A stretch of 48,187 nt of DNA from NCBI GenBank assembly GCA_015272515.1, contig JACYLN010000137.1, positions 1 to 48,187 on the forward strand, read 5' to 3'. The notes beneath the pieces were generated by a model. The model did not search any database, was not told where the DNA came from, and was given only the letters and a program-made list of their open reading frames with translations. Within the stretch, counting starts at the first letter, position 1. Every line of letters begins with the position of its first letter. The position numbers were made by a program, and so were the translations under genes. This DNA comes from Leptolyngbyaceae cyanobacterium C42_A2020_001 (GTDB taxonomy: Bacteria > Cyanobacteriota > Cyanobacteriia > Leptolyngbyales > Leptolyngbyaceae). Below are positions 1-48,187 of the stretch, one piece after another.

Positions 1-30
1 GATCTACTCAACGCATTCGAGGGCAAATGA
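1..30 (+). CDS. C-terminal end of a VapB/Phd-type antitoxin (partial, cut by window edge)
   Basis: The frame from base 1 reads DLLNAFEGK and then stops. Its TGA overlaps the ATG of the PIN-domain gene in an ATGA arrangement (27-30). This translationally coupled order, antitoxin then toxin, is typical of vapBC operons. Too little is present to name the antitoxin family; the role is inferred from position and the 4-nt overlap. Confidence 0.5.
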   Translation, partial: DLLNAFEGK

Positions 31-410
31 GGATTTTGCTAGATACGCATATTTTTTTATGGTTCATCAGTGGTGCCGCCCAGTTATCAACAGACGTTCG
101 GGATGCGATTCGTGATCCAGACAATGAAGTTTATCTGAGTTCGGTTTCAGTTTGGGAAGTAATTGTCAAATACCAGTTGGGCAAGCTGCCTCTGCCAGAG
201 TCTCCCGAAACGTATTTACCCAAGCAGCGCGAGCTTCATTAAATTGGTAGCCTTGCTCTTGATGAGAGTAGTGTAGTTCAATTGGCTAAACTACCACCAT
301 TACATCGTGACCCATTTGATAGAATGCTTATTTGTCAAGCCTTATAGAATGGTCTGACAATTGCGACAGTGGATACAGCAATCCGTGCCTACTCAGTCAA
401 TGTCATGTAG
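27..410 (+). pseudogene. VapC-type PIN-domain toxin with two in-frame stop codons
   Basis: The frame encodes a complete 127-codon PIN-domain protein but is interrupted by TAA at 240-242 and TAG at 345-347 before its natural TAG at 408-410. Motifs of VapC ribonucleases lie on both sides of the stops: LLDTHIFLWF near the start (first catalytic Asp), SVWEVIVKYQLGKL (Glu), HRDPFDRMLICQAL (Asp) and LTIATVD. VapC proteins are Mg-dependent endoribonucleases that cut tRNA or rRNA and are held in check by VapB. No frameshift is needed, only two point nonsense changes, both plausible C-to-T changes at Gln codons (homologues often have Gln at the second). The first 71 residues could still be translated but lack half of the active site. 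An attC-like palindrome begins 7 bp after the last stop. Confidence 0.85.
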
Positions 411-417
411 CAGCGCA

Positions 418-503
418 GCCCAACAATGCGTTGGTGCGGACGGAACAGAGGTTATCGGTGAGAGTTCAAGCTTATCTGCCGCCGCTCACTTTAGCCGTTA
501 GCT
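418..503 (+). repeat. attC-like imperfect palindrome, copy 1
   Basis: An 86-bp element follows the vapC remnant. It opens with GCCCAAC (fits the attC RYYYAAC box) and ends with GTTAGCT (close to GTTRRRY). The inner arms GTGCGGACGG and CCGCCGCTCAC pair imperfectly. Its centre, with GAGGTTATC and AAGCTTATCTGC, closely resembles the centre of the element at 1178-1265. The position, directly after a gene stop, matches integron cassette recombination sites. Integron identity is inferred. Confidence 0.5.
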
Positions 504-656
504 GGCTCTGCCCATAAGCTGTGACGTACACAACACTTACTTGTTAGAGTTCAATATCATGTCGATGCTTGTTTTGGGGATTCACAAAGCAGCAGCCATG
601 CTTGAATCGGCATCAACATTTGGCTAAGCTGTTGACCGAGCATCTATGGCAGTTCT

Positions 657-959
657 ATGAGATTTGAAATTTCTACACCGCTTGGATTTGCGGTTAGAAC
701 ATCCGAAGAATATTGGTAACGATTGATCCTCAAACACCCTGATATTGGGGAGTTGGAGGATTTTGTTCAGTTAACTCTTTCTGCTCCAGATGAGGTTCGA
801 CGCAGTAGCCGGGATGCAGGAGTATTATTGTTTTATCGGGCATGGCAAGAAGAACGTTGGGTTGTTGCAGTAGCACGACGCTTAAACGGAGATGGTTTTC
901 TAATCACCGCCTACCAAACTGACGCAATCAAGGAGGGGGAAACCTTGTGGCTCAAATAA
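657..959 (+). pseudogene. Small toxin-like protein (RNase-like family suspected) with an in-frame stop
   Basis: An ATG at 657 opens a frame reading MRFEISTPLGFAVRTSEEYW, then TAA at 717-719. The same frame then runs without a break to 959 as HPDIGELEDFVQL... ending FLITAYQTDAIKEGETLWLK. The protein without the stop would be about 100 residues. Small proteins of this kind with an ITAYxTDxIKxG ending are commonly paired with DUF2283 proteins in toxin-antitoxin-like loci; I suspect a BECR-type RNase fold but cannot confirm it. A TTG at 723 could restart translation and give a 78-residue product lacking the first 22 residues. The 3' end overlaps the next gene by 13 bp. The pair sits between two attC-like elements, as one cassette would. 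Confidence 0.6.
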
Positions 960-1183
960 AAGTGTTTTATGACCCGGAAACAGAGCTTTTAAGTGTATTT
1001 TGGCAAGTGCCACGAAAAAGCCAAATTGCCACTGAACTTGGAGATGGGGTGATTTTGATCAAGGATGGGGTGAGTGGAGAGCCGATCGGTTTAGAAGTAC
1101 TGTCTTATCATCCTGGAGACGACCGCTTTGACGCTGTAAGTGTTGAGCTAGGGCGAGTGAGTTCGATGCAGCCCGCCAGCTAA
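947..1183 (+). CDS. DUF2283 family protein, probable antitoxin-like partner
   Basis: A 78-residue protein with a GTG start overlapping the upstream toxin-like frame by 13 bp. The opening KVFYDPETELLSVFW and the later GDGVILIKDGVSGEPIGLEVL fit the DUF2283 pattern (short beta-rich protein, hydrophobic strand, then G-I/L-E). DUF2283 genes typically sit beside small toxin-like genes, so I infer a protective partner role; no direct function is known to me. The frame is intact, unlike the gene before it. Its TAA lies inside the start of the second attC-like element, an end-to-site arrangement typical of gene cassettes. Confidence 0.65.
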   Translation: MAQIKVFYDPETELLSVFWQVPRKSQIATELGDGVILIKDGVSGEPIGLEVLSYHPGDDRFDAVSVELGRVSSMQPAS

Positions 1184-1265
1184 CAACCCCAATGCTCACC
1201 AACTGCCGAGAGGTTATCTGTAAGTATCCAAGGTTATCTGCGGCGGGTGATTGGGAACGTTAGAT
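1178..1265 (+). repeat. attC-like imperfect palindrome, copy 2
   Basis: This 88-bp element starts AGCTAAC and ends GTTAGAT (fits GTTRRRY). The outer arms pair in blocks: CTAAC with GTTAG, CCCAAT with ATTGGG, CACC with GGTG, then GC-rich inner blocks. That is a stem interrupted by unpaired positions, as in attC. The centre contains GGTTATCTGT and GGTTATCTGC as a direct repeat and matches the centre of copy 1 at most positions. It begins inside the stop region of the DUF2283 gene. Confidence 0.55.
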
Positions 1266-1303
1266 TACTTCAAACTCTGGTGAAGCCGGACTGTCTATTG
1301 TGT

Positions 1304-1423
1304 ATGTTGCCAGAGGAAATTCAACCATACCTGGAAGAGCTAAGGAACCGAAAGCTAGTTAAGGTGATCAAGCGAAAATCTCAGATTGAACCAGAAATTT
1401 ATCAGCACGAGATCGCGGTGTAA
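1304..1423 (+). CDS. 39-residue ORF of unknown function, possibly a gene remnant
   Basis: This short frame encodes MLPEEIQPYLEELRNRKLVK and a basic tail ending in IYQHEIAV. The same frame stays open for 14 codons upstream of the ATG, back towards the attC-like element, so it may be the tail of a decayed cassette gene. No family recognised and no clear ribosome-binding site. It faces the end of a degraded transposase gene on the other strand. Confidence 0.25.
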   Translation: MLPEEIQPYLEELRNRKLVKVIKRKSQIEPEIYQHEIAV

Positions 1424-1424
1424 G

Positions 1425-1764
1425 TCAATTAGGATGCAATGGGTCTTGTTGCCAGGAAAGGGAATTGTTGCGGATATAGTCTTGGATGCGTTTTAAGGAT
1501 GTTTCGTTGCGGATGACGTGTTCATAATAATTGCGTTGCCACACCGGAATCCCCTTCACCCTGTGGATTTGATTAATACGGCGGGCAGAAAACGTGATGA
1601 TATTCAGGTAATTTCAACCAGTGCGATCGCACAACTTGCCCAAAGTCACTAAATTGCATTTTGCCATCGACAATGTGACCCAATAACCACTGCCGTTGAT
1701 ATACGCAGATTGTGATGAAATACATTCCGGCTGAAGTATAGTCATATTCCTGTAGACGAATCAA
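1425..1764 (-). pseudogene. RAYT (REP-associated tyrosine transposase, IS200-like) remnant with internal deletion
   Basis: The minus strand encodes the start of a Y1-type transposase (IRLQEYDYTSAGMYFITICV, then HIVDGKMQFSDFGQVVRSHW) down to about 1590, where the frame is lost. After a +1 shift it resumes as RRINQIHRVKGIPVWQRNYY and continues to HVIRNETSLKRIQDYIRNNS and a stop at 1425. These are the two ends of a protein normally near 180 residues. The central part with the HxH metal site and the catalytic Tyr is gone, so the gene is dead. RAYTs mobilise or maintain REP palindromes; no REP partners are evident here. Confidence 0.85.
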
Positions 1765-1845
1765 TACAGCCAGTGGCTGTCCTCATCGGATATGAGGAGT
1801 GGAGTTGAGCCAATCTGCGATCGCGCTACACACCATCACCATATA

Positions 1846-1990
1846 CACCATTGAGATCGACAATAGTGGGGTTAGCAAGTGGCGTGAATTATGCAGGAAT
1901 TAACAACCGATATTCTGGTCGTGGGTGGAGGAACCAGGGGAACTGCCGCTGCAATTCAGGCGGCACGACGGGGAGCCAATGTCATTCTGG
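1846..1990 (+). repeat. 145-bp duplicate of the FAD oxidoreductase start region, copy 1
   Basis: Bases 1846-1990 match 3961-4105 with only scattered differences and no gaps. The match includes about 45 bp of upstream leader and the first 33 codons of the FAD oxidoreductase gene. Homology stops abruptly at 1990, where a HIP1-containing CGCGATCGCG follows. The 2.1-kb stretch between the copies holds the MscS gene and a Uma2 remnant. Confidence 0.9.
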
Positions 1991-2067
1991 CGCGATCGCG
2001 CTGGAGTCAATACAACCTTAACTTTGTCAAAGAATTTCTTGGAGAGAATTGCTTCCAGATAGAATAA
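1891..2067 (+). pseudogene. Truncated duplicate of the FAD oxidoreductase 5' end
   Basis: The frame starts at ATG 1891, copies MQELTTDILVVGGGT and the following Rossmann-fold residues of the intact gene at 4006 for 33 codons, then changes into unrelated sequence and stops at 2065-2067 (58 residues). The dinucleotide-binding glycine motif reads GGGTRG instead of GGGTGG. With no catalytic domain it cannot be a working oxidoreductase. It is a relic of a duplication or rearrangement that broke at a HIP1-like site. Confidence 0.85.
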
Positions 2068-2096
2068 AGGGCATTCCTATCAACCCTTAAGTTCTC

Positions 2097-3785
2097 ATGT
2101 ACGCGATTCGCAACAGCTACCCTTCCTGGCTAGCTTCCCTGAGGCGATGGATTCTGGTGATTGCGATCGTGATTAGTTTGGCGATTGGGATGCCTCCAAG
2201 CCTGGCACAACAATTAGAACCCTCTGGTAATGCCGTCGATGGGTTCCCAGTTATGCTGGATGGACAAACACTATTTCAGATTAGACAAGGGGTTCCAGGG
2301 GTAGTTTCGCCTAAAGAACGGGCACAAATTATTCAGCAACGAGTTGTGCAGGTTGCGAACGATCTGGCGATTCCCATCGAAGACTTTCGCGTGCAAAACG
2401 CTGATACAGAATCATTGATCAAAGCAGGGGATGTAGTTTTATTTACGATCCGGGAAACTGACGCGAAAGCACTCGGAGAAACTCGGCAAGAATTGGCAGA
2501 TAGAGCAGTGAAATTATCCAAAACTCAAGTGTCTGAGTATCGTGAACAGCGGAGTGTACGCAAGACAATTGAAGGGATAGTTTTTGCTGGGTTGAGCACG
2601 ATCGCCATGTTGATTTTTTGGAAAGTGCTGCAACGGATTACAAACTACTTTCTCATTCGGATTCGGGCGGCTCGTCAAGCCAATGTTTTAAATTTGCGAT
2701 TTCAAAACTATCGCTTACTGGGTTCTGATGCCACCAGTTATTTATTAGGGGGAGGTGTTCGTCTCAGTCGTTTAGCCCTAGTTCTAGGTGCGCTTTCAAT
2801 TTATTTACCTTTTCTACTCAGTCAGTTTCCGGCAACTAGACCCTTCGGCAAAGGACTTTTAGGAAACGTTGCTTACCAATTACAGGTCATAATTGATGCT
2901 TTTGTTGGTTATCTTCCTAACCTGATCACGCTCATCATTATTGCTTTTATTACTCACTATGTGATTGAGTTTGCCAAATTAGTGATTAGCGAATTAGGAC
3001 GAGATGACGCTTATACCTGGTTCTATGCGGAGTGGATCCAACCCACCAATCGCTTAGTGGGTATGTGTATCATTGCGATCGCTTGTGTAATTGGTGCACC
3101 TTATCTGCCAGGGTTTGGCTCTCCTGCATTTCAGGGTGTTTCAATCTTTTTGGGGGCATTATTCACTCTGGGGTCATCCTCTGCAATTTCAAACGCGATC
3201 GCAGGCGTAATTTTGATTTACACACGAGCATTTCGCATTGGGGATGTCATTCGGATTGGCGATGTCATTGGCAAAGTGATCGATAAATCCCTGTTTGTTA
3301 CCCGCATTGTTAGATTTCCCCAAGAAATTGTGGTGATTCCCAATGCAACTGTGTTAAGCGGTAATGTCACGAACTTTAGTTCCGTACCACGTACCATTGG
3401 GAGTCCTCTAATCATTCACACGACCGTCACTTTGGGGTATGACGTACCCTGGAAAAAGGTCGAAGAAACGATGATTAAAGCGGCGATCGCCACTCCTGGA
3501 ATCTTGGTTGATCCCAGTCCATTTGTGTTGCAAACTGGATTGAATGATTTCCATGTGAGTTATCAAATTAATGCCTTTACAGATTGTCCTGAAGTGATGC
3601 CAATTACTTTTACCAAGTTGCACCAAAATATTCAGGATTACTGTAATGAGGTTGGGATTGAGATTATGTCTCCCAATTACTTTGCCCTGCGGGATGGCAA
3701 TCATTCCACCATCCCCAACGATTATCTCTCATCAGATTACAAGTCTCCCGGCTTTCAGGTGCAAAACCAGAATGGCGATCGTTAG
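2097..3785 (+). CDS. MscS-family mechanosensitive ion channel
   Basis: A 562-residue membrane protein. Residues 1-38 are a signal peptide ending near SLAQ, followed by a roughly 100-residue periplasmic segment, then several membrane helices (around 155-180, 225-245, 260-300, 325-370). The MscS core follows: the pore-lining, small-residue-rich LGSSSAISNAIAGVILIYTR leads into the beta domain FRIGDVIRIGDVIGKV and the family signature VIPNATVLSGNVTNFS. Family members open under membrane tension to release solutes during hypo-osmotic shock. The protein is about twice the size of E. coli MscS, as in many cyanobacterial homologues. It lies between two copies of a 145-bp repeat and its stop is 7 bp from a Uma2 fragment, so its surroundings have been rearranged, but the frame is complete. 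Confidence 0.9.
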   Translation: MYAIRNSYPSWLASLRRWILVIAIVISLAIGMPPSLAQQLEPSGNAVDGFPVMLDGQTLFQIRQGVPGVVSPKERAQIIQQRVVQVANDLAIPIEDFRVQNADTESLIKAGDVVLFTIRETDAKALGETRQELADRAVKLSKTQVSEYREQRSVRKTIEGIVFAGLSTIAMLIFWKVLQRITNYFLIRIRAARQANVLNLRFQNYRLLGSDATSYLLGGGVRLSRLALVLGALSIYLPFLLSQFPATRPFGKGLLGNVAYQLQVIIDAFVGYLPNLITLIIIAFITHYVIEFAKLVISELGRDDAYTWFYAEWIQPTNRLVGMCIIAIACVIGAPYLPGFGSPAFQGVSIFLGALFTLGSSSAISNAIAGVILIYTRAFRIGDVIRIGDVIGKVIDKSLFVTRIVRFPQEIVVIPNATVLSGNVTNFSSVPRTIGSPLIIHTTVTLGYDVPWKKVEETMIKAAIATPGILVDPSPFVLQTGLNDFHVSYQINAFTDCPEVMPITFTKLHQNIQDYCNEVGIEIMSPNYFALRDGNHSTIPNDYLSSDYKSPGFQVQNQNGDR

Positions 3786-3792
3786 GTAATGG

Positions 3793-3849
3793 ATAAAGCG
3801 CCATAAATTCCTCATCCGTCCAAATCCTCTTCTCAGTGGAGATTGTCAT
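3793..3849 (-). pseudogene. N-terminal stub of a Uma2-family (DUF820) endonuclease gene
   Basis: Reading leftward from ATG 3849 the protein begins MTISTEKRIWTDEEFMAL, a typical Uma2 opening, then loses similarity within about 19 codons just before the mscS stop. A good ribosome-binding site (AGGAGG, about 8 nt upstream) is kept. The open frame continues antisense into mscS only by chance. Uma2 genes are abundant, transferable PD-(D/E)XK-like genes in cyanobacteria; this is a deletion scar of one. Confidence 0.7.
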
Positions 3850-3960
3850 CCTGCCAGCCTCCTAACGCAATTCATTACGTTGTATCCAGGGGGCGGAGTA
3901 ATGGCGTTTGAACGGTTTACACAGGTGGCGTTATGGGAGGATTTTCCAAAACATCAGTTG

Positions 3961-4105
3961 CATCGTAGAGATAGACAATAGGGGAGTTAGTAAGTGGTGT
4001 GAATTATGCAGGAATTAACAACCGATATTCTGGTAGTGGGTGGAGGAACCGGGGGAACTGCCGCTGCAATTCAGGCGGCACGACGGGGAGCCAATGTCAT
4101 TCTGG
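3961..4105 (+). repeat. 145-bp repeat, copy 2 (leader and first codons of the FAD oxidoreductase)
   Basis: This copy is part of the intact gene starting at 4006 and pairs with 1846-1990. It includes the leader with GACAATAG and GTGAATTATG directly before the start codon. The two direct copies could recombine and would then delete the MscS gene. Confidence 0.9.
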
Positions 4106-5847
4106 TCAGTGAGTTTCCCTGGCTGGGAGGGATGTTAACCAGTGCTGGAGTCACTGCACCAGACGGCAATGAATTGGCAGCTTTGCAAACGGGAATCTGG
4201 GGCGCATTTTTACAAGAATTGGCAAAGCGCCAGCCAGAAGGATTAGATCATGGTTGGGTGAGTTTTTTCACGTATCAAGCTCAAGTTGGCGCAGAGATTT
4301 TTGCCGATTGGGTTGCTGAGTTGCCCAACCTGAAATGGATCTCAGGTCAGGTGCCGCTGGAGGTGTTGAGAGCGGGTGACTCCAATAATGATCGCGATCG
4401 CGTCATTGGAGTGCGATTTGCAGACTACATCATTCGTGCCCAAATTACATTGGATGGAACGGAACTGGGAGATTTACTCGCACTTGGTAATATTCCCCAT
4501 CGTTGGGGGTGGGAATTGCAGTCTGAATTTGGTGAACCCAGTGCCCCAACGGAACCGAACCAATTAACCCAAACCTATCCTGTTCAGGTTCCTACCTGGG
4601 TCGTGGTGATGCAGGATTTTGGTGCAGGTAATGAAGCACCAGAAATTCCACCCCCACCTGTAGAAACGCCCAGCGATCGCTTTGCAAATGCCTGGCAAAA
4701 CTACGGCGGCGAGAAATTTCTGAACTACGGGCGGCTACCGGGCGATCGCTTCATGATCAATTGGCCGATTCACGGCAACGATTATGGCGAAGGGGTTGAA
4801 CGCTTGGTCGGCAGCGAGTCTGAACGTCAAGCCTTTTTGCAAGAAAGTCTCTGGCACACTCAAAGCTTTGCTCGATACATTCAAACTCGTCTTGGTCGGC
4901 GATACGGTCTTGCCGCAGATAGTTTTCCTACCAATCAGCGTTCCATCGGCGGGGGAGCCTACGCCCTACATCCCTACTTCCGAGAAAGCCGTCGGCTGAA
5001 AGGTCTCACGACTATTCGCGAACAAGATTTGCTTCCAGTCCCCAAAGGCTGTGTGGCACAATTGCCGATCGCAGTTTCGGCGGAAGGATGCCTGAATACT
5101 GAAAATGTTTGTGACGCGATCGCGATCGGCAACTACGCCAATGATCATCACTACCCCAGTGGCGATATTGAGTTGGCACCCAAATCAATTCGCTGGGGCG
5201 GGCGCTGGACGGGGACTCCTTTCACCATTCCTTACCGATCCCTGGTTTCTGAAAGTGTGGATAGTTTTCTAGTTTGTGAGAAAAACTTTTCAGTTTCCCA
5301 CATGGCAAACGGAGCCACGCGACTACAGCCTGTGATTTTAGGTGTGGGACAAGCGGCGGGAATGGCAGCGGTTCTATGTGTGGAGCAACAGTGTCAACCG
5401 CGAGCGTTAAATGTGCGATCGCTACAAGAGGCACTACTGACTGAGCCAACGGCTCCAGCGGCTGTGATTCCTTTATTCAATTTGGTTCCCACCGATCCCC
5501 AATGGCTTTTTTGGCAACGGTATTATCTAGACAATCCCGAAAACTATCCATGTAGCGGTAACTGCCCAACTCAACATTGCACAAGTAATGAAGAAGGGTT
5601 GAATTCTAGCGATCGCCTGGCACAAACATTGGAAGGACGATTTAGACACTCAAGCGAACAAAATTACCGTTTGGAAATCACGGAACCCGTCCACTTGATG
5701 AAACAAGAGATGAGCCTGGTTACGCTCTGTCCATTCATCCATCAAACGTTATTAGAATTGCCAGACAATCAAGCTATACAGGTAGCAGGACGCATCAACC
5801 GTTCAGGAAACTGGGTTTTGATGACTGCAATTCAACCAGTTCCCTGA
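4006..5847 (+). CDS. FAD-dependent oxidoreductase
   Basis: A 613-residue protein opening with a Rossmann dinucleotide-binding motif, DILVVGGGTGGTAAAIQAAR (residues 7-26), followed by FPWLGGMLTSAG, typical of the FAD_oxidored group that also contains the so-called xanthan lyases. A later block, RSIGGGAYALHPYFRESRRL, and the C-terminal GVGQAAGMAAVLC supply the second FAD contact, so both halves of the fold are present. No signal peptide, so it is probably cytoplasmic. The substrate is unknown. A Cys-containing stretch near residue 510 (CSGNCPTQHC) is notable but not diagnostic. The first 33 codons and leader are duplicated at 1846-1990. It converges on the DUF1816 gene 24 bp downstream. Confidence 0.85.
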   Translation: MQELTTDILVVGGGTGGTAAAIQAARRGANVILVSEFPWLGGMLTSAGVTAPDGNELAALQTGIWGAFLQELAKRQPEGLDHGWVSFFTYQAQVGAEIFADWVAELPNLKWISGQVPLEVLRAGDSNNDRDRVIGVRFADYIIRAQITLDGTELGDLLALGNIPHRWGWELQSEFGEPSAPTEPNQLTQTYPVQVPTWVVVMQDFGAGNEAPEIPPPPVETPSDRFANAWQNYGGEKFLNYGRLPGDRFMINWPIHGNDYGEGVERLVGSESERQAFLQESLWHTQSFARYIQTRLGRRYGLAADSFPTNQRSIGGGAYALHPYFRESRRLKGLTTIREQDLLPVPKGCVAQLPIAVSAEGCLNTENVCDAIAIGNYANDHHYPSGDIELAPKSIRWGGRWTGTPFTIPYRSLVSESVDSFLVCEKNFSVSHMANGATRLQPVILGVGQAAGMAAVLCVEQQCQPRALNVRSLQEALLTEPTAPAAVIPLFNLVPTDPQWLFWQRYYLDNPENYPCSGNCPTQHCTSNEEGLNSSDRLAQTLEGRFRHSSEQNYRLEITEPVHLMKQEMSLVTLCPFIHQTLLELPDNQAIQVAGRINRSGNWVLMTAIQPVP

Positions 5848-5871
5848 AAATTATTGCTGCCATTAAGGCAC

Positions 5872-6144
5872 CTAGCTGCTGAACGAAGGAGACGGGTTAC
5901 CCCGAAACTCCCCCCCCTCATGCACGATGGTCAACTGAGTTGGCTTACATCGTTTCACTTCAGTCACAATTCCCTGAGCACCTTCTCCCTGCAAATCCTC
6001 AACATATCCAGGCTTGGCAGTTTCCGCTTCGTTAGCTGATGAGAAAGGACCAAAGTAGTAAGTACATTGGGGAGACTGTGTTTTAATTTCAACCCACCAA
6101 GCAAGACCTAAAAAGTCCAACAGACTTGTCAACGATTCCTGCAT
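5872..6144 (-). CDS. DUF1816 domain protein
   Basis: A 90-residue soluble protein. The core LLDFLGLAWWVEIKTQSP, CTYYFGPFSSANEAETAKPG and the later RCKPTQLTIVHE match the cyanobacterial DUF1816 pattern. The FGPF and AxxxxPGYVEDL segments recall the small phycobilisome linker-like (CpcD-type) fold, so a link to phycobilisomes or stress is possible but unproven. It reads as a single gene, converging with the FAD oxidoreductase and followed upstream by the rlmB end at 6219. Confidence 0.8.
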   Translation of the reverse strand: MQESLTSLLDFLGLAWWVEIKTQSPQCTYYFGPFSSANEAETAKPGYVEDLQGEGAQGIVTEVKRCKPTQLTIVHEGGEFRGNPSPSFSS

Positions 6145-6218
6145 TGTATTCCTGCAAATTTTGTTAATGGCTGATTGTAAGGCGTGATACCCAAAGCAGC
6201 ATCGCTATAGCATTCACT

Positions 6219-7259
6219 TCATGATTTGTTATACTCTGGCACCTCTGCTTTTTTCAACTGCGCTGAATTGAATCCTGTGAGATAAAGCGTTTTAGATTGG
6301 CGTTGGCGATAAATTTCGTAAATAGCCATCCCTGTTGCAACGGATGCGTTCAGGCTCGGCGTTTTCCCAGCAAGCGCAATGGAAACCAGATGATCGCACG
6401 ATCGCTGAATCAATAAACTCAGTCCCTCCCCTTCTGCACCCACCACCAGCGCGATCGCCCCCGAAAACTCGGTCTTTTGCAGGAGTTGGTTCGCCTCAGA
6501 TGCCAGCCCGTAAATCCAGAATCCCGCGGCTTTCAACTCTTCCAGGGCACGAGTTAAGTTCACCACACGGGCAACCGCAAACGACTCCAGAGCACCTGCT
6601 GCCACCTTTGCCACTGTTGCCGTGATCCCAACCGCTCGTCGTTGCGGGATCACCAATCCCTGAGCACCCATTGCCTCCGCTGTCCGGATAATGGCTCCGA
6701 GGTTGTGGGGATCGGTGATCCCATCCGCAACAATTAAGACGGGCTGTTCTTCCGTAGCTTTGGCTTTTTCAATCACATCTGCCAGTTCATGGTACTCATA
6801 GGGCGCAACCTGAGCCGCAATCCCCTGATGGTTCGCACCATCTGTAAGTTGATCAAGCCTGCGGGGATCTACTTCATCAATCACGCTACCATGCGCTTTT
6901 GCCTCTGCCAGCAATGAATGAAAGCGAGGATCATACCGGAGGCGAGATGTAACCCAAATGCGGTTGAGGGTGCGCTGTCCTTCCAACGCCGTTTGTACAG
7001 GATGGCGACCATAGATCAATTCAGCTTCTTCCTGCGGTTCCACTGTCTCAACGACTGGGGCTTCGGGTGTGATTGCGGATTTAGGTTTTACTTTGGGAAC
7101 AGGTTTGTGATCGCGATCAACTGTGACAGGTTTAGAAAATTGTCGAGATCGGGGATGGTGTCCTGGTTTGCCGTCGCCCTTGCGCTCAGGTCGAGCTGAG
7201 CCGGAGGCGCGCTTGGGAGCACTTTTATGGAAATTGGATTTGGATTTCTTATCATTCAT
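6219..7259 (-). CDS. rlmB: 23S rRNA 2'-O-ribose methyltransferase RlmB (SpoU family)
   Basis: The enzyme methylates the ribose of a conserved G in the peptidyl-transferase region of 23S rRNA using SAM. The ordered motifs of a SpoU/TrmH knot are present: [12 protein letters not shown] (substrate-binding domain), [20 protein letters not shown] (motif 1 with N and R), [10 protein letters not shown] (motif 2) and [20 protein letters not shown] (motif 3). I prefer the start at 7259 (MNDKKSKSN, 346 aa) over the longer frame to 7364, whose extra 35 residues look like translated leader. The first about 85 residues form a basic, Pro-rich tail that may bind RNA. It lies downstream of mrnC in the same direction, a pairing also seen in Bacillus. 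Confidence 0.92.
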
Positions 7260-7367
7260 AACTTTGTGGGGAAGTTGGCAAAAGTAAAGGATAAAAGGCA
7301 CAAATGTGAAGCGCCAAGAGCGATCGATCAATTCGTGAAAACAACTCTCGTTGAATGATCCCAACCA

Positions 7368-7847
7368 TCACGTATTTTCAGTCAGCGTTAAATCCAGTGA
7401 ATCTAGCAAAGAAAACAACCGCTCTGGATCTGTTAGGTAGAGATAACCAACCAACGTCTCGAAACTCGTCGCTTGTTGATAAATTTCGGGTTCAACTCGC
7501 CGCGATCTCCCTGTGGTGGAATTTCGTCCTCGCTTGAGCCAATCTATTTCGGTTTGGGTCAATTGGGGAATTAGCGTTTGCAGATGGCGAACCTGCGCTT
7601 CTGCCCTAACTTGAGCAACTACCTGTTGGTGGTAAATTTGAATTCGTTTTGGTGGAGTGAGATAAAACCGACGAACATATAGTTCGTAAACTGCGTCTCC
7701 CAAGTAGGCAAGTGCAACTGGAGACAAACGCTGCAATTGGGCAGAGGACAGGGAATTGGGAGATATAGATAGATCTAACAAGTGCTGATCCAGCGTTGAG
7801 TCTGGAGAGCTTTCGGAGTCAGCCGGGACATCAACATTGGGGTGCAC
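7368..7847 (-). CDS. mrnC: Mini-ribonuclease 3 (23S rRNA maturation RNase)
   Basis: A 159-residue protein consisting of a single RNase III catalytic domain without a dsRNA-binding domain. The signature SPVALAYLGDAVYELYVRR holds the metal-binding Asp, and the C-terminal SFETLVGYLYL provides the second acidic motif; between them RGRNSTTGR is the family's RNA-contact segment. Mini-III trims the ends of 23S rRNA precursors. The first about 35 residues are acidic and Ser/Pro-rich, unlike the core. The following gene, rlmB, also acts on 23S rRNA, so this pair is a small ribosome-maturation operon. Confidence 0.93.
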   Translation of the reverse strand: MHPNVDVPADSESSPDSTLDQHLLDLSISPNSLSSAQLQRLSPVALAYLGDAVYELYVRRFYLTPPKRIQIYHQQVVAQVRAEAQVRHLQTLIPQLTQTEIDWLKRGRNSTTGRSRRVEPEIYQQATSFETLVGYLYLTDPERLFSLLDSLDLTLTENT

Positions 7848-7946
7848 TTACAACCTACCAGCAGGGCCTTTATCGATGGCTCGAGTCGTATAGGAACTAA
7901 TTTAAGCGACGAAAATAAATAGAATGTTCACCAAACAATTTGAACT

Positions 7947-8543
7947 CTAAAGGATGCTATACCGCTCTTCTGCCCAGGGTTCACCCCGATAATGGTAGCC
8001 GTTTCGTTCCCAAAAGCCAAGCTCCATCTGCTCTAAAAATTCTAACCCATTCAACCACTTGGCACTTTTCCAGGCGTATAGGTGAGGGATGACCAGACGA
8101 AGGGGACCACCGTGCTCTACAGGCAGCGGTTCACCAAAAAGGGTGTGGGCAAAGAAGTTTTCTGCTCGAAGAAAGTCATCCATTGAAACATTGGTAGTGT
8201 AATCCCCGTAGCAATGTTGCATGACATGCTTCGCTCTGGTGTCTACTTCCACATAGCGCATAAAATCAGTTACCTTCACCCCTAGCCACTGCACATCCAG
8301 TTTCGACCAGGTTGTAACACAGTGAAAATCAGCCGTGAAATTACTTTGAGGCATTGCCATTAAATCATCCCAGCTAAGGGTAAGTTCTTTGGCAAGCCCC
8401 CAAATCTTAAACTGCCAGTTTTCAACGGCAACGGTGGGCGTTTCACCATAGGTAAGGACGGGAAACCCTTTGGCCAAATGTTGACCGGGCGGAACGCGAT
8501 CGCTGTGCTCCGGTCCAGGCTTTTGGAAGAACTTTCCCAGCAT
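7947..8543 (-). CDS. Sulfite oxidase-like molybdopterin oxidoreductase
   Basis: A 198-residue protein built of one oxidoreductase molybdopterin-binding domain. The motif FHCVTTWSKLDVQWLGV carries the Cys expected to ligate molybdenum, and HGGPLRLVIPHLYAWKSAKW is the family's cofactor-pocket segment. There is no Tat signal, haem or dimerisation domain, so it is the short cytoplasmic type often annotated sulfite oxidase-like, related in fold to MsrP/YedY. The true substrate is unknown. It is transcribed in the same direction as rpmF upstream, with about 135 bp between. Confidence 0.85.
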   Translation of the reverse strand: MLGKFFQKPGPEHSDRVPPGQHLAKGFPVLTYGETPTVAVENWQFKIWGLAKELTLSWDDLMAMPQSNFTADFHCVTTWSKLDVQWLGVKVTDFMRYVEVDTRAKHVMQHCYGDYTTNVSMDDFLRAENFFAHTLFGEPLPVEHGGPLRLVIPHLYAWKSAKWLNGLEFLEQMELGFWERNGYHYRGEPWAEERYSIL

Positions 8544-8679
8544 GACTCTTTCTCCTATGCTGTTGTTGCCGAAAAATGTTGCGGTGTTTCAGTCGAAGTT
8601 AGAACCAGCTATGTCTGAGGCTACTCAGGATCAGAAAAACTCCTGTGGCCCACGCAGCTTGGCACGCAAATCGCAGCAT

Positions 8680-8859
8680 TTAGGCTTCCTCGTCGTCTTC
8701 GTCTTCATTCTGCGGATAAACAAAGCCTTCTGCCCGTCCAGTCAAAATAGACTTGCCAATAGATAGCGCTTTTTGAGCCTGACTCGCCGCTTTTTGCTTC
8801 CAGGTTGCGCGACGCTTATCACGCTTGGACTTCGATGTTTTCTTCTTAGGAACAGCCAT
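8680..8859 (-). CDS. rpmF: 50S ribosomal protein L32
   Basis: A 59-residue basic protein too short for a standard ORF cut-off. It begins [20 protein letters not shown], the conserved L32 start, continues [17 protein letters not shown] and ends in an acidic tail (NEDEDDEEA) typical of cyanobacterial and chloroplast L32. It lacks the zinc-ligand cysteines of some bacterial L32 proteins. It is a component of the large ribosomal subunit. Start fixed by the universal MAVPK. Confidence 0.96.
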
Positions 8860-9100
8860 TGCCGGACAAATTCTTCACAACCCTCCTATTTTAGACTAAG
8901 AAGCGTTTAGCAGGAATACATTAATGTTGGAAAGTTGATGTTTGGAAGTATTGAAAGCCCTGGAAAAACCGGCGAGAAACCGCGATACTCGACATCAAAT
9001 CATGCTTGTAAGGTAAACTACGAAAATCCTACAAAAGAACTGTGGTTTCTAAATTCCTCAAGCTGGCACTTACATTGACTAAACAAGAGGGTAATTTGCT

Positions 9101-10117
9101 GTGGGCATCATAGTTGAAGACGTGTCAAAGCAGTTTGGCAGCTTTGAGGCGGTAAGCCATGTTGATTTGAAGATTGAGAGTGGATCGCTCGTCGCTTTGT
9201 TAGGACCTTCGGGTTCGGGAAAATCAACTCTGTTGCGCCTAATTGCAGGATTAGAAGCTCCTGACTCTGGGCGAATTTGGCTAACAGGCGAGGATGCCAC
9301 CCATCGTAGTGTTCAAGACCGCAACATTGGGTTTGTATTTCAGCATTATGCTCTGTTTAAACATTTAACGGTTCGCAAAAATATCGCTTTTTCACTGGAG
9401 CTGCGTAAAACGCCTTCCGCAAAGGTCAAAGCTCGGGTTGAAGAATTGCTGGAGTTAATCCAATTGCAGGGGTTGGGCGATCGCTACCCGTCTCAGCTCT
9501 CTGGAGGGCAGCGGCAACGAGTCGCCCTTGCTAGAGCGTTAGCGGTTGAACCAAAAGTGCTGTTGTTGGATGAACCCTTTGGCGCATTGGATGCCAAAGT
9601 TCGAAAAGACTTGCGAGCATGGTTGCGCCGCCTCCATGACGAAGTTCATGTGACTACTGTATTTGTCACCCACGACCAGGAAGAAGCGATGGAAGTCGCA
9701 GATGAAATTGTGGTGATGAACAAAGGTAAAGTGGAGCAAATCGGTACGCCAGCTCAAATTTATGATCATCCCGCCAGTCCGTTTGTGATGAGCTTTATTG
9801 GTCCGGTCAACGTGTTGCCTAGCAGTTCCCGGATTTTTCAGGCAAATGGGTTTGATACCCCTCATCCTGAAGTTTTTCTACGCCCTCAAGATATTTTGGT
9901 GGAAACCAGTGCCGAAGAATCTTCTGTATCTGCCAGAGTGAGCCGGATTATTCACTTGGGTTGGGAAGTTCAGGCAGAGTTGACGCTAGATGATGGTCAG
10001 GTGGTAACGGCTCATTTAACTCGCGAACGCTTTGATGAATTGAACCTGCAACCCCAACAGCGCGTGTTTGTGAGACCAAAGGAGGCACGGGCGTTTCCGC
10101 TCTACTACTCAATTTAG
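9101..10117 (+). CDS. cysA: Sulfate/thiosulfate ABC transporter ATP-binding protein
   Basis: A 338-residue ATPase with GTG start and a GAGGG ribosome-binding site about 10 nt upstream. Walker [10 protein letters not shown] at 35-43, Q-loop at FQHYALF, signature LSGGQ at 133-137, Walker B VLLLDEPF with D157, and the H-loop [11 protein letters not shown]. After about residue 240 a TOBE-type regulatory domain begins ([20 protein letters not shown]), as in CysA. It would energise sulfate uptake with CysT/CysW, but no permease or binding-protein genes lie nearby, so the partners must be elsewhere. It is followed after 7 bp by lnt in the same direction, suggesting co-transcription without functional linkage. 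Confidence 0.9.
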
Positions 10118-10124
10118 AGTGTGA

Positions 10125-11726
10125 GTGTGGGTCACAATGTTAGATGCCCGAACAACTTTTTTTCAAAAAGTCGGTCTCTTGATGCTTCAGTCAGGTTTGC
10201 CGCTGCTGGTGTCATTTGTAAGCGGTATTTTAATGAGTCTAGCGGCGGCTCCGCTGAATGGGTGGTGGCTGGCGTGGTTTGCTTTGGCTCCGTTGTGGGT
10301 CATTGCAAGAGAGCCGGGGGAGCCAGGACGGCGGCTGAAGAGGAGTAAACTCGTGTGCGCTGTGGCTTGGGGAGTGGGCTATCACGGGCTGACGCTGTGG
10401 TGGATTTTGGGGCTACATCCATTGATGTGGCTGGGTGTGCCGTGGTTAGCGAGTGTGGCGATCGCGCTTTTTTGCTGGGCGTTTATTACCTTGTGGGGAA
10501 CCACAACCACAGTTTTATGGGTTTGGGTAATGGCGAGATGGGGTGGGGTGTTGGTTGGAACTGCACTCTGGTGTGGGCTGGAGTTTGTGCTGAGTCTAAC
10601 ACCGTTGAGTTGGACATCGCTCTCTTTTACGCAAAGTCCAGGCAATTTAGTGATTTTGCATCTGGGGCGGCTTTCGGGCCCATTGATGGTGACGGCGGCG
10701 ATCGTTGCAGTTAACGGTTTTCTGGCTGAGGCATGGCGCAGTTACCAGCACACAGACCGCAAGAGTTTGAGAACAAGTAGCCAAAGTCGCTCGATTGGGG
10801 GAGCTTTGATCGCAGCATTGCTGATTGGTCTAACCGCACACTTGATCGGTTTCAGTTTTTACAGTCAGCCGCTGAATGATTCGGCAAGCAATGCGTTCAA
10901 AATCGGGATTGTGCAGGGTAATATTCCAACACGAGAAAAATTGTCTGAGAGGGGTGTGCAGCGGGCAATTCGAGGCTATGTCGGTGGTTATGAAGCGTTA
11001 GCCGATCAGGGGGCAGATGCGGTGTTGACTCCGGAAGGAGCATTGCCGTTTCTGTGGGATCCTGCTCGTAATCCTTTGCGGCAAGCGGTTATAGAAAAGG
11101 GTGTGGCAGCTTGGTTGGGGAGCTTCTTTCCGGAGGATGGCAGAATTTCCCAAAGTCTGCTGGCAATTGACAAAAACGGTGAGGTCGTTGGGCGTTATAA
11201 CAAAATTAAGTTAGTACCCCTAGGGGAATACATCCCGTTTCAAGAAACGCTGGGAGCGCTGATTGGTCGGCTTTCTCCGATTAAATCTAGCATGGTGCCA
11301 GGGCGGGCAGATCAACGGTTTGAAACGCCTTTTGGACGAGCGATCGCCAGTATTTGCTACGAATCGGTATTTCCTGAACTGTTCCGGGCGCAAGCTGCCG
11401 CAGGCGGAGAATTTATTCTCACTGCTTCCAATCTTGATCCTTACAGCGAAGTATTGATGGCACAACACCAGGCTCAAGATCTGATGCGAGCAGTTGAGAC
11501 GGATCGCTGGGCAGCCCGGGCAACGAATACAGGCTACTCTGGGATCATCGATCCGCATGGCAATGTTGTATGGCGATCGCAACCTTACACCTACCAAATT
11601 CACGCTGCTGCCATCTATCGTCGCCAAACCCATACCCCCTACGTTCGTTGGGGCGATTGGCTAACACCTTTATTAATTGGGGTCGCAACACTGCGTGGTG
11701 TCATTCAGCGATTCCGCAAGATCTAA
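10125..11726 (+). CDS. lnt: Apolipoprotein N-acyltransferase
   Basis: A 533-residue membrane enzyme that adds the third acyl chain to lipoprotein N-termini. The first half has six or more membrane helices; the second half is a nitrilase domain starting KIGIVQGNIPTREKL. The catalytic triad is visible as Glu in VLTPEGALPF, Lys in NKIKLVPLGEY and Cys in SICYESVFPELFR. Start could be GTG 10125 or ATG 10137; the spacing of 7 bp from cysA supports coupling. At least two lipoproteins in this window (27971 and the RND adaptor at 42624) would be substrates. Confidence 0.93.
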   Translation: MWVTMLDARTTFFQKVGLLMLQSGLPLLVSFVSGILMSLAAAPLNGWWLAWFALAPLWVIAREPGEPGRRLKRSKLVCAVAWGVGYHGLTLWWILGLHPLMWLGVPWLASVAIALFCWAFITLWGTTTTVLWVWVMARWGGVLVGTALWCGLEFVLSLTPLSWTSLSFTQSPGNLVILHLGRLSGPLMVTAAIVAVNGFLAEAWRSYQHTDRKSLRTSSQSRSIGGALIAALLIGLTAHLIGFSFYSQPLNDSASNAFKIGIVQGNIPTREKLSERGVQRAIRGYVGGYEALADQGADAVLTPEGALPFLWDPARNPLRQAVIEKGVAAWLGSFFPEDGRISQSLLAIDKNGEVVGRYNKIKLVPLGEYIPFQETLGALIGRLSPIKSSMVPGRADQRFETPFGRAIASICYESVFPELFRAQAAAGGEFILTASNLDPYSEVLMAQHQAQDLMRAVETDRWAARATNTGYSGIIDPHGNVVWRSQPYTYQIHAAAIYRRQTHTPYVRWGDWLTPLLIGVATLRGVIQRFRKI

Positions 11727-11810
11727 GTATCAAGATCTCAGAGTCGCGATAGGATAACCATTAAGTCACGTTGCCCTATGTGAATTCTTCTACAGATTTA
11801 ACCTGTAGCA

Positions 11811-12131
11811 ATGCGTTTTATGACTAAAAGCCCCACTCTTGCGGTTGCACCTACAACAGCTCCAACTCGTTCTAGCCAAACGATTAAACAGCAGTATCCC
11901 AATTACAAGGTAATCGTCTTAAACGACGACTTCAACACCTTTGAACATGTGGCAAGCTGCCTGGTAAAGTACATTCCTGGCATGACCCCGGATCGCGCTT
12001 GGGAACTTACCAACCAAGTTCATTTTGAGGGGCAGGCGATTGTTTGGGTTGGACCTCAAGAACAAGCCGAGCTGTACCATATGCAGCTTGATCGCGAAGG
12101 TTTAACGATGGCTCCTCTGGAAGCAGCCTAA
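11811..12131 (+). CDS. clpS: ATP-dependent Clp protease adaptor ClpS
   Basis: A 106-residue N-recognin that delivers N-degron substrates to ClpAP/ClpCP. The core YKVIVLNDDFNTFEHVASCL contains the NDD motif that contacts the substrate N-terminus, followed by MTPDRAWELTNQVHFEGQAI with the conserved His. The about 30-residue N-terminal tail is Thr/Pro-rich and flexible as in other ClpS proteins. A second Met at residue 4 could be the start. Single gene 84 bp after lnt. Confidence 0.93.
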   Translation: MRFMTKSPTLAVAPTTAPTRSSQTIKQQYPNYKVIVLNDDFNTFEHVASCLVKYIPGMTPDRAWELTNQVHFEGQAIVWVGPQEQAELYHMQLDREGLTMAPLEAA

Positions 12132-12226
12132 CCAAAAGAGCCAATCATGCTACAAACAGTTGACCCACTAACCAAAGTGGGCGATCGCGCAGAGGTTGGT
12201 GTTTGAGCACCTCCCTCAGGCGACAA

Positions 12227-12541
12227 TTATTCAACCTGTCGCACCGATACTCGATTCAGCGGCAAACTTAAAACACAACTTGCCGTCAGCAGGTAAGCAA
12301 TAACTCCTGTTAGCTTTACACTCAAAAGCATTGTCTCCCATTCAGGCGAGATCAGTTTTTGCAAACCAAAGGAGACGCAGTAAACCAGCCAGTAGGCAAA
12401 AGTCATTAACATTAATGTATTGTCTGCCGCTTCCATTTCATCTTTGGCGGGTCTTTTATCTAAAGTTAGGAGTGCAACACCCGCGATCGACGCAAAGAAA
12501 GAAAGGATGATTATAGAGTTGTGCAACGAGAGATTCACCAT
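12227..12541 (-). CDS. Small integral membrane protein of unknown function
   Basis: A 104-residue hydrophobic protein with three predicted membrane segments (about residues 7-25, 43-62, 72-95) joined by a short charged loop (LDKRPAKDEMEAADN). No family recognised. Clean start with no close co-directional neighbour; the MORN-repeat gene lies 126 bp upstream on the same strand. Function unknown. Confidence 0.65.
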   Translation of the reverse strand: MVNLSLHNSIIILSFFASIAGVALLTLDKRPAKDEMEAADNTLMLMTFAYWLVYCVSFGLQKLISPEWETMLLSVKLTGVIAYLLTASCVLSLPLNRVSVRQVE

Positions 12542-12666
12542 GTCAGTAAGACGTTTTGAAGAATACCTTATTGAGTTAAATCAGTCTAAGGGATGAATCC
12601 TATTGAGCGTCAGAAATCCTTACAAAGAGCAATATTTAATGGGTGTTTTGTAACGAAACTAAAAAA

Positions 12667-13515
12667 TTAGTTCTTTGGGGTTGGAACAAACCGCAGCGGA
12701 GCTGTGATTTGAATAGTGTTGAGTTTATTGTTTTTTGTTTCAATAAAGCGTCCGTTTCTCCAGGTTCCCTCAATTCGCGACCCGTTTGCCATCACAAACG
12801 CACCCCTTCCGCTTTGCTTACCAGTCCGAAACTCGCCCTCGTAGCGCATTCCTGAAGGGTAAGTACAGATAGCAAATCCATCAATCCAGTCGTTCTGGAA
12901 AGTTCCTTCACAACGGATGCCGTTTGCTAGTGTTAGTGTTCCTTTTCCCTGCTTCTTGTTGTCCTTAAACAACCCTTCATATCGATTGCCGCTGGAGTAG
13001 GTACACACACCAAACCCTTCTAATTCATTGTTTTGAAAAGTTCCCTGACAGCGAGTCCCACCTACAAAGATGAAAGTGCCCTGTCCTTCACGCTGCCCGT
13101 TCCGAAACTCCCCTTCGTAGCGATTTCCGCCAGGAAACAGGCAAGTTCCACGCCCATTCAACAAGTCATTCTGGAATGTTCCTTCGCACCGTGTTCCGTC
13201 CGCAAAAACAAAGGTGCCTTTCCCACTTCTCATGCCATTTCGCACTTCTCCCTCGTAACGATTACCGCTGGGAAATTGACATTTGGCTTTCCCCTGGATC
13301 ATCCCATCCCGTGTCCTACCTTCGCAGTAATCACTGGCAAGGATAAAGGTTGCGTTTGCTTGAGCAGATGTGGGTACACTAGCTAAGACGATCGCGCCCA
13401 ACCCAGTCAAACTGCCAAACACTCGAACAAAGCCGCTTTTCAAAGCGCGAGATGGGCTAACCCTTAAACGAGTGGACTCAGTAGTTACTTGTTGTAGATG
13501 TAAAAAGTGATGCAT
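12667..13515 (-). CDS. Secreted MORN-repeat protein with alternating Cys and Tyr repeats
   Basis: A 282-residue protein with a membrane/signal segment at about 28-52 (ending PTSAQA) followed by eight full 23-residue MORN repeats and a partial ninth. The repeats alternate strictly: one begins YEGEF/YEGEV and lacks Cys, the next begins CEGTF/CQGTF and has a second Cys 16 or so residues later (GTC, GVC, AIC). This makes a 46-residue super-repeat with eight cysteines, compatible with disulfides outside the cytoplasm. MORN repeats form beta-hairpin scaffolds that often bind lipids or proteins; there is no attached enzyme domain. Role unknown. Confidence 0.85.
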   Translation of the reverse strand: MHHFLHLQQVTTESTRLRVSPSRALKSGFVRVFGSLTGLGAIVLASVPTSAQANATFILASDYCEGRTRDGMIQGKAKCQFPSGNRYEGEVRNGMRSGKGTFVFADGTRCEGTFQNDLLNGRGTCLFPGGNRYEGEFRNGQREGQGTFIFVGGTRCQGTFQNNELEGFGVCTYSSGNRYEGLFKDNKKQGKGTLTLANGIRCEGTFQNDWIDGFAICTYPSGMRYEGEFRTGKQSGRGAFVMANGSRIEGTWRNGRFIETKNNKLNTIQITAPLRFVPTPKN

Positions 13516-13928
13516 GAGACCGTGATCTTTTCGGAGGTGTCAGGTAAAATGCTTGGTTTGGAAGGATTTTGCTTGTAGTGTGGTAGTTTGTGCCAGAAGC
13601 CTTACTTCAGCATTAAGCACCATTAGTTTAATGACAATTAAGCATCTTGAGGTCATCCCTATGGATGCATAATTTTCTATCCTTCTCACATTTCTGGACG
13701 AGTAGAAAATTGAATGTTCTCCACTGTCCATTTCAATTTACGATGACTCTTGGTTTTTGTTTCGTTTTGTGACCTAGTTCATGATCCACCTAAATCTCTT
13801 TGAGATTAGATGTTTGTCAAGTGTCCAGGGTAGCAGGGTTTCTTCTACCGTTTTCCAATCATCTTGCATAACTGCTTTGGCTCAAACTGACAAGTTGACA
13901 ACTGCCCTGCCAGTGACTTCTATGCAAG
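13516..13928. other. 413-bp intergenic region between divergent genes
   Basis: This region separates the MORN-repeat gene (leftward) from the DUF3370 gene (rightward) and must hold both promoters. I see no recognisable gene, RNA or strong repeat. A 63-codon frame on the minus strand (13540-13731) has no protein-like character. Confidence 0.5.
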
Positions 13929-15467
13929 ATGCCTAACGAATCAGTTCGCACTAGTTTCATTCAAACGACTCGTCTAAACCCACTCATGCTATCGCTCTTC
14001 CCGTTTGTTACGCTTGCTCAAGCTGTTCCCCCCCCGCTTTTTCCACCTTCAAACCCAGCACCAACCAGGGTTCCATCGCAAGAACTGGTTTTACCCCGTG
14101 AAACCTTACCAACACAGGAAACCTTACAAGTTCAAGAAATTTTTCAACCGCAAGAGGTTCGTCCTCTTCCTGGGCAATTAGATACTGTTCCGGTCTTAAA
14201 CAGCAACAGCCCAGAAATTGTTCAAAGTGAAGGCATCCTGATCTCTACGTTTCCGCCCACTGGCAAGGATGTGCCGTCGGCTCACTTGAACTACGCCTTT
14301 CAGGGACGCTTTGACATCTTTTCTCACCACATTGCCAGAGTTAGTTCTGGTCAGCCTCGAACTCTGTTTCATGGCATTTTGTTGAACAACCCTACTTCTC
14401 AACCGATTCGAGTTGAGGTGCTCCAGGGTGCCAGCTACACAACCCGCCCAGATGCCCTATTTGTGTCTCTGCCATCTTATGTTGAAGACCCGCAGGGCAG
14501 GGTTTATGCGGGACCTGGTAGCCGAGTTGTTAATGACCTTTTACGGGGTCGTCGCCAGGGCTTTTTACCACGGGAAATCATTCTGCAACCGGGTGAAAAT
14601 CAAATGTTGTATAACCTGCCCATTCCTGTTGCAGGCGCGCCTGGTTCTAATGGGCGTTCTACGCTGTTACGACTCCGCAGTACGGGGTCTGTTTATGCCG
14701 CCAGTCTGGCGATGTATGCTCCAGTGAAAGATGGGAGAGAGCGCCCACCGACCTTAGAAGAATGGCAAACGATGTTGTTTAGAGGGGGATTGGCAGGTCC
14801 GCGAGATATTCCTCCCACTCCCCCTGGCTCTAATGTGGTTAAAGTTTTCTACGGCCGTGTGGCAGGGGTAGCCGTTGGTTCTCAGTGGGAGGCAAAGTTA
14901 ACTGATTCACCGAAGAGTGAGGTGTTAACTATTCCAAAACGGGGACGGGCATTTTCCTATGGATTGAGCACGCTCTACCGAGGGACGTTGGGTACTGGGC
15001 AAATTCAAAGTGCGAAACTGCTGGCACGCTACCCTGATACGGCGTATCAAGCCCACGGGAACTATGGTATTCAGTACAGTTTGACCTTACCCTTACACAA
15101 CCCTGCCAAACAATCTCAAACGATTACGGTGGCGATTCAAACCCCGTTGAAGGATGACCGAAATAAGGGAGGGCTTTTGTTCTACAATCCTCCAGAAAAT
15201 CGAGTCTTTTTCCGAGGTCCCGTTCGGATCCGTTACACCGATGATAGTGGCTCAACTCAAACTCGTTTCATTCACGTAACTCAATATCGTGGTCAACAAG
15301 GCGAACCGTTGCTAACGTTAACTTTGCCGGGAGGGGCACGGCGGCTGGTGCAGGTTGATTTGCTATATCCACCCGACTCCACGCCACCTCAAGTATTGAC
15401 TGTACAAACGCTGGAGCAGACGGTGGGGGCAACTACTTCTCCCACTAGTACATCAATCTCTCGGTAG
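13929..15467 (+). CDS. DUF3370 domain secreted protein
   Basis: A 512-residue protein. A hydrophobic segment, PLMLSLFPFVTLAQA (about residues 18-33), is a signal peptide; a Pro/Gln-rich spacer to about residue 75 follows, then the conserved block EVRPLPGQLDTVPVLNSNSP, GILISTFPPTGKDVPSAHLN and FQGRFDIFSHHIAR, which I recognise as the cyanobacterial DUF3370 family. The rest is beta-rich. It is probably periplasmic or outer-surface. The biochemical role is unknown. plsC starts 12 bp downstream on the same strand, so the two may share a transcript, hinting at an envelope role. Confidence 0.8.
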   Translation: MPNESVRTSFIQTTRLNPLMLSLFPFVTLAQAVPPPLFPPSNPAPTRVPSQELVLPRETLPTQETLQVQEIFQPQEVRPLPGQLDTVPVLNSNSPEIVQSEGILISTFPPTGKDVPSAHLNYAFQGRFDIFSHHIARVSSGQPRTLFHGILLNNPTSQPIRVEVLQGASYTTRPDALFVSLPSYVEDPQGRVYAGPGSRVVNDLLRGRRQGFLPREIILQPGENQMLYNLPIPVAGAPGSNGRSTLLRLRSTGSVYAASLAMYAPVKDGRERPPTLEEWQTMLFRGGLAGPRDIPPTPPGSNVVKVFYGRVAGVAVGSQWEAKLTDSPKSEVLTIPKRGRAFSYGLSTLYRGTLGTGQIQSAKLLARYPDTAYQAHGNYGIQYSLTLPLHNPAKQSQTITVAIQTPLKDDRNKGGLLFYNPPENRVFFRGPVRIRYTDDSGSTQTRFIHVTQYRGQQGEPLLTLTLPGGARRLVQVDLLYPPDSTPPQVLTVQTLEQTVGATTSPTSTSISR

Positions 15468-15479
15468 GGTGGGCGTGCA

Positions 15480-16199
15480 ATGAGCCGCGACTCTCCAAAT
15501 CGTTTATCGATCGCTTTTTGGCTTTACTGGTCTTTATTGCCGCTTCATCGGCTGTTGTTGAGCGTTTACTTTAGCCAGATTATTATTCAAGGGTTTGAGC
15601 ATCTACCGATAAACGGTCCAGCGGTGTTTGCTCCTAAACATTACAGCCGTTGGGATCCAGTGGTGCTGCTAGTGCTCAGTTTGGAGCCGCTGTGGTTTAT
15701 GACGAATGCAAACCAGTTTGGCGGTATCCAGGGGTGGTTTATTCGCCGCCTGGGAGCTTTTCCGGTAGATTTGGCGCGTCCAAAGGTTTCAAGTTTTCGG
15801 GATGCGATCGCGCTTCTGGAAGCGGGGAAAAAACTGATACTGTTCCCGGAAGGTGGGATAGTCCGCAATCAACCGTTGCGTCCGCTTAAATCTGGGTTTG
15901 CAAGGCTAGTGTTGCAGGCAGAATCAGCATTGGGGGAGGACGTATCAATTCCAGTTGTGCCAATTGCCATCCGATATCAACCTGATGCAGTGTGGCGGGC
16001 CAAGGTCGCTATTCATATTTCGCCTCCTCTTTACTCAAAGGACGTTTGGCAAGGGAATGAAAAACAAACGGCGATCGCGATGACTCAAGTTGTGCAGGAA
16101 TCGTTGCTAGCAGGGTTAAGGAAAATTGGAGTAGAAGCAGGGGATGGAAGCGGAGTGCTAGAGGATGAGCGAGGAGATGGGGAAGGTGGGGGTGGTTAG
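15480..16199 (+). CDS. plsC: 1-acyl-sn-glycerol-3-phosphate acyltransferase (PlsC family)
   Basis: A 239-residue acyltransferase. The catalytic HX4D motif is HYSRWD (residue about 54), the glycerophosphate-binding motif is LFPEGG, and a membrane-associating stretch lies near the N-terminus. It would acylate lysophosphatidic acid to phosphatidic acid at the membrane, though PlsC paralogues with other acceptors exist. The C-terminal about 25 residues are Gly/Glu-rich and low in complexity. Its stop overlaps the convergent GNAT gene stop by 4 bp (TTAG). Confidence 0.87.
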   Translation: MSRDSPNRLSIAFWLYWSLLPLHRLLLSVYFSQIIIQGFEHLPINGPAVFAPKHYSRWDPVVLLVLSLEPLWFMTNANQFGGIQGWFIRRLGAFPVDLARPKVSSFRDAIALLEAGKKLILFPEGGIVRNQPLRPLKSGFARLVLQAESALGEDVSIPVVPIAIRYQPDAVWRAKVAIHISPPLYSKDVWQGNEKQTAIAMTQVVQESLLAGLRKIGVEAGDGSGVLEDERGDGEGGGG

Positions 16200-16681
16200 A
16201 GCGTCGATTGGTTTAGCGGCTTAACCATCCACAAGGATTGGGGTTCGTATCCAAGTTGTTGATAAAGACTAAGAGCAGGTTGGTTGGACTGAAATACTTG
16301 CAACCCAATCTGGCGATCGCCTCTTGCCTGTGCCCATGCCTCCGCCTGATGCATTAGGGCGGAACCAATACCTTTGCGGCGGTGTGCTGGAGCAACGTAG
16401 AGCAGAAAAATGTGAGCGTGGCGATCGCCCTGAAGTTGGTCGATTGCGGTACCCAACCAGAGACAAGCGATAACCATGTCTTCCCATGCGACCCACCAAA
16501 TAGGAGTTTCGCTTGAAAAATACTGCTCAACTGTGTTGGATAGGTGAGTTAACGAGTTATCTGGAGTTAATTCCAGATAAGTTTTGTGCATAAACTTGAG
16601 AAGCAATGCCCGATCTAGAGTGGAACCTGGAAGCATCGAATAGCCAGCAGGTAGAGCCACGCGAACGAGGCGATCGCTCAT
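16196..16681 (-). CDS. GNAT-family N-acetyltransferase
   Basis: A 161-residue protein with the acetyl-CoA binding motif A as RRKGIGSALMHQAEAWAQAR (residues about 112-131), preceded by the strand HIFLLYVAPAHRR and followed by IGLQVFQSNQPALSLYQQLG, the usual motif B. The acceptor (protein, small molecule) cannot be told from sequence. It is the last gene of a minus-strand run after the small membrane protein 15 bp upstream, so probably co-transcribed with it. Confidence 0.88.
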   Translation of the reverse strand: MSDRLVRVALPAGYSMLPGSTLDRALLLKFMHKTYLELTPDNSLTHLSNTVEQYFSSETPIWWVAWEDMVIACLWLGTAIDQLQGDRHAHIFLLYVAPAHRRKGIGSALMHQAEAWAQARGDRQIGLQVFQSNQPALSLYQQLGYEPQSLWMVKPLNQSTL

Positions 16682-16696
16682 GGTCGGTTGTGCTCC

Positions 16697-16927
16697 TTAG
16701 AGAGCAGCATCCTCTGTAAAACCAGTGATTAAGGCAGACAGCGATGGAGGTAGGCTAGAAACCTTATCTGATACAGAAAGTTGAGCTTTCTGAGAAGCCG
16801 TATCTTCAATGGGTGCGGGGGCAGCCATATCCTCGACTAAGAAAATGCGAGAACTAACAGCGACCAACGCTACCAGGAACACTAAAACAATCAACAGGGG
16901 AGCAACGTATTGCCTGAAAATCGCCAT
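16697..16927 (-). CDS. Small single-pass membrane protein of unknown function
   Basis: A 76-residue protein with one N-terminal membrane helix (YVAPLLIVLVFLVALVAVSS) and a polar, Ala/Ser/Asp-rich tail. No recognised family. Placed 87 bp after the AmpG-like gene and 15 bp before the GNAT gene, all on the minus strand, so likely part of one operon. It could be a membrane-anchored accessory protein. Confidence 0.6.
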   Translation of the reverse strand: MAIFRQYVAPLLIVLVFLVALVAVSSRIFLVEDMAAPAPIEDTASQKAQLSVSDKVSSLPPSLSALITGFTEDAAL

Positions 16928-17013
16928 AGGAGAAAACTTAGGAGTTTTATTATGTCGAAATACTGACTATTCTGAGACTTCACTCAAGATTTGTAAAGCG
17001 CTCTCACCTCATC

Positions 17014-18399
17014 CTATCGCGAATTCTCAGAATTCTCAGAATTCTCAGAGGAATGACTGTAAACCCACAGCGATCTTCCGTTCCAGGGAGCGAACAACGG
17101 CAATAGAGACAAGCCAGGCAAGGATGCCGCTAGCGTAATTAGGAAAAATAATGCCCAACCCTGTCCTGTTGCCCCAGCCAGCAACACTGAAGAGTCTGGT
17201 TGTATCAGACTTGGCAGGCGTTGCGCCAGTTCACCACTCGCAGGACCGGCCATCAAGTCTCTACCCACTGCCATTAAGCTAGACAACAAAGCAAACTGAG
17301 TCGCTGAAAACCGAGGATTACACAGACTCATTAAAAATCCCAAAAATCCGGCTGTGCCCAGCCCGCCACAAAAATTTTCGACATTGATTGCCAGCACCAT
17401 AACGGAAAAGTTTTTGCCCACAACCGCCAGAATGTAATAACCTAAATTGCTCACAGCTTGTAACGCCCCAAATACCCAGAGGGAACGGTTAATGCCGATC
17501 CGACTGAGAACGGCTCCACCGGCTAACGTGCCCACGATAGTGGCAACCAATCCCATGCCTTGCCGAATATTGCCAATGTCGGAATCTGAGAAACCCAGCC
17601 CTTTGCCACCCAAAAATGGAACTGCCATTTTGGCAACCATTGCATCACCTAACTTAAACAGGATGATGAAAATTAGAGTAAATAGGGACTGTTGCCAGCC
17701 CAACCGCTGAATGAACTCGCGAAATGGGGAAACCACTGCTTGTTGCAAGGTTTCGGGGGGGCGATCGCGGCGAGATGGTTCTGGTGCCCAAAAAGCAGTG
17801 GATATCCCAATCACCATGAGGATTGCCATCACCACGTACACCCACTGCCAGGTGATGCGGTCTGCCAGGTTGAAAGCAACCCATCCTGTTAGAAGCAGTG
17901 CCGCCCGGTAGCCCAGAATTGTGAGGGATGCGCCCGCGCCAGTTTCTTGCTCTTCTAAAACATCTGCGCGGTAAGCGTCGATCGCAATGTCTTGACTGGC
18001 ACTGAGGAAGGCTAGAACCAGCGCAGTAAACGCTAGAAATTGTAAATTAAAGGCACGTTGCTCTGAAGAAAGGGTCGTAATTAGCGCCATTTGAGCTGCG
18101 ATCGCCAGAATTGCAACCACCAGCCATACCTGAGCAATGACAATCCAACCGCGTCTACGTCCTAGAAACGGCGGCACAAAGCGATCGAGAAACGGCGACC
18201 AAAGAAATTTTAGTGAGTAAGGCAAACTCACCCAGCTAAACCAACCAATGGTACGGAGGTCAATTTGCGCTTTGGTCATCCAGGCGCGAAAGGCATCGTC
18301 TGTCAGCGCAAATGGCAAACCGGATGCAAAACCCAGCAGCAGAATCGCCGCCATTTTGGGACTTTCAAAAACTTTGATCAGGGATTGAATTGCTTTCAC
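17014..18399 (-). CDS. AmpG-like MFS transporter
   Basis: A 461-residue carrier with about 12 membrane helices. The N-terminal MAAILLLGFASGLPFALTDD, SYSLKFLWSPFLDRF-type loop and RRRGWIVIAQVWL match the AmpG family (muropeptide permease relatives); RADVLEEQETGAGAS between helices 4 and 5 is another family block. AmpG imports GlcNAc-anhydromuropeptides for cell-wall recycling; the substrate here is inferred and cyanobacterial members could differ. The last residues, SENSENSENSR, are encoded by three tandem GAATTCTCA units, a recent-looking extension. It lies 70 bp downstream of lexA. Confidence 0.8.
   Translation of the reverse strand: MKAIQSLIKVFESPKMAAILLLGFASGLPFALTDDAFRAWMTKAQIDLRTIGWFSWVSLPYSLKFLWSPFLDRFVPPFLGRRRGWIVIAQVWLVVAILAIAAQMALITTLSSEQRAFNLQFLAFTALVLAFLSASQDIAIDAYRADVLEEQETGAGASLTILGYRAALLLTGWVAFNLADRITWQWVYVVMAILMVIGISTAFWAPEPSRRDRPPETLQQAVVSPFREFIQRLGWQQSLFTLIFIILFKLGDAMVAKMAVPFLGGKGLGFSDSDIGNIRQGMGLVATIVGTLAGGAVLSRIGINRSLWVFGALQAVSNLGYYILAVVGKNFSVMVLAINVENFCGGLGTAGFLGFLMSLCNPRFSATQFALLSSLMAVGRDLMAGPASGELAQRLPSLIQPDSSVLLAGATGQGWALFFLITLAASLPGLSLLPLFAPWNGRSLWVYSHSSENSENSENSR
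17021..17047 (+). repeat. Three tandem copies of the 9-mer GAATTCTCA
   Basis: The perfect 9-bp tandem repeat lies at the 3' end of the AmpG-like gene and adds Ser-Glu-Asn units to its C-terminus without breaking the frame. Each unit also creates an EcoRI-type GAATTC palindrome. Confidence 0.9.
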
Positions 18400-18468
18400 G
18401 ACTGAGTGACAACCCTCGACGGAACGGATGTTCAGTCAATCATGCCATAGTCCTGTTAGTTGTTTGGT

Positions 18469-19074
18469 TTAGTTGTAGTCGCGCCAAACATGAACCAATG
18501 CTCCCTGTACATCCACTTGAGACGCAGGCACTTCGATTGGTTGATAAGTTTTGTTTGCAGGCTGTAGGGTAACTTTGTTGCCTTTGCGATGGAAGTATTT
18601 CAGCGTAGTTTGATCTTGAACTCTCGCAGCGACGATGGTGCCGTTCTTGAGAGTTTTTGGATCGGCTACCGGCTTGAGGATGACGATGTCGCCACTGTCA
18701 ATCATGGCATCGATCATGCTGTCTCCTCGGACTCGCAGAGCAAAGTAGGTGGGTCTCAGCGATAGCCCTGCCAGATCCAGGTATTCAACATCGCTGTCAG
18801 GGAAGGCATCTACCAGGCTACCTGCCGCGATCGCACCGAGAATTGGCACACCTCGTTTCGCTTCTTGAGTCAAGCGAATGGTTCGTGCCTTACCCTCTGT
18901 CCATTCGATATATCCCTTTGTCCGCAAATGCTCCAACCGACTCTGAACCGGAGCTGGCGATCGCAACCCCATCGCTTTCATCATCTGCCGAATCGAAGGC
19001 GGATACTGATTGTTTTGAATGTATTCCACCAGCCAATCGTAGAGTTCCTGTTGGGCATCGGTAAGGGATTCCAT
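18469..19074 (-). CDS. lexA: LexA repressor with intact self-cleavage residues
   Basis: A 201-residue protein from the Met at 19074 (MESLTDAQQELYDW); a longer frame to 19131 would translate across the probable operator and is unlikely. An N-terminal winged helix (PPSIRQMMKAMGLRSPAPVQ) is followed by a peptidase S24 domain. The scissile pair is A84-G85 (IAAGSL), the catalytic Ser is S119 (GDSMID) and the Lys is K159 (TTLKYF). All are present, unlike Synechocystis PCC 6803 LexA, which is known to lack self-cleavage residues. This protein should therefore support a RecA-dependent SOS response. A LexA-box-like site lies 29 bp upstream of the start codon. Confidence 0.94.
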   Translation of the reverse strand: MESLTDAQQELYDWLVEYIQNNQYPPSIRQMMKAMGLRSPAPVQSRLEHLRTKGYIEWTEGKARTIRLTQEAKRGVPILGAIAAGSLVDAFPDSDVEYLDLAGLSLRPTYFALRVRGDSMIDAMIDSGDIVILKPVADPKTLKNGTIVAARVQDQTTLKYFHRKGNKVTLQPANKTYQPIEVPASQVDVQGALVHVWRDYN

Positions 19075-19102
19075 AGGGGTCTGACCAGAATATGGGTACT
19101 TT

Positions 19103-19116
19103 GATACACTTGTACC
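19103..19116 (-). promoter_or_regulatory. Putative LexA box upstream of lexA
   Basis: Read on the minus strand the site is GGTACAAGTGTATC. It fits the cyanobacterial LexA-box consensus RGTACNNNDGTWCB at all but one defined position (T for C near the end). Its place just upstream of the lexA start suits autoregulation. Assignment is by pattern only. Confidence 0.55.
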
Positions 19117-19180
19117 ACGTAAAACTCCCACCTGTCTACCCTTTATTCAATTTGTTGTGTGAATCTTAGTGAAGGTTTTC

Positions 19181-20104
19181 CTATTCCACTCCTAAAAGAC
19201 TGGCGATGAGTGCTTGTTGCGCGTGCATTCGATTTTCTGCCTGATCCCATACACGGGATTGGCGACCTTCGATCACGCCATCGGTAATTTCTTCACCCCG
19301 ATGAGCAGGCAGGCAATGCAGCACGATCGCCGATTGGTCGGCATGGCTCATCAGATCTTCGTTCACCTGGTAGGGCTGAAACACCGGAATGCGAGACTCT
19401 GCGGTATTTTCCTGTCCCATGCTTGCCCACACATCGGTGTAGATGACCTGGGCACCTTCGACTGCCGCAATGGGGTCTGTGGTGATGGTAATTTCGCTGC
19501 GATCGCTGCCAAGCACTTTGGCTTTTTGCACAATCTCGTCCAATGGTTGGTAGCCGCTGGGGGCGGCAATTCTCACATTCATACCTGCCAAAGCCCCGCC
19601 TAGCAGCAGGGAGTGCGCCATGTTGTTGCTACCGTCTCCTACGTAGGTTAGAGTCGTGCCAGCCAGCGTGTTGAAGGATTCTTGAATTGTTTGCAGGTCG
19701 GCTAACACCTGGCAGGGGTGCTCTAAATCAGTCAGAGCATTGATCACCGGAATATCGGTGTAGCTAGCAAAGGTTTCTAAATCGCGCTGATCAAAGGTGC
19801 GGATGGCGACGATATCCAGGTATCGATCTAAAACACGAGCGGTATCAATTAGGGGTTCGCCTCGGCTAACCTGAGTCACGCTGGGGTTGAGGTCAAGCAC
19901 TTGCCCACCCAGGCGATACATGGCAGCAGAGAAACTGACACGAGTTCTGGTTGAAGCTTTATAGAATAATAAGCCCAGAATTTTTTGACACTTGAGGTGA
20001 ATCTTCCCCGACTTTAGTTCGGCCGCCAGATTCAACAACCCGTGCAGCTCGTCCGTTGTGAGGTCGGACATGCTGAGTAGATCCCGTCCAATCAATGCCC
20101 CCAT
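19181..20104 (-). CDS. argF: Ornithine carbamoyltransferase
   Basis: A 307-residue enzyme converting ornithine and carbamoyl phosphate to citrulline in arginine synthesis. The carbamoyl-phosphate motif STRTR (FYKASTRTRVSF), the DLEHPCQVLADLQTI block, and the ornithine-binding HCLPAHRGEEI are all present. Length is normal. It starts with MGALIGRDLLSMSDL, conserved in cyanobacterial OTCases. It lies between cobA-hemD and lexA on the same strand with gaps of about 100 bp each, so a shared transcript is possible but not required. Confidence 0.96.
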   Translation of the reverse strand: MGALIGRDLLSMSDLTTDELHGLLNLAAELKSGKIHLKCQKILGLLFYKASTRTRVSFSAAMYRLGGQVLDLNPSVTQVSRGEPLIDTARVLDRYLDIVAIRTFDQRDLETFASYTDIPVINALTDLEHPCQVLADLQTIQESFNTLAGTTLTYVGDGSNNMAHSLLLGGALAGMNVRIAAPSGYQPLDEIVQKAKVLGSDRSEITITTDPIAAVEGAQVIYTDVWASMGQENTAESRIPVFQPYQVNEDLMSHADQSAIVLHCLPAHRGEEITDGVIEGRQSRVWDQAENRMHAQQALIASLLGVE

Positions 20105-20129
20105 TGGATTACATCCTTTTCAAAACTGT

Positions 20130-20178
20130 CTAAAACCCTATCAAATCCTGACGGGTTAGCCTAGCTAAAACCCTATCA
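20130..20178 (+). repeat. Two 14-bp direct repeats between cobA-hemD and argF
   Basis: CTAAAACCCTATCA occurs at 20130-20143 and again at 20165-20178, 35 bp apart, in the 96-bp gap. The second copy also pairs imperfectly with the AAGGTTTT just after it, so a weak hairpin could form on the transcript. Possible operator for argF or a transcript processing element; no factor is assigned. Confidence 0.5.
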
Positions 20179-20200
20179 GGTTCGTCAAGGTTTTATAAAT

Positions 20201-22447
20201 TCAAGAGGGGGTGGGGCGATCGCTCTCATGAGGTTCATGATCACTCTGCTCAATCACTGCCTGAATTTCGGCAATTAGGCGGGCTTCGGCTGTCAAAAGT
20301 TCTTGGGTTTTGGAGTCTAGCTCTGCCTGGAACGTGTCTAATCTGTCAGAAGATTCTGATTCAGCAACCAGTTCAACTTCGATGACCTGATTAGCGATCG
20401 CGGTCTCTGCCAAGGACTCTGATTCACCAACTTCTGGGTTGTTATCAGCTTCAGGGGATGCCTCTGTAAGCAACGTCTCTGGCGTTGAACTGGTTGCTGC
20501 GGGCGCATTTTCGTCTGGCTGAGCGGATTCTGCGATAAGGGAATCTGCAACGGCCCTTGATTCTGCGGTATTCGCTACTGAATCGTCTATATTGCTTGCA
20601 GGTTCAGCCATCTGCTCAGGTGTTTGGGTCTCCCCTTTAGGAGAAGACTCCTCAAGCGAGATAGCCTCCGCATTCTCAGAGATCGCGGTTTCTTGGACGA
20701 GTTCTGGGGTTGCCCAGTTGACGATCGCAGCCGTCAGCCCTTCCAGGGTGTATTCCTCCGCCTCAATGTCCACCCGTCCTAGCAATGTCTGACAACTGGC
20801 ACTGGTTTGCGGACCAATCGAGGCAATCCCAACATTCTGTAGCCAGGTTTGCCAATCGGCGGTAACTGATTGCAGAAGCTGGCAAAAATGCTGCACCGTT
20901 TTGGAACTGGCGAAGGTAACGACATCGACTTTGCGCTTCTGTAACGCTCTCAAAGTTTGCGGAGCGATCGCCTCCGGGCAACGCGATTCATACGCCGCCA
21001 CCTCCCGCACTTTTGCGCCCTGGCTGGTAAATCCTTTCACTAACACTTCACGCCCGCCACTTTCCACACGGGGAAACAGCACCCGCAAGCCAGACAGCGG
21101 TTCAGGAAAGTTTGCCACAAGCGAATCGGCAACAAAGTTGGGCGGCACAAAATCTGGCTGTATCCCCAACTTGAGCAGGCGTTGCGCCGTTTTTTCACCC
21201 ACCACCGCAATTTTGATATTGGTTGAGAAAGTACGCTCTCCGGTCACTTCCTCTAATCGTTGGAAGAAGTAATCTACGCCATTGGTGGAAGTCAAGATCA
21301 ACCAATCGAAGTCGTCGATGTGGGCGATCGCTCGATCCAGATCGCGCCAGCTAGACGGTGGACCAATCTCCAGCGTTGGCATTTCAATCACTTGCGCGCC
21401 CTGTTCCTGCAACAACAAGGTGAACTGGCTGGATTGGCTGGCAGCACGAGTCACAAGAATAGTTTTGTCGGCGAGGGGAAGAAGGCTAGGAGATGGGGGT
21501 TGGGGGATAGGGGCTGGGAGGGGGGAGTTGGGGGGGTGAGGTAAATCCATACCCGATCCCCGATATTCGATACCCTGATTGATCTCTTGATTGATCTCTT
21601 CTGACTCCTGACTCCCGACTCCTAACTCCTCCAATCTAGAATCTCCAGTCGGCAGTCTCAAATCCTTCTGCGTTCTAGCTTCTGGCTCCTGCCTTTTGCC
21701 TTCTGCCTTCTGTCTTTTGCCTTGCTCTCCAACGTATGCCCGCAGTTTTACAACTTCGCCAACCACAATCACACAGGGAGATAGCGAAATTCCGGCTGTT
21801 TTATCCAAAATGGTGTTGAGGGTGCCGTCCCAAATTTGCTGTTGTTCACGTCCGGCGTAGCGAATGATGGCGATGGGGGTGTAGGGCGATCGCCCATGAC
21901 CGCGCAAGCGACGCACAAGTTCGGGGAGGGTGCGCCCACCCATGAGAAACACCAGCGTATCGAGCTTGGTTAGAGATACCCAATTTAAAGCATCCGGAGC
22001 ATGGGCAGTGACTACGGTAAAACTCTGGCTCAACTGCGGGTCGGTGAGGGGAATGCCTGCCATGAGCGGCGCAACTAGCGCGGATGAGAGTCCTGGAATA
22101 ATCTCAAACTCACAATCTGCCTGTTTCAATGCGCCAATTTCAGACTGTGCCCGTCCAAAAATAAACGGGTCACCATTTTTCAGCCGCACCACTAACTTGC
22201 CTTGCTGGCAATGCTCGACAATGAGACGATTAATCTCTGCCTGAGGAGTACTGGGCTGCCCGCCACGCTTGCCTACATCCAGTTTCAAGCAGGTTTTGGG
22301 CACCAGTTCGATTAGTTCGCCATCCACCAGCGCGTCGTACACCAGCACTTCTGCCTGTGCCAAAATTTCCTGCGCCTGCACGGTCAGGTAAACAATATCT
22401 CCGGGACCGGAGCCGACTAAGTAGACTTTGCCTGCTCGTTCAGCCAT
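20201..22447 (-). CDS. cobA-hemD: Fused uroporphyrinogen-III C-methyltransferase and uroporphyrinogen-III synthase
   Basis: A 748-residue two-enzyme protein. Residues 5-240 are the SAM-dependent methyltransferase (VYLVGSGPGDIVYLTVQA, VVRLKNGDPFIFGRAQSEI, SALVAPLMAGIPLT) that makes precorrin-2 for sirohaem or cobalamin. Residues about 328-575 are HemD (ILVTRAASQSSQFTLLL, DWLILTSTNGVDYFF, VTFASSKTVQHF), which makes uroporphyrinogen III for all tetrapyrroles. The linker 241-326 is low complexity and encoded by STRR-like repeats. After 575 comes an approximately 170-residue acidic, Ser/Ala/Glu-rich tail of unknown role. The fusion places a branch-point product next to its methylating enzyme, though HemD product must also escape to haem and chlorophyll. 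Confidence 0.93.
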   Translation of the reverse strand: MAERAGKVYLVGSGPGDIVYLTVQAQEILAQAEVLVYDALVDGELIELVPKTCLKLDVGKRGGQPSTPQAEINRLIVEHCQQGKLVVRLKNGDPFIFGRAQSEIGALKQADCEFEIIPGLSSALVAPLMAGIPLTDPQLSQSFTVVTAHAPDALNWVSLTKLDTLVFLMGGRTLPELVRRLRGHGRSPYTPIAIIRYAGREQQQIWDGTLNTILDKTAGISLSPCVIVVGEVVKLRAYVGEQGKRQKAEGKRQEPEARTQKDLRLPTGDSRLEELGVGSQESEEINQEINQGIEYRGSGMDLPHPPNSPLPAPIPQPPSPSLLPLADKTILVTRAASQSSQFTLLLQEQGAQVIEMPTLEIGPPSSWRDLDRAIAHIDDFDWLILTSTNGVDYFFQRLEEVTGERTFSTNIKIAVVGEKTAQRLLKLGIQPDFVPPNFVADSLVANFPEPLSGLRVLFPRVESGGREVLVKGFTSQGAKVREVAAYESRCPEAIAPQTLRALQKRKVDVVTFASSKTVQHFCQLLQSVTADWQTWLQNVGIASIGPQTSASCQTLLGRVDIEAEEYTLEGLTAAIVNWATPELVQETAISENAEAISLEESSPKGETQTPEQMAEPASNIDDSVANTAESRAVADSLIAESAQPDENAPAATSSTPETLLTEASPEADNNPEVGESESLAETAIANQVIEVELVAESESSDRLDTFQAELDSKTQELLTAEARLIAEIQAVIEQSDHEPHESDRPTPS
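21470..21727 (+). repeat. STRR-like simple repeats inside the cobA-hemD linker
   Basis: This stretch contains several cyanobacterial simple-repeat types in a row: a G-rich GGGGGATAGGGG-like run near 21500, repeats of GATTGATCTCTT, then heptamers of the type ACTCCTG (21600-21632), then CTTTTGCCTTCTGC repeats near 21690-21725. Such STRR repeats usually sit between genes. Here they are translated in frame as Lys/Arg/Glu/Gln- and Pro-rich linker. Confidence 0.75.
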
Positions 22448-22679
22448 ACCCTCATTACTCTTTAATCTGCTGTGTCTAGTTTAGGCGCTGGATTGCATTA
22501 TCTGCTGGAATTTCGAGTCATGGCACGGTGCTTGCAAAAATCCATTGAATTGGGAGAGCGCAAGATTTCGATAAAACAGGGCAAGAATCGGGCTTCAGGA
22601 ATTGAGAGACTTTTTTTAATCTAGAGTCATCGAGCAATAGAACTCAGCTCGCAATGACTCAAACCACAGGAGATACACG

Positions 22680-23732
22680 ATGAAATTCCAAATGCTACTC
22701 CCAATTGGCGCGATCGCTCTGGTTTCGTTGATGAATTTTCCCACTGGTGCAAGCATGATTCTTCCTGCCAATGCTAGCGAGGCAACCCAAATGACATTTC
22801 AACCATCGGCAACGTTCAAACCTGGAGTCAATCGCATCACATTTCAAAGTGAAGGCGAGAAGATGGTTGGCAATCTCTATTTGCCTGCCTCCTATAAACC
22901 TGGCGACAAACTCCCTGGTGTGGTGGTGACAGGTGCCTGGACAACTGTGAAAGAGCAGATGCCCGCTGTCTATGCTCAACGGTTGGCAGCTAAAGGTTTT
23001 GCCGCATTAGCATTTGATTTTCGCTACTGGAGAGAAAGTGGTGGTGGGACTCGCCAGTATGAATCTCCAGCAGCAAAAGTGCAGGATATTAAGAACGCAG
23101 TTGCCTATCTCAAGACGCTTCCGGTGGTAGATAGCGATCGCATTGGCGGCTTGGGCATTTGTGCTAGTGCAGGCTACATGGCAAAAGCAGTTGCCGAAGA
23201 TGCTAACTTCAAATCTTTTGCTACGGTTGCTGCCTGGTTACACGATCCGCGATCGCTCAGTGCTTTATTTGGGGTAGAAACGGTGCAACGCCGGGATGCA
23301 CTGGGGAAAGCGGCCCGACAAAAATTCGATCGCACGGGCAAAGTGGAGTACGTGCCAGCCTATGCCCAAACAGATTCAAATGCGGCCATGTCAGGCGACC
23401 TCAGCTACTACGGTAGTCGGGAGCGGGGCGTGATTCCGCAATGGACAAACCGCTTTGCTGTAATGTCCTGGCACGAATGGCAAAACTTTAACGGCATGGA
23501 AATTGCCGCCAAAATTCAAGCACCCACCCTGATAGTGCATAGTGATGGCTCTGCCTTGCCCGACAATGCCCGCAAATTTTATAGCCAACTCGGTGGACAA
23601 AAGCAACTGGTCTGGGCAGAAGGGCAACACCTGGACTTCTACGATCGCGATCCCCAGGTTTCTACTGCGGTTGAAGCCGTGGCAAACCATTTCCAGAAAA
23701 CCCTGGGCAGTGCAACCTTTTCCCAGCAGTAG
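22680..23732 (+). CDS. Secreted alpha/beta hydrolase (dienelactone-hydrolase-like)
   Basis: A 350-residue hydrolase with a signal peptide (hydrophobic LLPIGAIALVSLMNF, cleavage near ANASEA) and an AGGAG ribosome-binding site. The fold is clear: YLPASYKPGDKLPGVVV, the oxyanion strand and FAALAFDFRYWRESGG. The nucleophile elbow reads GLGICASAGY, where Cys occupies the position usually held by Ser, as in dienelactone hydrolases. The acid and base are probably Asp in TLIVHSDGSALP and His in EGQHLDFYD. It would act in the periplasm on an unknown ester or similar substrate. Stands alone. Confidence 0.85.
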   Translation: MKFQMLLPIGAIALVSLMNFPTGASMILPANASEATQMTFQPSATFKPGVNRITFQSEGEKMVGNLYLPASYKPGDKLPGVVVTGAWTTVKEQMPAVYAQRLAAKGFAALAFDFRYWRESGGGTRQYESPAAKVQDIKNAVAYLKTLPVVDSDRIGGLGICASAGYMAKAVAEDANFKSFATVAAWLHDPRSLSALFGVETVQRRDALGKAARQKFDRTGKVEYVPAYAQTDSNAAMSGDLSYYGSRERGVIPQWTNRFAVMSWHEWQNFNGMEIAAKIQAPTLIVHSDGSALPDNARKFYSQLGGQKQLVWAEGQHLDFYDRDPQVSTAVEAVANHFQKTLGSATFSQQ

Positions 23733-24036
23733 CAACAACGACCACGGAAGAACGCTGGGAAGAATGAATGGGATTTTTAATGGGTAAAGGTGGGTTAACA
23801 GAACGGGATGAAATTATCAATGTCCTAAAATCCAAACTCGCCTATGGCATCCAACAGCCCGTATTCAACCGTGATGTTCTTCCATTCGTTCGTAGCAAAA
23901 GCGATGGCTGATGGGTCATGAATCTCGCTTGTGTGTGGCTTCCTGTTGATTCGGATTAGGCAATCCTGCCAGAACTCACAAGATTATTGAAAATTCGGTA
24001 TGGTATCGGTGCAGCGCGATCGCAGGAGACAGACGC
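23733..24036. other. 304-bp intergenic region with a 43-codon ORF
   Basis: A plus-strand frame at 23780-23911 encodes MGKGGLTERDEIINVLKSKL and a further 23 residues (43 aa). It is amphipathic and protein-like but I recognise no family and see no ribosome-binding site. It may be a degraded gene. The rest of the region shows no structure beyond the promoter expected for the 24037 gene. Confidence 0.3.
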
Positions 24037-24900
24037 ATGAAAGTTGGCTTTATCGGTACAGGTTTGATGGGGTTGCCAATGGCAGAGCGAGTATTGAACG
24101 CCCAACTCCCGCTGATTGCTTACAATCGCACCCCAGAGAAGTTAAAACCATTGCAGCAAGCTGGAGCCGAACTTGCTCTCTCGCCAGAAGCATTGATTCG
24201 CGCCGTGGATTGCATTGTGCTGATGTTGACGAATGCCGAGGCAATTCGAGCAATGGTGCTATCTGAAACCAGCCGAATTGCATTGGCAGGAAAAACGGTG
24301 ATTCAAATGGGGACGATCGCTCCAATGGAAAGCCGTGCTCTGTGTAAAGACGTGACTACAGCAGGAGGTGCCTATTTAGAGGCTCCGGTGCTGGGCAGCA
24401 TTCCCGAAGCCAAAGCTGGAAAGTTGATTGTGATGGTGGGTAGTACACCAGAACAGTTTGAACAGTGGCAACCCGTTTTGTGTTGCTTTGGAGCTGAACC
24501 GCGACGAGTGGGAGATGTGGGAACCGCCGCGGCGATCAAACTGGCATTGAATCAACTAATTGGTTCGTTAACCGCTGCCTTTGCCACCAGTCTGGGTTTT
24601 GTGCAGCAGCAAGGAGCCGATGTTGAGATATTCATGCAAATTTTGCGGGGCAGTGCATTGTACGCGCCGACTTTTGATAAGAAGCTTCAACGGATGCTGG
24701 AACGAAATTATGCCAATCCCAACTTCCCAACCAAACATTTGCTGAAAGACACAAACCTGTTTTTGCAAGAAGCGGAAGCAGCGAGGCTGAATCCTGAAAT
24801 TCCAACAGCCGTTCAAACTATTTTGGAGCGGGCAATGGATTTGGGCTTGGCGGAAGACGATTATTGCGCGCTGTTTTCAGCGGTAGAGCAAACCGCTTAG
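24037..24900 (+). CDS. Beta-hydroxyacid dehydrogenase family NAD(P)-dependent oxidoreductase
   Basis: A 287-residue protein with an AGGAGA ribosome-binding site. The Rossmann motif VGFIGTGLMGLPMAERVL opens the protein; the substrate-binding signature appears as APVLGSIPEAKAGKLIVMVG and the catalytic Lys as IKLALNQLIGSLTAAFA (residue about 168). The C-terminal KHLLKDTNLFLQEA completes the fold. Related enzymes oxidise 3-hydroxyisobutyrate or reduce glyoxylate or succinic semialdehyde (GLYR type); the substrate is not determined. Soluble, single gene. Confidence 0.87.
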   Translation: MKVGFIGTGLMGLPMAERVLNAQLPLIAYNRTPEKLKPLQQAGAELALSPEALIRAVDCIVLMLTNAEAIRAMVLSETSRIALAGKTVIQMGTIAPMESRALCKDVTTAGGAYLEAPVLGSIPEAKAGKLIVMVGSTPEQFEQWQPVLCCFGAEPRRVGDVGTAAAIKLALNQLIGSLTAAFATSLGFVQQQGADVEIFMQILRGSALYAPTFDKKLQRMLERNYANPNFPTKHLLKDTNLFLQEAEAARLNPEIPTAVQTILERAMDLGLAEDDYCALFSAVEQTA

Positions 24901-25034
24901 ACATGGGAATTCAATTAGGCGATCAATTTTATGGGATGGGCAAGATACCTATCATGCATATCCGAGACCATTTTCCGCCCTATTGAATCCATGCTCCTTC
25001 CGTTTGTTGAGGCGTATGTAGAGCTGACAGCTTT

Positions 25035-25745
25035 TTAAACTGGCAGGCGATTGATATTTTGGTTGGAGCCAATTACAACCATCGCCGAACCGCGTTCTAG
25101 CCGCTTGTTGGGTGGAGGATTGATCTCGAATTTGCCATCCTGGCTGACTGCTAGCAGGTTTAAACCGTAAGAACTACGCAAACGCAGGTCGGAAATGGTT
25201 TTGCCGTCAAATTGATCGGGCACGATAACTTCAACGATGCTGTTATCGGGGTCAAGTTCAAAGCGATCGAGAATGCCGGGACGGGTGAGGGATTGCGCCA
25301 GAGCGCAGCCGCATTCATGCTCTGGAAAGACCACATGATCAGCTCCCACCTTCTTGAGCAACTTCATGTGCACTTCGGAAGAGGCTTTAGCGACGATGTG
25401 GGGAACTCCACCTTCTTTGACATTCAGCGTGGTGATGATGCTTTCCTGGACGAAATTACCGATCGCGACAATCACAGTATCTTGCTCAAACACTCCCGCT
25501 TCTCGGAGGGCAGCGGGTTGGGTTGAGTCGAGCTGGCGGGCATGAGCGGCGATGTTATCTGCTAACACTTGGGCCACCCGACTTTCGTCTGAATCCACAC
25601 ACAAAACATCGTATCCCTGTCGATTCAGTGTTGAGGCAACGGCACGCCCAAATCGCCCTAACCCGATAACGGCAAACTGCTTATTTTTGCTGTGAGTCCG
25701 CAAACTGTGAAAAAAGCTCAGGGATGAAAGGTTGACCAATACCAT
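25035..25745 (-). CDS. TrkA/KtrA-type K+ channel regulatory protein (RCK)
   Basis: A 236-residue cytoplasmic protein from the Met at 25745 (MVLVNLSSLSFF); a frame to 25796 would add 17 residues. The TrkA-N Rossmann domain shows FAVIGLGRFGRAVASTLNRQ and an acidic end of strand 2 (VLCVDSDE), so NAD(H) or ATP/ADP may gate it. The C-terminal TrkA-C domain is IVEVIVPDQFDGKTISDLRL onward. It would form the ring that controls the TrkH/KtrB-type pore encoded just upstream on the same strand. Together they make a Ktr-like Na+-dependent K+ uptake system used in osmotic adjustment. Confidence 0.9.
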   Translation of the reverse strand: MVLVNLSSLSFFHSLRTHSKNKQFAVIGLGRFGRAVASTLNRQGYDVLCVDSDESRVAQVLADNIAAHARQLDSTQPAALREAGVFEQDTVIVAIGNFVQESIITTLNVKEGGVPHIVAKASSEVHMKLLKKVGADHVVFPEHECGCALAQSLTRPGILDRFELDPDNSIVEVIVPDQFDGKTISDLRLRSSYGLNLLAVSQDGKFEINPPPNKRLERGSAMVVIGSNQNINRLPV

Positions 25746-25895
25746 TTCGGCACCGGGGTCTCCCAACGGGAGAAGTGCCGCCTCCAAAGACGACAAAAAA
25801 AGGGTTAACCAAGTTCAAAGCTTAGTTATCTAACTTAACAGACTGCAAGGGTGCGATCGCGCTTCTTCACAAAATCGTTTTTACCCCAGTAGTTT

Positions 25896-27242
25896 TTACC
25901 CTACCAAAAGATTTTCCTCTGGGTAACGAACAAAACTAGGTTTCGGATCTCCAATCACCGCAGCCATCAGGAGCAACACTCCTACCCGCCCAACGTACAT
26001 CATGGCGACTAATACTAGCTTAGCGAACACTGAAAAATCTGCATTGAGGGTAATCCCGGTTGAAAGCCCCACCGTACCAAAGGCAGACACAACTTCAAAC
26101 AGAATTTGAATAAACGCAAATTCTGGATCTGAAAAGGAGATTAGCATCGTTCCAAGCATCACGGCTGCCAGTGACCCTACCACAACCCCTACAGCTTTTA
26201 AGATCAGCGGCACCGGAATTTGTCGCTCATAGAGGTAGACCTCTTCTTTACCGTACAAAATTGCTTTGGTGCAACTGGTTAATATCCGCAGCGTTGTGGT
26301 TTTGATGCCGCCTGCCGTACCACCGGGGCTACCACCGATAAACATCAAACCGATTGTGATGAATAACCCTGTTGCAGTCATTTTGCCGACATCAATGGAG
26401 TTAAAGCCTGCGGTTCTAGACGTGACTGATTGAAACCAGGCCGCCATCAGTTGAGTAGGAAAGTTCATTGGTGCCAATGTGGCCGGGTTTTGAGCTTCTA
26501 CTAGAAGGAATGCAATCGTTCCCACTGTCAGCAGAATGAGAGTAGTACTAACGGCAACCTTGAAGTTCAGCGACAAGATGATCTGGTGAGGTTTTCTGAA
26601 AATCCGTTCATTCAGCCAAAGATACATTTCAAAAATCACTTCGTACCCAATACCACCAAAAATAATGAGTCCCGGAATGACTAAATTAATCAGAGGCGAG
26701 GCTTGATAGCTCATTAAGTTGTCGGAAAATAAACTGAAACCTGCGTTGTTCCAGGCACTGATGCTGTGAAACACGGCTAACCAGAGTGAGTAATCTAATC
26801 CATGTTTGGGAGTAAACACAATTAGTAGCAGAAATGCACCCGTAATTTCAAAAATTAGGGTGGTGGCAATAATCGATCGCAGCAGCATACTGATTCCATT
26901 CAGTTCGCTGCGATCAAGGGCTTGCTGCATGGCGACTTTTTGCCTCAAACCCATCTTGCGCCCCAGCAGCAGCAGCAGGAAGGTGGTTGCCGTCATGTAT
27001 CCCAGCCCACCAATCTGAATCAGGGCGACGATAAAGATATGACCCCAGGTAGAAAAATATTTGGCGGTATCAACAACTACATGCCCCGTTACGCAGACAG
27101 CGGAAGTAGCGGTAAACAATCCGACAATAACGCTGTCCCAGGAGAAAATGCCTGCGGTTGTGGAGAAGGGCATTGACAACAACAGCGTACCGACGGCAAT
27201 TACTGCCAAGAATCCAAGACAGATAGTACGAGAGACAGTCAT
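25896..27242 (-). CDS. TrkH/KtrB-type potassium uptake pore
   Basis: A 448-residue membrane protein of the Trk/Ktr/HKT superfamily. Four pore-loop motifs are visible: TATSAVCVTGHVV, SAWNNAGFSLFSDN, FIGGSPGGTAGGIKTTTL and SAFGTVGLSTGIT, each with the selectivity Gly. Length and absence of extra N-terminal helices fit KtrB rather than the larger TrkH. It moves K+ (with Na+ in Ktr systems) across the plasma membrane. The regulatory RCK gene starts 150 bp downstream, an operon-like arrangement. Confidence 0.9.
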   Translation of the reverse strand: MTVSRTICLGFLAVIAVGTLLLSMPFSTTAGIFSWDSVIVGLFTATSAVCVTGHVVVDTAKYFSTWGHIFIVALIQIGGLGYMTATTFLLLLLGRKMGLRQKVAMQQALDRSELNGISMLLRSIIATTLIFEITGAFLLLIVFTPKHGLDYSLWLAVFHSISAWNNAGFSLFSDNLMSYQASPLINLVIPGLIIFGGIGYEVIFEMYLWLNERIFRKPHQIILSLNFKVAVSTTLILLTVGTIAFLLVEAQNPATLAPMNFPTQLMAAWFQSVTSRTAGFNSIDVGKMTATGLFITIGLMFIGGSPGGTAGGIKTTTLRILTSCTKAILYGKEEVYLYERQIPVPLILKAVGVVVGSLAAVMLGTMLISFSDPEFAFIQILFEVVSAFGTVGLSTGITLNADFSVFAKLVLVAMMYVGRVGVLLLMAAVIGDPKPSFVRYPEENLLVG

Positions 27243-27287
27243 GCGGCGATCGCCTGCAAAAGTATGAGCAATCTATTGTTGCATTTT

Positions 27288-27917
27288 CTATCCGTTCTCT
27301 ACGTCCCACGCGGCCTGGAAAAAGTCACATTCACACAACATCGCATAGCGATAGCTAGAATAGGCAGTTGGTATCGGGTTCGCGTATCGTTCAATCAGGT
27401 TTTCTAATTGCAATGTCAGGTCTGTAAACCCCTCGCTACTGTACGTCCGAATCCAATCTGCGTAGGAATGATCCGGGATACCCGCTTTCGCTAACTCCTT
27501 TCCCAGGAACAAATACAGCCGCATACAGGGTGCCATTGCCACTGCCGTCATGCCGATATCCTGGCTCCATGCAGTGGCTAATAAAAAATCAGTATAGCGG
27601 CGGGTTGCCGCTCCCGGTTCTATTTGCTGTAAGTCTACACCCCACTCCAATGCGTATTTACGATGCAGGCGCAATTCTTCCAACACACCACTTGCCAGGC
27701 AATGAAACACTTCAAAGCCACTGAGGTCTGCGGATTTGGCAGCGGCAATGCTGTAGGCACGGGCAAACCCCGTCAGAAAAAAAGCATCTTGCCCCACGTA
27801 GTAGGCAAATTTCGCTTTCGCCAAACTGCCATCAGCAAGCCCCTGAACAAATGGAGTGTACAAGCAGGCGATCGCCAAATCCTGATTGGCGTGCCACATG
27901 CTATCCGCGATCGTCAT
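27288..27917 (-). CDS. tenA: TenA family protein (thiaminase II-like)
   Basis: A 209-residue all-helical protein. Family residues are present: an early FVQGLADGSL, YVGQDAFFLTGFARAY with the active-site Tyr/Asp area, Cys in AVAMAPCMRLYLFLG (position of the TenA_C nucleophile) and Glu in TYSSEGFTDL. TenA_C enzymes hydrolyse aminopyrimidine from damaged thiamin for salvage. No other thiamin genes are adjacent. It lies 45 bp upstream of the K+ pore gene on the same strand, and its start is 11 bp from the divergent frame at 27929. Confidence 0.88.
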   Translation of the reverse strand: MTIADSMWHANQDLAIACLYTPFVQGLADGSLAKAKFAYYVGQDAFFLTGFARAYSIAAAKSADLSGFEVFHCLASGVLEELRLHRKYALEWGVDLQQIEPGAATRRYTDFLLATAWSQDIGMTAVAMAPCMRLYLFLGKELAKAGIPDHSYADWIRTYSSEGFTDLTLQLENLIERYANPIPTAYSSYRYAMLCECDFFQAAWDVENG

Positions 27918-27970
27918 AGACTTTCTCAGTGAAGAGTTCCACCGAACCGAATCTTTTCAAGATGTCACCC

Positions 27971-28555
27971 ATGAACCTTTCCTATGCTCTCAAATCCGGT
28001 GCTTGCTGCCTAGTCATCTTAGCGGCAGGTTGTCAGGCAACTCCTCCTTCCCCAACTCCTTCTCCCAGTGTGCAGGCTTCAGCCAATCCAGTCGTTTCAC
28101 CCTTCCCCACTCCACCCGCCAAATCGGCAACCGTCAAAACCTTTGAAAAACGACTACGAGGACACTTGATTAAAAAGGCAGGAATTCCGATTCAAACGGT
28201 AAGTTGCCCTGCACAAGTGGATGTGAAGACACAAGCCCCATTTTTCTGCGAAGCCACCACGGAGGGAAAAACTTTTACCGTTGTTATTAACCCCAAAAGC
28301 AATACCACCACCGACAAAAGTGAACTCCGCTGGAGCACAAAAGGATTGCTCGTTTTGCCGAAATTAGAACAAACTATCCAACAGGGGATTCAAAAGCAGT
28401 TTCGTCTGGATGTGAAGGCAAACTGTGGGGGGAAGGTGCGCGTTGCCAAACCCGGTGAGACGTTTCAATGTAAAGTCACAGATAGCCGGGGACAAACCAA
28501 ACCTGTGACAGTTCGAGTGGATGACGAGCAAGGGAATGTGACGTGGAGGTTGTGA
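27971..28555 (+). CDS. Lipoprotein with two DUF4333-like domains
   Basis: A 194-residue protein from the Met at 27971; an upstream frame to 27929 is open but puts extra residues before the signal. The lipobox LAAGC sets Cys 21 as the lipidated residue, followed by a Pro/Ser-rich spacer (PPSPTPSPS). Two tandem about 60-residue modules follow, each with a VxCPA or ANCGG start and a later FxCxxT (FFCEATTEGKTF and FQCKVTDSRGQ), the two-Cys pattern of DUF4333. Each pair may form a disulfide. DUF4333 is best known from actinobacteria. Function unknown. Confidence 0.75.
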   Translation: MNLSYALKSGACCLVILAAGCQATPPSPTPSPSVQASANPVVSPFPTPPAKSATVKTFEKRLRGHLIKKAGIPIQTVSCPAQVDVKTQAPFFCEATTEGKTFTVVINPKSNTTTDKSELRWSTKGLLVLPKLEQTIQQGIQKQFRLDVKANCGGKVRVAKPGETFQCKVTDSRGQTKPVTVRVDDEQGNVTWRL

Positions 28556-28665
28556 GTTGGGGAGTAGGGGATAGGGGATGGAAACTGTAAGAGCAATGCC
28601 GTGTGCTTGTCTACGGCGGCGGTGAAAGACAAAAGGGTGATGTTTCAGTGGGAGGAGAACGGGAA

Positions 28666-29508
28666 ATGCAGGGGCTAAATCAGCAAATTCAACAGTTTTA
28701 TGATGCCTCTTCGGGGCTGTGGGAGCAGATTTGGGGTGAACACATGCACCATGGCTATTACGGGGTGGATGGCACCTTGAAGAAGGAGCGGCGAGAGGCA
28801 CAGATTGATTTGATTGAAGAATTGCTGACTTGGGCGGATGTGCAGCAGGCGACTGAAATTTTAGATGTGGGCTGTGGAATTGGGGGCAGTAGTCTTTATC
28901 TGGCTGCCAGGTTTAAAGCTTCGGTAACGGGGATTACATTGAGTCCGGTACAGGCGCAACGAGCCAGCGATCGCGCCAAATTCGCAGGCTTATCTCAGTC
29001 CACTCAGTTTTTGGTGGCAGATGCCCAGAACATGCCCTTTGCCGATCATTCGTTTGACTTTGTCTGGTCCCTGGAAAGTGGTGAACACATGCCAGACAAG
29101 ATGAAGTTCATGCAAGAGCTGTGTCGGGTGCTGAAACCGGGTGGCAAGTTATTGATGGTGACCTGGTGCCACCGTCCAATCGATCAGCAACCTCTAACGG
29201 AAGATGAACAGGCGCATTTAGAAGAGATTTATCGGGTGTATTGCTTACCCCATGTCATTTCGCTGCCAGAGTATGAGCAAATTGCGCGATCGCTCCCTCT
29301 CCAAAACATTCGCACTGCCGATTGGTCTAAAGCGGTTGCTCCCTTTTGGGAGGTGGTGATTGATTCTGCCTTTAACCCAATGGCGATCGTGGGATTGTTA
29401 TTTTCTGGTTGGAAAACAATTGAAGCAGCCTTATCTCTTAACTTGATGAAAACTGGCTACGAACGAGGCTTGATTCGCTTTGGGTTATTATCTGCCACGA
29501 AGGAATAA
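28666..29508 (+). CDS. Gamma-tocopherol methyltransferase
   Basis: A 280-residue SAM enzyme with start at 28666, fixed by GGAGG 9 nt upstream. The sequence follows the cyanobacterial gamma-TMT (Synechocystis slr0089, plant VTE4) closely: YDASSGLWEQIWGEHMHHGY, then motif I ILDVGCGIGGSSLYLA, VWSLESGEHMPDK, RVLKPGGKLLMVTWCHRPID and GYERGLIRFGLL. It methylates gamma- to alpha-tocopherol, the last step of vitamin E synthesis, on membranes. Unlike slr0089 it lacks a long N-terminal signal-like extension. Preceded by a short G-rich simple repeat. Confidence 0.9.
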   Translation: MQGLNQQIQQFYDASSGLWEQIWGEHMHHGYYGVDGTLKKERREAQIDLIEELLTWADVQQATEILDVGCGIGGSSLYLAARFKASVTGITLSPVQAQRASDRAKFAGLSQSTQFLVADAQNMPFADHSFDFVWSLESGEHMPDKMKFMQELCRVLKPGGKLLMVTWCHRPIDQQPLTEDEQAHLEEIYRVYCLPHVISLPEYEQIARSLPLQNIRTADWSKAVAPFWEVVIDSAFNPMAIVGLLFSGWKTIEAALSLNLMKTGYERGLIRFGLLSATKE

Positions 29509-29677
29509 ATTTCGCGGTTGCAGTACCCTTTAGACAAGCCGAATGTTGGCTTGGTAATGAGTATTCAATTTCTTCAGTAAGCAAACCAGCGCAGGTTGAT
29601 GCAAGTCTGCAATCGCCGAATTTTGGTGTAGTAAACTGAAGGTTCTGGGATTCCTTGTTGATTAAAACCTTTGATCC

Positions 29678-30184
29678 ATGAGCTATGTTGTTGCCGTTTT
29701 GAGCGATCGCATCCAGGCAGAAGCCGCTTACTCCGAACTTGAAAAAGAAGGCTTGCCAATGGATTGCATTTCAATTCTGGGTAAAGGCTACAAGTCAGCC
29801 GATGAATTTGGTCTAATTGACCCGAAAGAACGGGCAGGGCGTTTGGCAAAACTAATGTCTTTTTGGTTAGTTCCGTTTGGGTTTGCTGCTGGGTTCACCT
29901 TTAGCCTGATCACCGATCTCAACACGTTTGCCTGGGCAGGAGAAATCGGCAATCACATTATTGGAGGATTGTTGGGTGCAGCTTCTGGCGCAATGGGTAG
30001 CTTTTTTGTGGGGGGTGGAGTTGGATTGACGAGTGGCAGTGGAGATGCGCTTCCTTATCGTAATCGCCTCAGTTTGGGTAAGTATCTAATTATCGTTCAA
30101 GGAAATGAAGTGCAAAATTTAAAAGCGTCTGGAATCTTACGACGATTTAAACCTGAGAATATTCAGGGTTACAGCGATTATTGA
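29678..30184 (+). CDS. Membrane protein with glycine-zipper region, unknown function
   Basis: A 168-residue protein. Residues 1-60 form a soluble alpha/beta part (YVVAVLSDRIQAEAAYSELE) resembling the general-stress-17M-like fold; residues 62-120 contain membrane segments rich in Gly (GGLLGAASGAMGSFFVGGGV). The C-terminus returns to soluble sequence (SLGKYLIIVQGNEVQNLKAS). This domain order is common in cyanobacterial stress-linked proteins, but I cannot name the function. Single gene. Confidence 0.7.
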   Translation: MSYVVAVLSDRIQAEAAYSELEKEGLPMDCISILGKGYKSADEFGLIDPKERAGRLAKLMSFWLVPFGFAAGFTFSLITDLNTFAWAGEIGNHIIGGLLGAASGAMGSFFVGGGVGLTSGSGDALPYRNRLSLGKYLIIVQGNEVQNLKASGILRRFKPENIQGYSDY

Positions 30185-30290
30185 TATTGCTTGTGACGAC
30201 AATCACACGAAAAAAATCGGCAAATCACCTCACCTATGAGATGGGGGAAAGAGACTGGTAGAACCACTCTATTCCTGAAGTCGTAGTGCT

Positions 30291-30443
30291 ATGTCCGATT
30301 CTATTTCTACCAAACCCGTGATTGTGATTAACGCGATCGCAATTACTATCGCTTTAGCTATAATTTCTGGCTATTTGCCGCTTAATCTTACACCACTGGC
30401 TCATTTAAACTCGTTGCTGCAAAAGGGTTTGGTGCATCGTTAG
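30291..30443 (+). CDS. 50-residue small membrane protein
   Basis: A frame too short for usual cut-offs encodes MSDSISTKPVIVINAIAITI and a single membrane helix continuing ALAIISGYLPL, ending QKGLVHR. A HIP1 site lies in the helix-coding part. No clear ribosome-binding site is seen and no family is recognised. The clean hydrophobic pattern and plausible codons support a real gene, but with only moderate certainty. Confidence 0.45.
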   Translation: MSDSISTKPVIVINAIAITIALAIISGYLPLNLTPLAHLNSLLQKGLVHR

Positions 30444-30539
30444 AAGTTAGAAAGTGGCAGTACTCCTGGTTCGGTTTTCTTCTGCCTCGCACAAAAAAAT
30501 CCTGCCTAGACTAGAAAAAAGAGCGTTGGGCAGGGATAG

Positions 30540-32450
30540 ATGGTGCGACTGAAGGTGTGGCAATGGATTGTGTTAGTGCTGCCTGTTGGGGCGATCTTGA
30601 GCTTTTTGCTGGCGGCGGCGGGAGTTCAGATTCATACCTGGGGATTGAGTTGGATCTGGGCGGTGTTTACGGTGGTATTTGTGGGTTGGCGGTTCTTGCT
30701 GGTGAAGTGGACACGTCCGGTGTTGCAGCAGGTGGAGGCAGCGATCGCGGAAGTCACCGAGGAGTTAGAAGCAACTGCTGTGATGGCGCAATCTTCGGTT
30801 GGAAATTCCACGATGCAACAGGCAGAAGCAGCTTTGCAGCAGGTGCTAGATGCCGCCAAAAACGATCCTCCAGTTTGGGAAAATTGGGGCGTTTTTTGGA
30901 GTCGCTGTCAGCAACTTGTAGTGGATACTGCCCACGCTTTTCATCCAGAGGTGGAGCGTCCGTTGCTAAATATTTATGTGCCGCAAGCTTATACACTAAT
31001 CCGGGGCACGGTGGATGACCTGGATCAGTGGATGGATAAGTTGGCTCCAGTGCTGAATCAGGTAACGGTGGGGCAAGCGGTTCAGGCGTATGAAGTGTAT
31101 CAAAAGCTAGAACCTTCTGCCCGCAAGGTATGGCAAGTATGGAATTGGGCGCAGTGGGTGCTGAATCCGGCGGCAGCCGTAGCACGACAGGCAACGCAAA
31201 AATATAGCAATCAGGCAAATCAACAATTGCTGATGAATCTCAGTCAGTTATTGAAGGAAGCGGCCTTGAGAAATTTGAGTCGGCAGGCGATCGCGCTCTA
31301 CAGCGGCAAAATTCCATCATTGGAAATTCCGACATCTCCAGCCCCAGTAAAAGCACAAACCGAAACGTTGCAAGAGATTTTGGAGAAAGCAGAACCACCG
31401 GAAGCGGTGGAGCAAAAGCCTGTCAACATCCTATTAGTAGGGCGGACTGGTGCGGGTAAAAGCAGCTTGATCAATACGTTGTTTTTGACGGAAAAAGCTG
31501 AGGTCGATGTGTTACCCAGTACGGATTCGATTCGGAATTATCGTTGGCAGACGGAGAGTGGAGATGTTCTAACGCTGTGGGATTCGCCTGGCTATGAACA
31601 AGTAGACCGAGCAGAGTTTCGAGAGCAGGTATTGGAGCGGGCAACCGAGGCGGATCTGTTGTTATTGGTAACACCTGCTCTGGATCCAGCCTTGCAAATG
31701 GATGTGGATTTTCTCAAGGATGCGAAGGCAGAGGTGAGCGACTTACCCGCGATCGCGATGGTGACGCAGGTGGATAAGTTGCGTCCCATCCGTGAATGGT
31801 CGCCGCCTTACGATTGGGAATGGGGCGATCGCCCGAAGGAAATTGCGATTCGAGAAGCAACTCAATACCGCGCCAATTTGCTGGATGAGTGGTGCGAGTT
31901 TGTTTTGCCGATCGTTACCACCGATGCCAAAACGGGGCGGGCAAGCTGGAATGTGGAAGAGTTATCTCTGAGTTTGGTGGAGTCGATTGATCCAGTGAAA
32001 CAGTTGAGACTGGCACGCTTCCTGCGTAACCAGCAAGCTCGAACAGTTGCCGCTGCCAAAATCATTGATCACTACACATTTTTGATGACCACCACCCAAG
32101 GATTGGCAACTCTTCTCAAAAGTCCAGTGCTTGCCTTTCTTTCTACGCTGACGACGGGTAGCCCCACGCTTGCCTACCTCCTGGCAGAGAAACTTCCAGT
32201 TGAGCAAGCTCCGATGGTAATCGGGAAGTTGCAAATGGCTTATGAGTTATTCAACCTGTTAAATGAGGGGGAAAGCGATCGCCGCAATTTCGACTTGCTA
32301 GCGTTGTGGTCAGTTTTGCTAGAAAATCCCGCATCCCCGGATCGTAATGCTTGGGCGTTTGGTCATGCCATTACAGAATATTGGACTCAAAATCTCACAG
32401 CCGACCAATTGCGCGATCGCTTCAACTTTTACCTGGCTCAAAAGCTTTGA
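30540..32450 (+). CDS. Membrane-anchored Era-like GTPase
   Basis: A 636-residue protein. Two membrane helices at the N-terminus (WIVLVLPVGAILSFLLAAAG and WIWAVFTVVFVGWRFLL) are followed by a helical stretch (about 70-290) and a G domain: P-loop GRTGAGKSS (about 300), a switch I Thr around PSTDSIRNY, G3 as DSPG, G4 as TQVDK. The C-terminal about 170 residues are helical and include a hydrophobic segment. The architecture resembles YcjX/YfjP and DUF697-type membrane GTPases. A role in membrane or envelope dynamics is a guess. Followed by a heptamer array beginning 4 bp after the stop. Confidence 0.83.
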   Translation: MVRLKVWQWIVLVLPVGAILSFLLAAAGVQIHTWGLSWIWAVFTVVFVGWRFLLVKWTRPVLQQVEAAIAEVTEELEATAVMAQSSVGNSTMQQAEAALQQVLDAAKNDPPVWENWGVFWSRCQQLVVDTAHAFHPEVERPLLNIYVPQAYTLIRGTVDDLDQWMDKLAPVLNQVTVGQAVQAYEVYQKLEPSARKVWQVWNWAQWVLNPAAAVARQATQKYSNQANQQLLMNLSQLLKEAALRNLSRQAIALYSGKIPSLEIPTSPAPVKAQTETLQEILEKAEPPEAVEQKPVNILLVGRTGAGKSSLINTLFLTEKAEVDVLPSTDSIRNYRWQTESGDVLTLWDSPGYEQVDRAEFREQVLERATEADLLLLVTPALDPALQMDVDFLKDAKAEVSDLPAIAMVTQVDKLRPIREWSPPYDWEWGDRPKEIAIREATQYRANLLDEWCEFVLPIVTTDAKTGRASWNVEELSLSLVESIDPVKQLRLARFLRNQQARTVAAAKIIDHYTFLMTTTQGLATLLKSPVLAFLSTLTTGSPTLAYLLAEKLPVEQAPMVIGKLQMAYELFNLLNEGESDRRNFDLLALWSVLLENPASPDRNAWAFGHAITEYWTQNLTADQLRDRFNFYLAQKL

Positions 32451-32453
32451 AAC

Positions 32454-32639
32454 AGTCCTAAGTCTTAAAAAATTCTCGCGGTCTCATTAAAGTCTCAATT
32501 TTAGTCTATCTCGTAGTCTCAAAAGAGATTAAGAGAATTGAGGTCGATACTTTTTTGAAGATTGGGAACAAGGGTAGCACCCATCACTTGGTCTCAAAGT
32601 CTTATGTGGGTCTCTTTTTTAGTCCTAACACAAGTCTTA
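32454..32639 (+). promoter_or_regulatory. Array A: phased AGTCTYA-type heptamers
   Basis: Heptamers of the form RGTCYYA and near variants start at 32454, 32461, 32480, 32491, 32503, 32515, 32590, 32598, 32609, 32621 and 32633. Two groups of four share the same start-to-start spacing of 11, 12 and 12 bp, about one helical turn; the 4-5 bp between units are AT-rich and not conserved. All point the same way. The array lies between the GTPase stop and the SpoIID-domain gene (ATG 32770). A DNA-binding array is inferred; no protein is known. Confidence 0.75.
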
Positions 32640-32769
32640 AATGAGGCCGAGAGATTGATTTTTAATCGATGATCACGATAGGTCTGACATTCCCGGTCAA
32701 GATTGCTCCACGCAGTTAAAATACATTGAAGATTGATGGCTGTGAAAAATCAGAGTTCACTGGAAGCAA

Positions 32770-33810
32770 ATGAACAGGCAAGCAGTGTTTAACTGGCTAA
32801 AGCAACGTCCCTGGTTGATTGTGCCTGTGCTAGGGATAGTTCCTTTGATTGGCATTCCGTTAATTAATCAAACTTCGTCAACGCCAGAGACGGCAACCGT
32901 TTCCCCTTCTCCCTTGCTGCCTACAGCCAGTATTACCCTACCTACAATCGCCCAATCGCCTCTTTCCACACCTCAGCCGTCGCCTAAAGCCTCTCCTCAA
33001 CCAGCTCAAAAGTCTGCTCAACCTGCTCAAGTAGGCAACGTTCAAGCGGTACAATCTGCTATCAATTTGTCGGTTGATGCAGCCATTCAAATGCGAGTTC
33101 TCATTCACGAAGCGGCGAGTCGGTTGTCAGTTGGAACGTCCACAGGTGGCGCTGTATTTGATGTACAGTCAAACCGAGTGCTGTATGAGCTTCCGGCTAA
33201 TTCTAGCTATGAGATGCAAGCAGATGGAAACACTATCTTGCTAGGGGCGCTTAAACTTCCTTCCCTAATTTGGATTGACCCGTCTCCTACAGGGGTGACA
33301 TTCGTTGGCGATCGCGGCTATCGCGGACGGATTCTAGTAGCAACGAGCGAAAATCGCATTTGGGTCGTGAATTATGTGAACTTACAGCAGTATCTATATA
33401 GTGTGGTTGGCAGTGAAGTGTCTCCCAGTTGGCCCATGGAAGCATTGAAGGCACAAGCTGTTGCGGCACGTTCCTATGCCCTCACTTATCACCTCAAACC
33501 AGTCAAAAAAGATCTATACGATCTAGGCTCAGATGAGTATTACCAGGTTTACAAAGGGATTTCTACTGAGGCAAATAGCACTCGTCGAGCGGTTAATACT
33601 ACGAGTGGAGAGTTTGTTAGTTACCGAGGTGGTGTGGTGGAATCTCTCTATGCAGCAACGGATGATATCGTGATGGAGGCGTTTCAGGGTCGGGGGATGA
33701 GTCAGATCGGGGCACTGGGCTTAGCGGAACAAGGGCAAAATTACCGACAAATCTTGAGCGCTTATTATGCTGGAACGGGGATTGGTCGAATTGAGATGGA
33801 TATTGAATAA
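32770..33810 (+). CDS. SpoIID/LytB domain protein
   Basis: A 346-residue protein with an N-terminal signal anchor (WLIVPVLGIVPLIGIPLI), a Pro/Ser/Gln-rich spacer to about residue 95, then a SpoIID domain: YRGRILVATSENRIWVVNYV, YLYSVVGSEVSPSWPMEALK, AQAVAARSYALTYHL and the C-terminal QGRGMSQIGALGLAEQG. SpoIID proteins are amidase-like or lytic enzymes acting on denuded or intact peptidoglycan; cyanobacterial members are widespread and not sporulation genes. Located outside the plasma membrane. The phased heptamer array ends 130 bp upstream of its start, so it may be its regulatory target. Confidence 0.87.
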   Translation: MNRQAVFNWLKQRPWLIVPVLGIVPLIGIPLINQTSSTPETATVSPSPLLPTASITLPTIAQSPLSTPQPSPKASPQPAQKSAQPAQVGNVQAVQSAINLSVDAAIQMRVLIHEAASRLSVGTSTGGAVFDVQSNRVLYELPANSSYEMQADGNTILLGALKLPSLIWIDPSPTGVTFVGDRGYRGRILVATSENRIWVVNYVNLQQYLYSVVGSEVSPSWPMEALKAQAVAARSYALTYHLKPVKKDLYDLGSDEYYQVYKGISTEANSTRRAVNTTSGEFVSYRGGVVESLYAATDDIVMEAFQGRGMSQIGALGLAEQGQNYRQILSAYYAGTGIGRIEMDIE

Positions 33811-33830
33811 ATGTTTATCTCTGTTGAACA

Positions 33831-33873
33831 AGCAATAACCCATTCATCCTCATTAGGGGTTGCTCTTTCTTTT
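33831..33873 (+). terminator. Probable Rho-independent terminator of the SpoIID-domain gene
   Basis: AGCAATAACCC and GGGGTTGCT can pair with a small bulge around a 14-nt loop, followed by TCTTTCTTTT. It begins 21 bp after the stop codon. The T-tract is interrupted, so strength is uncertain. Confidence 0.5.
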
Positions 33874-34000
33874 GAATGGCTGCTCATCGCCTGATTTCTA
33901 CGTTTTGGCACAATCATGGCGCGATCGCGGTCTTCCTTATGAAGGGTGTCAATTCTGGGGTTGGCTTCTACCGTGAAAAGGGTAGAGATAGCGACTGATC

Positions 34001-34474
34001 ATGAATTTGAGAAAGATTTTTTACACAACGTTGGCTGGTTTTGCTGGGGTCACAGGTGTCACAATGCTAATCACTCCAGGTTTCACCCAGATTCAGTCTA
34101 CTCCCGGTAGCACCACTGCTCCTCTGGGAAGTGTGATTACCACCACTCCCAACACAACCATTGTGGTTCCTCCATCCAACTCAACCAATACAGGAGCAGG
34201 GACAACTACAACTGGAACAACCGTTACGCCTGGAATTAATGGAACTGGAACGACCGTTACCCCTGGAACGATTACTCCTGGAACAACCGTTACTCCTGGA
34301 GTGACTGGGATAACGACTCCTGCGCCTAGAACTGGTACTACCGGAACTGCCAACACGGAGACTTTTAGAACGGTTGCGCCTGGAACTACCAGCACTGGAT
34401 CTGGAAACACGGTTACGCCTGGAACCATTAATACCGGAACAAATGGTGAAGGGTTGGGTACTGGTTTGCGCTAG
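34001..34474 (+). CDS. Secreted Thr/Gly-rich low-complexity protein
   Basis: A 157-residue protein with a signal peptide (IFYTTLAGFAGVTGVTMLIT) and then almost only Thr, Gly, Pro, Val, Asn and Ser. The unit TTVTPG or close variants (NTVTPG, GTITPG) recurs at least five times between residues 70 and 150, so the DNA also repeats. Such sequences are probably disordered and may be glycosylated surface or sheath material. No enzyme motif. The antisense frame over the same stretch is only a mirror of the repeats. It is followed by the 54-bp palindrome at 34520. Confidence 0.7.
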   Translation: MNLRKIFYTTLAGFAGVTGVTMLITPGFTQIQSTPGSTTAPLGSVITTTPNTTIVVPPSNSTNTGAGTTTTGTTVTPGINGTGTTVTPGTITPGTTVTPGVTGITTPAPRTGTTGTANTETFRTVAPGTTSTGSGNTVTPGTINTGTNGEGLGTGLR

Positions 34475-34519
34475 ATGCTTCTATGTCTGCTGGTAATAGA
34501 TAATCCGATTTATCTGGTG

Positions 34520-34573
34520 CAGTGCTTACAGCAAAAAGGCGATCGCGCGATCGCCTTTTTGCTGTAAGCACTG
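34520..34573. terminator. Perfect 54-bp palindrome with HIP1 cores; bidirectional terminator-like
   Basis: The arms 34520-34546 and 34547-34573 are exact reverse complements over 27 bp with no spacer. The core is AAAAAGGCGATCGC followed by GCGATCGCCTTTTT, so a GC-rich stem is followed by a T-tract on both strands, and the pairing continues through CAGTGCTTACAGC outside it. It lies 46 bp after the stop of the Thr/Gly-rich gene. It also contains two overlapping HIP1 octamers at its centre. Confidence 0.85.
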
Positions 34574-34776
34574 TCTTATTTTCTTGATTAAGACTTTTGA
34601 TTAGACTACATCTGAGTCTAGCGCTCTTAAATAAGACTGAATTTGCATTATTTATGTTGACTGAGAAACACCGATTAAGGATGCTAAAAAATCTCAACTT
34701 CAAATCTTAGTCTTATTTTCTTAATTTAGGACTCGAACTTGGACTCACTAAAAGACTCAAGTAAGATAAAGAGACT
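34572..34776 (-). promoter_or_regulatory. Array B: phased heptamers, opposite orientation to array A
   Basis: On the plus strand these read as TRRGACT-type heptamers, the reverse complement of those in array A. Clear units start at 34589 and 34601 (12 bp), 34632, then 34727, 34739, 34751 (12 and 12 bp) and 34770 (19 bp on). A few forward copies (34572, 34615, 34709) are mixed in. The 19-12-12 spacing mirrors the start of array A. It ends about 80 bp before the dif-like repeat and recombinase start. Confidence 0.65.
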
Positions 34777-34854
34777 TAGTTGAGATCTGCTTCAGAATGA
34801 TTGAAAAGACATTCGGAAAGTTCAGAGTTTAAGAGCCATTTGTCGCGATATAGT

Positions 34855-34884
34855 AGTTGGTGATAACGATAATTATCACCAACT
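34855..34884. promoter_or_regulatory. dif-like inverted repeat: 12-bp arms, 6-bp centre
   Basis: AGTTGGTGATAA and TTATCACCAACT are perfect inverted 12-mers around the 6-bp centre CGATAA. The inner ATAA-N6-TTAT layout is that of XerCD dif sites and tyrosine recombinase core sites. It ends one base before the ATG of the recombinase gene, leaving no room for a normal ribosome-binding site. It may be the core site or an operator of the recombinase. Confidence 0.7.
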
Positions 34885-34885
34885 C

Positions 34886-35764
34886 ATGGATCTTGCCCCC
34901 TCTTCAATCAGCTCAAACGCCACAATAGCAAGGGTTAACAGCCTTGAGCAGTTTATCGACCTGTGGCTAAAAGGCAAATCACCGAATAGTCAGCGAGCAT
35001 ACCGCAAAGACATCCAGTACTTTCTAGTGTTTCTAGGGGATAAGCCTTTAGAGCAAATGATGCTTAATGATGTCCATGATTATCTGGCAGCAATGGAAGC
35101 GCAGGGGTGGGCCGAATCAACTATTAACCGTCGGCTAGCGGTTGTAAAAAGTTTGTTGACCTTTGGTAATTCCATCGGGCTGCTTCGCGTCAATGTGGGC
35201 AAAGCTGTGAGACTGAAAGAGATGCCCAGGAATTTTTCTCAGCGAACCTTGACCGAAAGCCAGGTGCTGATGATGATTGCTATGACACCTGATCAGCGCG
35301 ATCGCACTTTACTCCGCTTTATGTATGCCGTTGGCTGTCGCGTCAGCGAGCTATGTTCTCTACGTTGGCAGAACATTACCGAAAACCCAGATGGAACCGC
35401 AACTGTTCACATCTTCGGCAAAGGCAGAAAAAACCGTTGGGTGAAATTTTCTTGCGAAACCTGGAAAGAGTTGCAAAATCTCCGCGGAGCAGCAAAGCCG
35501 GAGGATCACATTTTTGCTTCACGCCAGGGGGGGGGGCTCAAACCCAACCAGGTTAGAAACATTGTTAAAGAAGCAGGACTGAGGGTAAACGCCCCAGAGA
35601 CCTCTCCTCACTGGCTCCGACACAGCCACGCAGGACATAGCGTTCAGCGGAAAGTTCCTCTTACCTTGCTTCAAGAAACATTGGGGCACGAATCGCTCAA
35701 TACGACTCGGAACTATATCGCAGCAAATCCTAGTGATAGTAGCGCAATGCACTTATCGGTCTAA
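34886..35764 (+). CDS. XerC-like tyrosine recombinase
   Basis: A 292-residue site-specific recombinase. Residues 20-105 form the SAM-like core-binding domain (SQRAYRKDIQYFLVFLGDKP); the catalytic domain follows with the complete set R152 (GCRVSELCSLRW), K179 (FGKGRKNRWV), H242 and R245 (HWLRHSHAGH), H268 (TLGHESLNTT) and Y277 (RNYIA). No IntI-specific insertion is visible, so it is not an integron integrase. Start at the only early Met; the dif-like inverted repeat touches it. There is no excisionase or phage gene nearby. It could be the chromosome-dimer resolvase, a mobile-element recombinase, or a regulator of local DNA inversion. Confidence 0.9.
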   Translation: MDLAPSSISSNATIARVNSLEQFIDLWLKGKSPNSQRAYRKDIQYFLVFLGDKPLEQMMLNDVHDYLAAMEAQGWAESTINRRLAVVKSLLTFGNSIGLLRVNVGKAVRLKEMPRNFSQRTLTESQVLMMIAMTPDQRDRTLLRFMYAVGCRVSELCSLRWQNITENPDGTATVHIFGKGRKNRWVKFSCETWKELQNLRGAAKPEDHIFASRQGGGLKPNQVRNIVKEAGLRVNAPETSPHWLRHSHAGHSVQRKVPLTLLQETLGHESLNTTRNYIAANPSDSSAMHLSV

Positions 35765-35769
35765 TTGGA

Positions 35770-35940
35770 TTATGCTTGCTTCAAAAGGCTACGAATCACA
35801 TTGTCCTTCAACATAAGCAAACGAGAAGCCTGCACTAAAAGCTCCACCGCTTGTTCGTAGCTCAATTCTTGAGCAGACTGCTCAAACAAACGCATACTGA
35901 ATTGTTGTTCTAGAGATAACTCAAATGCTTCGGGGTTCAT
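35770..35940 (-). CDS. NblA/Ycf18-like protein (phycobilisome degradation family)
   Basis: A 56-residue protein missed by length cut-offs. It reads MNPEAFELSLEQQFSMRLFE, then QSAQELSYEQAVELLVQ and ends IRSLLKQA. The ELSLEQQF-R-F start, the SxEQAxxLLV centre and the terminal LLK fit NblA proteins, which tie phycobilisomes to the Clp protease during nutrient stress. It is slightly shorter than usual, stopping where others continue into HxWG. It converges tail to tail with the recombinase (5 bp apart). A shorter, divergent paralogue is possible. Confidence 0.72.
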   Translation of the reverse strand: MNPEAFELSLEQQFSMRLFEQSAQELSYEQAVELLVQASRLLMLKDNVIRSLLKQA

Positions 35941-36039
35941 AGTAAGTACCTCGATAAAACTGACTAGAGTAGCTTCAAATTCATACTCCCAATTTAAGCT
36001 TTCGCCTTGAGAATTGTTTCATTCCTGAGTAGGAAATGT

Positions 36040-36072
36040 CGTATTTCTCAAGGTTGGCTTTTGAGAAATACG
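36040..36072. promoter_or_regulatory. 12-bp inverted repeat upstream of the XRE regulator
   Basis: CGTATTTCTCAA (36040-36051) and TTGAGAAATACG (36061-36072) are perfect inverted copies with a 9-bp spacer; GAGAAATA occurs once more at 36077. There is no T-tract after it. It lies between the NblA-like gene (divergent, 100 bp) and the XRE gene (164 bp), so an operator for either is likely. Confidence 0.65.
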
Positions 36073-36235
36073 GGCTGAGAAATAGGTATTAGGTTGCTTA
36101 TTTATCTGAATACAACCTCAGTTGCTGGCAATCCGTATGAAAGTTTTAAGAAACTTCTGTGGACTCTATCTATAGAAAGAGACACCTGTCCTTTGGGTCA
36201 CTCTATAGTTGAGTTGAATTTTTGATGCTAAATCA

Positions 36236-36514
36236 ATGGCAACTCCTCAACCCAGTGCGATCGCAGATTTAGTTCGAGAACTGCGACAACAATTAAACCT
36301 AACTCAAGCACGGCTCGCCGCCCATCTGCGAGTCTCCACACGAACTATCAACCGTTGGGAAAATGGTCATTCAGTTCCTTCTCCAATGGCACTAAACCTA
36401 CTTGAAACGCGTTTAAAGGAGCTAAAAAACTACTCCAACGGTGAACTAGTAGAAACCAGCGAGGTTTTTGAAGAGGTGCGTACTCAGTTAAAAAATAGTC
36501 AACGAACAGCCTAA
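36236..36514 (+). CDS. XRE-family transcriptional regulator
   Basis: A 92-residue DNA-binding protein. The helix-turn-helix is LVRELRQQLNLTQARLAAHL and RVSTRTINRWENGHSVPSP (residues about 10-50), a standard XRE/Cro fold, followed by a short helical C-terminus. No ligand domain. It starts 69 bp upstream of the hybrid histidine kinase on the same strand, so they may be co-transcribed. The inverted repeat at 36040 is a candidate operator. Confidence 0.87.
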   Translation: MATPQPSAIADLVRELRQQLNLTQARLAAHLRVSTRTINRWENGHSVPSPMALNLLETRLKELKNYSNGELVETSEVFEEVRTQLKNSQRTA

Positions 36515-36583
36515 TTTTGATATTAAAAGTGATGCTCTGTATACAAATCAGCGAGAAATCTACAGGCAGGAAGAGAGGAGTTT

Positions 36584-39178
36584 GTGGTTCAGCTACCGTC
36601 GTTTGATCAGTTATTTGCTCATGGAGGGGAGACCGGACGACACCTGCGATCGCTCGATTGGTCACAAACAAGTTTGGGACCGATTGAAAACTGGTCTCCA
36701 AGTCTTAAAACTGCAATTAGCCTCTTATTAAACGCTCCTTACCCCATGCTGATTATTTGGGGAATAGATCAGATCCAATTTCATAATGATGCTTGTCATC
36801 CGTTCTTAAAAAATACTAAGAATTTACCAACCTTTGGACAACGAGCCTCCGAGTGTTGGTCAACGATATGGAAGCAAATTAATCCTCAAATCAAGTTTGT
36901 TTTAGCGACCAGTCAAGCCACCCAACAAGCTAATATTTTCTGGAGTAATGGCTGCTCAGAGGTGTTTTGTTTGAACTGGTTCCTTAGCCCAATTTTAGAA
37001 ACTACAGGAGCCGTTGGTGGTGTTTTTGTCACTATTAGTCAAAGTTCCCAATCTGATTCCCAGCTAGCAACTCATCAACCCATCGCTAATTTTTTAACCG
37101 CGCAAAGCGATCGCTCCTATCTCGGATCCCTAGATTCCAACCAATTCGTTGTAAATGACATTTTGGAACGAATCACCGATGCTTTTGTCGCGCTCGATGC
37201 TCAATGGCGGTTCACCTACGTTAATCAAGAAGCCGCTCGTTTACTACAACGTTCTCAACAAGAATTAGTTGGCAAAATCCTGTGGGAAGATGTATTTGTA
37301 GAAATTGCAGGCACTACAACGTCTAAAGAACTCCGGCGAGCAATGGCAGACCAGATGCCCTTAACCCTGGAAGAATTCTCTTCTGTGTTGAATTGCCACC
37401 TGGAAATCAATGCCTATCCATCTCCTCACGGCATCACAATTTACTTTCGCGATATTAGCGATCGCATTCGTGTAGAAGAAGCCCTGCAAGCGAGTGAAGA
37501 GCGATTTCGGTTTGCGGCTCGTGCAGTTGTGGGAATTGTGTACGACTGGAATATTGCAACCGAAGAAGTTTACCGATCTGAAGGGTTAGAGCAACTTATT
37601 GGCTTGAAACCAGAAGACGCTCCCCAACATCGGGAATGGTGGGTAGAACGCATTCATCCTGAGGATCAAATTTACCTCTATGCGATCATGGAGCAAATTC
37701 TCAATGGAGAAGCTGACCGCTACAGTTTGGAGTATCGTGTACGGCATGAAGATGGGCGTTGGGTGAATGTTTGGGATCGGGGCTATTTGATCCGAGATAA
37801 AGCCAGGAAACTCACTCGCGTTGTTGGGTTTACTGCCGACATTACCGAACGCAAACAGGCTGAAAATGAACGAGAACGACTCTTAACCCGTGAACGAGCC
37901 GCCCGCGAAGAAGCAGAAACTGCCAATCGTTTAAAGGATGAGTTTTTAGCGGTGTTGTCGCACGAGTTGCGAACACCCCTCAATCCTATCCTGGGCTGGT
38001 CTCAACTATTACAGAAGCGAAAATACGATGACAAAACCTTTATTCAAGCATTAAATACCATCGAGCGGAATGCCAAACTTCAGGTTCAACTCATTGATGA
38101 TCTTCTAGACGTATCTCGGATTCTTCAGGCAAAACTTAGCCTCACCATGACAGCGGTTGATTTAGTTTCTGTTATTCAAGCCGCAATCGAAACTGTGCGT
38201 TTAGCAGCAGAGGCAAAATCAATCAACCTGCGCCTGGAACTGGATGAGCGATTCCACCCGTCCAACTTAAAAAGTCAGCCGAAATTTTTGGTATTAGGAG
38301 ATCCTGGCCGCCTTCAGCAAGTAATGTGGAATTTGTTGTCAAACGCTGTCAAGTTTACCTCTGAAGGTGGATGGGTTGAGGTGCGACTGGAACGGGTAGA
38401 AGATAAACGAGTGGATGAGTGGATGAGTGAGCGAGTAGATGAAACCCTACCTACCCACTTCCTCCGTCACCCACCTGTCCACCCCTATGCCCAAATTACG
38501 GTTACGGACACTGGCAAAGGCATCGATCCAGAATTTTTACCCTACGTGTTTGATTACTTTCGTCAGGAAGATGGAACAACCACTCGCAAATTTGGTGGTT
38601 TAGGACTTGGACTTGCGATCGTCCGTTATTTAACCGAGATGCACGGCGGTAACGTGTTTGTTTCCAGTCCTGGAAAAGGGGAGGGTGCAACTTTTGCAGT
38701 GCGGCTTCCGCTGCTTAAAGATCAAGATAAATACAAACATCCTGTTAGCGAAGAGTGTGTGTCAGCAGTGCCAATCGATGCCCATCGCTTAAGGGGAACT
38801 CACATTCTGCTGGTAGATGATGGAGCCGATGTCCGCGAATTTTTCTCGTTTCTTATTAAGCAGGCGGGTGGAGTTGTTACGGCAGTTTCTTCCGCAAGTG
38901 AGGCGTTGGTGGTGTTGAATCATATCCAGCCTGATTTATTGATTAGTGACATAGCGATGCCGAATACGGATGGATATATGTTTATTCAGCACGTGCGATC
39001 GCAGCTTCTGGGCAATCGTCAAATTCCGGCAATTGCCCTAACTGCCTACGCTGGAGAGCAGGATAAGCAGCAAGCTTTATCCGCAGGATTCAACTTACAC
39101 TGTTCCAAGCCTGTTGAGCCTGATGAATTTATAGAAGCGATCGTCAATCTCCTTAAAACTTCCTCTTCTACCTGTTAA
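36584..39178 (+). CDS. Hybrid sensor histidine kinase (PAS-PAS-HisKA-HATPase-REC)
   Basis: An 864-residue protein with GTG start and AGGAG 4 nt upstream. An N-terminal PAS-like module (WSQTSLGPIENWSPSLKTA) is followed by PAS domains at about 185-300 and 305-425 (PAS_3-type). HisKA has H460 in LSHELRTPL; HATPase shows the N box (MWNLLSNAVKF), DTGKGID and GLGLGLAIV. A REC domain at 740-860 has D789 (ISDIAMPN), Thr/Ala and Lys (CSKPVE), so phosphorelay can occur within the chain. No membrane helix: cytoplasmic sensor, stimulus unknown. About 30 residues (604-635) inserted in the HATPase domain are encoded by STRR-like repeats. Confidence 0.92.
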   Translation: MVQLPSFDQLFAHGGETGRHLRSLDWSQTSLGPIENWSPSLKTAISLLLNAPYPMLIIWGIDQIQFHNDACHPFLKNTKNLPTFGQRASECWSTIWKQINPQIKFVLATSQATQQANIFWSNGCSEVFCLNWFLSPILETTGAVGGVFVTISQSSQSDSQLATHQPIANFLTAQSDRSYLGSLDSNQFVVNDILERITDAFVALDAQWRFTYVNQEAARLLQRSQQELVGKILWEDVFVEIAGTTTSKELRRAMADQMPLTLEEFSSVLNCHLEINAYPSPHGITIYFRDISDRIRVEEALQASEERFRFAARAVVGIVYDWNIATEEVYRSEGLEQLIGLKPEDAPQHREWWVERIHPEDQIYLYAIMEQILNGEADRYSLEYRVRHEDGRWVNVWDRGYLIRDKARKLTRVVGFTADITERKQAENERERLLTRERAAREEAETANRLKDEFLAVLSHELRTPLNPILGWSQLLQKRKYDDKTFIQALNTIERNAKLQVQLIDDLLDVSRILQAKLSLTMTAVDLVSVIQAAIETVRLAAEAKSINLRLELDERFHPSNLKSQPKFLVLGDPGRLQQVMWNLLSNAVKFTSEGGWVEVRLERVEDKRVDEWMSERVDETLPTHFLRHPPVHPYAQITVTDTGKGIDPEFLPYVFDYFRQEDGTTTRKFGGLGLGLAIVRYLTEMHGGNVFVSSPGKGEGATFAVRLPLLKDQDKYKHPVSEECVSAVPIDAHRLRGTHILLVDDGADVREFFSFLIKQAGGVVTAVSSASEALVVLNHIQPDLLISDIAMPNTDGYMFIQHVRSQLLGNRQIPAIALTAYAGEQDKQQALSAGFNLHCSKPVEPDEFIEAIVNLLKTSSSTC
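38396..38490 (+). repeat. STRR-like insertion in the histidine kinase HATPase domain
   Basis: GTGGATGAGTGGATGAGTG and GAGCGAGTAGATG are followed by CACTTCCTCCGTCACCCACC-type C-rich repeats, a pattern common between cyanobacterial genes. It is translated in frame as VDEWMSERVDE and HFLRHPPVHP and falls between the N box and the DTGKG box. Confidence 0.7.
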
Positions 39179-39183
39179 TCAAC

Positions 39184-42100
39184 TCATGACTTGCGATTAA
39201 CACTCGTTAAAACATTTTGCTTTGTTGCAGGTTCCACAACCTCAGACTGTTTCTTCTTCCGTCGTCCGCCAAACAGGTCATGCAACATGATATAGAAGCA
39301 GGGAATGATAAACAGCGTCAACACGGTTGCTAGAGACAGTCCAGAGAACACAACGATACCGAGGGGTTGCAGGAATTCCCCCCCCTGACCCAACCCCAAT
39401 GCCAGCGGAAACATCCCTAGAACGGTAGTGATCGTTGTCATTAAGACTGGGCGTAGGCGTTGAGGAGCCGCTTTAAGAATGGCAGTTTGGCGATCGCACT
39501 CCTCTCGGTCACGAATTTGGTTTGCCAGTTCCACCATGATAATGGCATTGTTCACCACAATCCCCACCAGCAACACCGCGCCCACAATCACCGTTGCGCC
39601 AATCGCGGTTTTTGTAATAAACAGCCCAAAAATACCACCCGCCAACGCCAGCGGAATCGTAAACATAATCACCAGTGGATCGACCAGCGAGTTGTACTGC
39701 ACTGCCATTACCACAAACACCAAGAAGGCTGCCAGTCCGCCCAGGATCGGCAGGGTCGATTGTAATTGACGGTTACTTTCTGCCGCCGCACTGGGTAAAA
39801 TACTTACTCCTTCTGGCAGTTTAATTTCCCGCAACACGGCATTTACTTGCTGAATGGCTTCCCCCAAACTGGCTCCCTCATTCAGGTTTCCAGCAATCAA
39901 AAACACTTGCCGCTGGTTAATTCGCCGTACTTCTCCGGGTGCACGACTTTCCTCAATTTGAGCAACATCACCCAGTCTCACCAATTGGTTATTTGGGGTG
40001 AACAATGGGATTTGCACGAGCTGCGAAGGCTGGCGAATATTGTCCCGATCTAGCCGCACGCGCACATCCACCAAACGGTTGCCGCGCTGAATTTGAGTTG
40101 CGATCGTTCCTTCGATCGCTGTTTGCAGCGACTCCCCAATATCTTGAATATTCAAGTTCAATGCCGACAACCGCTCTAAATCGGGGCGAATTTGCAGTTC
40201 CGGCTGGCGTTCATCCGCATCTGGGCGGAAGGTCGTAAGTGTTGCTTTTTGTTCCAATGCCTGCAATACTTCTTGCCCAGCTTGGTTTAAAGTTTCTTCA
40301 TCCGCTCCCTGGAGAATCACATCCACTTCTGCTCCTCGTACAGGGGAGTTGCTTGTAATCAAACCTCGCACCTGCCCTGGACTGACCCGCAGCCGAATAT
40401 CCACCAAATTTAATTTGCGAAATTGCTGGGTCACCCTGGTGACAAATGCTTCTGCGTCCGTTCCAGGTTTGAGAGTGATGTTGCTGGAACTGCGTAAAGG
40501 GTTTTCGCTGGTGTTGTTGCCAAACAATGCGCCCCCAACTGTACTAAATACATACTCTGTTTCAGGCTGCTCCAGCAAAATGCGATCGACTTCCTCCATC
40601 AACTTACGACTCGTATCTAACGGCGTGCCTGGAGGAAATTGGGCATTCAGGTTGGCTTGTCCGGTATTGATACGAGGAAGGATTTCTTGAGGAATTTGCC
40701 CGACCATGAACAAACTCCCACCGCCAAATAGCAACACCGTCAACCCGATAATCAAAAAGCGTTTTGCCAATACCCAGTTGAGCGCAGATGCATAACCGCG
40801 AGTGGCATCCTCAAATCGACGGTTAAACTGACGCAACAACCAAAAATTGCTCACACCACTTGTTTTGTGAATTGCCAACAGTCGTGATGCCATCATTGGT
40901 ACAACAGTGACTGCAATCAAAATAGATGCAGCAACCGAGAAGCTAATGGTCAAGATTAATTCATTGAACAGCAGCGCAATAAAACCACCAATCAATAAGA
41001 AAGGTAAGACTGCAACCAGGTTTGTGCTGGTCGAAGCAAGCAATGCCGATTCCACTTCTTGACTACTGTTAATCGATTGCCGAATGAGTTGTCGAGGAGA
41101 TAGTCGCGTGGTGACATCTTGACCGGGGGTCATGCCTGCACCTTCAGCAATATTTTCGAGCATAACGATCGAGTTATCGACCACAATACCTACGCCTAGT
41201 GCTAATCCGCCCAAACTAAAAATGTTGAGAGACAGCTTAAAAACCCCCATCAGAATCACAGCCGCTAAGACTGCCAGGGGAATCGATAGAACAATGATCA
41301 GCGTTTGGCGGATGGAGCCGAGAAAGAGCAGCACCGCGATCGCTGCCAGTGCTGCTCCCGTGATGCCCGAACTCGTCACGTTAGAGATGGCATTTTGAAT
41401 GAAGACCGATTCGTCTAAGGTTGGTAGTAGCTGCATATCTTCAGGAATCACCCCTGATTGCCGCAACTCCTCAATTCGTTGCTTTATGCCCTCTACAACA
41501 GTAATCGTGTTGGCATCGGGTTGCTTCTGAACACTCACCTTGACGGCTGGTTGTCCATTCAGAGCTACAAACACTCGCTGCTCTTCCGTGCCATCATTCA
41601 CATCGGCAAAGTCTCGCAAATAGACTCGACGACGAAGCACCCCAGCGCCACTTTGATTATCCGCTTGATTTCCCTCTGACCCTTGTGCGCTCTGGCTATT
41701 TACCTCAAATGACAAATCTCTTAGTTCATCAGCATTCTTGAATCTGCCAACCGCCCGCGTCAACGGCTCCGAATTTTCACCATAAATGCGCCCACCAGAG
41801 ATATCCTGGTTGCGATCGCTCAATTCTGTCAGCACATCATTTAAGCCCACGCCCACAGCTTGCAGGCGATCAAGATCAATCGTGATCCCTACTTCTTCTG
41901 CCACACCCCCCGACACATCCACGGCTGCTACGCCCGATACAACCCCTAACTCGCGCGCCAACTCTTCATCAGCAAACACGCGTAAATCCACAGGTAGCAG
42001 TGACGGAGACGTTACTGCCATTTCATAAACGGGCAATTGAGATGGATCGACCTTAAACAAACGGGGTTCTTCAATCGTGTCTGGTAACTGCCCGCGTGCT

Positions 42101-42462
42101 CGGTTGAAAGTTGCAGTTGCATCATTCAGTGCCTGGTCAATATTGCCACCAGGTTGAAAATACAGGTCTAAACTCACCTGTCCTTCGCGGGTTTGAGAAT
42201 AAACCTGAATCACTCCCTCCGTTGCAGAGAGCGCTTCCTCCAGCGGGCGTGTAATTTCGTCAACTGCCACCTCCGGAGAAACCCCAGGCGCATTCAGTCG
42301 TACCCCAATTCGGGGATAGGTAATTGACGGTAACAAATCAACTTGCAACGTTGTAATGTAGAACACGCCCACCACAATCACCGCCAGGGTTAGCATCAAC
42401 GTGCCAATGTGGCGGCGAATTGAAAGCGCGCTCAGGCTAAAGCCAGTAGGACGATCTTGCAT
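39184..42462 (-). CDS. RND-family efflux transporter permease (HAE1/AcrB-like)
   Basis: A 1092-residue inner-membrane pump. The N-terminal helix begins FSLSALSIRRHIGTLMLTLA, and VDEITRPLEEALSATEGV and RLDRDNIRQPSQLVQIPLFT belong to the porter domain. The charged helix motif appears as LGVGIVVDNSIVMLENI with a single Asp where AcrB has two. Twelve membrane helices are placed as in the family. It works with the adaptor encoded upstream and an outer-membrane TolC-like channel not in this window. Substrate unknown (drugs, lipids or metabolites). An insert of about 17 Gln/Ser/Gly-rich residues (NSQSAQGSEGNQADNQ) sits in the porter domain. Confidence 0.92.
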   Translation of the reverse strand: MQDRPTGFSLSALSIRRHIGTLMLTLAVIVVGVFYITTLQVDLLPSITYPRIGVRLNAPGVSPEVAVDEITRPLEEALSATEGVIQVYSQTREGQVSLDLYFQPGGNIDQALNDATATFNRARGQLPDTIEEPRLFKVDPSQLPVYEMAVTSPSLLPVDLRVFADEELARELGVVSGVAAVDVSGGVAEEVGITIDLDRLQAVGVGLNDVLTELSDRNQDISGGRIYGENSEPLTRAVGRFKNADELRDLSFEVNSQSAQGSEGNQADNQSGAGVLRRRVYLRDFADVNDGTEEQRVFVALNGQPAVKVSVQKQPDANTITVVEGIKQRIEELRQSGVIPEDMQLLPTLDESVFIQNAISNVTSSGITGAALAAIAVLLFLGSIRQTLIIVLSIPLAVLAAVILMGVFKLSLNIFSLGGLALGVGIVVDNSIVMLENIAEGAGMTPGQDVTTRLSPRQLIRQSINSSQEVESALLASTSTNLVAVLPFLLIGGFIALLFNELILTISFSVAASILIAVTVVPMMASRLLAIHKTSGVSNFWLLRQFNRRFEDATRGYASALNWVLAKRFLIIGLTVLLFGGGSLFMVGQIPQEILPRINTGQANLNAQFPPGTPLDTSRKLMEEVDRILLEQPETEYVFSTVGGALFGNNTSENPLRSSSNITLKPGTDAEAFVTRVTQQFRKLNLVDIRLRVSPGQVRGLITSNSPVRGAEVDVILQGADEETLNQAGQEVLQALEQKATLTTFRPDADERQPELQIRPDLERLSALNLNIQDIGESLQTAIEGTIATQIQRGNRLVDVRVRLDRDNIRQPSQLVQIPLFTPNNQLVRLGDVAQIEESRAPGEVRRINQRQVFLIAGNLNEGASLGEAIQQVNAVLREIKLPEGVSILPSAAAESNRQLQSTLPILGGLAAFLVFVVMAVQYNSLVDPLVIMFTIPLALAGGIFGLFITKTAIGATVIVGAVLLVGIVVNNAIIMVELANQIRDREECDRQTAILKAAPQRLRPVLMTTITTVLGMFPLALGLGQGGEFLQPLGIVVFSGLSLATVLTLFIIPCFYIMLHDLFGGRRKKKQSEVVEPATKQNVLTSVNRKS

Positions 42463-42623
42463 AGAGAGAAAAGGGATAGGGAATAGGGAATAGAGAGAGG
42501 GGATAGGGGATAGGAGATGGGGAGGAATTGAAGATTAAAGATTAGAGATTAACGCGTTTGTATCTGAGCTAAGCTGCAATCTGCAATCTAAAAATTTTTC
42601 CCCAACACCCGAAACCCCATACC
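42463..42623. repeat. GGGATAG-type simple repeats between RND genes
   Basis: From 42470 to 42520 units of GGGATAGGGAATAG and AGAGGGGATAGG repeat, followed by GATTAAAGATTAGAGATT. These are common cyanobacterial simple repeats. They may act as a partial transcription or RNA-stability barrier between adaptor and permease genes. Confidence 0.6.
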
Positions 42624-44042
42624 CTAATTTCTGTTTCTTGCCTCTTGCCTACCTTCAGACAAGATACTGAGTTTGACAGGTGTACCGTCTTTCAAAGCTT
42701 CGCTGCTGCGGGTAACGTAGCGATCGCCCACTTGCAATCCTGACAAAATTTCAACTTGACCATTTTGCCGCTTGCCAAGTGCAACCTGGCGGGCTTCCAC
42801 AGTTGGTTTGTCGTCATCGCGGTTAACCACAAACACTGTGCCTGATTGCCGCTCAGGTTGAGAACGAGTTGCCCTGCCTTCTGAAGCTGAATTTTCACCA
42901 CCTCGACTCGCTCCAGTTTGTCCTGCTCCCGCCGCGTTTCCAGCTTGCTGACGAGCACGGCGATCTTGATTCGTTTGCAAAGCAGATTCTGGCACAACGA
43001 CTCGTTGCACTGCTTGTTGGGTGAAGTTCACTCGTGCCAGTAAGCCACTACCAATGCGTCCATTAGCGTTGGGAATAATGACCTCAATCGGAATTAGCCT
43101 CGCCGTTGGGTCGGCAGCAGGCGAAATGCGGCTCACCTGCCCGGTCATTTGTTGATTGGGAAAGGCATCCAGGCGCACTTGCACCGCTTGCCCTACCTCA
43201 AGGGTTCCAAGTTCCCGCTCAGACACCTGCACTACCACTTTGACCTGACTGAAATCTCCCAACTTCAAAATTTCGCTACCCGGTTGGGCCAGGTTGCCAG
43301 GTTCCAAAACCCGTTCTAATACTGCTCCGGTAACAGGTGAAGTTAACACGCTAAAAGACTGCCGTTCTCGCTCTTGCGCCACGATCGCCTGCTGCGCCGC
43401 CACTCGTTTCTGTGCTGCCGCCGCTGCCTGCTGCCGGGTCCGCACTTGCTCCTGCGCTGACCTAACCGTTTGTCGAGCAGTTGCCACAGTGGTGCGAGCA
43501 TTCTCAACCTGCTGCTCAGGAATTGCCCCCTCACGGAACAGTTGCTCCAAACGAGCTAGGTCAGATTGTGCCTGTTGCAGTCTCAGTTGAGCATCCACTA
43601 CTTGCGTGCGGGCATTGCTGACTTCTGCCTGCGCTTGTGCCACTTCCGACTGTCGTGCAGCAACCTCTGCTCCAGCTTCAACAACGGCTGCCGTCAAAAC
43701 TCCGTCATCCAACCGTCCTAGCACTTGCCCCTGACTGACGCGATCGCCCACATCAGCAGCTAAGTCAACAATTTGACCTTCTACCTGTGCTCGTAACGAA
43801 ACCTGACGATAGGGTTGGGTTGTGCCCGTATATTCCTGATCTTGTTGCAGCAGTGCTGTGCGAGCAACAGCAATATCAACTGCTGCCGGTCCATCGTCTT
43901 GCTGTCCTGATCGGGGCTGCTGTGCTCCTGCCTCATTTTTGGGTAAAGATCCGCAGCCAGCTAACGCTACGAAAAACCCTGCCATCAAGAGCCAACTGGC
44001 GATCGCGCCTTTTGGTGTGAACCGCAGTGCAAACTGTGACAT
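42624..44042 (-). CDS. RND efflux periplasmic adaptor (membrane fusion protein), lipoprotein
   Basis: A 472-residue adaptor. The signal ends in a lipobox, [14 protein letters not shown], so it is anchored by a lipidated Cys. The lipoyl half-motifs ([20 protein letters not shown] and [20 protein letters not shown]) flank a long, Ala/Gln-rich coiled-coil hairpin (about 120-235); beta-barrel and membrane-proximal domains follow. An about 50-residue Gln/Gly/Arg-rich insert lies near residue 370. It precedes the permease gene on the same strand by 161 bp, forming one efflux operon. Confidence 0.92.
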
Positions 44043-44374
44043 ATGCTTTCAAGTAAATTGGGGAGCAAACAAGCTGTATTGGTTGGACATTGGAACTTAA
44101 GCAAAGGTTCAAAACCCACAACAAAAAAGTTGGTTACCTTAAGCGCCACAGACGGCCACCCTATTTTGTTACAAATTGTAATCACTTCCTCAAAAAGTTA
44201 GCATCCATAAAAATTAGCTACATCGTCCACAAGATAGGCTTTTGTAGTTCCACGCAAAATATGGCAAACTCCAGCCTCAGCGCTGAGTTGCATGAGGACT
44301 ATTAACAAACCTGTCAAAACTCGAGACTTTAGCAGTTTGTCCTGTCGTGAGTGTACTAACTAAAGCGCTACATC
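44043..44374. other. 332-bp intergenic region
   Basis: This lies between the adaptor gene start (leftward) and the egtD stop. It must contain the efflux operon promoter. I see a 12-bp palindrome CTCAGCGCTGAG near 44276-44287 and AT-rich sequence, but no gene. Several short frames here do not look like proteins. Confidence 0.5.
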
Positions 44375-45418
44375 TTAGCTATTTCTACGCTCAAACACAG
44401 CTAGAGCAAACCATTGATTTGCATCCATCCAACTTCGCACGTAATTTAACCCGCTGTTCTGAAGTTGATGTTGCAGCGTGGGCAAGTCAAATTTGCGTGA
44501 GATTTCACTTTGAATCGTTTCTCCTGCCTCCAGTTCAACTACAAAATCGAGTCCTGCCAATGTCGCCACCTGATTTTTGAGACTTCTAAGATGCATCTCA
44601 ATTTGATGCAGCGCTTCGTTATAGAATGCCACGTGTTGAAACTGAGTCAGGTCAAAGTTGCCATTAAATCGTTGATTTAAATGACGCAAAATATTGAGAT
44701 TAAATTCAGCGGTAATGCCCTGCTTATCGTTGTAAGCAGCTTCGAGTTGAGCAGTTGCTTTATGCAGATCCACTCCTAGCAAAAAATAATCGCCGGGATG
44801 TAAAGCAGCCGCAATTTGGGTGAAAAAGCGATCGCACTCCTCTGACGTTAAATTACCCAAAGAACTACCCAGAAAGCTAATCATACGTTTGGATAAATAA
44901 CTATCCGATAAGTGTTTCAAACCCAGTTCGTAAGTACCCACCAACGCATGAACATTTAGCCCAGGATAGTCTTCCAATAGGCGATGAGCACTGCTTTCTA
45001 AAATTCCAGCACTCACATCAATCGGGCGATAGTGCAATGGATAGTTGAGATCCTGGTAAGCGTTTAAGAGCAAACGTGTTTTGGTAGAACTACCGCTGCC
45101 CAGTTCGACCAGTTCACATTCTCCTGTCAATCGAGTCAGGTCGTTTGCGTAAGTTTGCAGAATGGCAGTTTCCGTGCGAGTCAGGTAGTACTCTGGCAGG
45201 CTACAAATTTGTTCAAACAACTGGGAGCCGCGATCGTCATAAAAGTATTTGGGTGGCAATGTTTTCTGCACTTGGCTCAACCCTTGAACCACATCTGCCC
45301 CGGTTGTTTCATCTCTGGTTTTTGGCGCTGAATCTGGCAGGTATTCAATCAGTAAGCGCTCTGTCCAGGCTGAAGGGCGCTGCGAAGCCACGCCACTGGC
45401 TAAATCAGAAAATGACAT
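44375..45418 (-). CDS. egtD: L-histidine N-alpha-methyltransferase (ergothioneine synthesis)
   Basis: A 347-residue SAM enzyme that trimethylates His to hercynine. Family motifs: PPKYFYDDRGSQLFEQICSL, YYLTRTETAIL, SAM-binding ELGSGSSTKTRLLL, FLGSSLGNL and LGVDLHKATAQLEAAYND, with the His-site Tyr/Asn in these blocks and SRKF and WFALAVF near the end. It should give hercynine, the ergothioneine precursor. EgtB, which would add sulfur, is not adjacent, so the next step must be encoded elsewhere. It is divergent from tatA (95 bp). Confidence 0.93.
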   Translation of the reverse strand: MSFSDLASGVASQRPSAWTERLLIEYLPDSAPKTRDETTGADVVQGLSQVQKTLPPKYFYDDRGSQLFEQICSLPEYYLTRTETAILQTYANDLTRLTGECELVELGSGSSTKTRLLLNAYQDLNYPLHYRPIDVSAGILESSAHRLLEDYPGLNVHALVGTYELGLKHLSDSYLSKRMISFLGSSLGNLTSEECDRFFTQIAAALHPGDYFLLGVDLHKATAQLEAAYNDKQGITAEFNLNILRHLNQRFNGNFDLTQFQHVAFYNEALHQIEMHLRSLKNQVATLAGLDFVVELEAGETIQSEISRKFDLPTLQHQLQNSGLNYVRSWMDANQWFALAVFERRNS

Positions 45419-45513
45419 TGAACCTCCTCTTTCACCATGCCTGCCATTTTCCCATGCGATGCTACGCTAGAACCTATCTTGAAAGTGAGATCCGCGATCG
45501 CAGGAGGGTGATT

Positions 45514-45687
45514 ATGTTTGGATTAGGATGGCCTGAAGTCATTATCATCGGTGTTGTAGCAATTCTCATTTTCGGTCCTAAAAAAATTCCTGAACTAGGC
45601 AGTACACTGGGCAAAACCCTGCGGGGCTTCAAAGAAGAAGTCAGCAAACCAGACGAAGACTCAGAGTTTGATGAGAAAGAGTTGTAA
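45514..45687 (+). CDS. tatA: Twin-arginine translocase subunit TatA/E
   Basis: A 57-residue protein starting at ATG 45514 with an excellent AGGAGG 6 nt upstream; the larger frame from 45145 is only an upstream extension over egtD. MFGLGWPEVIIIGVVAILIF forms the short membrane helix, followed by the FGPKKIPELG hinge and the amphipathic helix TLGKTLRGFKEEV, then an acidic tail. TatA forms the pore of the system that exports folded proteins across thylakoid and plasma membranes. No tatC is adjacent. Confidence 0.95.
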   Translation: MFGLGWPEVIIIGVVAILIFGPKKIPELGSTLGKTLRGFKEEVSKPDEDSEFDEKEL

Positions 45688-45722
45688 GGAACGAGAATTC
45701 ATTAAAAATGAAAAGTTAAAAG

Positions 45723-45774
45723 TTCAAAATGCTTTCCGTCAGGCTTGGCCATTTTGAATTCTACATTTTGAATT
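45723..45774. repeat. Inverted and direct TTCAAAATG / CATTTTGAATT repeats after tatA
   Basis: TTCAAAATG at 45723-45731 is the reverse complement of CATTTTGAA at 45750-45758, giving a hairpin with an 18-nt loop; CATTTTGAATT recurs at 45764. It lies 35 bp after the tatA stop and may serve as a weak terminator or 3'-end stabiliser. Confidence 0.55.
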
Positions 45775-45920
45775 ATTCATCGTCTTAAGCCTTGTTCGTT
45801 CTAGCGTACCTGGGTCAATCAGGGGGTTAGAGCCTGGAACACAGGGACGGCGCTTTATTTGAAAATGGACAAGTCTTCTAGCGCTTTGCGTTAGATTGGG
45901 TTTAGTGATTGCGATCGCCC

Positions 45921-47573
45921 ATGAACGCCTCCCCCTTCGTCTCCGAACGTTTGTTGTTTACTCCGGCAGCCCCCACAGCCGATGCTATTCCTGCTATCTT
46001 TGCCTTTCCCAACGAGTACAGTGTTGGCATTACCAGCCTGGGGTATCAAGTTGTATGGGCAACTCTGGCATCCCGTAACGATTTAGATGTCAGCCGACTG
46101 TTCACAGATGTGCACGAGGCATTGCCGTCTGAGCCAGAACTGCTAGGCTTCTCCATGTCTTGGGAGTTAGATTACGTCAACATTTTGAGTTTGTTGGAGT
46201 CGTTGGATATTCCGATTCGGGCAGAAGCTCGCTCCGCTGTTCATCCTCTCGTGTTTGGCGGTGGTCCCGTCTTAACTGCAAACCCCGAACCCTTCGCCGA
46301 TTTCTTCGATGTAATTTTGCTGGGAGATGGAGAACTACTGCTGGGCGAGTTTATTACAGCTTACAAAGCTGTCCGCCACAGCGATCGCAAAACCCAGTTG
46401 CGGCATCTGGCAACGATTCCGGGCATTTACGTCCCCAGCCTGTATGAAGTGACATATGACGGCAATGATGGGGGCATCGCAGCCATTGAGGCGATCGCAT
46501 CCGATATTCCGGCTCAAATTCAAAAGCAAACCTACCGCGGCAACACCCTTTCCGCCTCAACCGTTGTTACCGCCAAAGCCGCCTGGGAAAACATTTACAT
46601 GGTTGAGGTTGTGAGAAGTTGTCCAGAAATGTGCCGCTTCTGCCTTGCCAGCTATCTTACCCTGCCGTTTCGGATTGCAGACGTAGAAGCTTCCCTCATT
46701 CCAGCGATCGCCCGTGGTTTGCAAGTCACCGATCGCCTGGGATTGCTCGGCGCATCCGTTACTCAACATCCCGAATTTGACACCCTGCTAGACTACCTAA
46801 ATCGTCCCGAATTCGATCACATCCGGTTAAGCATTTCCTCCGTTCGCACCAACACCGTCACACCAAAACTCGCAGAAACCCTCGTCAAACATGATTCTCG
46901 CTCCATCACCATCGCCGTAGAAAGTGGCTCCGATCGCGTTCGCCAAATCATCAACAAAAAGTTAACCAACAACGAAATTGTGCTGGCAGCCCTCAACGCT
47001 AAAGCAGGCGGGTTAAGCAGCATGAAGCTATACGGCATGGCAGGCATCCCCGGCGAAGAAATGGATGACCTGGAACAAACCGTTGAGATGATGACCATTC
47101 TCAAACAAGCTGCTCCCGGTTTACGGTTGACATTAGGATGCAGCACCTTCGTCCCCAAAGCTCATACCCCCTTCCAGTGGTTTGGGGTCAATCGGCAGGC
47201 GGAAAAACGGCTCCAGTTTTTGCAGAAACAATTACGATCGCAAGGCATTGATTTTCGCCCCGAAAGCTATAACTGGTCAGTCATTCAAGCACTTTTATCA
47301 CGCGGCGATCGCCGCCTCTCTCACCTGCTAGAACTCACCCGCCACTATGGAGATTCGTTAGGCAGTTATCGGCGTGCCTTCAAAGACTTACGCGGCACAT
47401 TGCCTCCCCTCGATTATTACGTACACGAGCATTGGAACCTGGAACAAACCTTACCCTGGAGCCACTTACAAGGTCCACTCCCACTCCCAACTCTCGTCAA
47501 ACATCTCAAAACTGCTACTTCCAGCTTTCAGCAGCCATTGACGGGATTTGAACCTACCGCGATCGCTCATTAA
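45921..47573 (+). CDS. B12-binding-domain-like radical SAM protein
   Basis: A 550-residue protein, start taken at ATG 45921 rather than TTG 45909. The N-terminal part (AIFAFPNEYSVGITSLGYQV, ELLGFSMSWELDYVN) is a B12-binding-like Rossmann domain; then comes the radical SAM domain with CPEMCRFC (4Fe-4S cluster Cys), followed by SVRTNTVTPKLAETL, AVESGSDRVRQIINKKL and GLSSMKLYGMAGIPGEEMDD. Proteins of this build are widespread in cyanobacteria; the reaction is unknown. Stands alone with about 230 bp upstream. Confidence 0.85.
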   Translation: MNASPFVSERLLFTPAAPTADAIPAIFAFPNEYSVGITSLGYQVVWATLASRNDLDVSRLFTDVHEALPSEPELLGFSMSWELDYVNILSLLESLDIPIRAEARSAVHPLVFGGGPVLTANPEPFADFFDVILLGDGELLLGEFITAYKAVRHSDRKTQLRHLATIPGIYVPSLYEVTYDGNDGGIAAIEAIASDIPAQIQKQTYRGNTLSASTVVTAKAAWENIYMVEVVRSCPEMCRFCLASYLTLPFRIADVEASLIPAIARGLQVTDRLGLLGASVTQHPEFDTLLDYLNRPEFDHIRLSISSVRTNTVTPKLAETLVKHDSRSITIAVESGSDRVRQIINKKLTNNEIVLAALNAKAGGLSSMKLYGMAGIPGEEMDDLEQTVEMMTILKQAAPGLRLTLGCSTFVPKAHTPFQWFGVNRQAEKRLQFLQKQLRSQGIDFRPESYNWSVIQALLSRGDRRLSHLLELTRHYGDSLGSYRRAFKDLRGTLPPLDYYVHEHWNLEQTLPWSHLQGPLPLPTLVKHLKTATSSFQQPLTGFEPTAIAH

Positions 47574-47767
47574 AACAACCTGTAGACAGAGTATTCGCAT
47601 CAAATTACAGGCGCTAGGATAAATAAGAAAAGCTGACAATTCATAACGGTGTCATAACACACAACCTTGTAAAAGATGTTTACGTTATGCTTCATAAAGT
47701 GGCAGATATAACTGTCTAACCAGCGTTGGTTTATCACTCTGGAACCGCTACTCTTTATAGGGACGCT

Positions 47768-48010
47768 ATGCCTACTCCGAACTCCTCCTCTTCGTTTGAG
47801 AATACTGCCGCAATCGAAAATATTTCACAAGACTTCTTGAACTTGCCCGGTGATTCTGAAATTTGGGAGAGCTTGAAATATGCCATCTCAGCAAGCTCTG
47901 GTTTCCAGCGCTGGCAAGTTGAGCAAGGTTCTCAGCCTGAGAACAGCCTGAGTTTAGATCATCTTATTCGTCGTTACCTCCGGGAAACGCTAGAAACCCT
48001 TGCTTACTAA
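47768..48010 (+). CDS. Small acidic protein of unknown function
   Basis: An 80-residue protein from the Met at 47768 (MPTPNSSSSFENTAAI); a 14-residue upstream extension to 47726 is less protein-like. Two helical segments (GDSEIWESLKYAISASSGFQ and LDHLIRRYLRETLETL) and no membrane segment. No family is recognised; the pattern (WxxLKxAIxxSSGFxRW) looks conserved-like and would suit a small regulatory protein. It is followed by a terminator-like hairpin. Confidence 0.6.
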   Translation: MPTPNSSSSFENTAAIENISQDFLNLPGDSEIWESLKYAISASSGFQRWQVEQGSQPENSLSLDHLIRRYLRETLETLAY

Positions 48011-48078
48011 ACTAAATTAGCTTTATTCGTTGTTGAATAAGCTTCCAATATCCCTCCTTCGTAAAAAAGCAATTGGCA

Positions 48079-48117
48079 AGAGCCAGGATTTGAACGCAAG
48101 TTTGCTCCTGGCTTTTT
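48079..48117 (+). terminator. Rho-independent terminator-like hairpin
   Basis: AGCCAGGA and TCCTGGCT pair over 8 bp around a 17-nt loop, followed by TTTTTT. It lies about 75 bp after the small gene's stop and would end that transcript. Confidence 0.75.
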
Positions 48118-48187
48118 TATGTTTGTGAAAGATCTAAGTACGGGACAAAAGTTGTAGGGATTGCAAAAAGTCGGACTGATTAGACGC

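Follow-up and report, generated by a model that had tools for sequence, protein, structure and literature searches.

Helically phased arrays of quasi-palindromic sites beside a Xer-like recombinase gene in a Leptolyngbyaceae cyanobacterium: a possible terminus element

Results

Organization of the locus

The window, i.e., the whole stretch of DNA analysed (48,187 nucleotides of contig JACYLN010000137.1 from Leptolyngbyaceae cyanobacterium C42_A2020_001), contains two arrays of short sites, array A (32454..32685, + strand) and array B (34591..34776, both strands). Two genes are situated between them: a SpoIID-domain gene (32770..33810, + strand; Pfam SpoIID, 6.8e-27) with orthologues in all three genomes of the genus, and a Thr/Gly-rich repeat ORF (34001..34474, + strand) with no family match. 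The latter is followed by a 27-bp perfect inverted repeat centred on a GCGATCGC core, the HIP1 motif (34520..34573), probably the terminator of the upstream gene. At the corresponding place, the congeneric genome G001 has another hairpin whose core is similar. Array B is followed by a second perfect inverted repeat, AGTTGGTGATAA-CGATAA-TTATCACCAACT (34855..34884), and by the gene of a Xer-like tyrosine recombinase of 292 aa (34886..35764, + strand; Pfam Phage_integrase, 2.3e-30). Further outward, the gene upstream of array A (30540-32450) encodes a protein that combines a dynamin-like/small GTPase domain with an extended N-terminal region, and the genes at 36236-39178 encode an HTH_3 protein and, after it, a hybrid PAS histidine kinase/response regulator. 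Rfam gives no RNA match anywhere in the window.

Array A exhibits 12 RGTCY sites, all on the + strand (32454-32681), with centre steps of 7, 19, 11, 12, 12, 75, 8, 11, 12, 12 and 48 bp. Nine of them are exact RGTCYYA; the eleven heptamers given in the first-pass annotation correspond to the RGTCY sites inside 32454-32639. The two groups of four described there, with start spacings of 11, 12 and 12 bp, are borne out by the positions 32480/32491/32503/32515 and 32598/32609/32621/32633. Array B comprises nine RGWCY sites with centre steps of 12, 12, 19, 75, 20, 12, 12 and 19 bp. As had been noted, its RGTCY sites are located mainly on the other strand (34591, 34603, 34634, 34729, 34741, 34753 and 34772) with a spacing of 12, then 12, 12 and 19 bp; two are found on the + strand (34615 and 34709). 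If centres are taken as RGWCY, the + site at 34615 keeps the 12-bp step of the array, and strand is of little matter.

Both arrays lie above chance in whole-window as well as in segment shuffles. Shuffled controls remain far below the window's heptamer count: when the window was dinucleotide-shuffled as a whole 200 times, no strand had more than three RGTCYYA per 187 nt, versus nine observed. The count of array A is matched in 0 of 2000 shuffles of the 261-bp segment around it; for array B (241-bp segment), the nine RGTCY are matched in 0 of 2000 and the four RGTCYYA in 2 of 2000. The earlier statement that the arrays are not simple tandem repeats also stands: spacers between the sites are unconserved, where a simple tandem repeat would have conserved ones, and Tandem Repeats Finder (score of at least 30) returns no row covering array A and a single 1.9-copy row in array B.

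Site motif and helical phase

Concerning the repeated unit, 159 sites from 18 array segments were pooled and aligned on the pre-selected core RGTCY; around this core, T is found in 50% at two bases before and A in 67% at two bases after. TNAGWCTNA, a quasi-palindrome that is the same on either strand, describes the unit better. The orientation of A versus B is therefore not a meaningful feature, and the opposite orientation first ascribed to the two arrays loses its meaning.

Of the 126 adjacent steps no longer than 45 bp, 60 measure exactly 12 bp and 18 measure 19-20 bp. The step of 12 bp is the commonest in the ++, -- and -+ orientations; in +-, 12 bp (n = 6) stands against 11 bp (n = 7). 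Both step lengths occur in the arrays: the end of array B shows steps of 20, 12, 12 and 19 bp, a locus in another genus (G032) shows 12, 12, 20, 19, 12, 12 and 20 bp, and G001 shows 12, 19, 31, 12, 12 and 19 bp. Steps of 12 bp only would move the sites progressively around the helix, whereas 12 + 12 + 19/20 + 19/20 amounts to about 63 bp, i.e., six helix turns, and 21 site pairs 62-64 bp apart are observed versus about 4 expected from neighbours. Phase coherence of the pooled centres of 16 segments, which had been chosen for being dense, peaks at 10.5 bp (z 10.9) versus 12 bp (z 6.7) against a null of 300 random placements within each span.

In 1.78 Mb of cyanobacterial DNA (90 stretches from five genomes), the maximum background density is 7 RGTCY per 250 nt. 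The window reaches 12, its congeners G002 and G001 reach 15 and 10, and loci of other genera of the family reach 15 (G032), 12 (G035) and 9 (G040); G024 attains only 8, and the picocyanobacterial loci L122, L123 and L187 only 6.

Conservation within the genus

The gene order SpoIID - array - recombinase is common to all three genomes of the genus (the window's genome, G001 and G002), each with a dense array; motif and spacing are conserved at the orthologous loci. Sequence and orientation of the individual sites turn over across the genus, and their spacing persists. The nearest site group is situated 75-84 bp from the palindrome, with outward steps of 19, 12 and 12 bp in the window and G001 and of 12, 12 and 19 bp in G002. 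Array A is well developed in the window only; G001 and G002 possess two sites each upstream of SpoIID.

A first stricter pattern matches 1, 1 and 1 times in the three genomes, always at this locus (controls 0, 0 and 0), and a second one 1, 1 and 2 times, again only here (controls 0, 1 and 0). A looser triad pattern places 6 of 9 matches at this locus, with 3, 4 and 6 matches (13 in total) in the controls; the claim for the locus hence rests on the cluster and not on single triads. Arrays A and B are a real, conserved and unusual cis-element.

The recombinase and its palindrome

The best PDB matches of the recombinase are XerC-like 4a8e and XerD 1a0p, and its NCBIfam scores lie below the equivalog cut-offs for XerC (160.4 vs 335 bits), XerD (146.4 vs 329.6) and XerS (50.1 vs 267). 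Relatives at E<=1e-60 exist in 15 of 388 genomes, with more than 50% identity in the genus only.

In each genome of the genus, the palindrome AGTTGGTGATAA-N6-TTATCACCAACT stands immediately before the start of the recombinase gene, with exact arms and a variable centre. Of 42 genomes of the family, 13 match the palindrome if at most 3 mismatches are allowed in its inner 26 bp; exact matches are found in these three and once in G025. With arms of 12 bp around a centre of 6 bp, the repeat resembles Xer/dif core sites (palindromes with arms of about 11 bp and a 6-bp centre) and is a dif-like candidate; by analogy, with its place before the gene it is laid out like the core sites that adjoin the genes of XerS and XerH. 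Xer/dif systems have their site at the replication terminus and resolve dimers with the help of FtsK. The repeat at 34855-34884 could also be an autoregulatory operator.

Arrays in other genera and class-wide scans

Arrays of the same make are situated beside different genes in four other genera of the family (f1), namely in G032, G035, G040 and, weaker, G024. In G040, three sites form an array upstream of SpoIID, and nine sites form another at a contig end beside a gene that appears aspartate-kinase-like by eye. The recombinase (E<=1e-40) is absent from all four genomes, and its distribution led us to reject it as the general binder of the arrays. Among nine loci with SpoIID relatives outside the genus (L014-L022), a cluster is present in L016 only; L015 has four sites upstream. 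The array beside the aspartate-kinase-like gene, the second one in Leptolyngbya ULC077bin1 (L016 8909-9073 / L068 369-533), is followed by a short stretch that looks transposase-like by eye. With the stricter patterns, arrays were recognised by judgement in 7 of 42 genomes of the family, a number that reflects either low sensitivity or real absence elsewhere.

Across the class, a first pattern scan matched 29 of 388 genomes and was noisy; a second matched 93 of 388 with equally noisy controls. Most of the matches listed were tandem repeats by eye. Twelve candidates of the 93-genome scan were picked by eye, of which six were judged real (L182, weaker, L183, L184, L186, L187 and L188) and six not (L185 and L189-L193). 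Eight regions of the 29-genome scan include two real arrays (L122 and L123) and five that appear tandem-like by eye (L125 to L129); the protein at L125 (G150) has no credible relative in the genus. At L124 (G184), positions 7240-7440, eleven AGTCTCA-type sites in both orientations lie inside the 3' part of an ORF that adjoins, by eye, an integrase-like ORF; it perhaps belongs to a prophage or integrative element and was left out of the array count. Viral contigs gave at least 120 stretches matching a four-site pattern; at the 80 viral loci scanned, every match contains a pair of spacers identical at 4 or more of 7 bases, and these were rejected as tandem-like.

The picocyanobacterial locus

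In picocyanobacteria, a cluster of at least 5 RGTCY per 250 nt is located on the 3' side of one gene at 30 of 30 loci examined, these being a subset of the 64 picocyanobacterial (f2) genomes that match the gene. The arrays are modest, with 5-10 sites per 250 nt, and several (5-7 per 250 nt) fall within the background of up to 7, such that only the 12-bp steps stand out. In the flanks, 137 of 249 steps no longer than 40 bp measure exactly 12 bp, versus 1 of 17 inside the gene. Of five loci read in detail, four have the array between convergent genes (L122, L123, L187 and L188), and L186 has co-directional neighbours. In the three genomes of the window's genus and in G257, the array is located upstream of co-directional genes. 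Concerning the neighbours, pheT and metH were confirmed for L188 and L122.

The product of the array-side gene (L122 5668-6678, L188 4391-5452, L186 4261-5328) exhibits a weakly RHH-like N-terminus and a DnaJ-like C-terminus: RHH_1 scores 14.6 bits versus a cut-off of 20.5 in one of four proteins, and DnaJ exceeds its cut-off in two of four. The gene is found in the 64 f2 genomes and, as one weak match, in f23 among 388 genomes, with no match in f1; this distribution excludes its product as a universal binder. As a protein specific to picocyanobacteria, it is a candidate local binder in that family.

Position relative to the replication terminus

The contigs of G205 and G257 start at dnaN. For G205, 12 of 12 stretches from 0 to 817 kb show a negative AT skew at third codon positions and 8 of 8 stretches from 880 kb a positive one, with a near-zero value (-0.017) at 830 kb; the GC skew at third codon positions turns around 700-740 kb. 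Between these two terminus estimates is the array, 791.5 kb into the contig of 1,689 kb. The arrays of G251 (838 kb) and G234 (152 kb) equally lie within the zone of skew change, the three positions representing one ancestral picocyanobacterial locus and hence not being independent. In G257, the array is found at 802 kb of 2,411 kb, i.e., 33% from dnaN, in a zone of near-zero skew, with irregular polarity at 450-620 kb. The array-side gene was placed in 34 single-contig picocyanobacterial genomes, which are related, include 20 with rounded lengths and have a dnaN start confirmed for G205 and G257. Its distance from the contig start is 45-55% in 17 of them, compared with 3.4 expected if uniform, 13-36% in 14 and 56-66% in 3.

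Contig G187:C1 has 1,657,990 bp, the length of the MED4 genome, and contains array sites from 829,346 to 829,602. For MED4, a terminus of 826,000-832,000 is given in Table 1 of PMC10913375, and the available parts of that paper place the highest peak of vesicle DNA 'directly at the dif site', with a dif position drawn from earlier literature. In the window's genus, GC and AT skew of G001 are flat and do not locate the terminus; irregular skew is described as common in cyanobacteria in the accessible part of PMC7198777. A terminus role is supported by the array position in Prochlorococcus, with exceptions, and would apply to the window's genome by extension.

Discussion

In our judgement, the chances are evenly balanced that the arrays constitute a cyanobacterial cis-acting terminus element, joined in the window to a Xer-like module. 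Motif, phase, conservation, the dense array of the genus at this locus and the location near the terminus in several Prochlorococcus genomes are observed, whereas we infer the protein involved, the function, a location at the terminus for the window's own genome and a coupling of array and recombinase. Sites of the type TNAGWCTNA in steps of 12 and 19-20 bp would tend to share one helix face, and a putative protein may bind them cooperatively, giving an extended or looped complex that would act at the replication terminus. In the window's genus, the array adjoins what would be a single-recombinase Xer-like module, made up of the recombinase gene and the palindromic candidate core site before it, and might serve as accessory or architectural sequence for terminus resolution. 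A coupling of the array to this module in the genus is plausible. The idea of a cooperative array of some regulator, raised at first from the window alone, comes close to this, as far as a multi-site, helically phased array with motif and spacing kept at orthologous loci and beyond is concerned.

Cyanobacteria are often polyploid. In the available parts of two papers, dif prediction failed in five of five cyanobacteria tried (PMC3025954) and, by the statement of a later genome paper, cyanobacteria have no predicted dif site (PMC6416890). The phased site cluster present both in a Leptolyngbya relative and in Prochlorococcus may represent a long-missing signal for the end of the chromosome. More tentatively, at somewhat below an even chance, we suggest a class-wide terminus element in which the phased TNAGWCTNA array and a putative protein would replace the missing dif/ter signal and mark the DNA exported in Prochlorococcus vesicles; the array offers a sequence candidate for the vesicle-DNA peak. 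Among open-licence papers on cyanobacterial dif sites, the terminus, dimer resolution and AGTCT motifs, no title or abstract describes such an array. A short recognisable element that can be used as bait or deleted makes the marking and finishing of the cyanobacterial terminus testable.

In the Tus/Ter, RTP and MatP/matS systems, proteins bound at DNA sites serve to mark the terminus or to shape it. That the array is a replication fork barrier or terminus-organising element of such a kind, and not a recombination accessory, is somewhat unlikely. The many sites, the occurrence of arrays without the recombinase and the location near the terminus in Prochlorococcus (skew; accessible part of PMC10913375) agree with it, whereas the sites are quasi-palindromic without obvious polarity and form one cluster, compared with sites spread over a macrodomain. 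While the sites of the three known systems are dispersed or polar, the cyanobacterial array is one dense phased cluster, and their motifs probably differ from that of the array.

An operator function, in which a transcription factor at A and B would control the SpoIID and recombinase genes, we regard as improbable. It would account for the position of each array upstream of a co-directional gene in the window's genus, for the recombinase gene adjoining the array in three of three genomes and for the small 3-site array before SpoIID in G040. However, the location between convergent genes at four of the five picocyanobacterial loci argues against it, flanking genes differ among genera of the family, and the stricter patterns match one locus per genome of the genus, unlike a regulon of many promoters.

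The core sites cer and psi possess accessory sequences of about 200 bp, and ArgR is among the factors involved. The array could correspondingly be an accessory (arm) sequence of the neighbouring recombinase only, i.e., part of a local integrase or plasmid-like resolution module without terminus role. Array, palindrome and recombinase do occur together in three of three genomes of the genus, with 75-84 bp from array edge to palindrome, and the accessible part of PMC5357621 describes accessory elements beside the Xer core site of cer, with PepA, as well as accessory factors for cer-type Xer sites in general. This restriction to the recombinase is nevertheless decidedly improbable, as other genera and picocyanobacteria possess arrays but not this recombinase. 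The likeness to cer/psi, namely that the array also adjoins a Xer-type candidate core site, is limited: the array is chromosomal, has another motif and is also found without recombinase.

That A and B are the inverted ends of a mobile element around the SpoIID and Thr/Gly-rich genes is highly improbable and largely refuted by the orthologous loci. The idea could draw on the + strand of A, the mainly - strand of B and one 21-nt inverted pair between them (81%). However, SpoIID and recombinase are retained in G001 and G002, where only the side towards the recombinase has a dense array; the Pfam scan shows no mobility gene family in either enclosed gene, and orientation is uninformative for a quasi-palindromic site. 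The recombinase-bound element ends suggested in the first-pass annotation are likewise not supported: array A is well developed in the window only, such that the two ends fail, and this recombinase is missing from array-bearing genomes of other genera.

The recombinase and palindrome next to the array resemble the single-recombinase systems XerS-difSL and XerH-difH, in which, by the available text of PMC5357621, a single tyrosine recombinase is encoded right next to an inverted-repeat core site; the window equally combines one recombinase with an adjoining inverted-repeat candidate core site. There are differences in size and make, with about 356 aa in the Xer single-recombinase modules versus 292 aa in the window, and with a spacer of 11 bp in difSL versus 6 bp in the window palindrome. 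Furthermore, a 200-bp phased array adjoins the candidate core site of the window, whereas none is mentioned for difSL or difH in the accessible part of PMC5357621.

Concerning the array itself, its candidate core site and gene neighbours set aside, there is a resemblance to iterons and centromeres. Iteron and centromere arrays, e.g., the sites of TubR and ParR, consist of short sites clustered at steps of about 12 bp. The Pfam scan within the window found no partition family among the array neighbours. Compared with the TubR and ParR sites, the cyanobacterial array is quasi-palindromic, combines steps of 12 bp with steps of 19-20 bp and is located on the chromosome.
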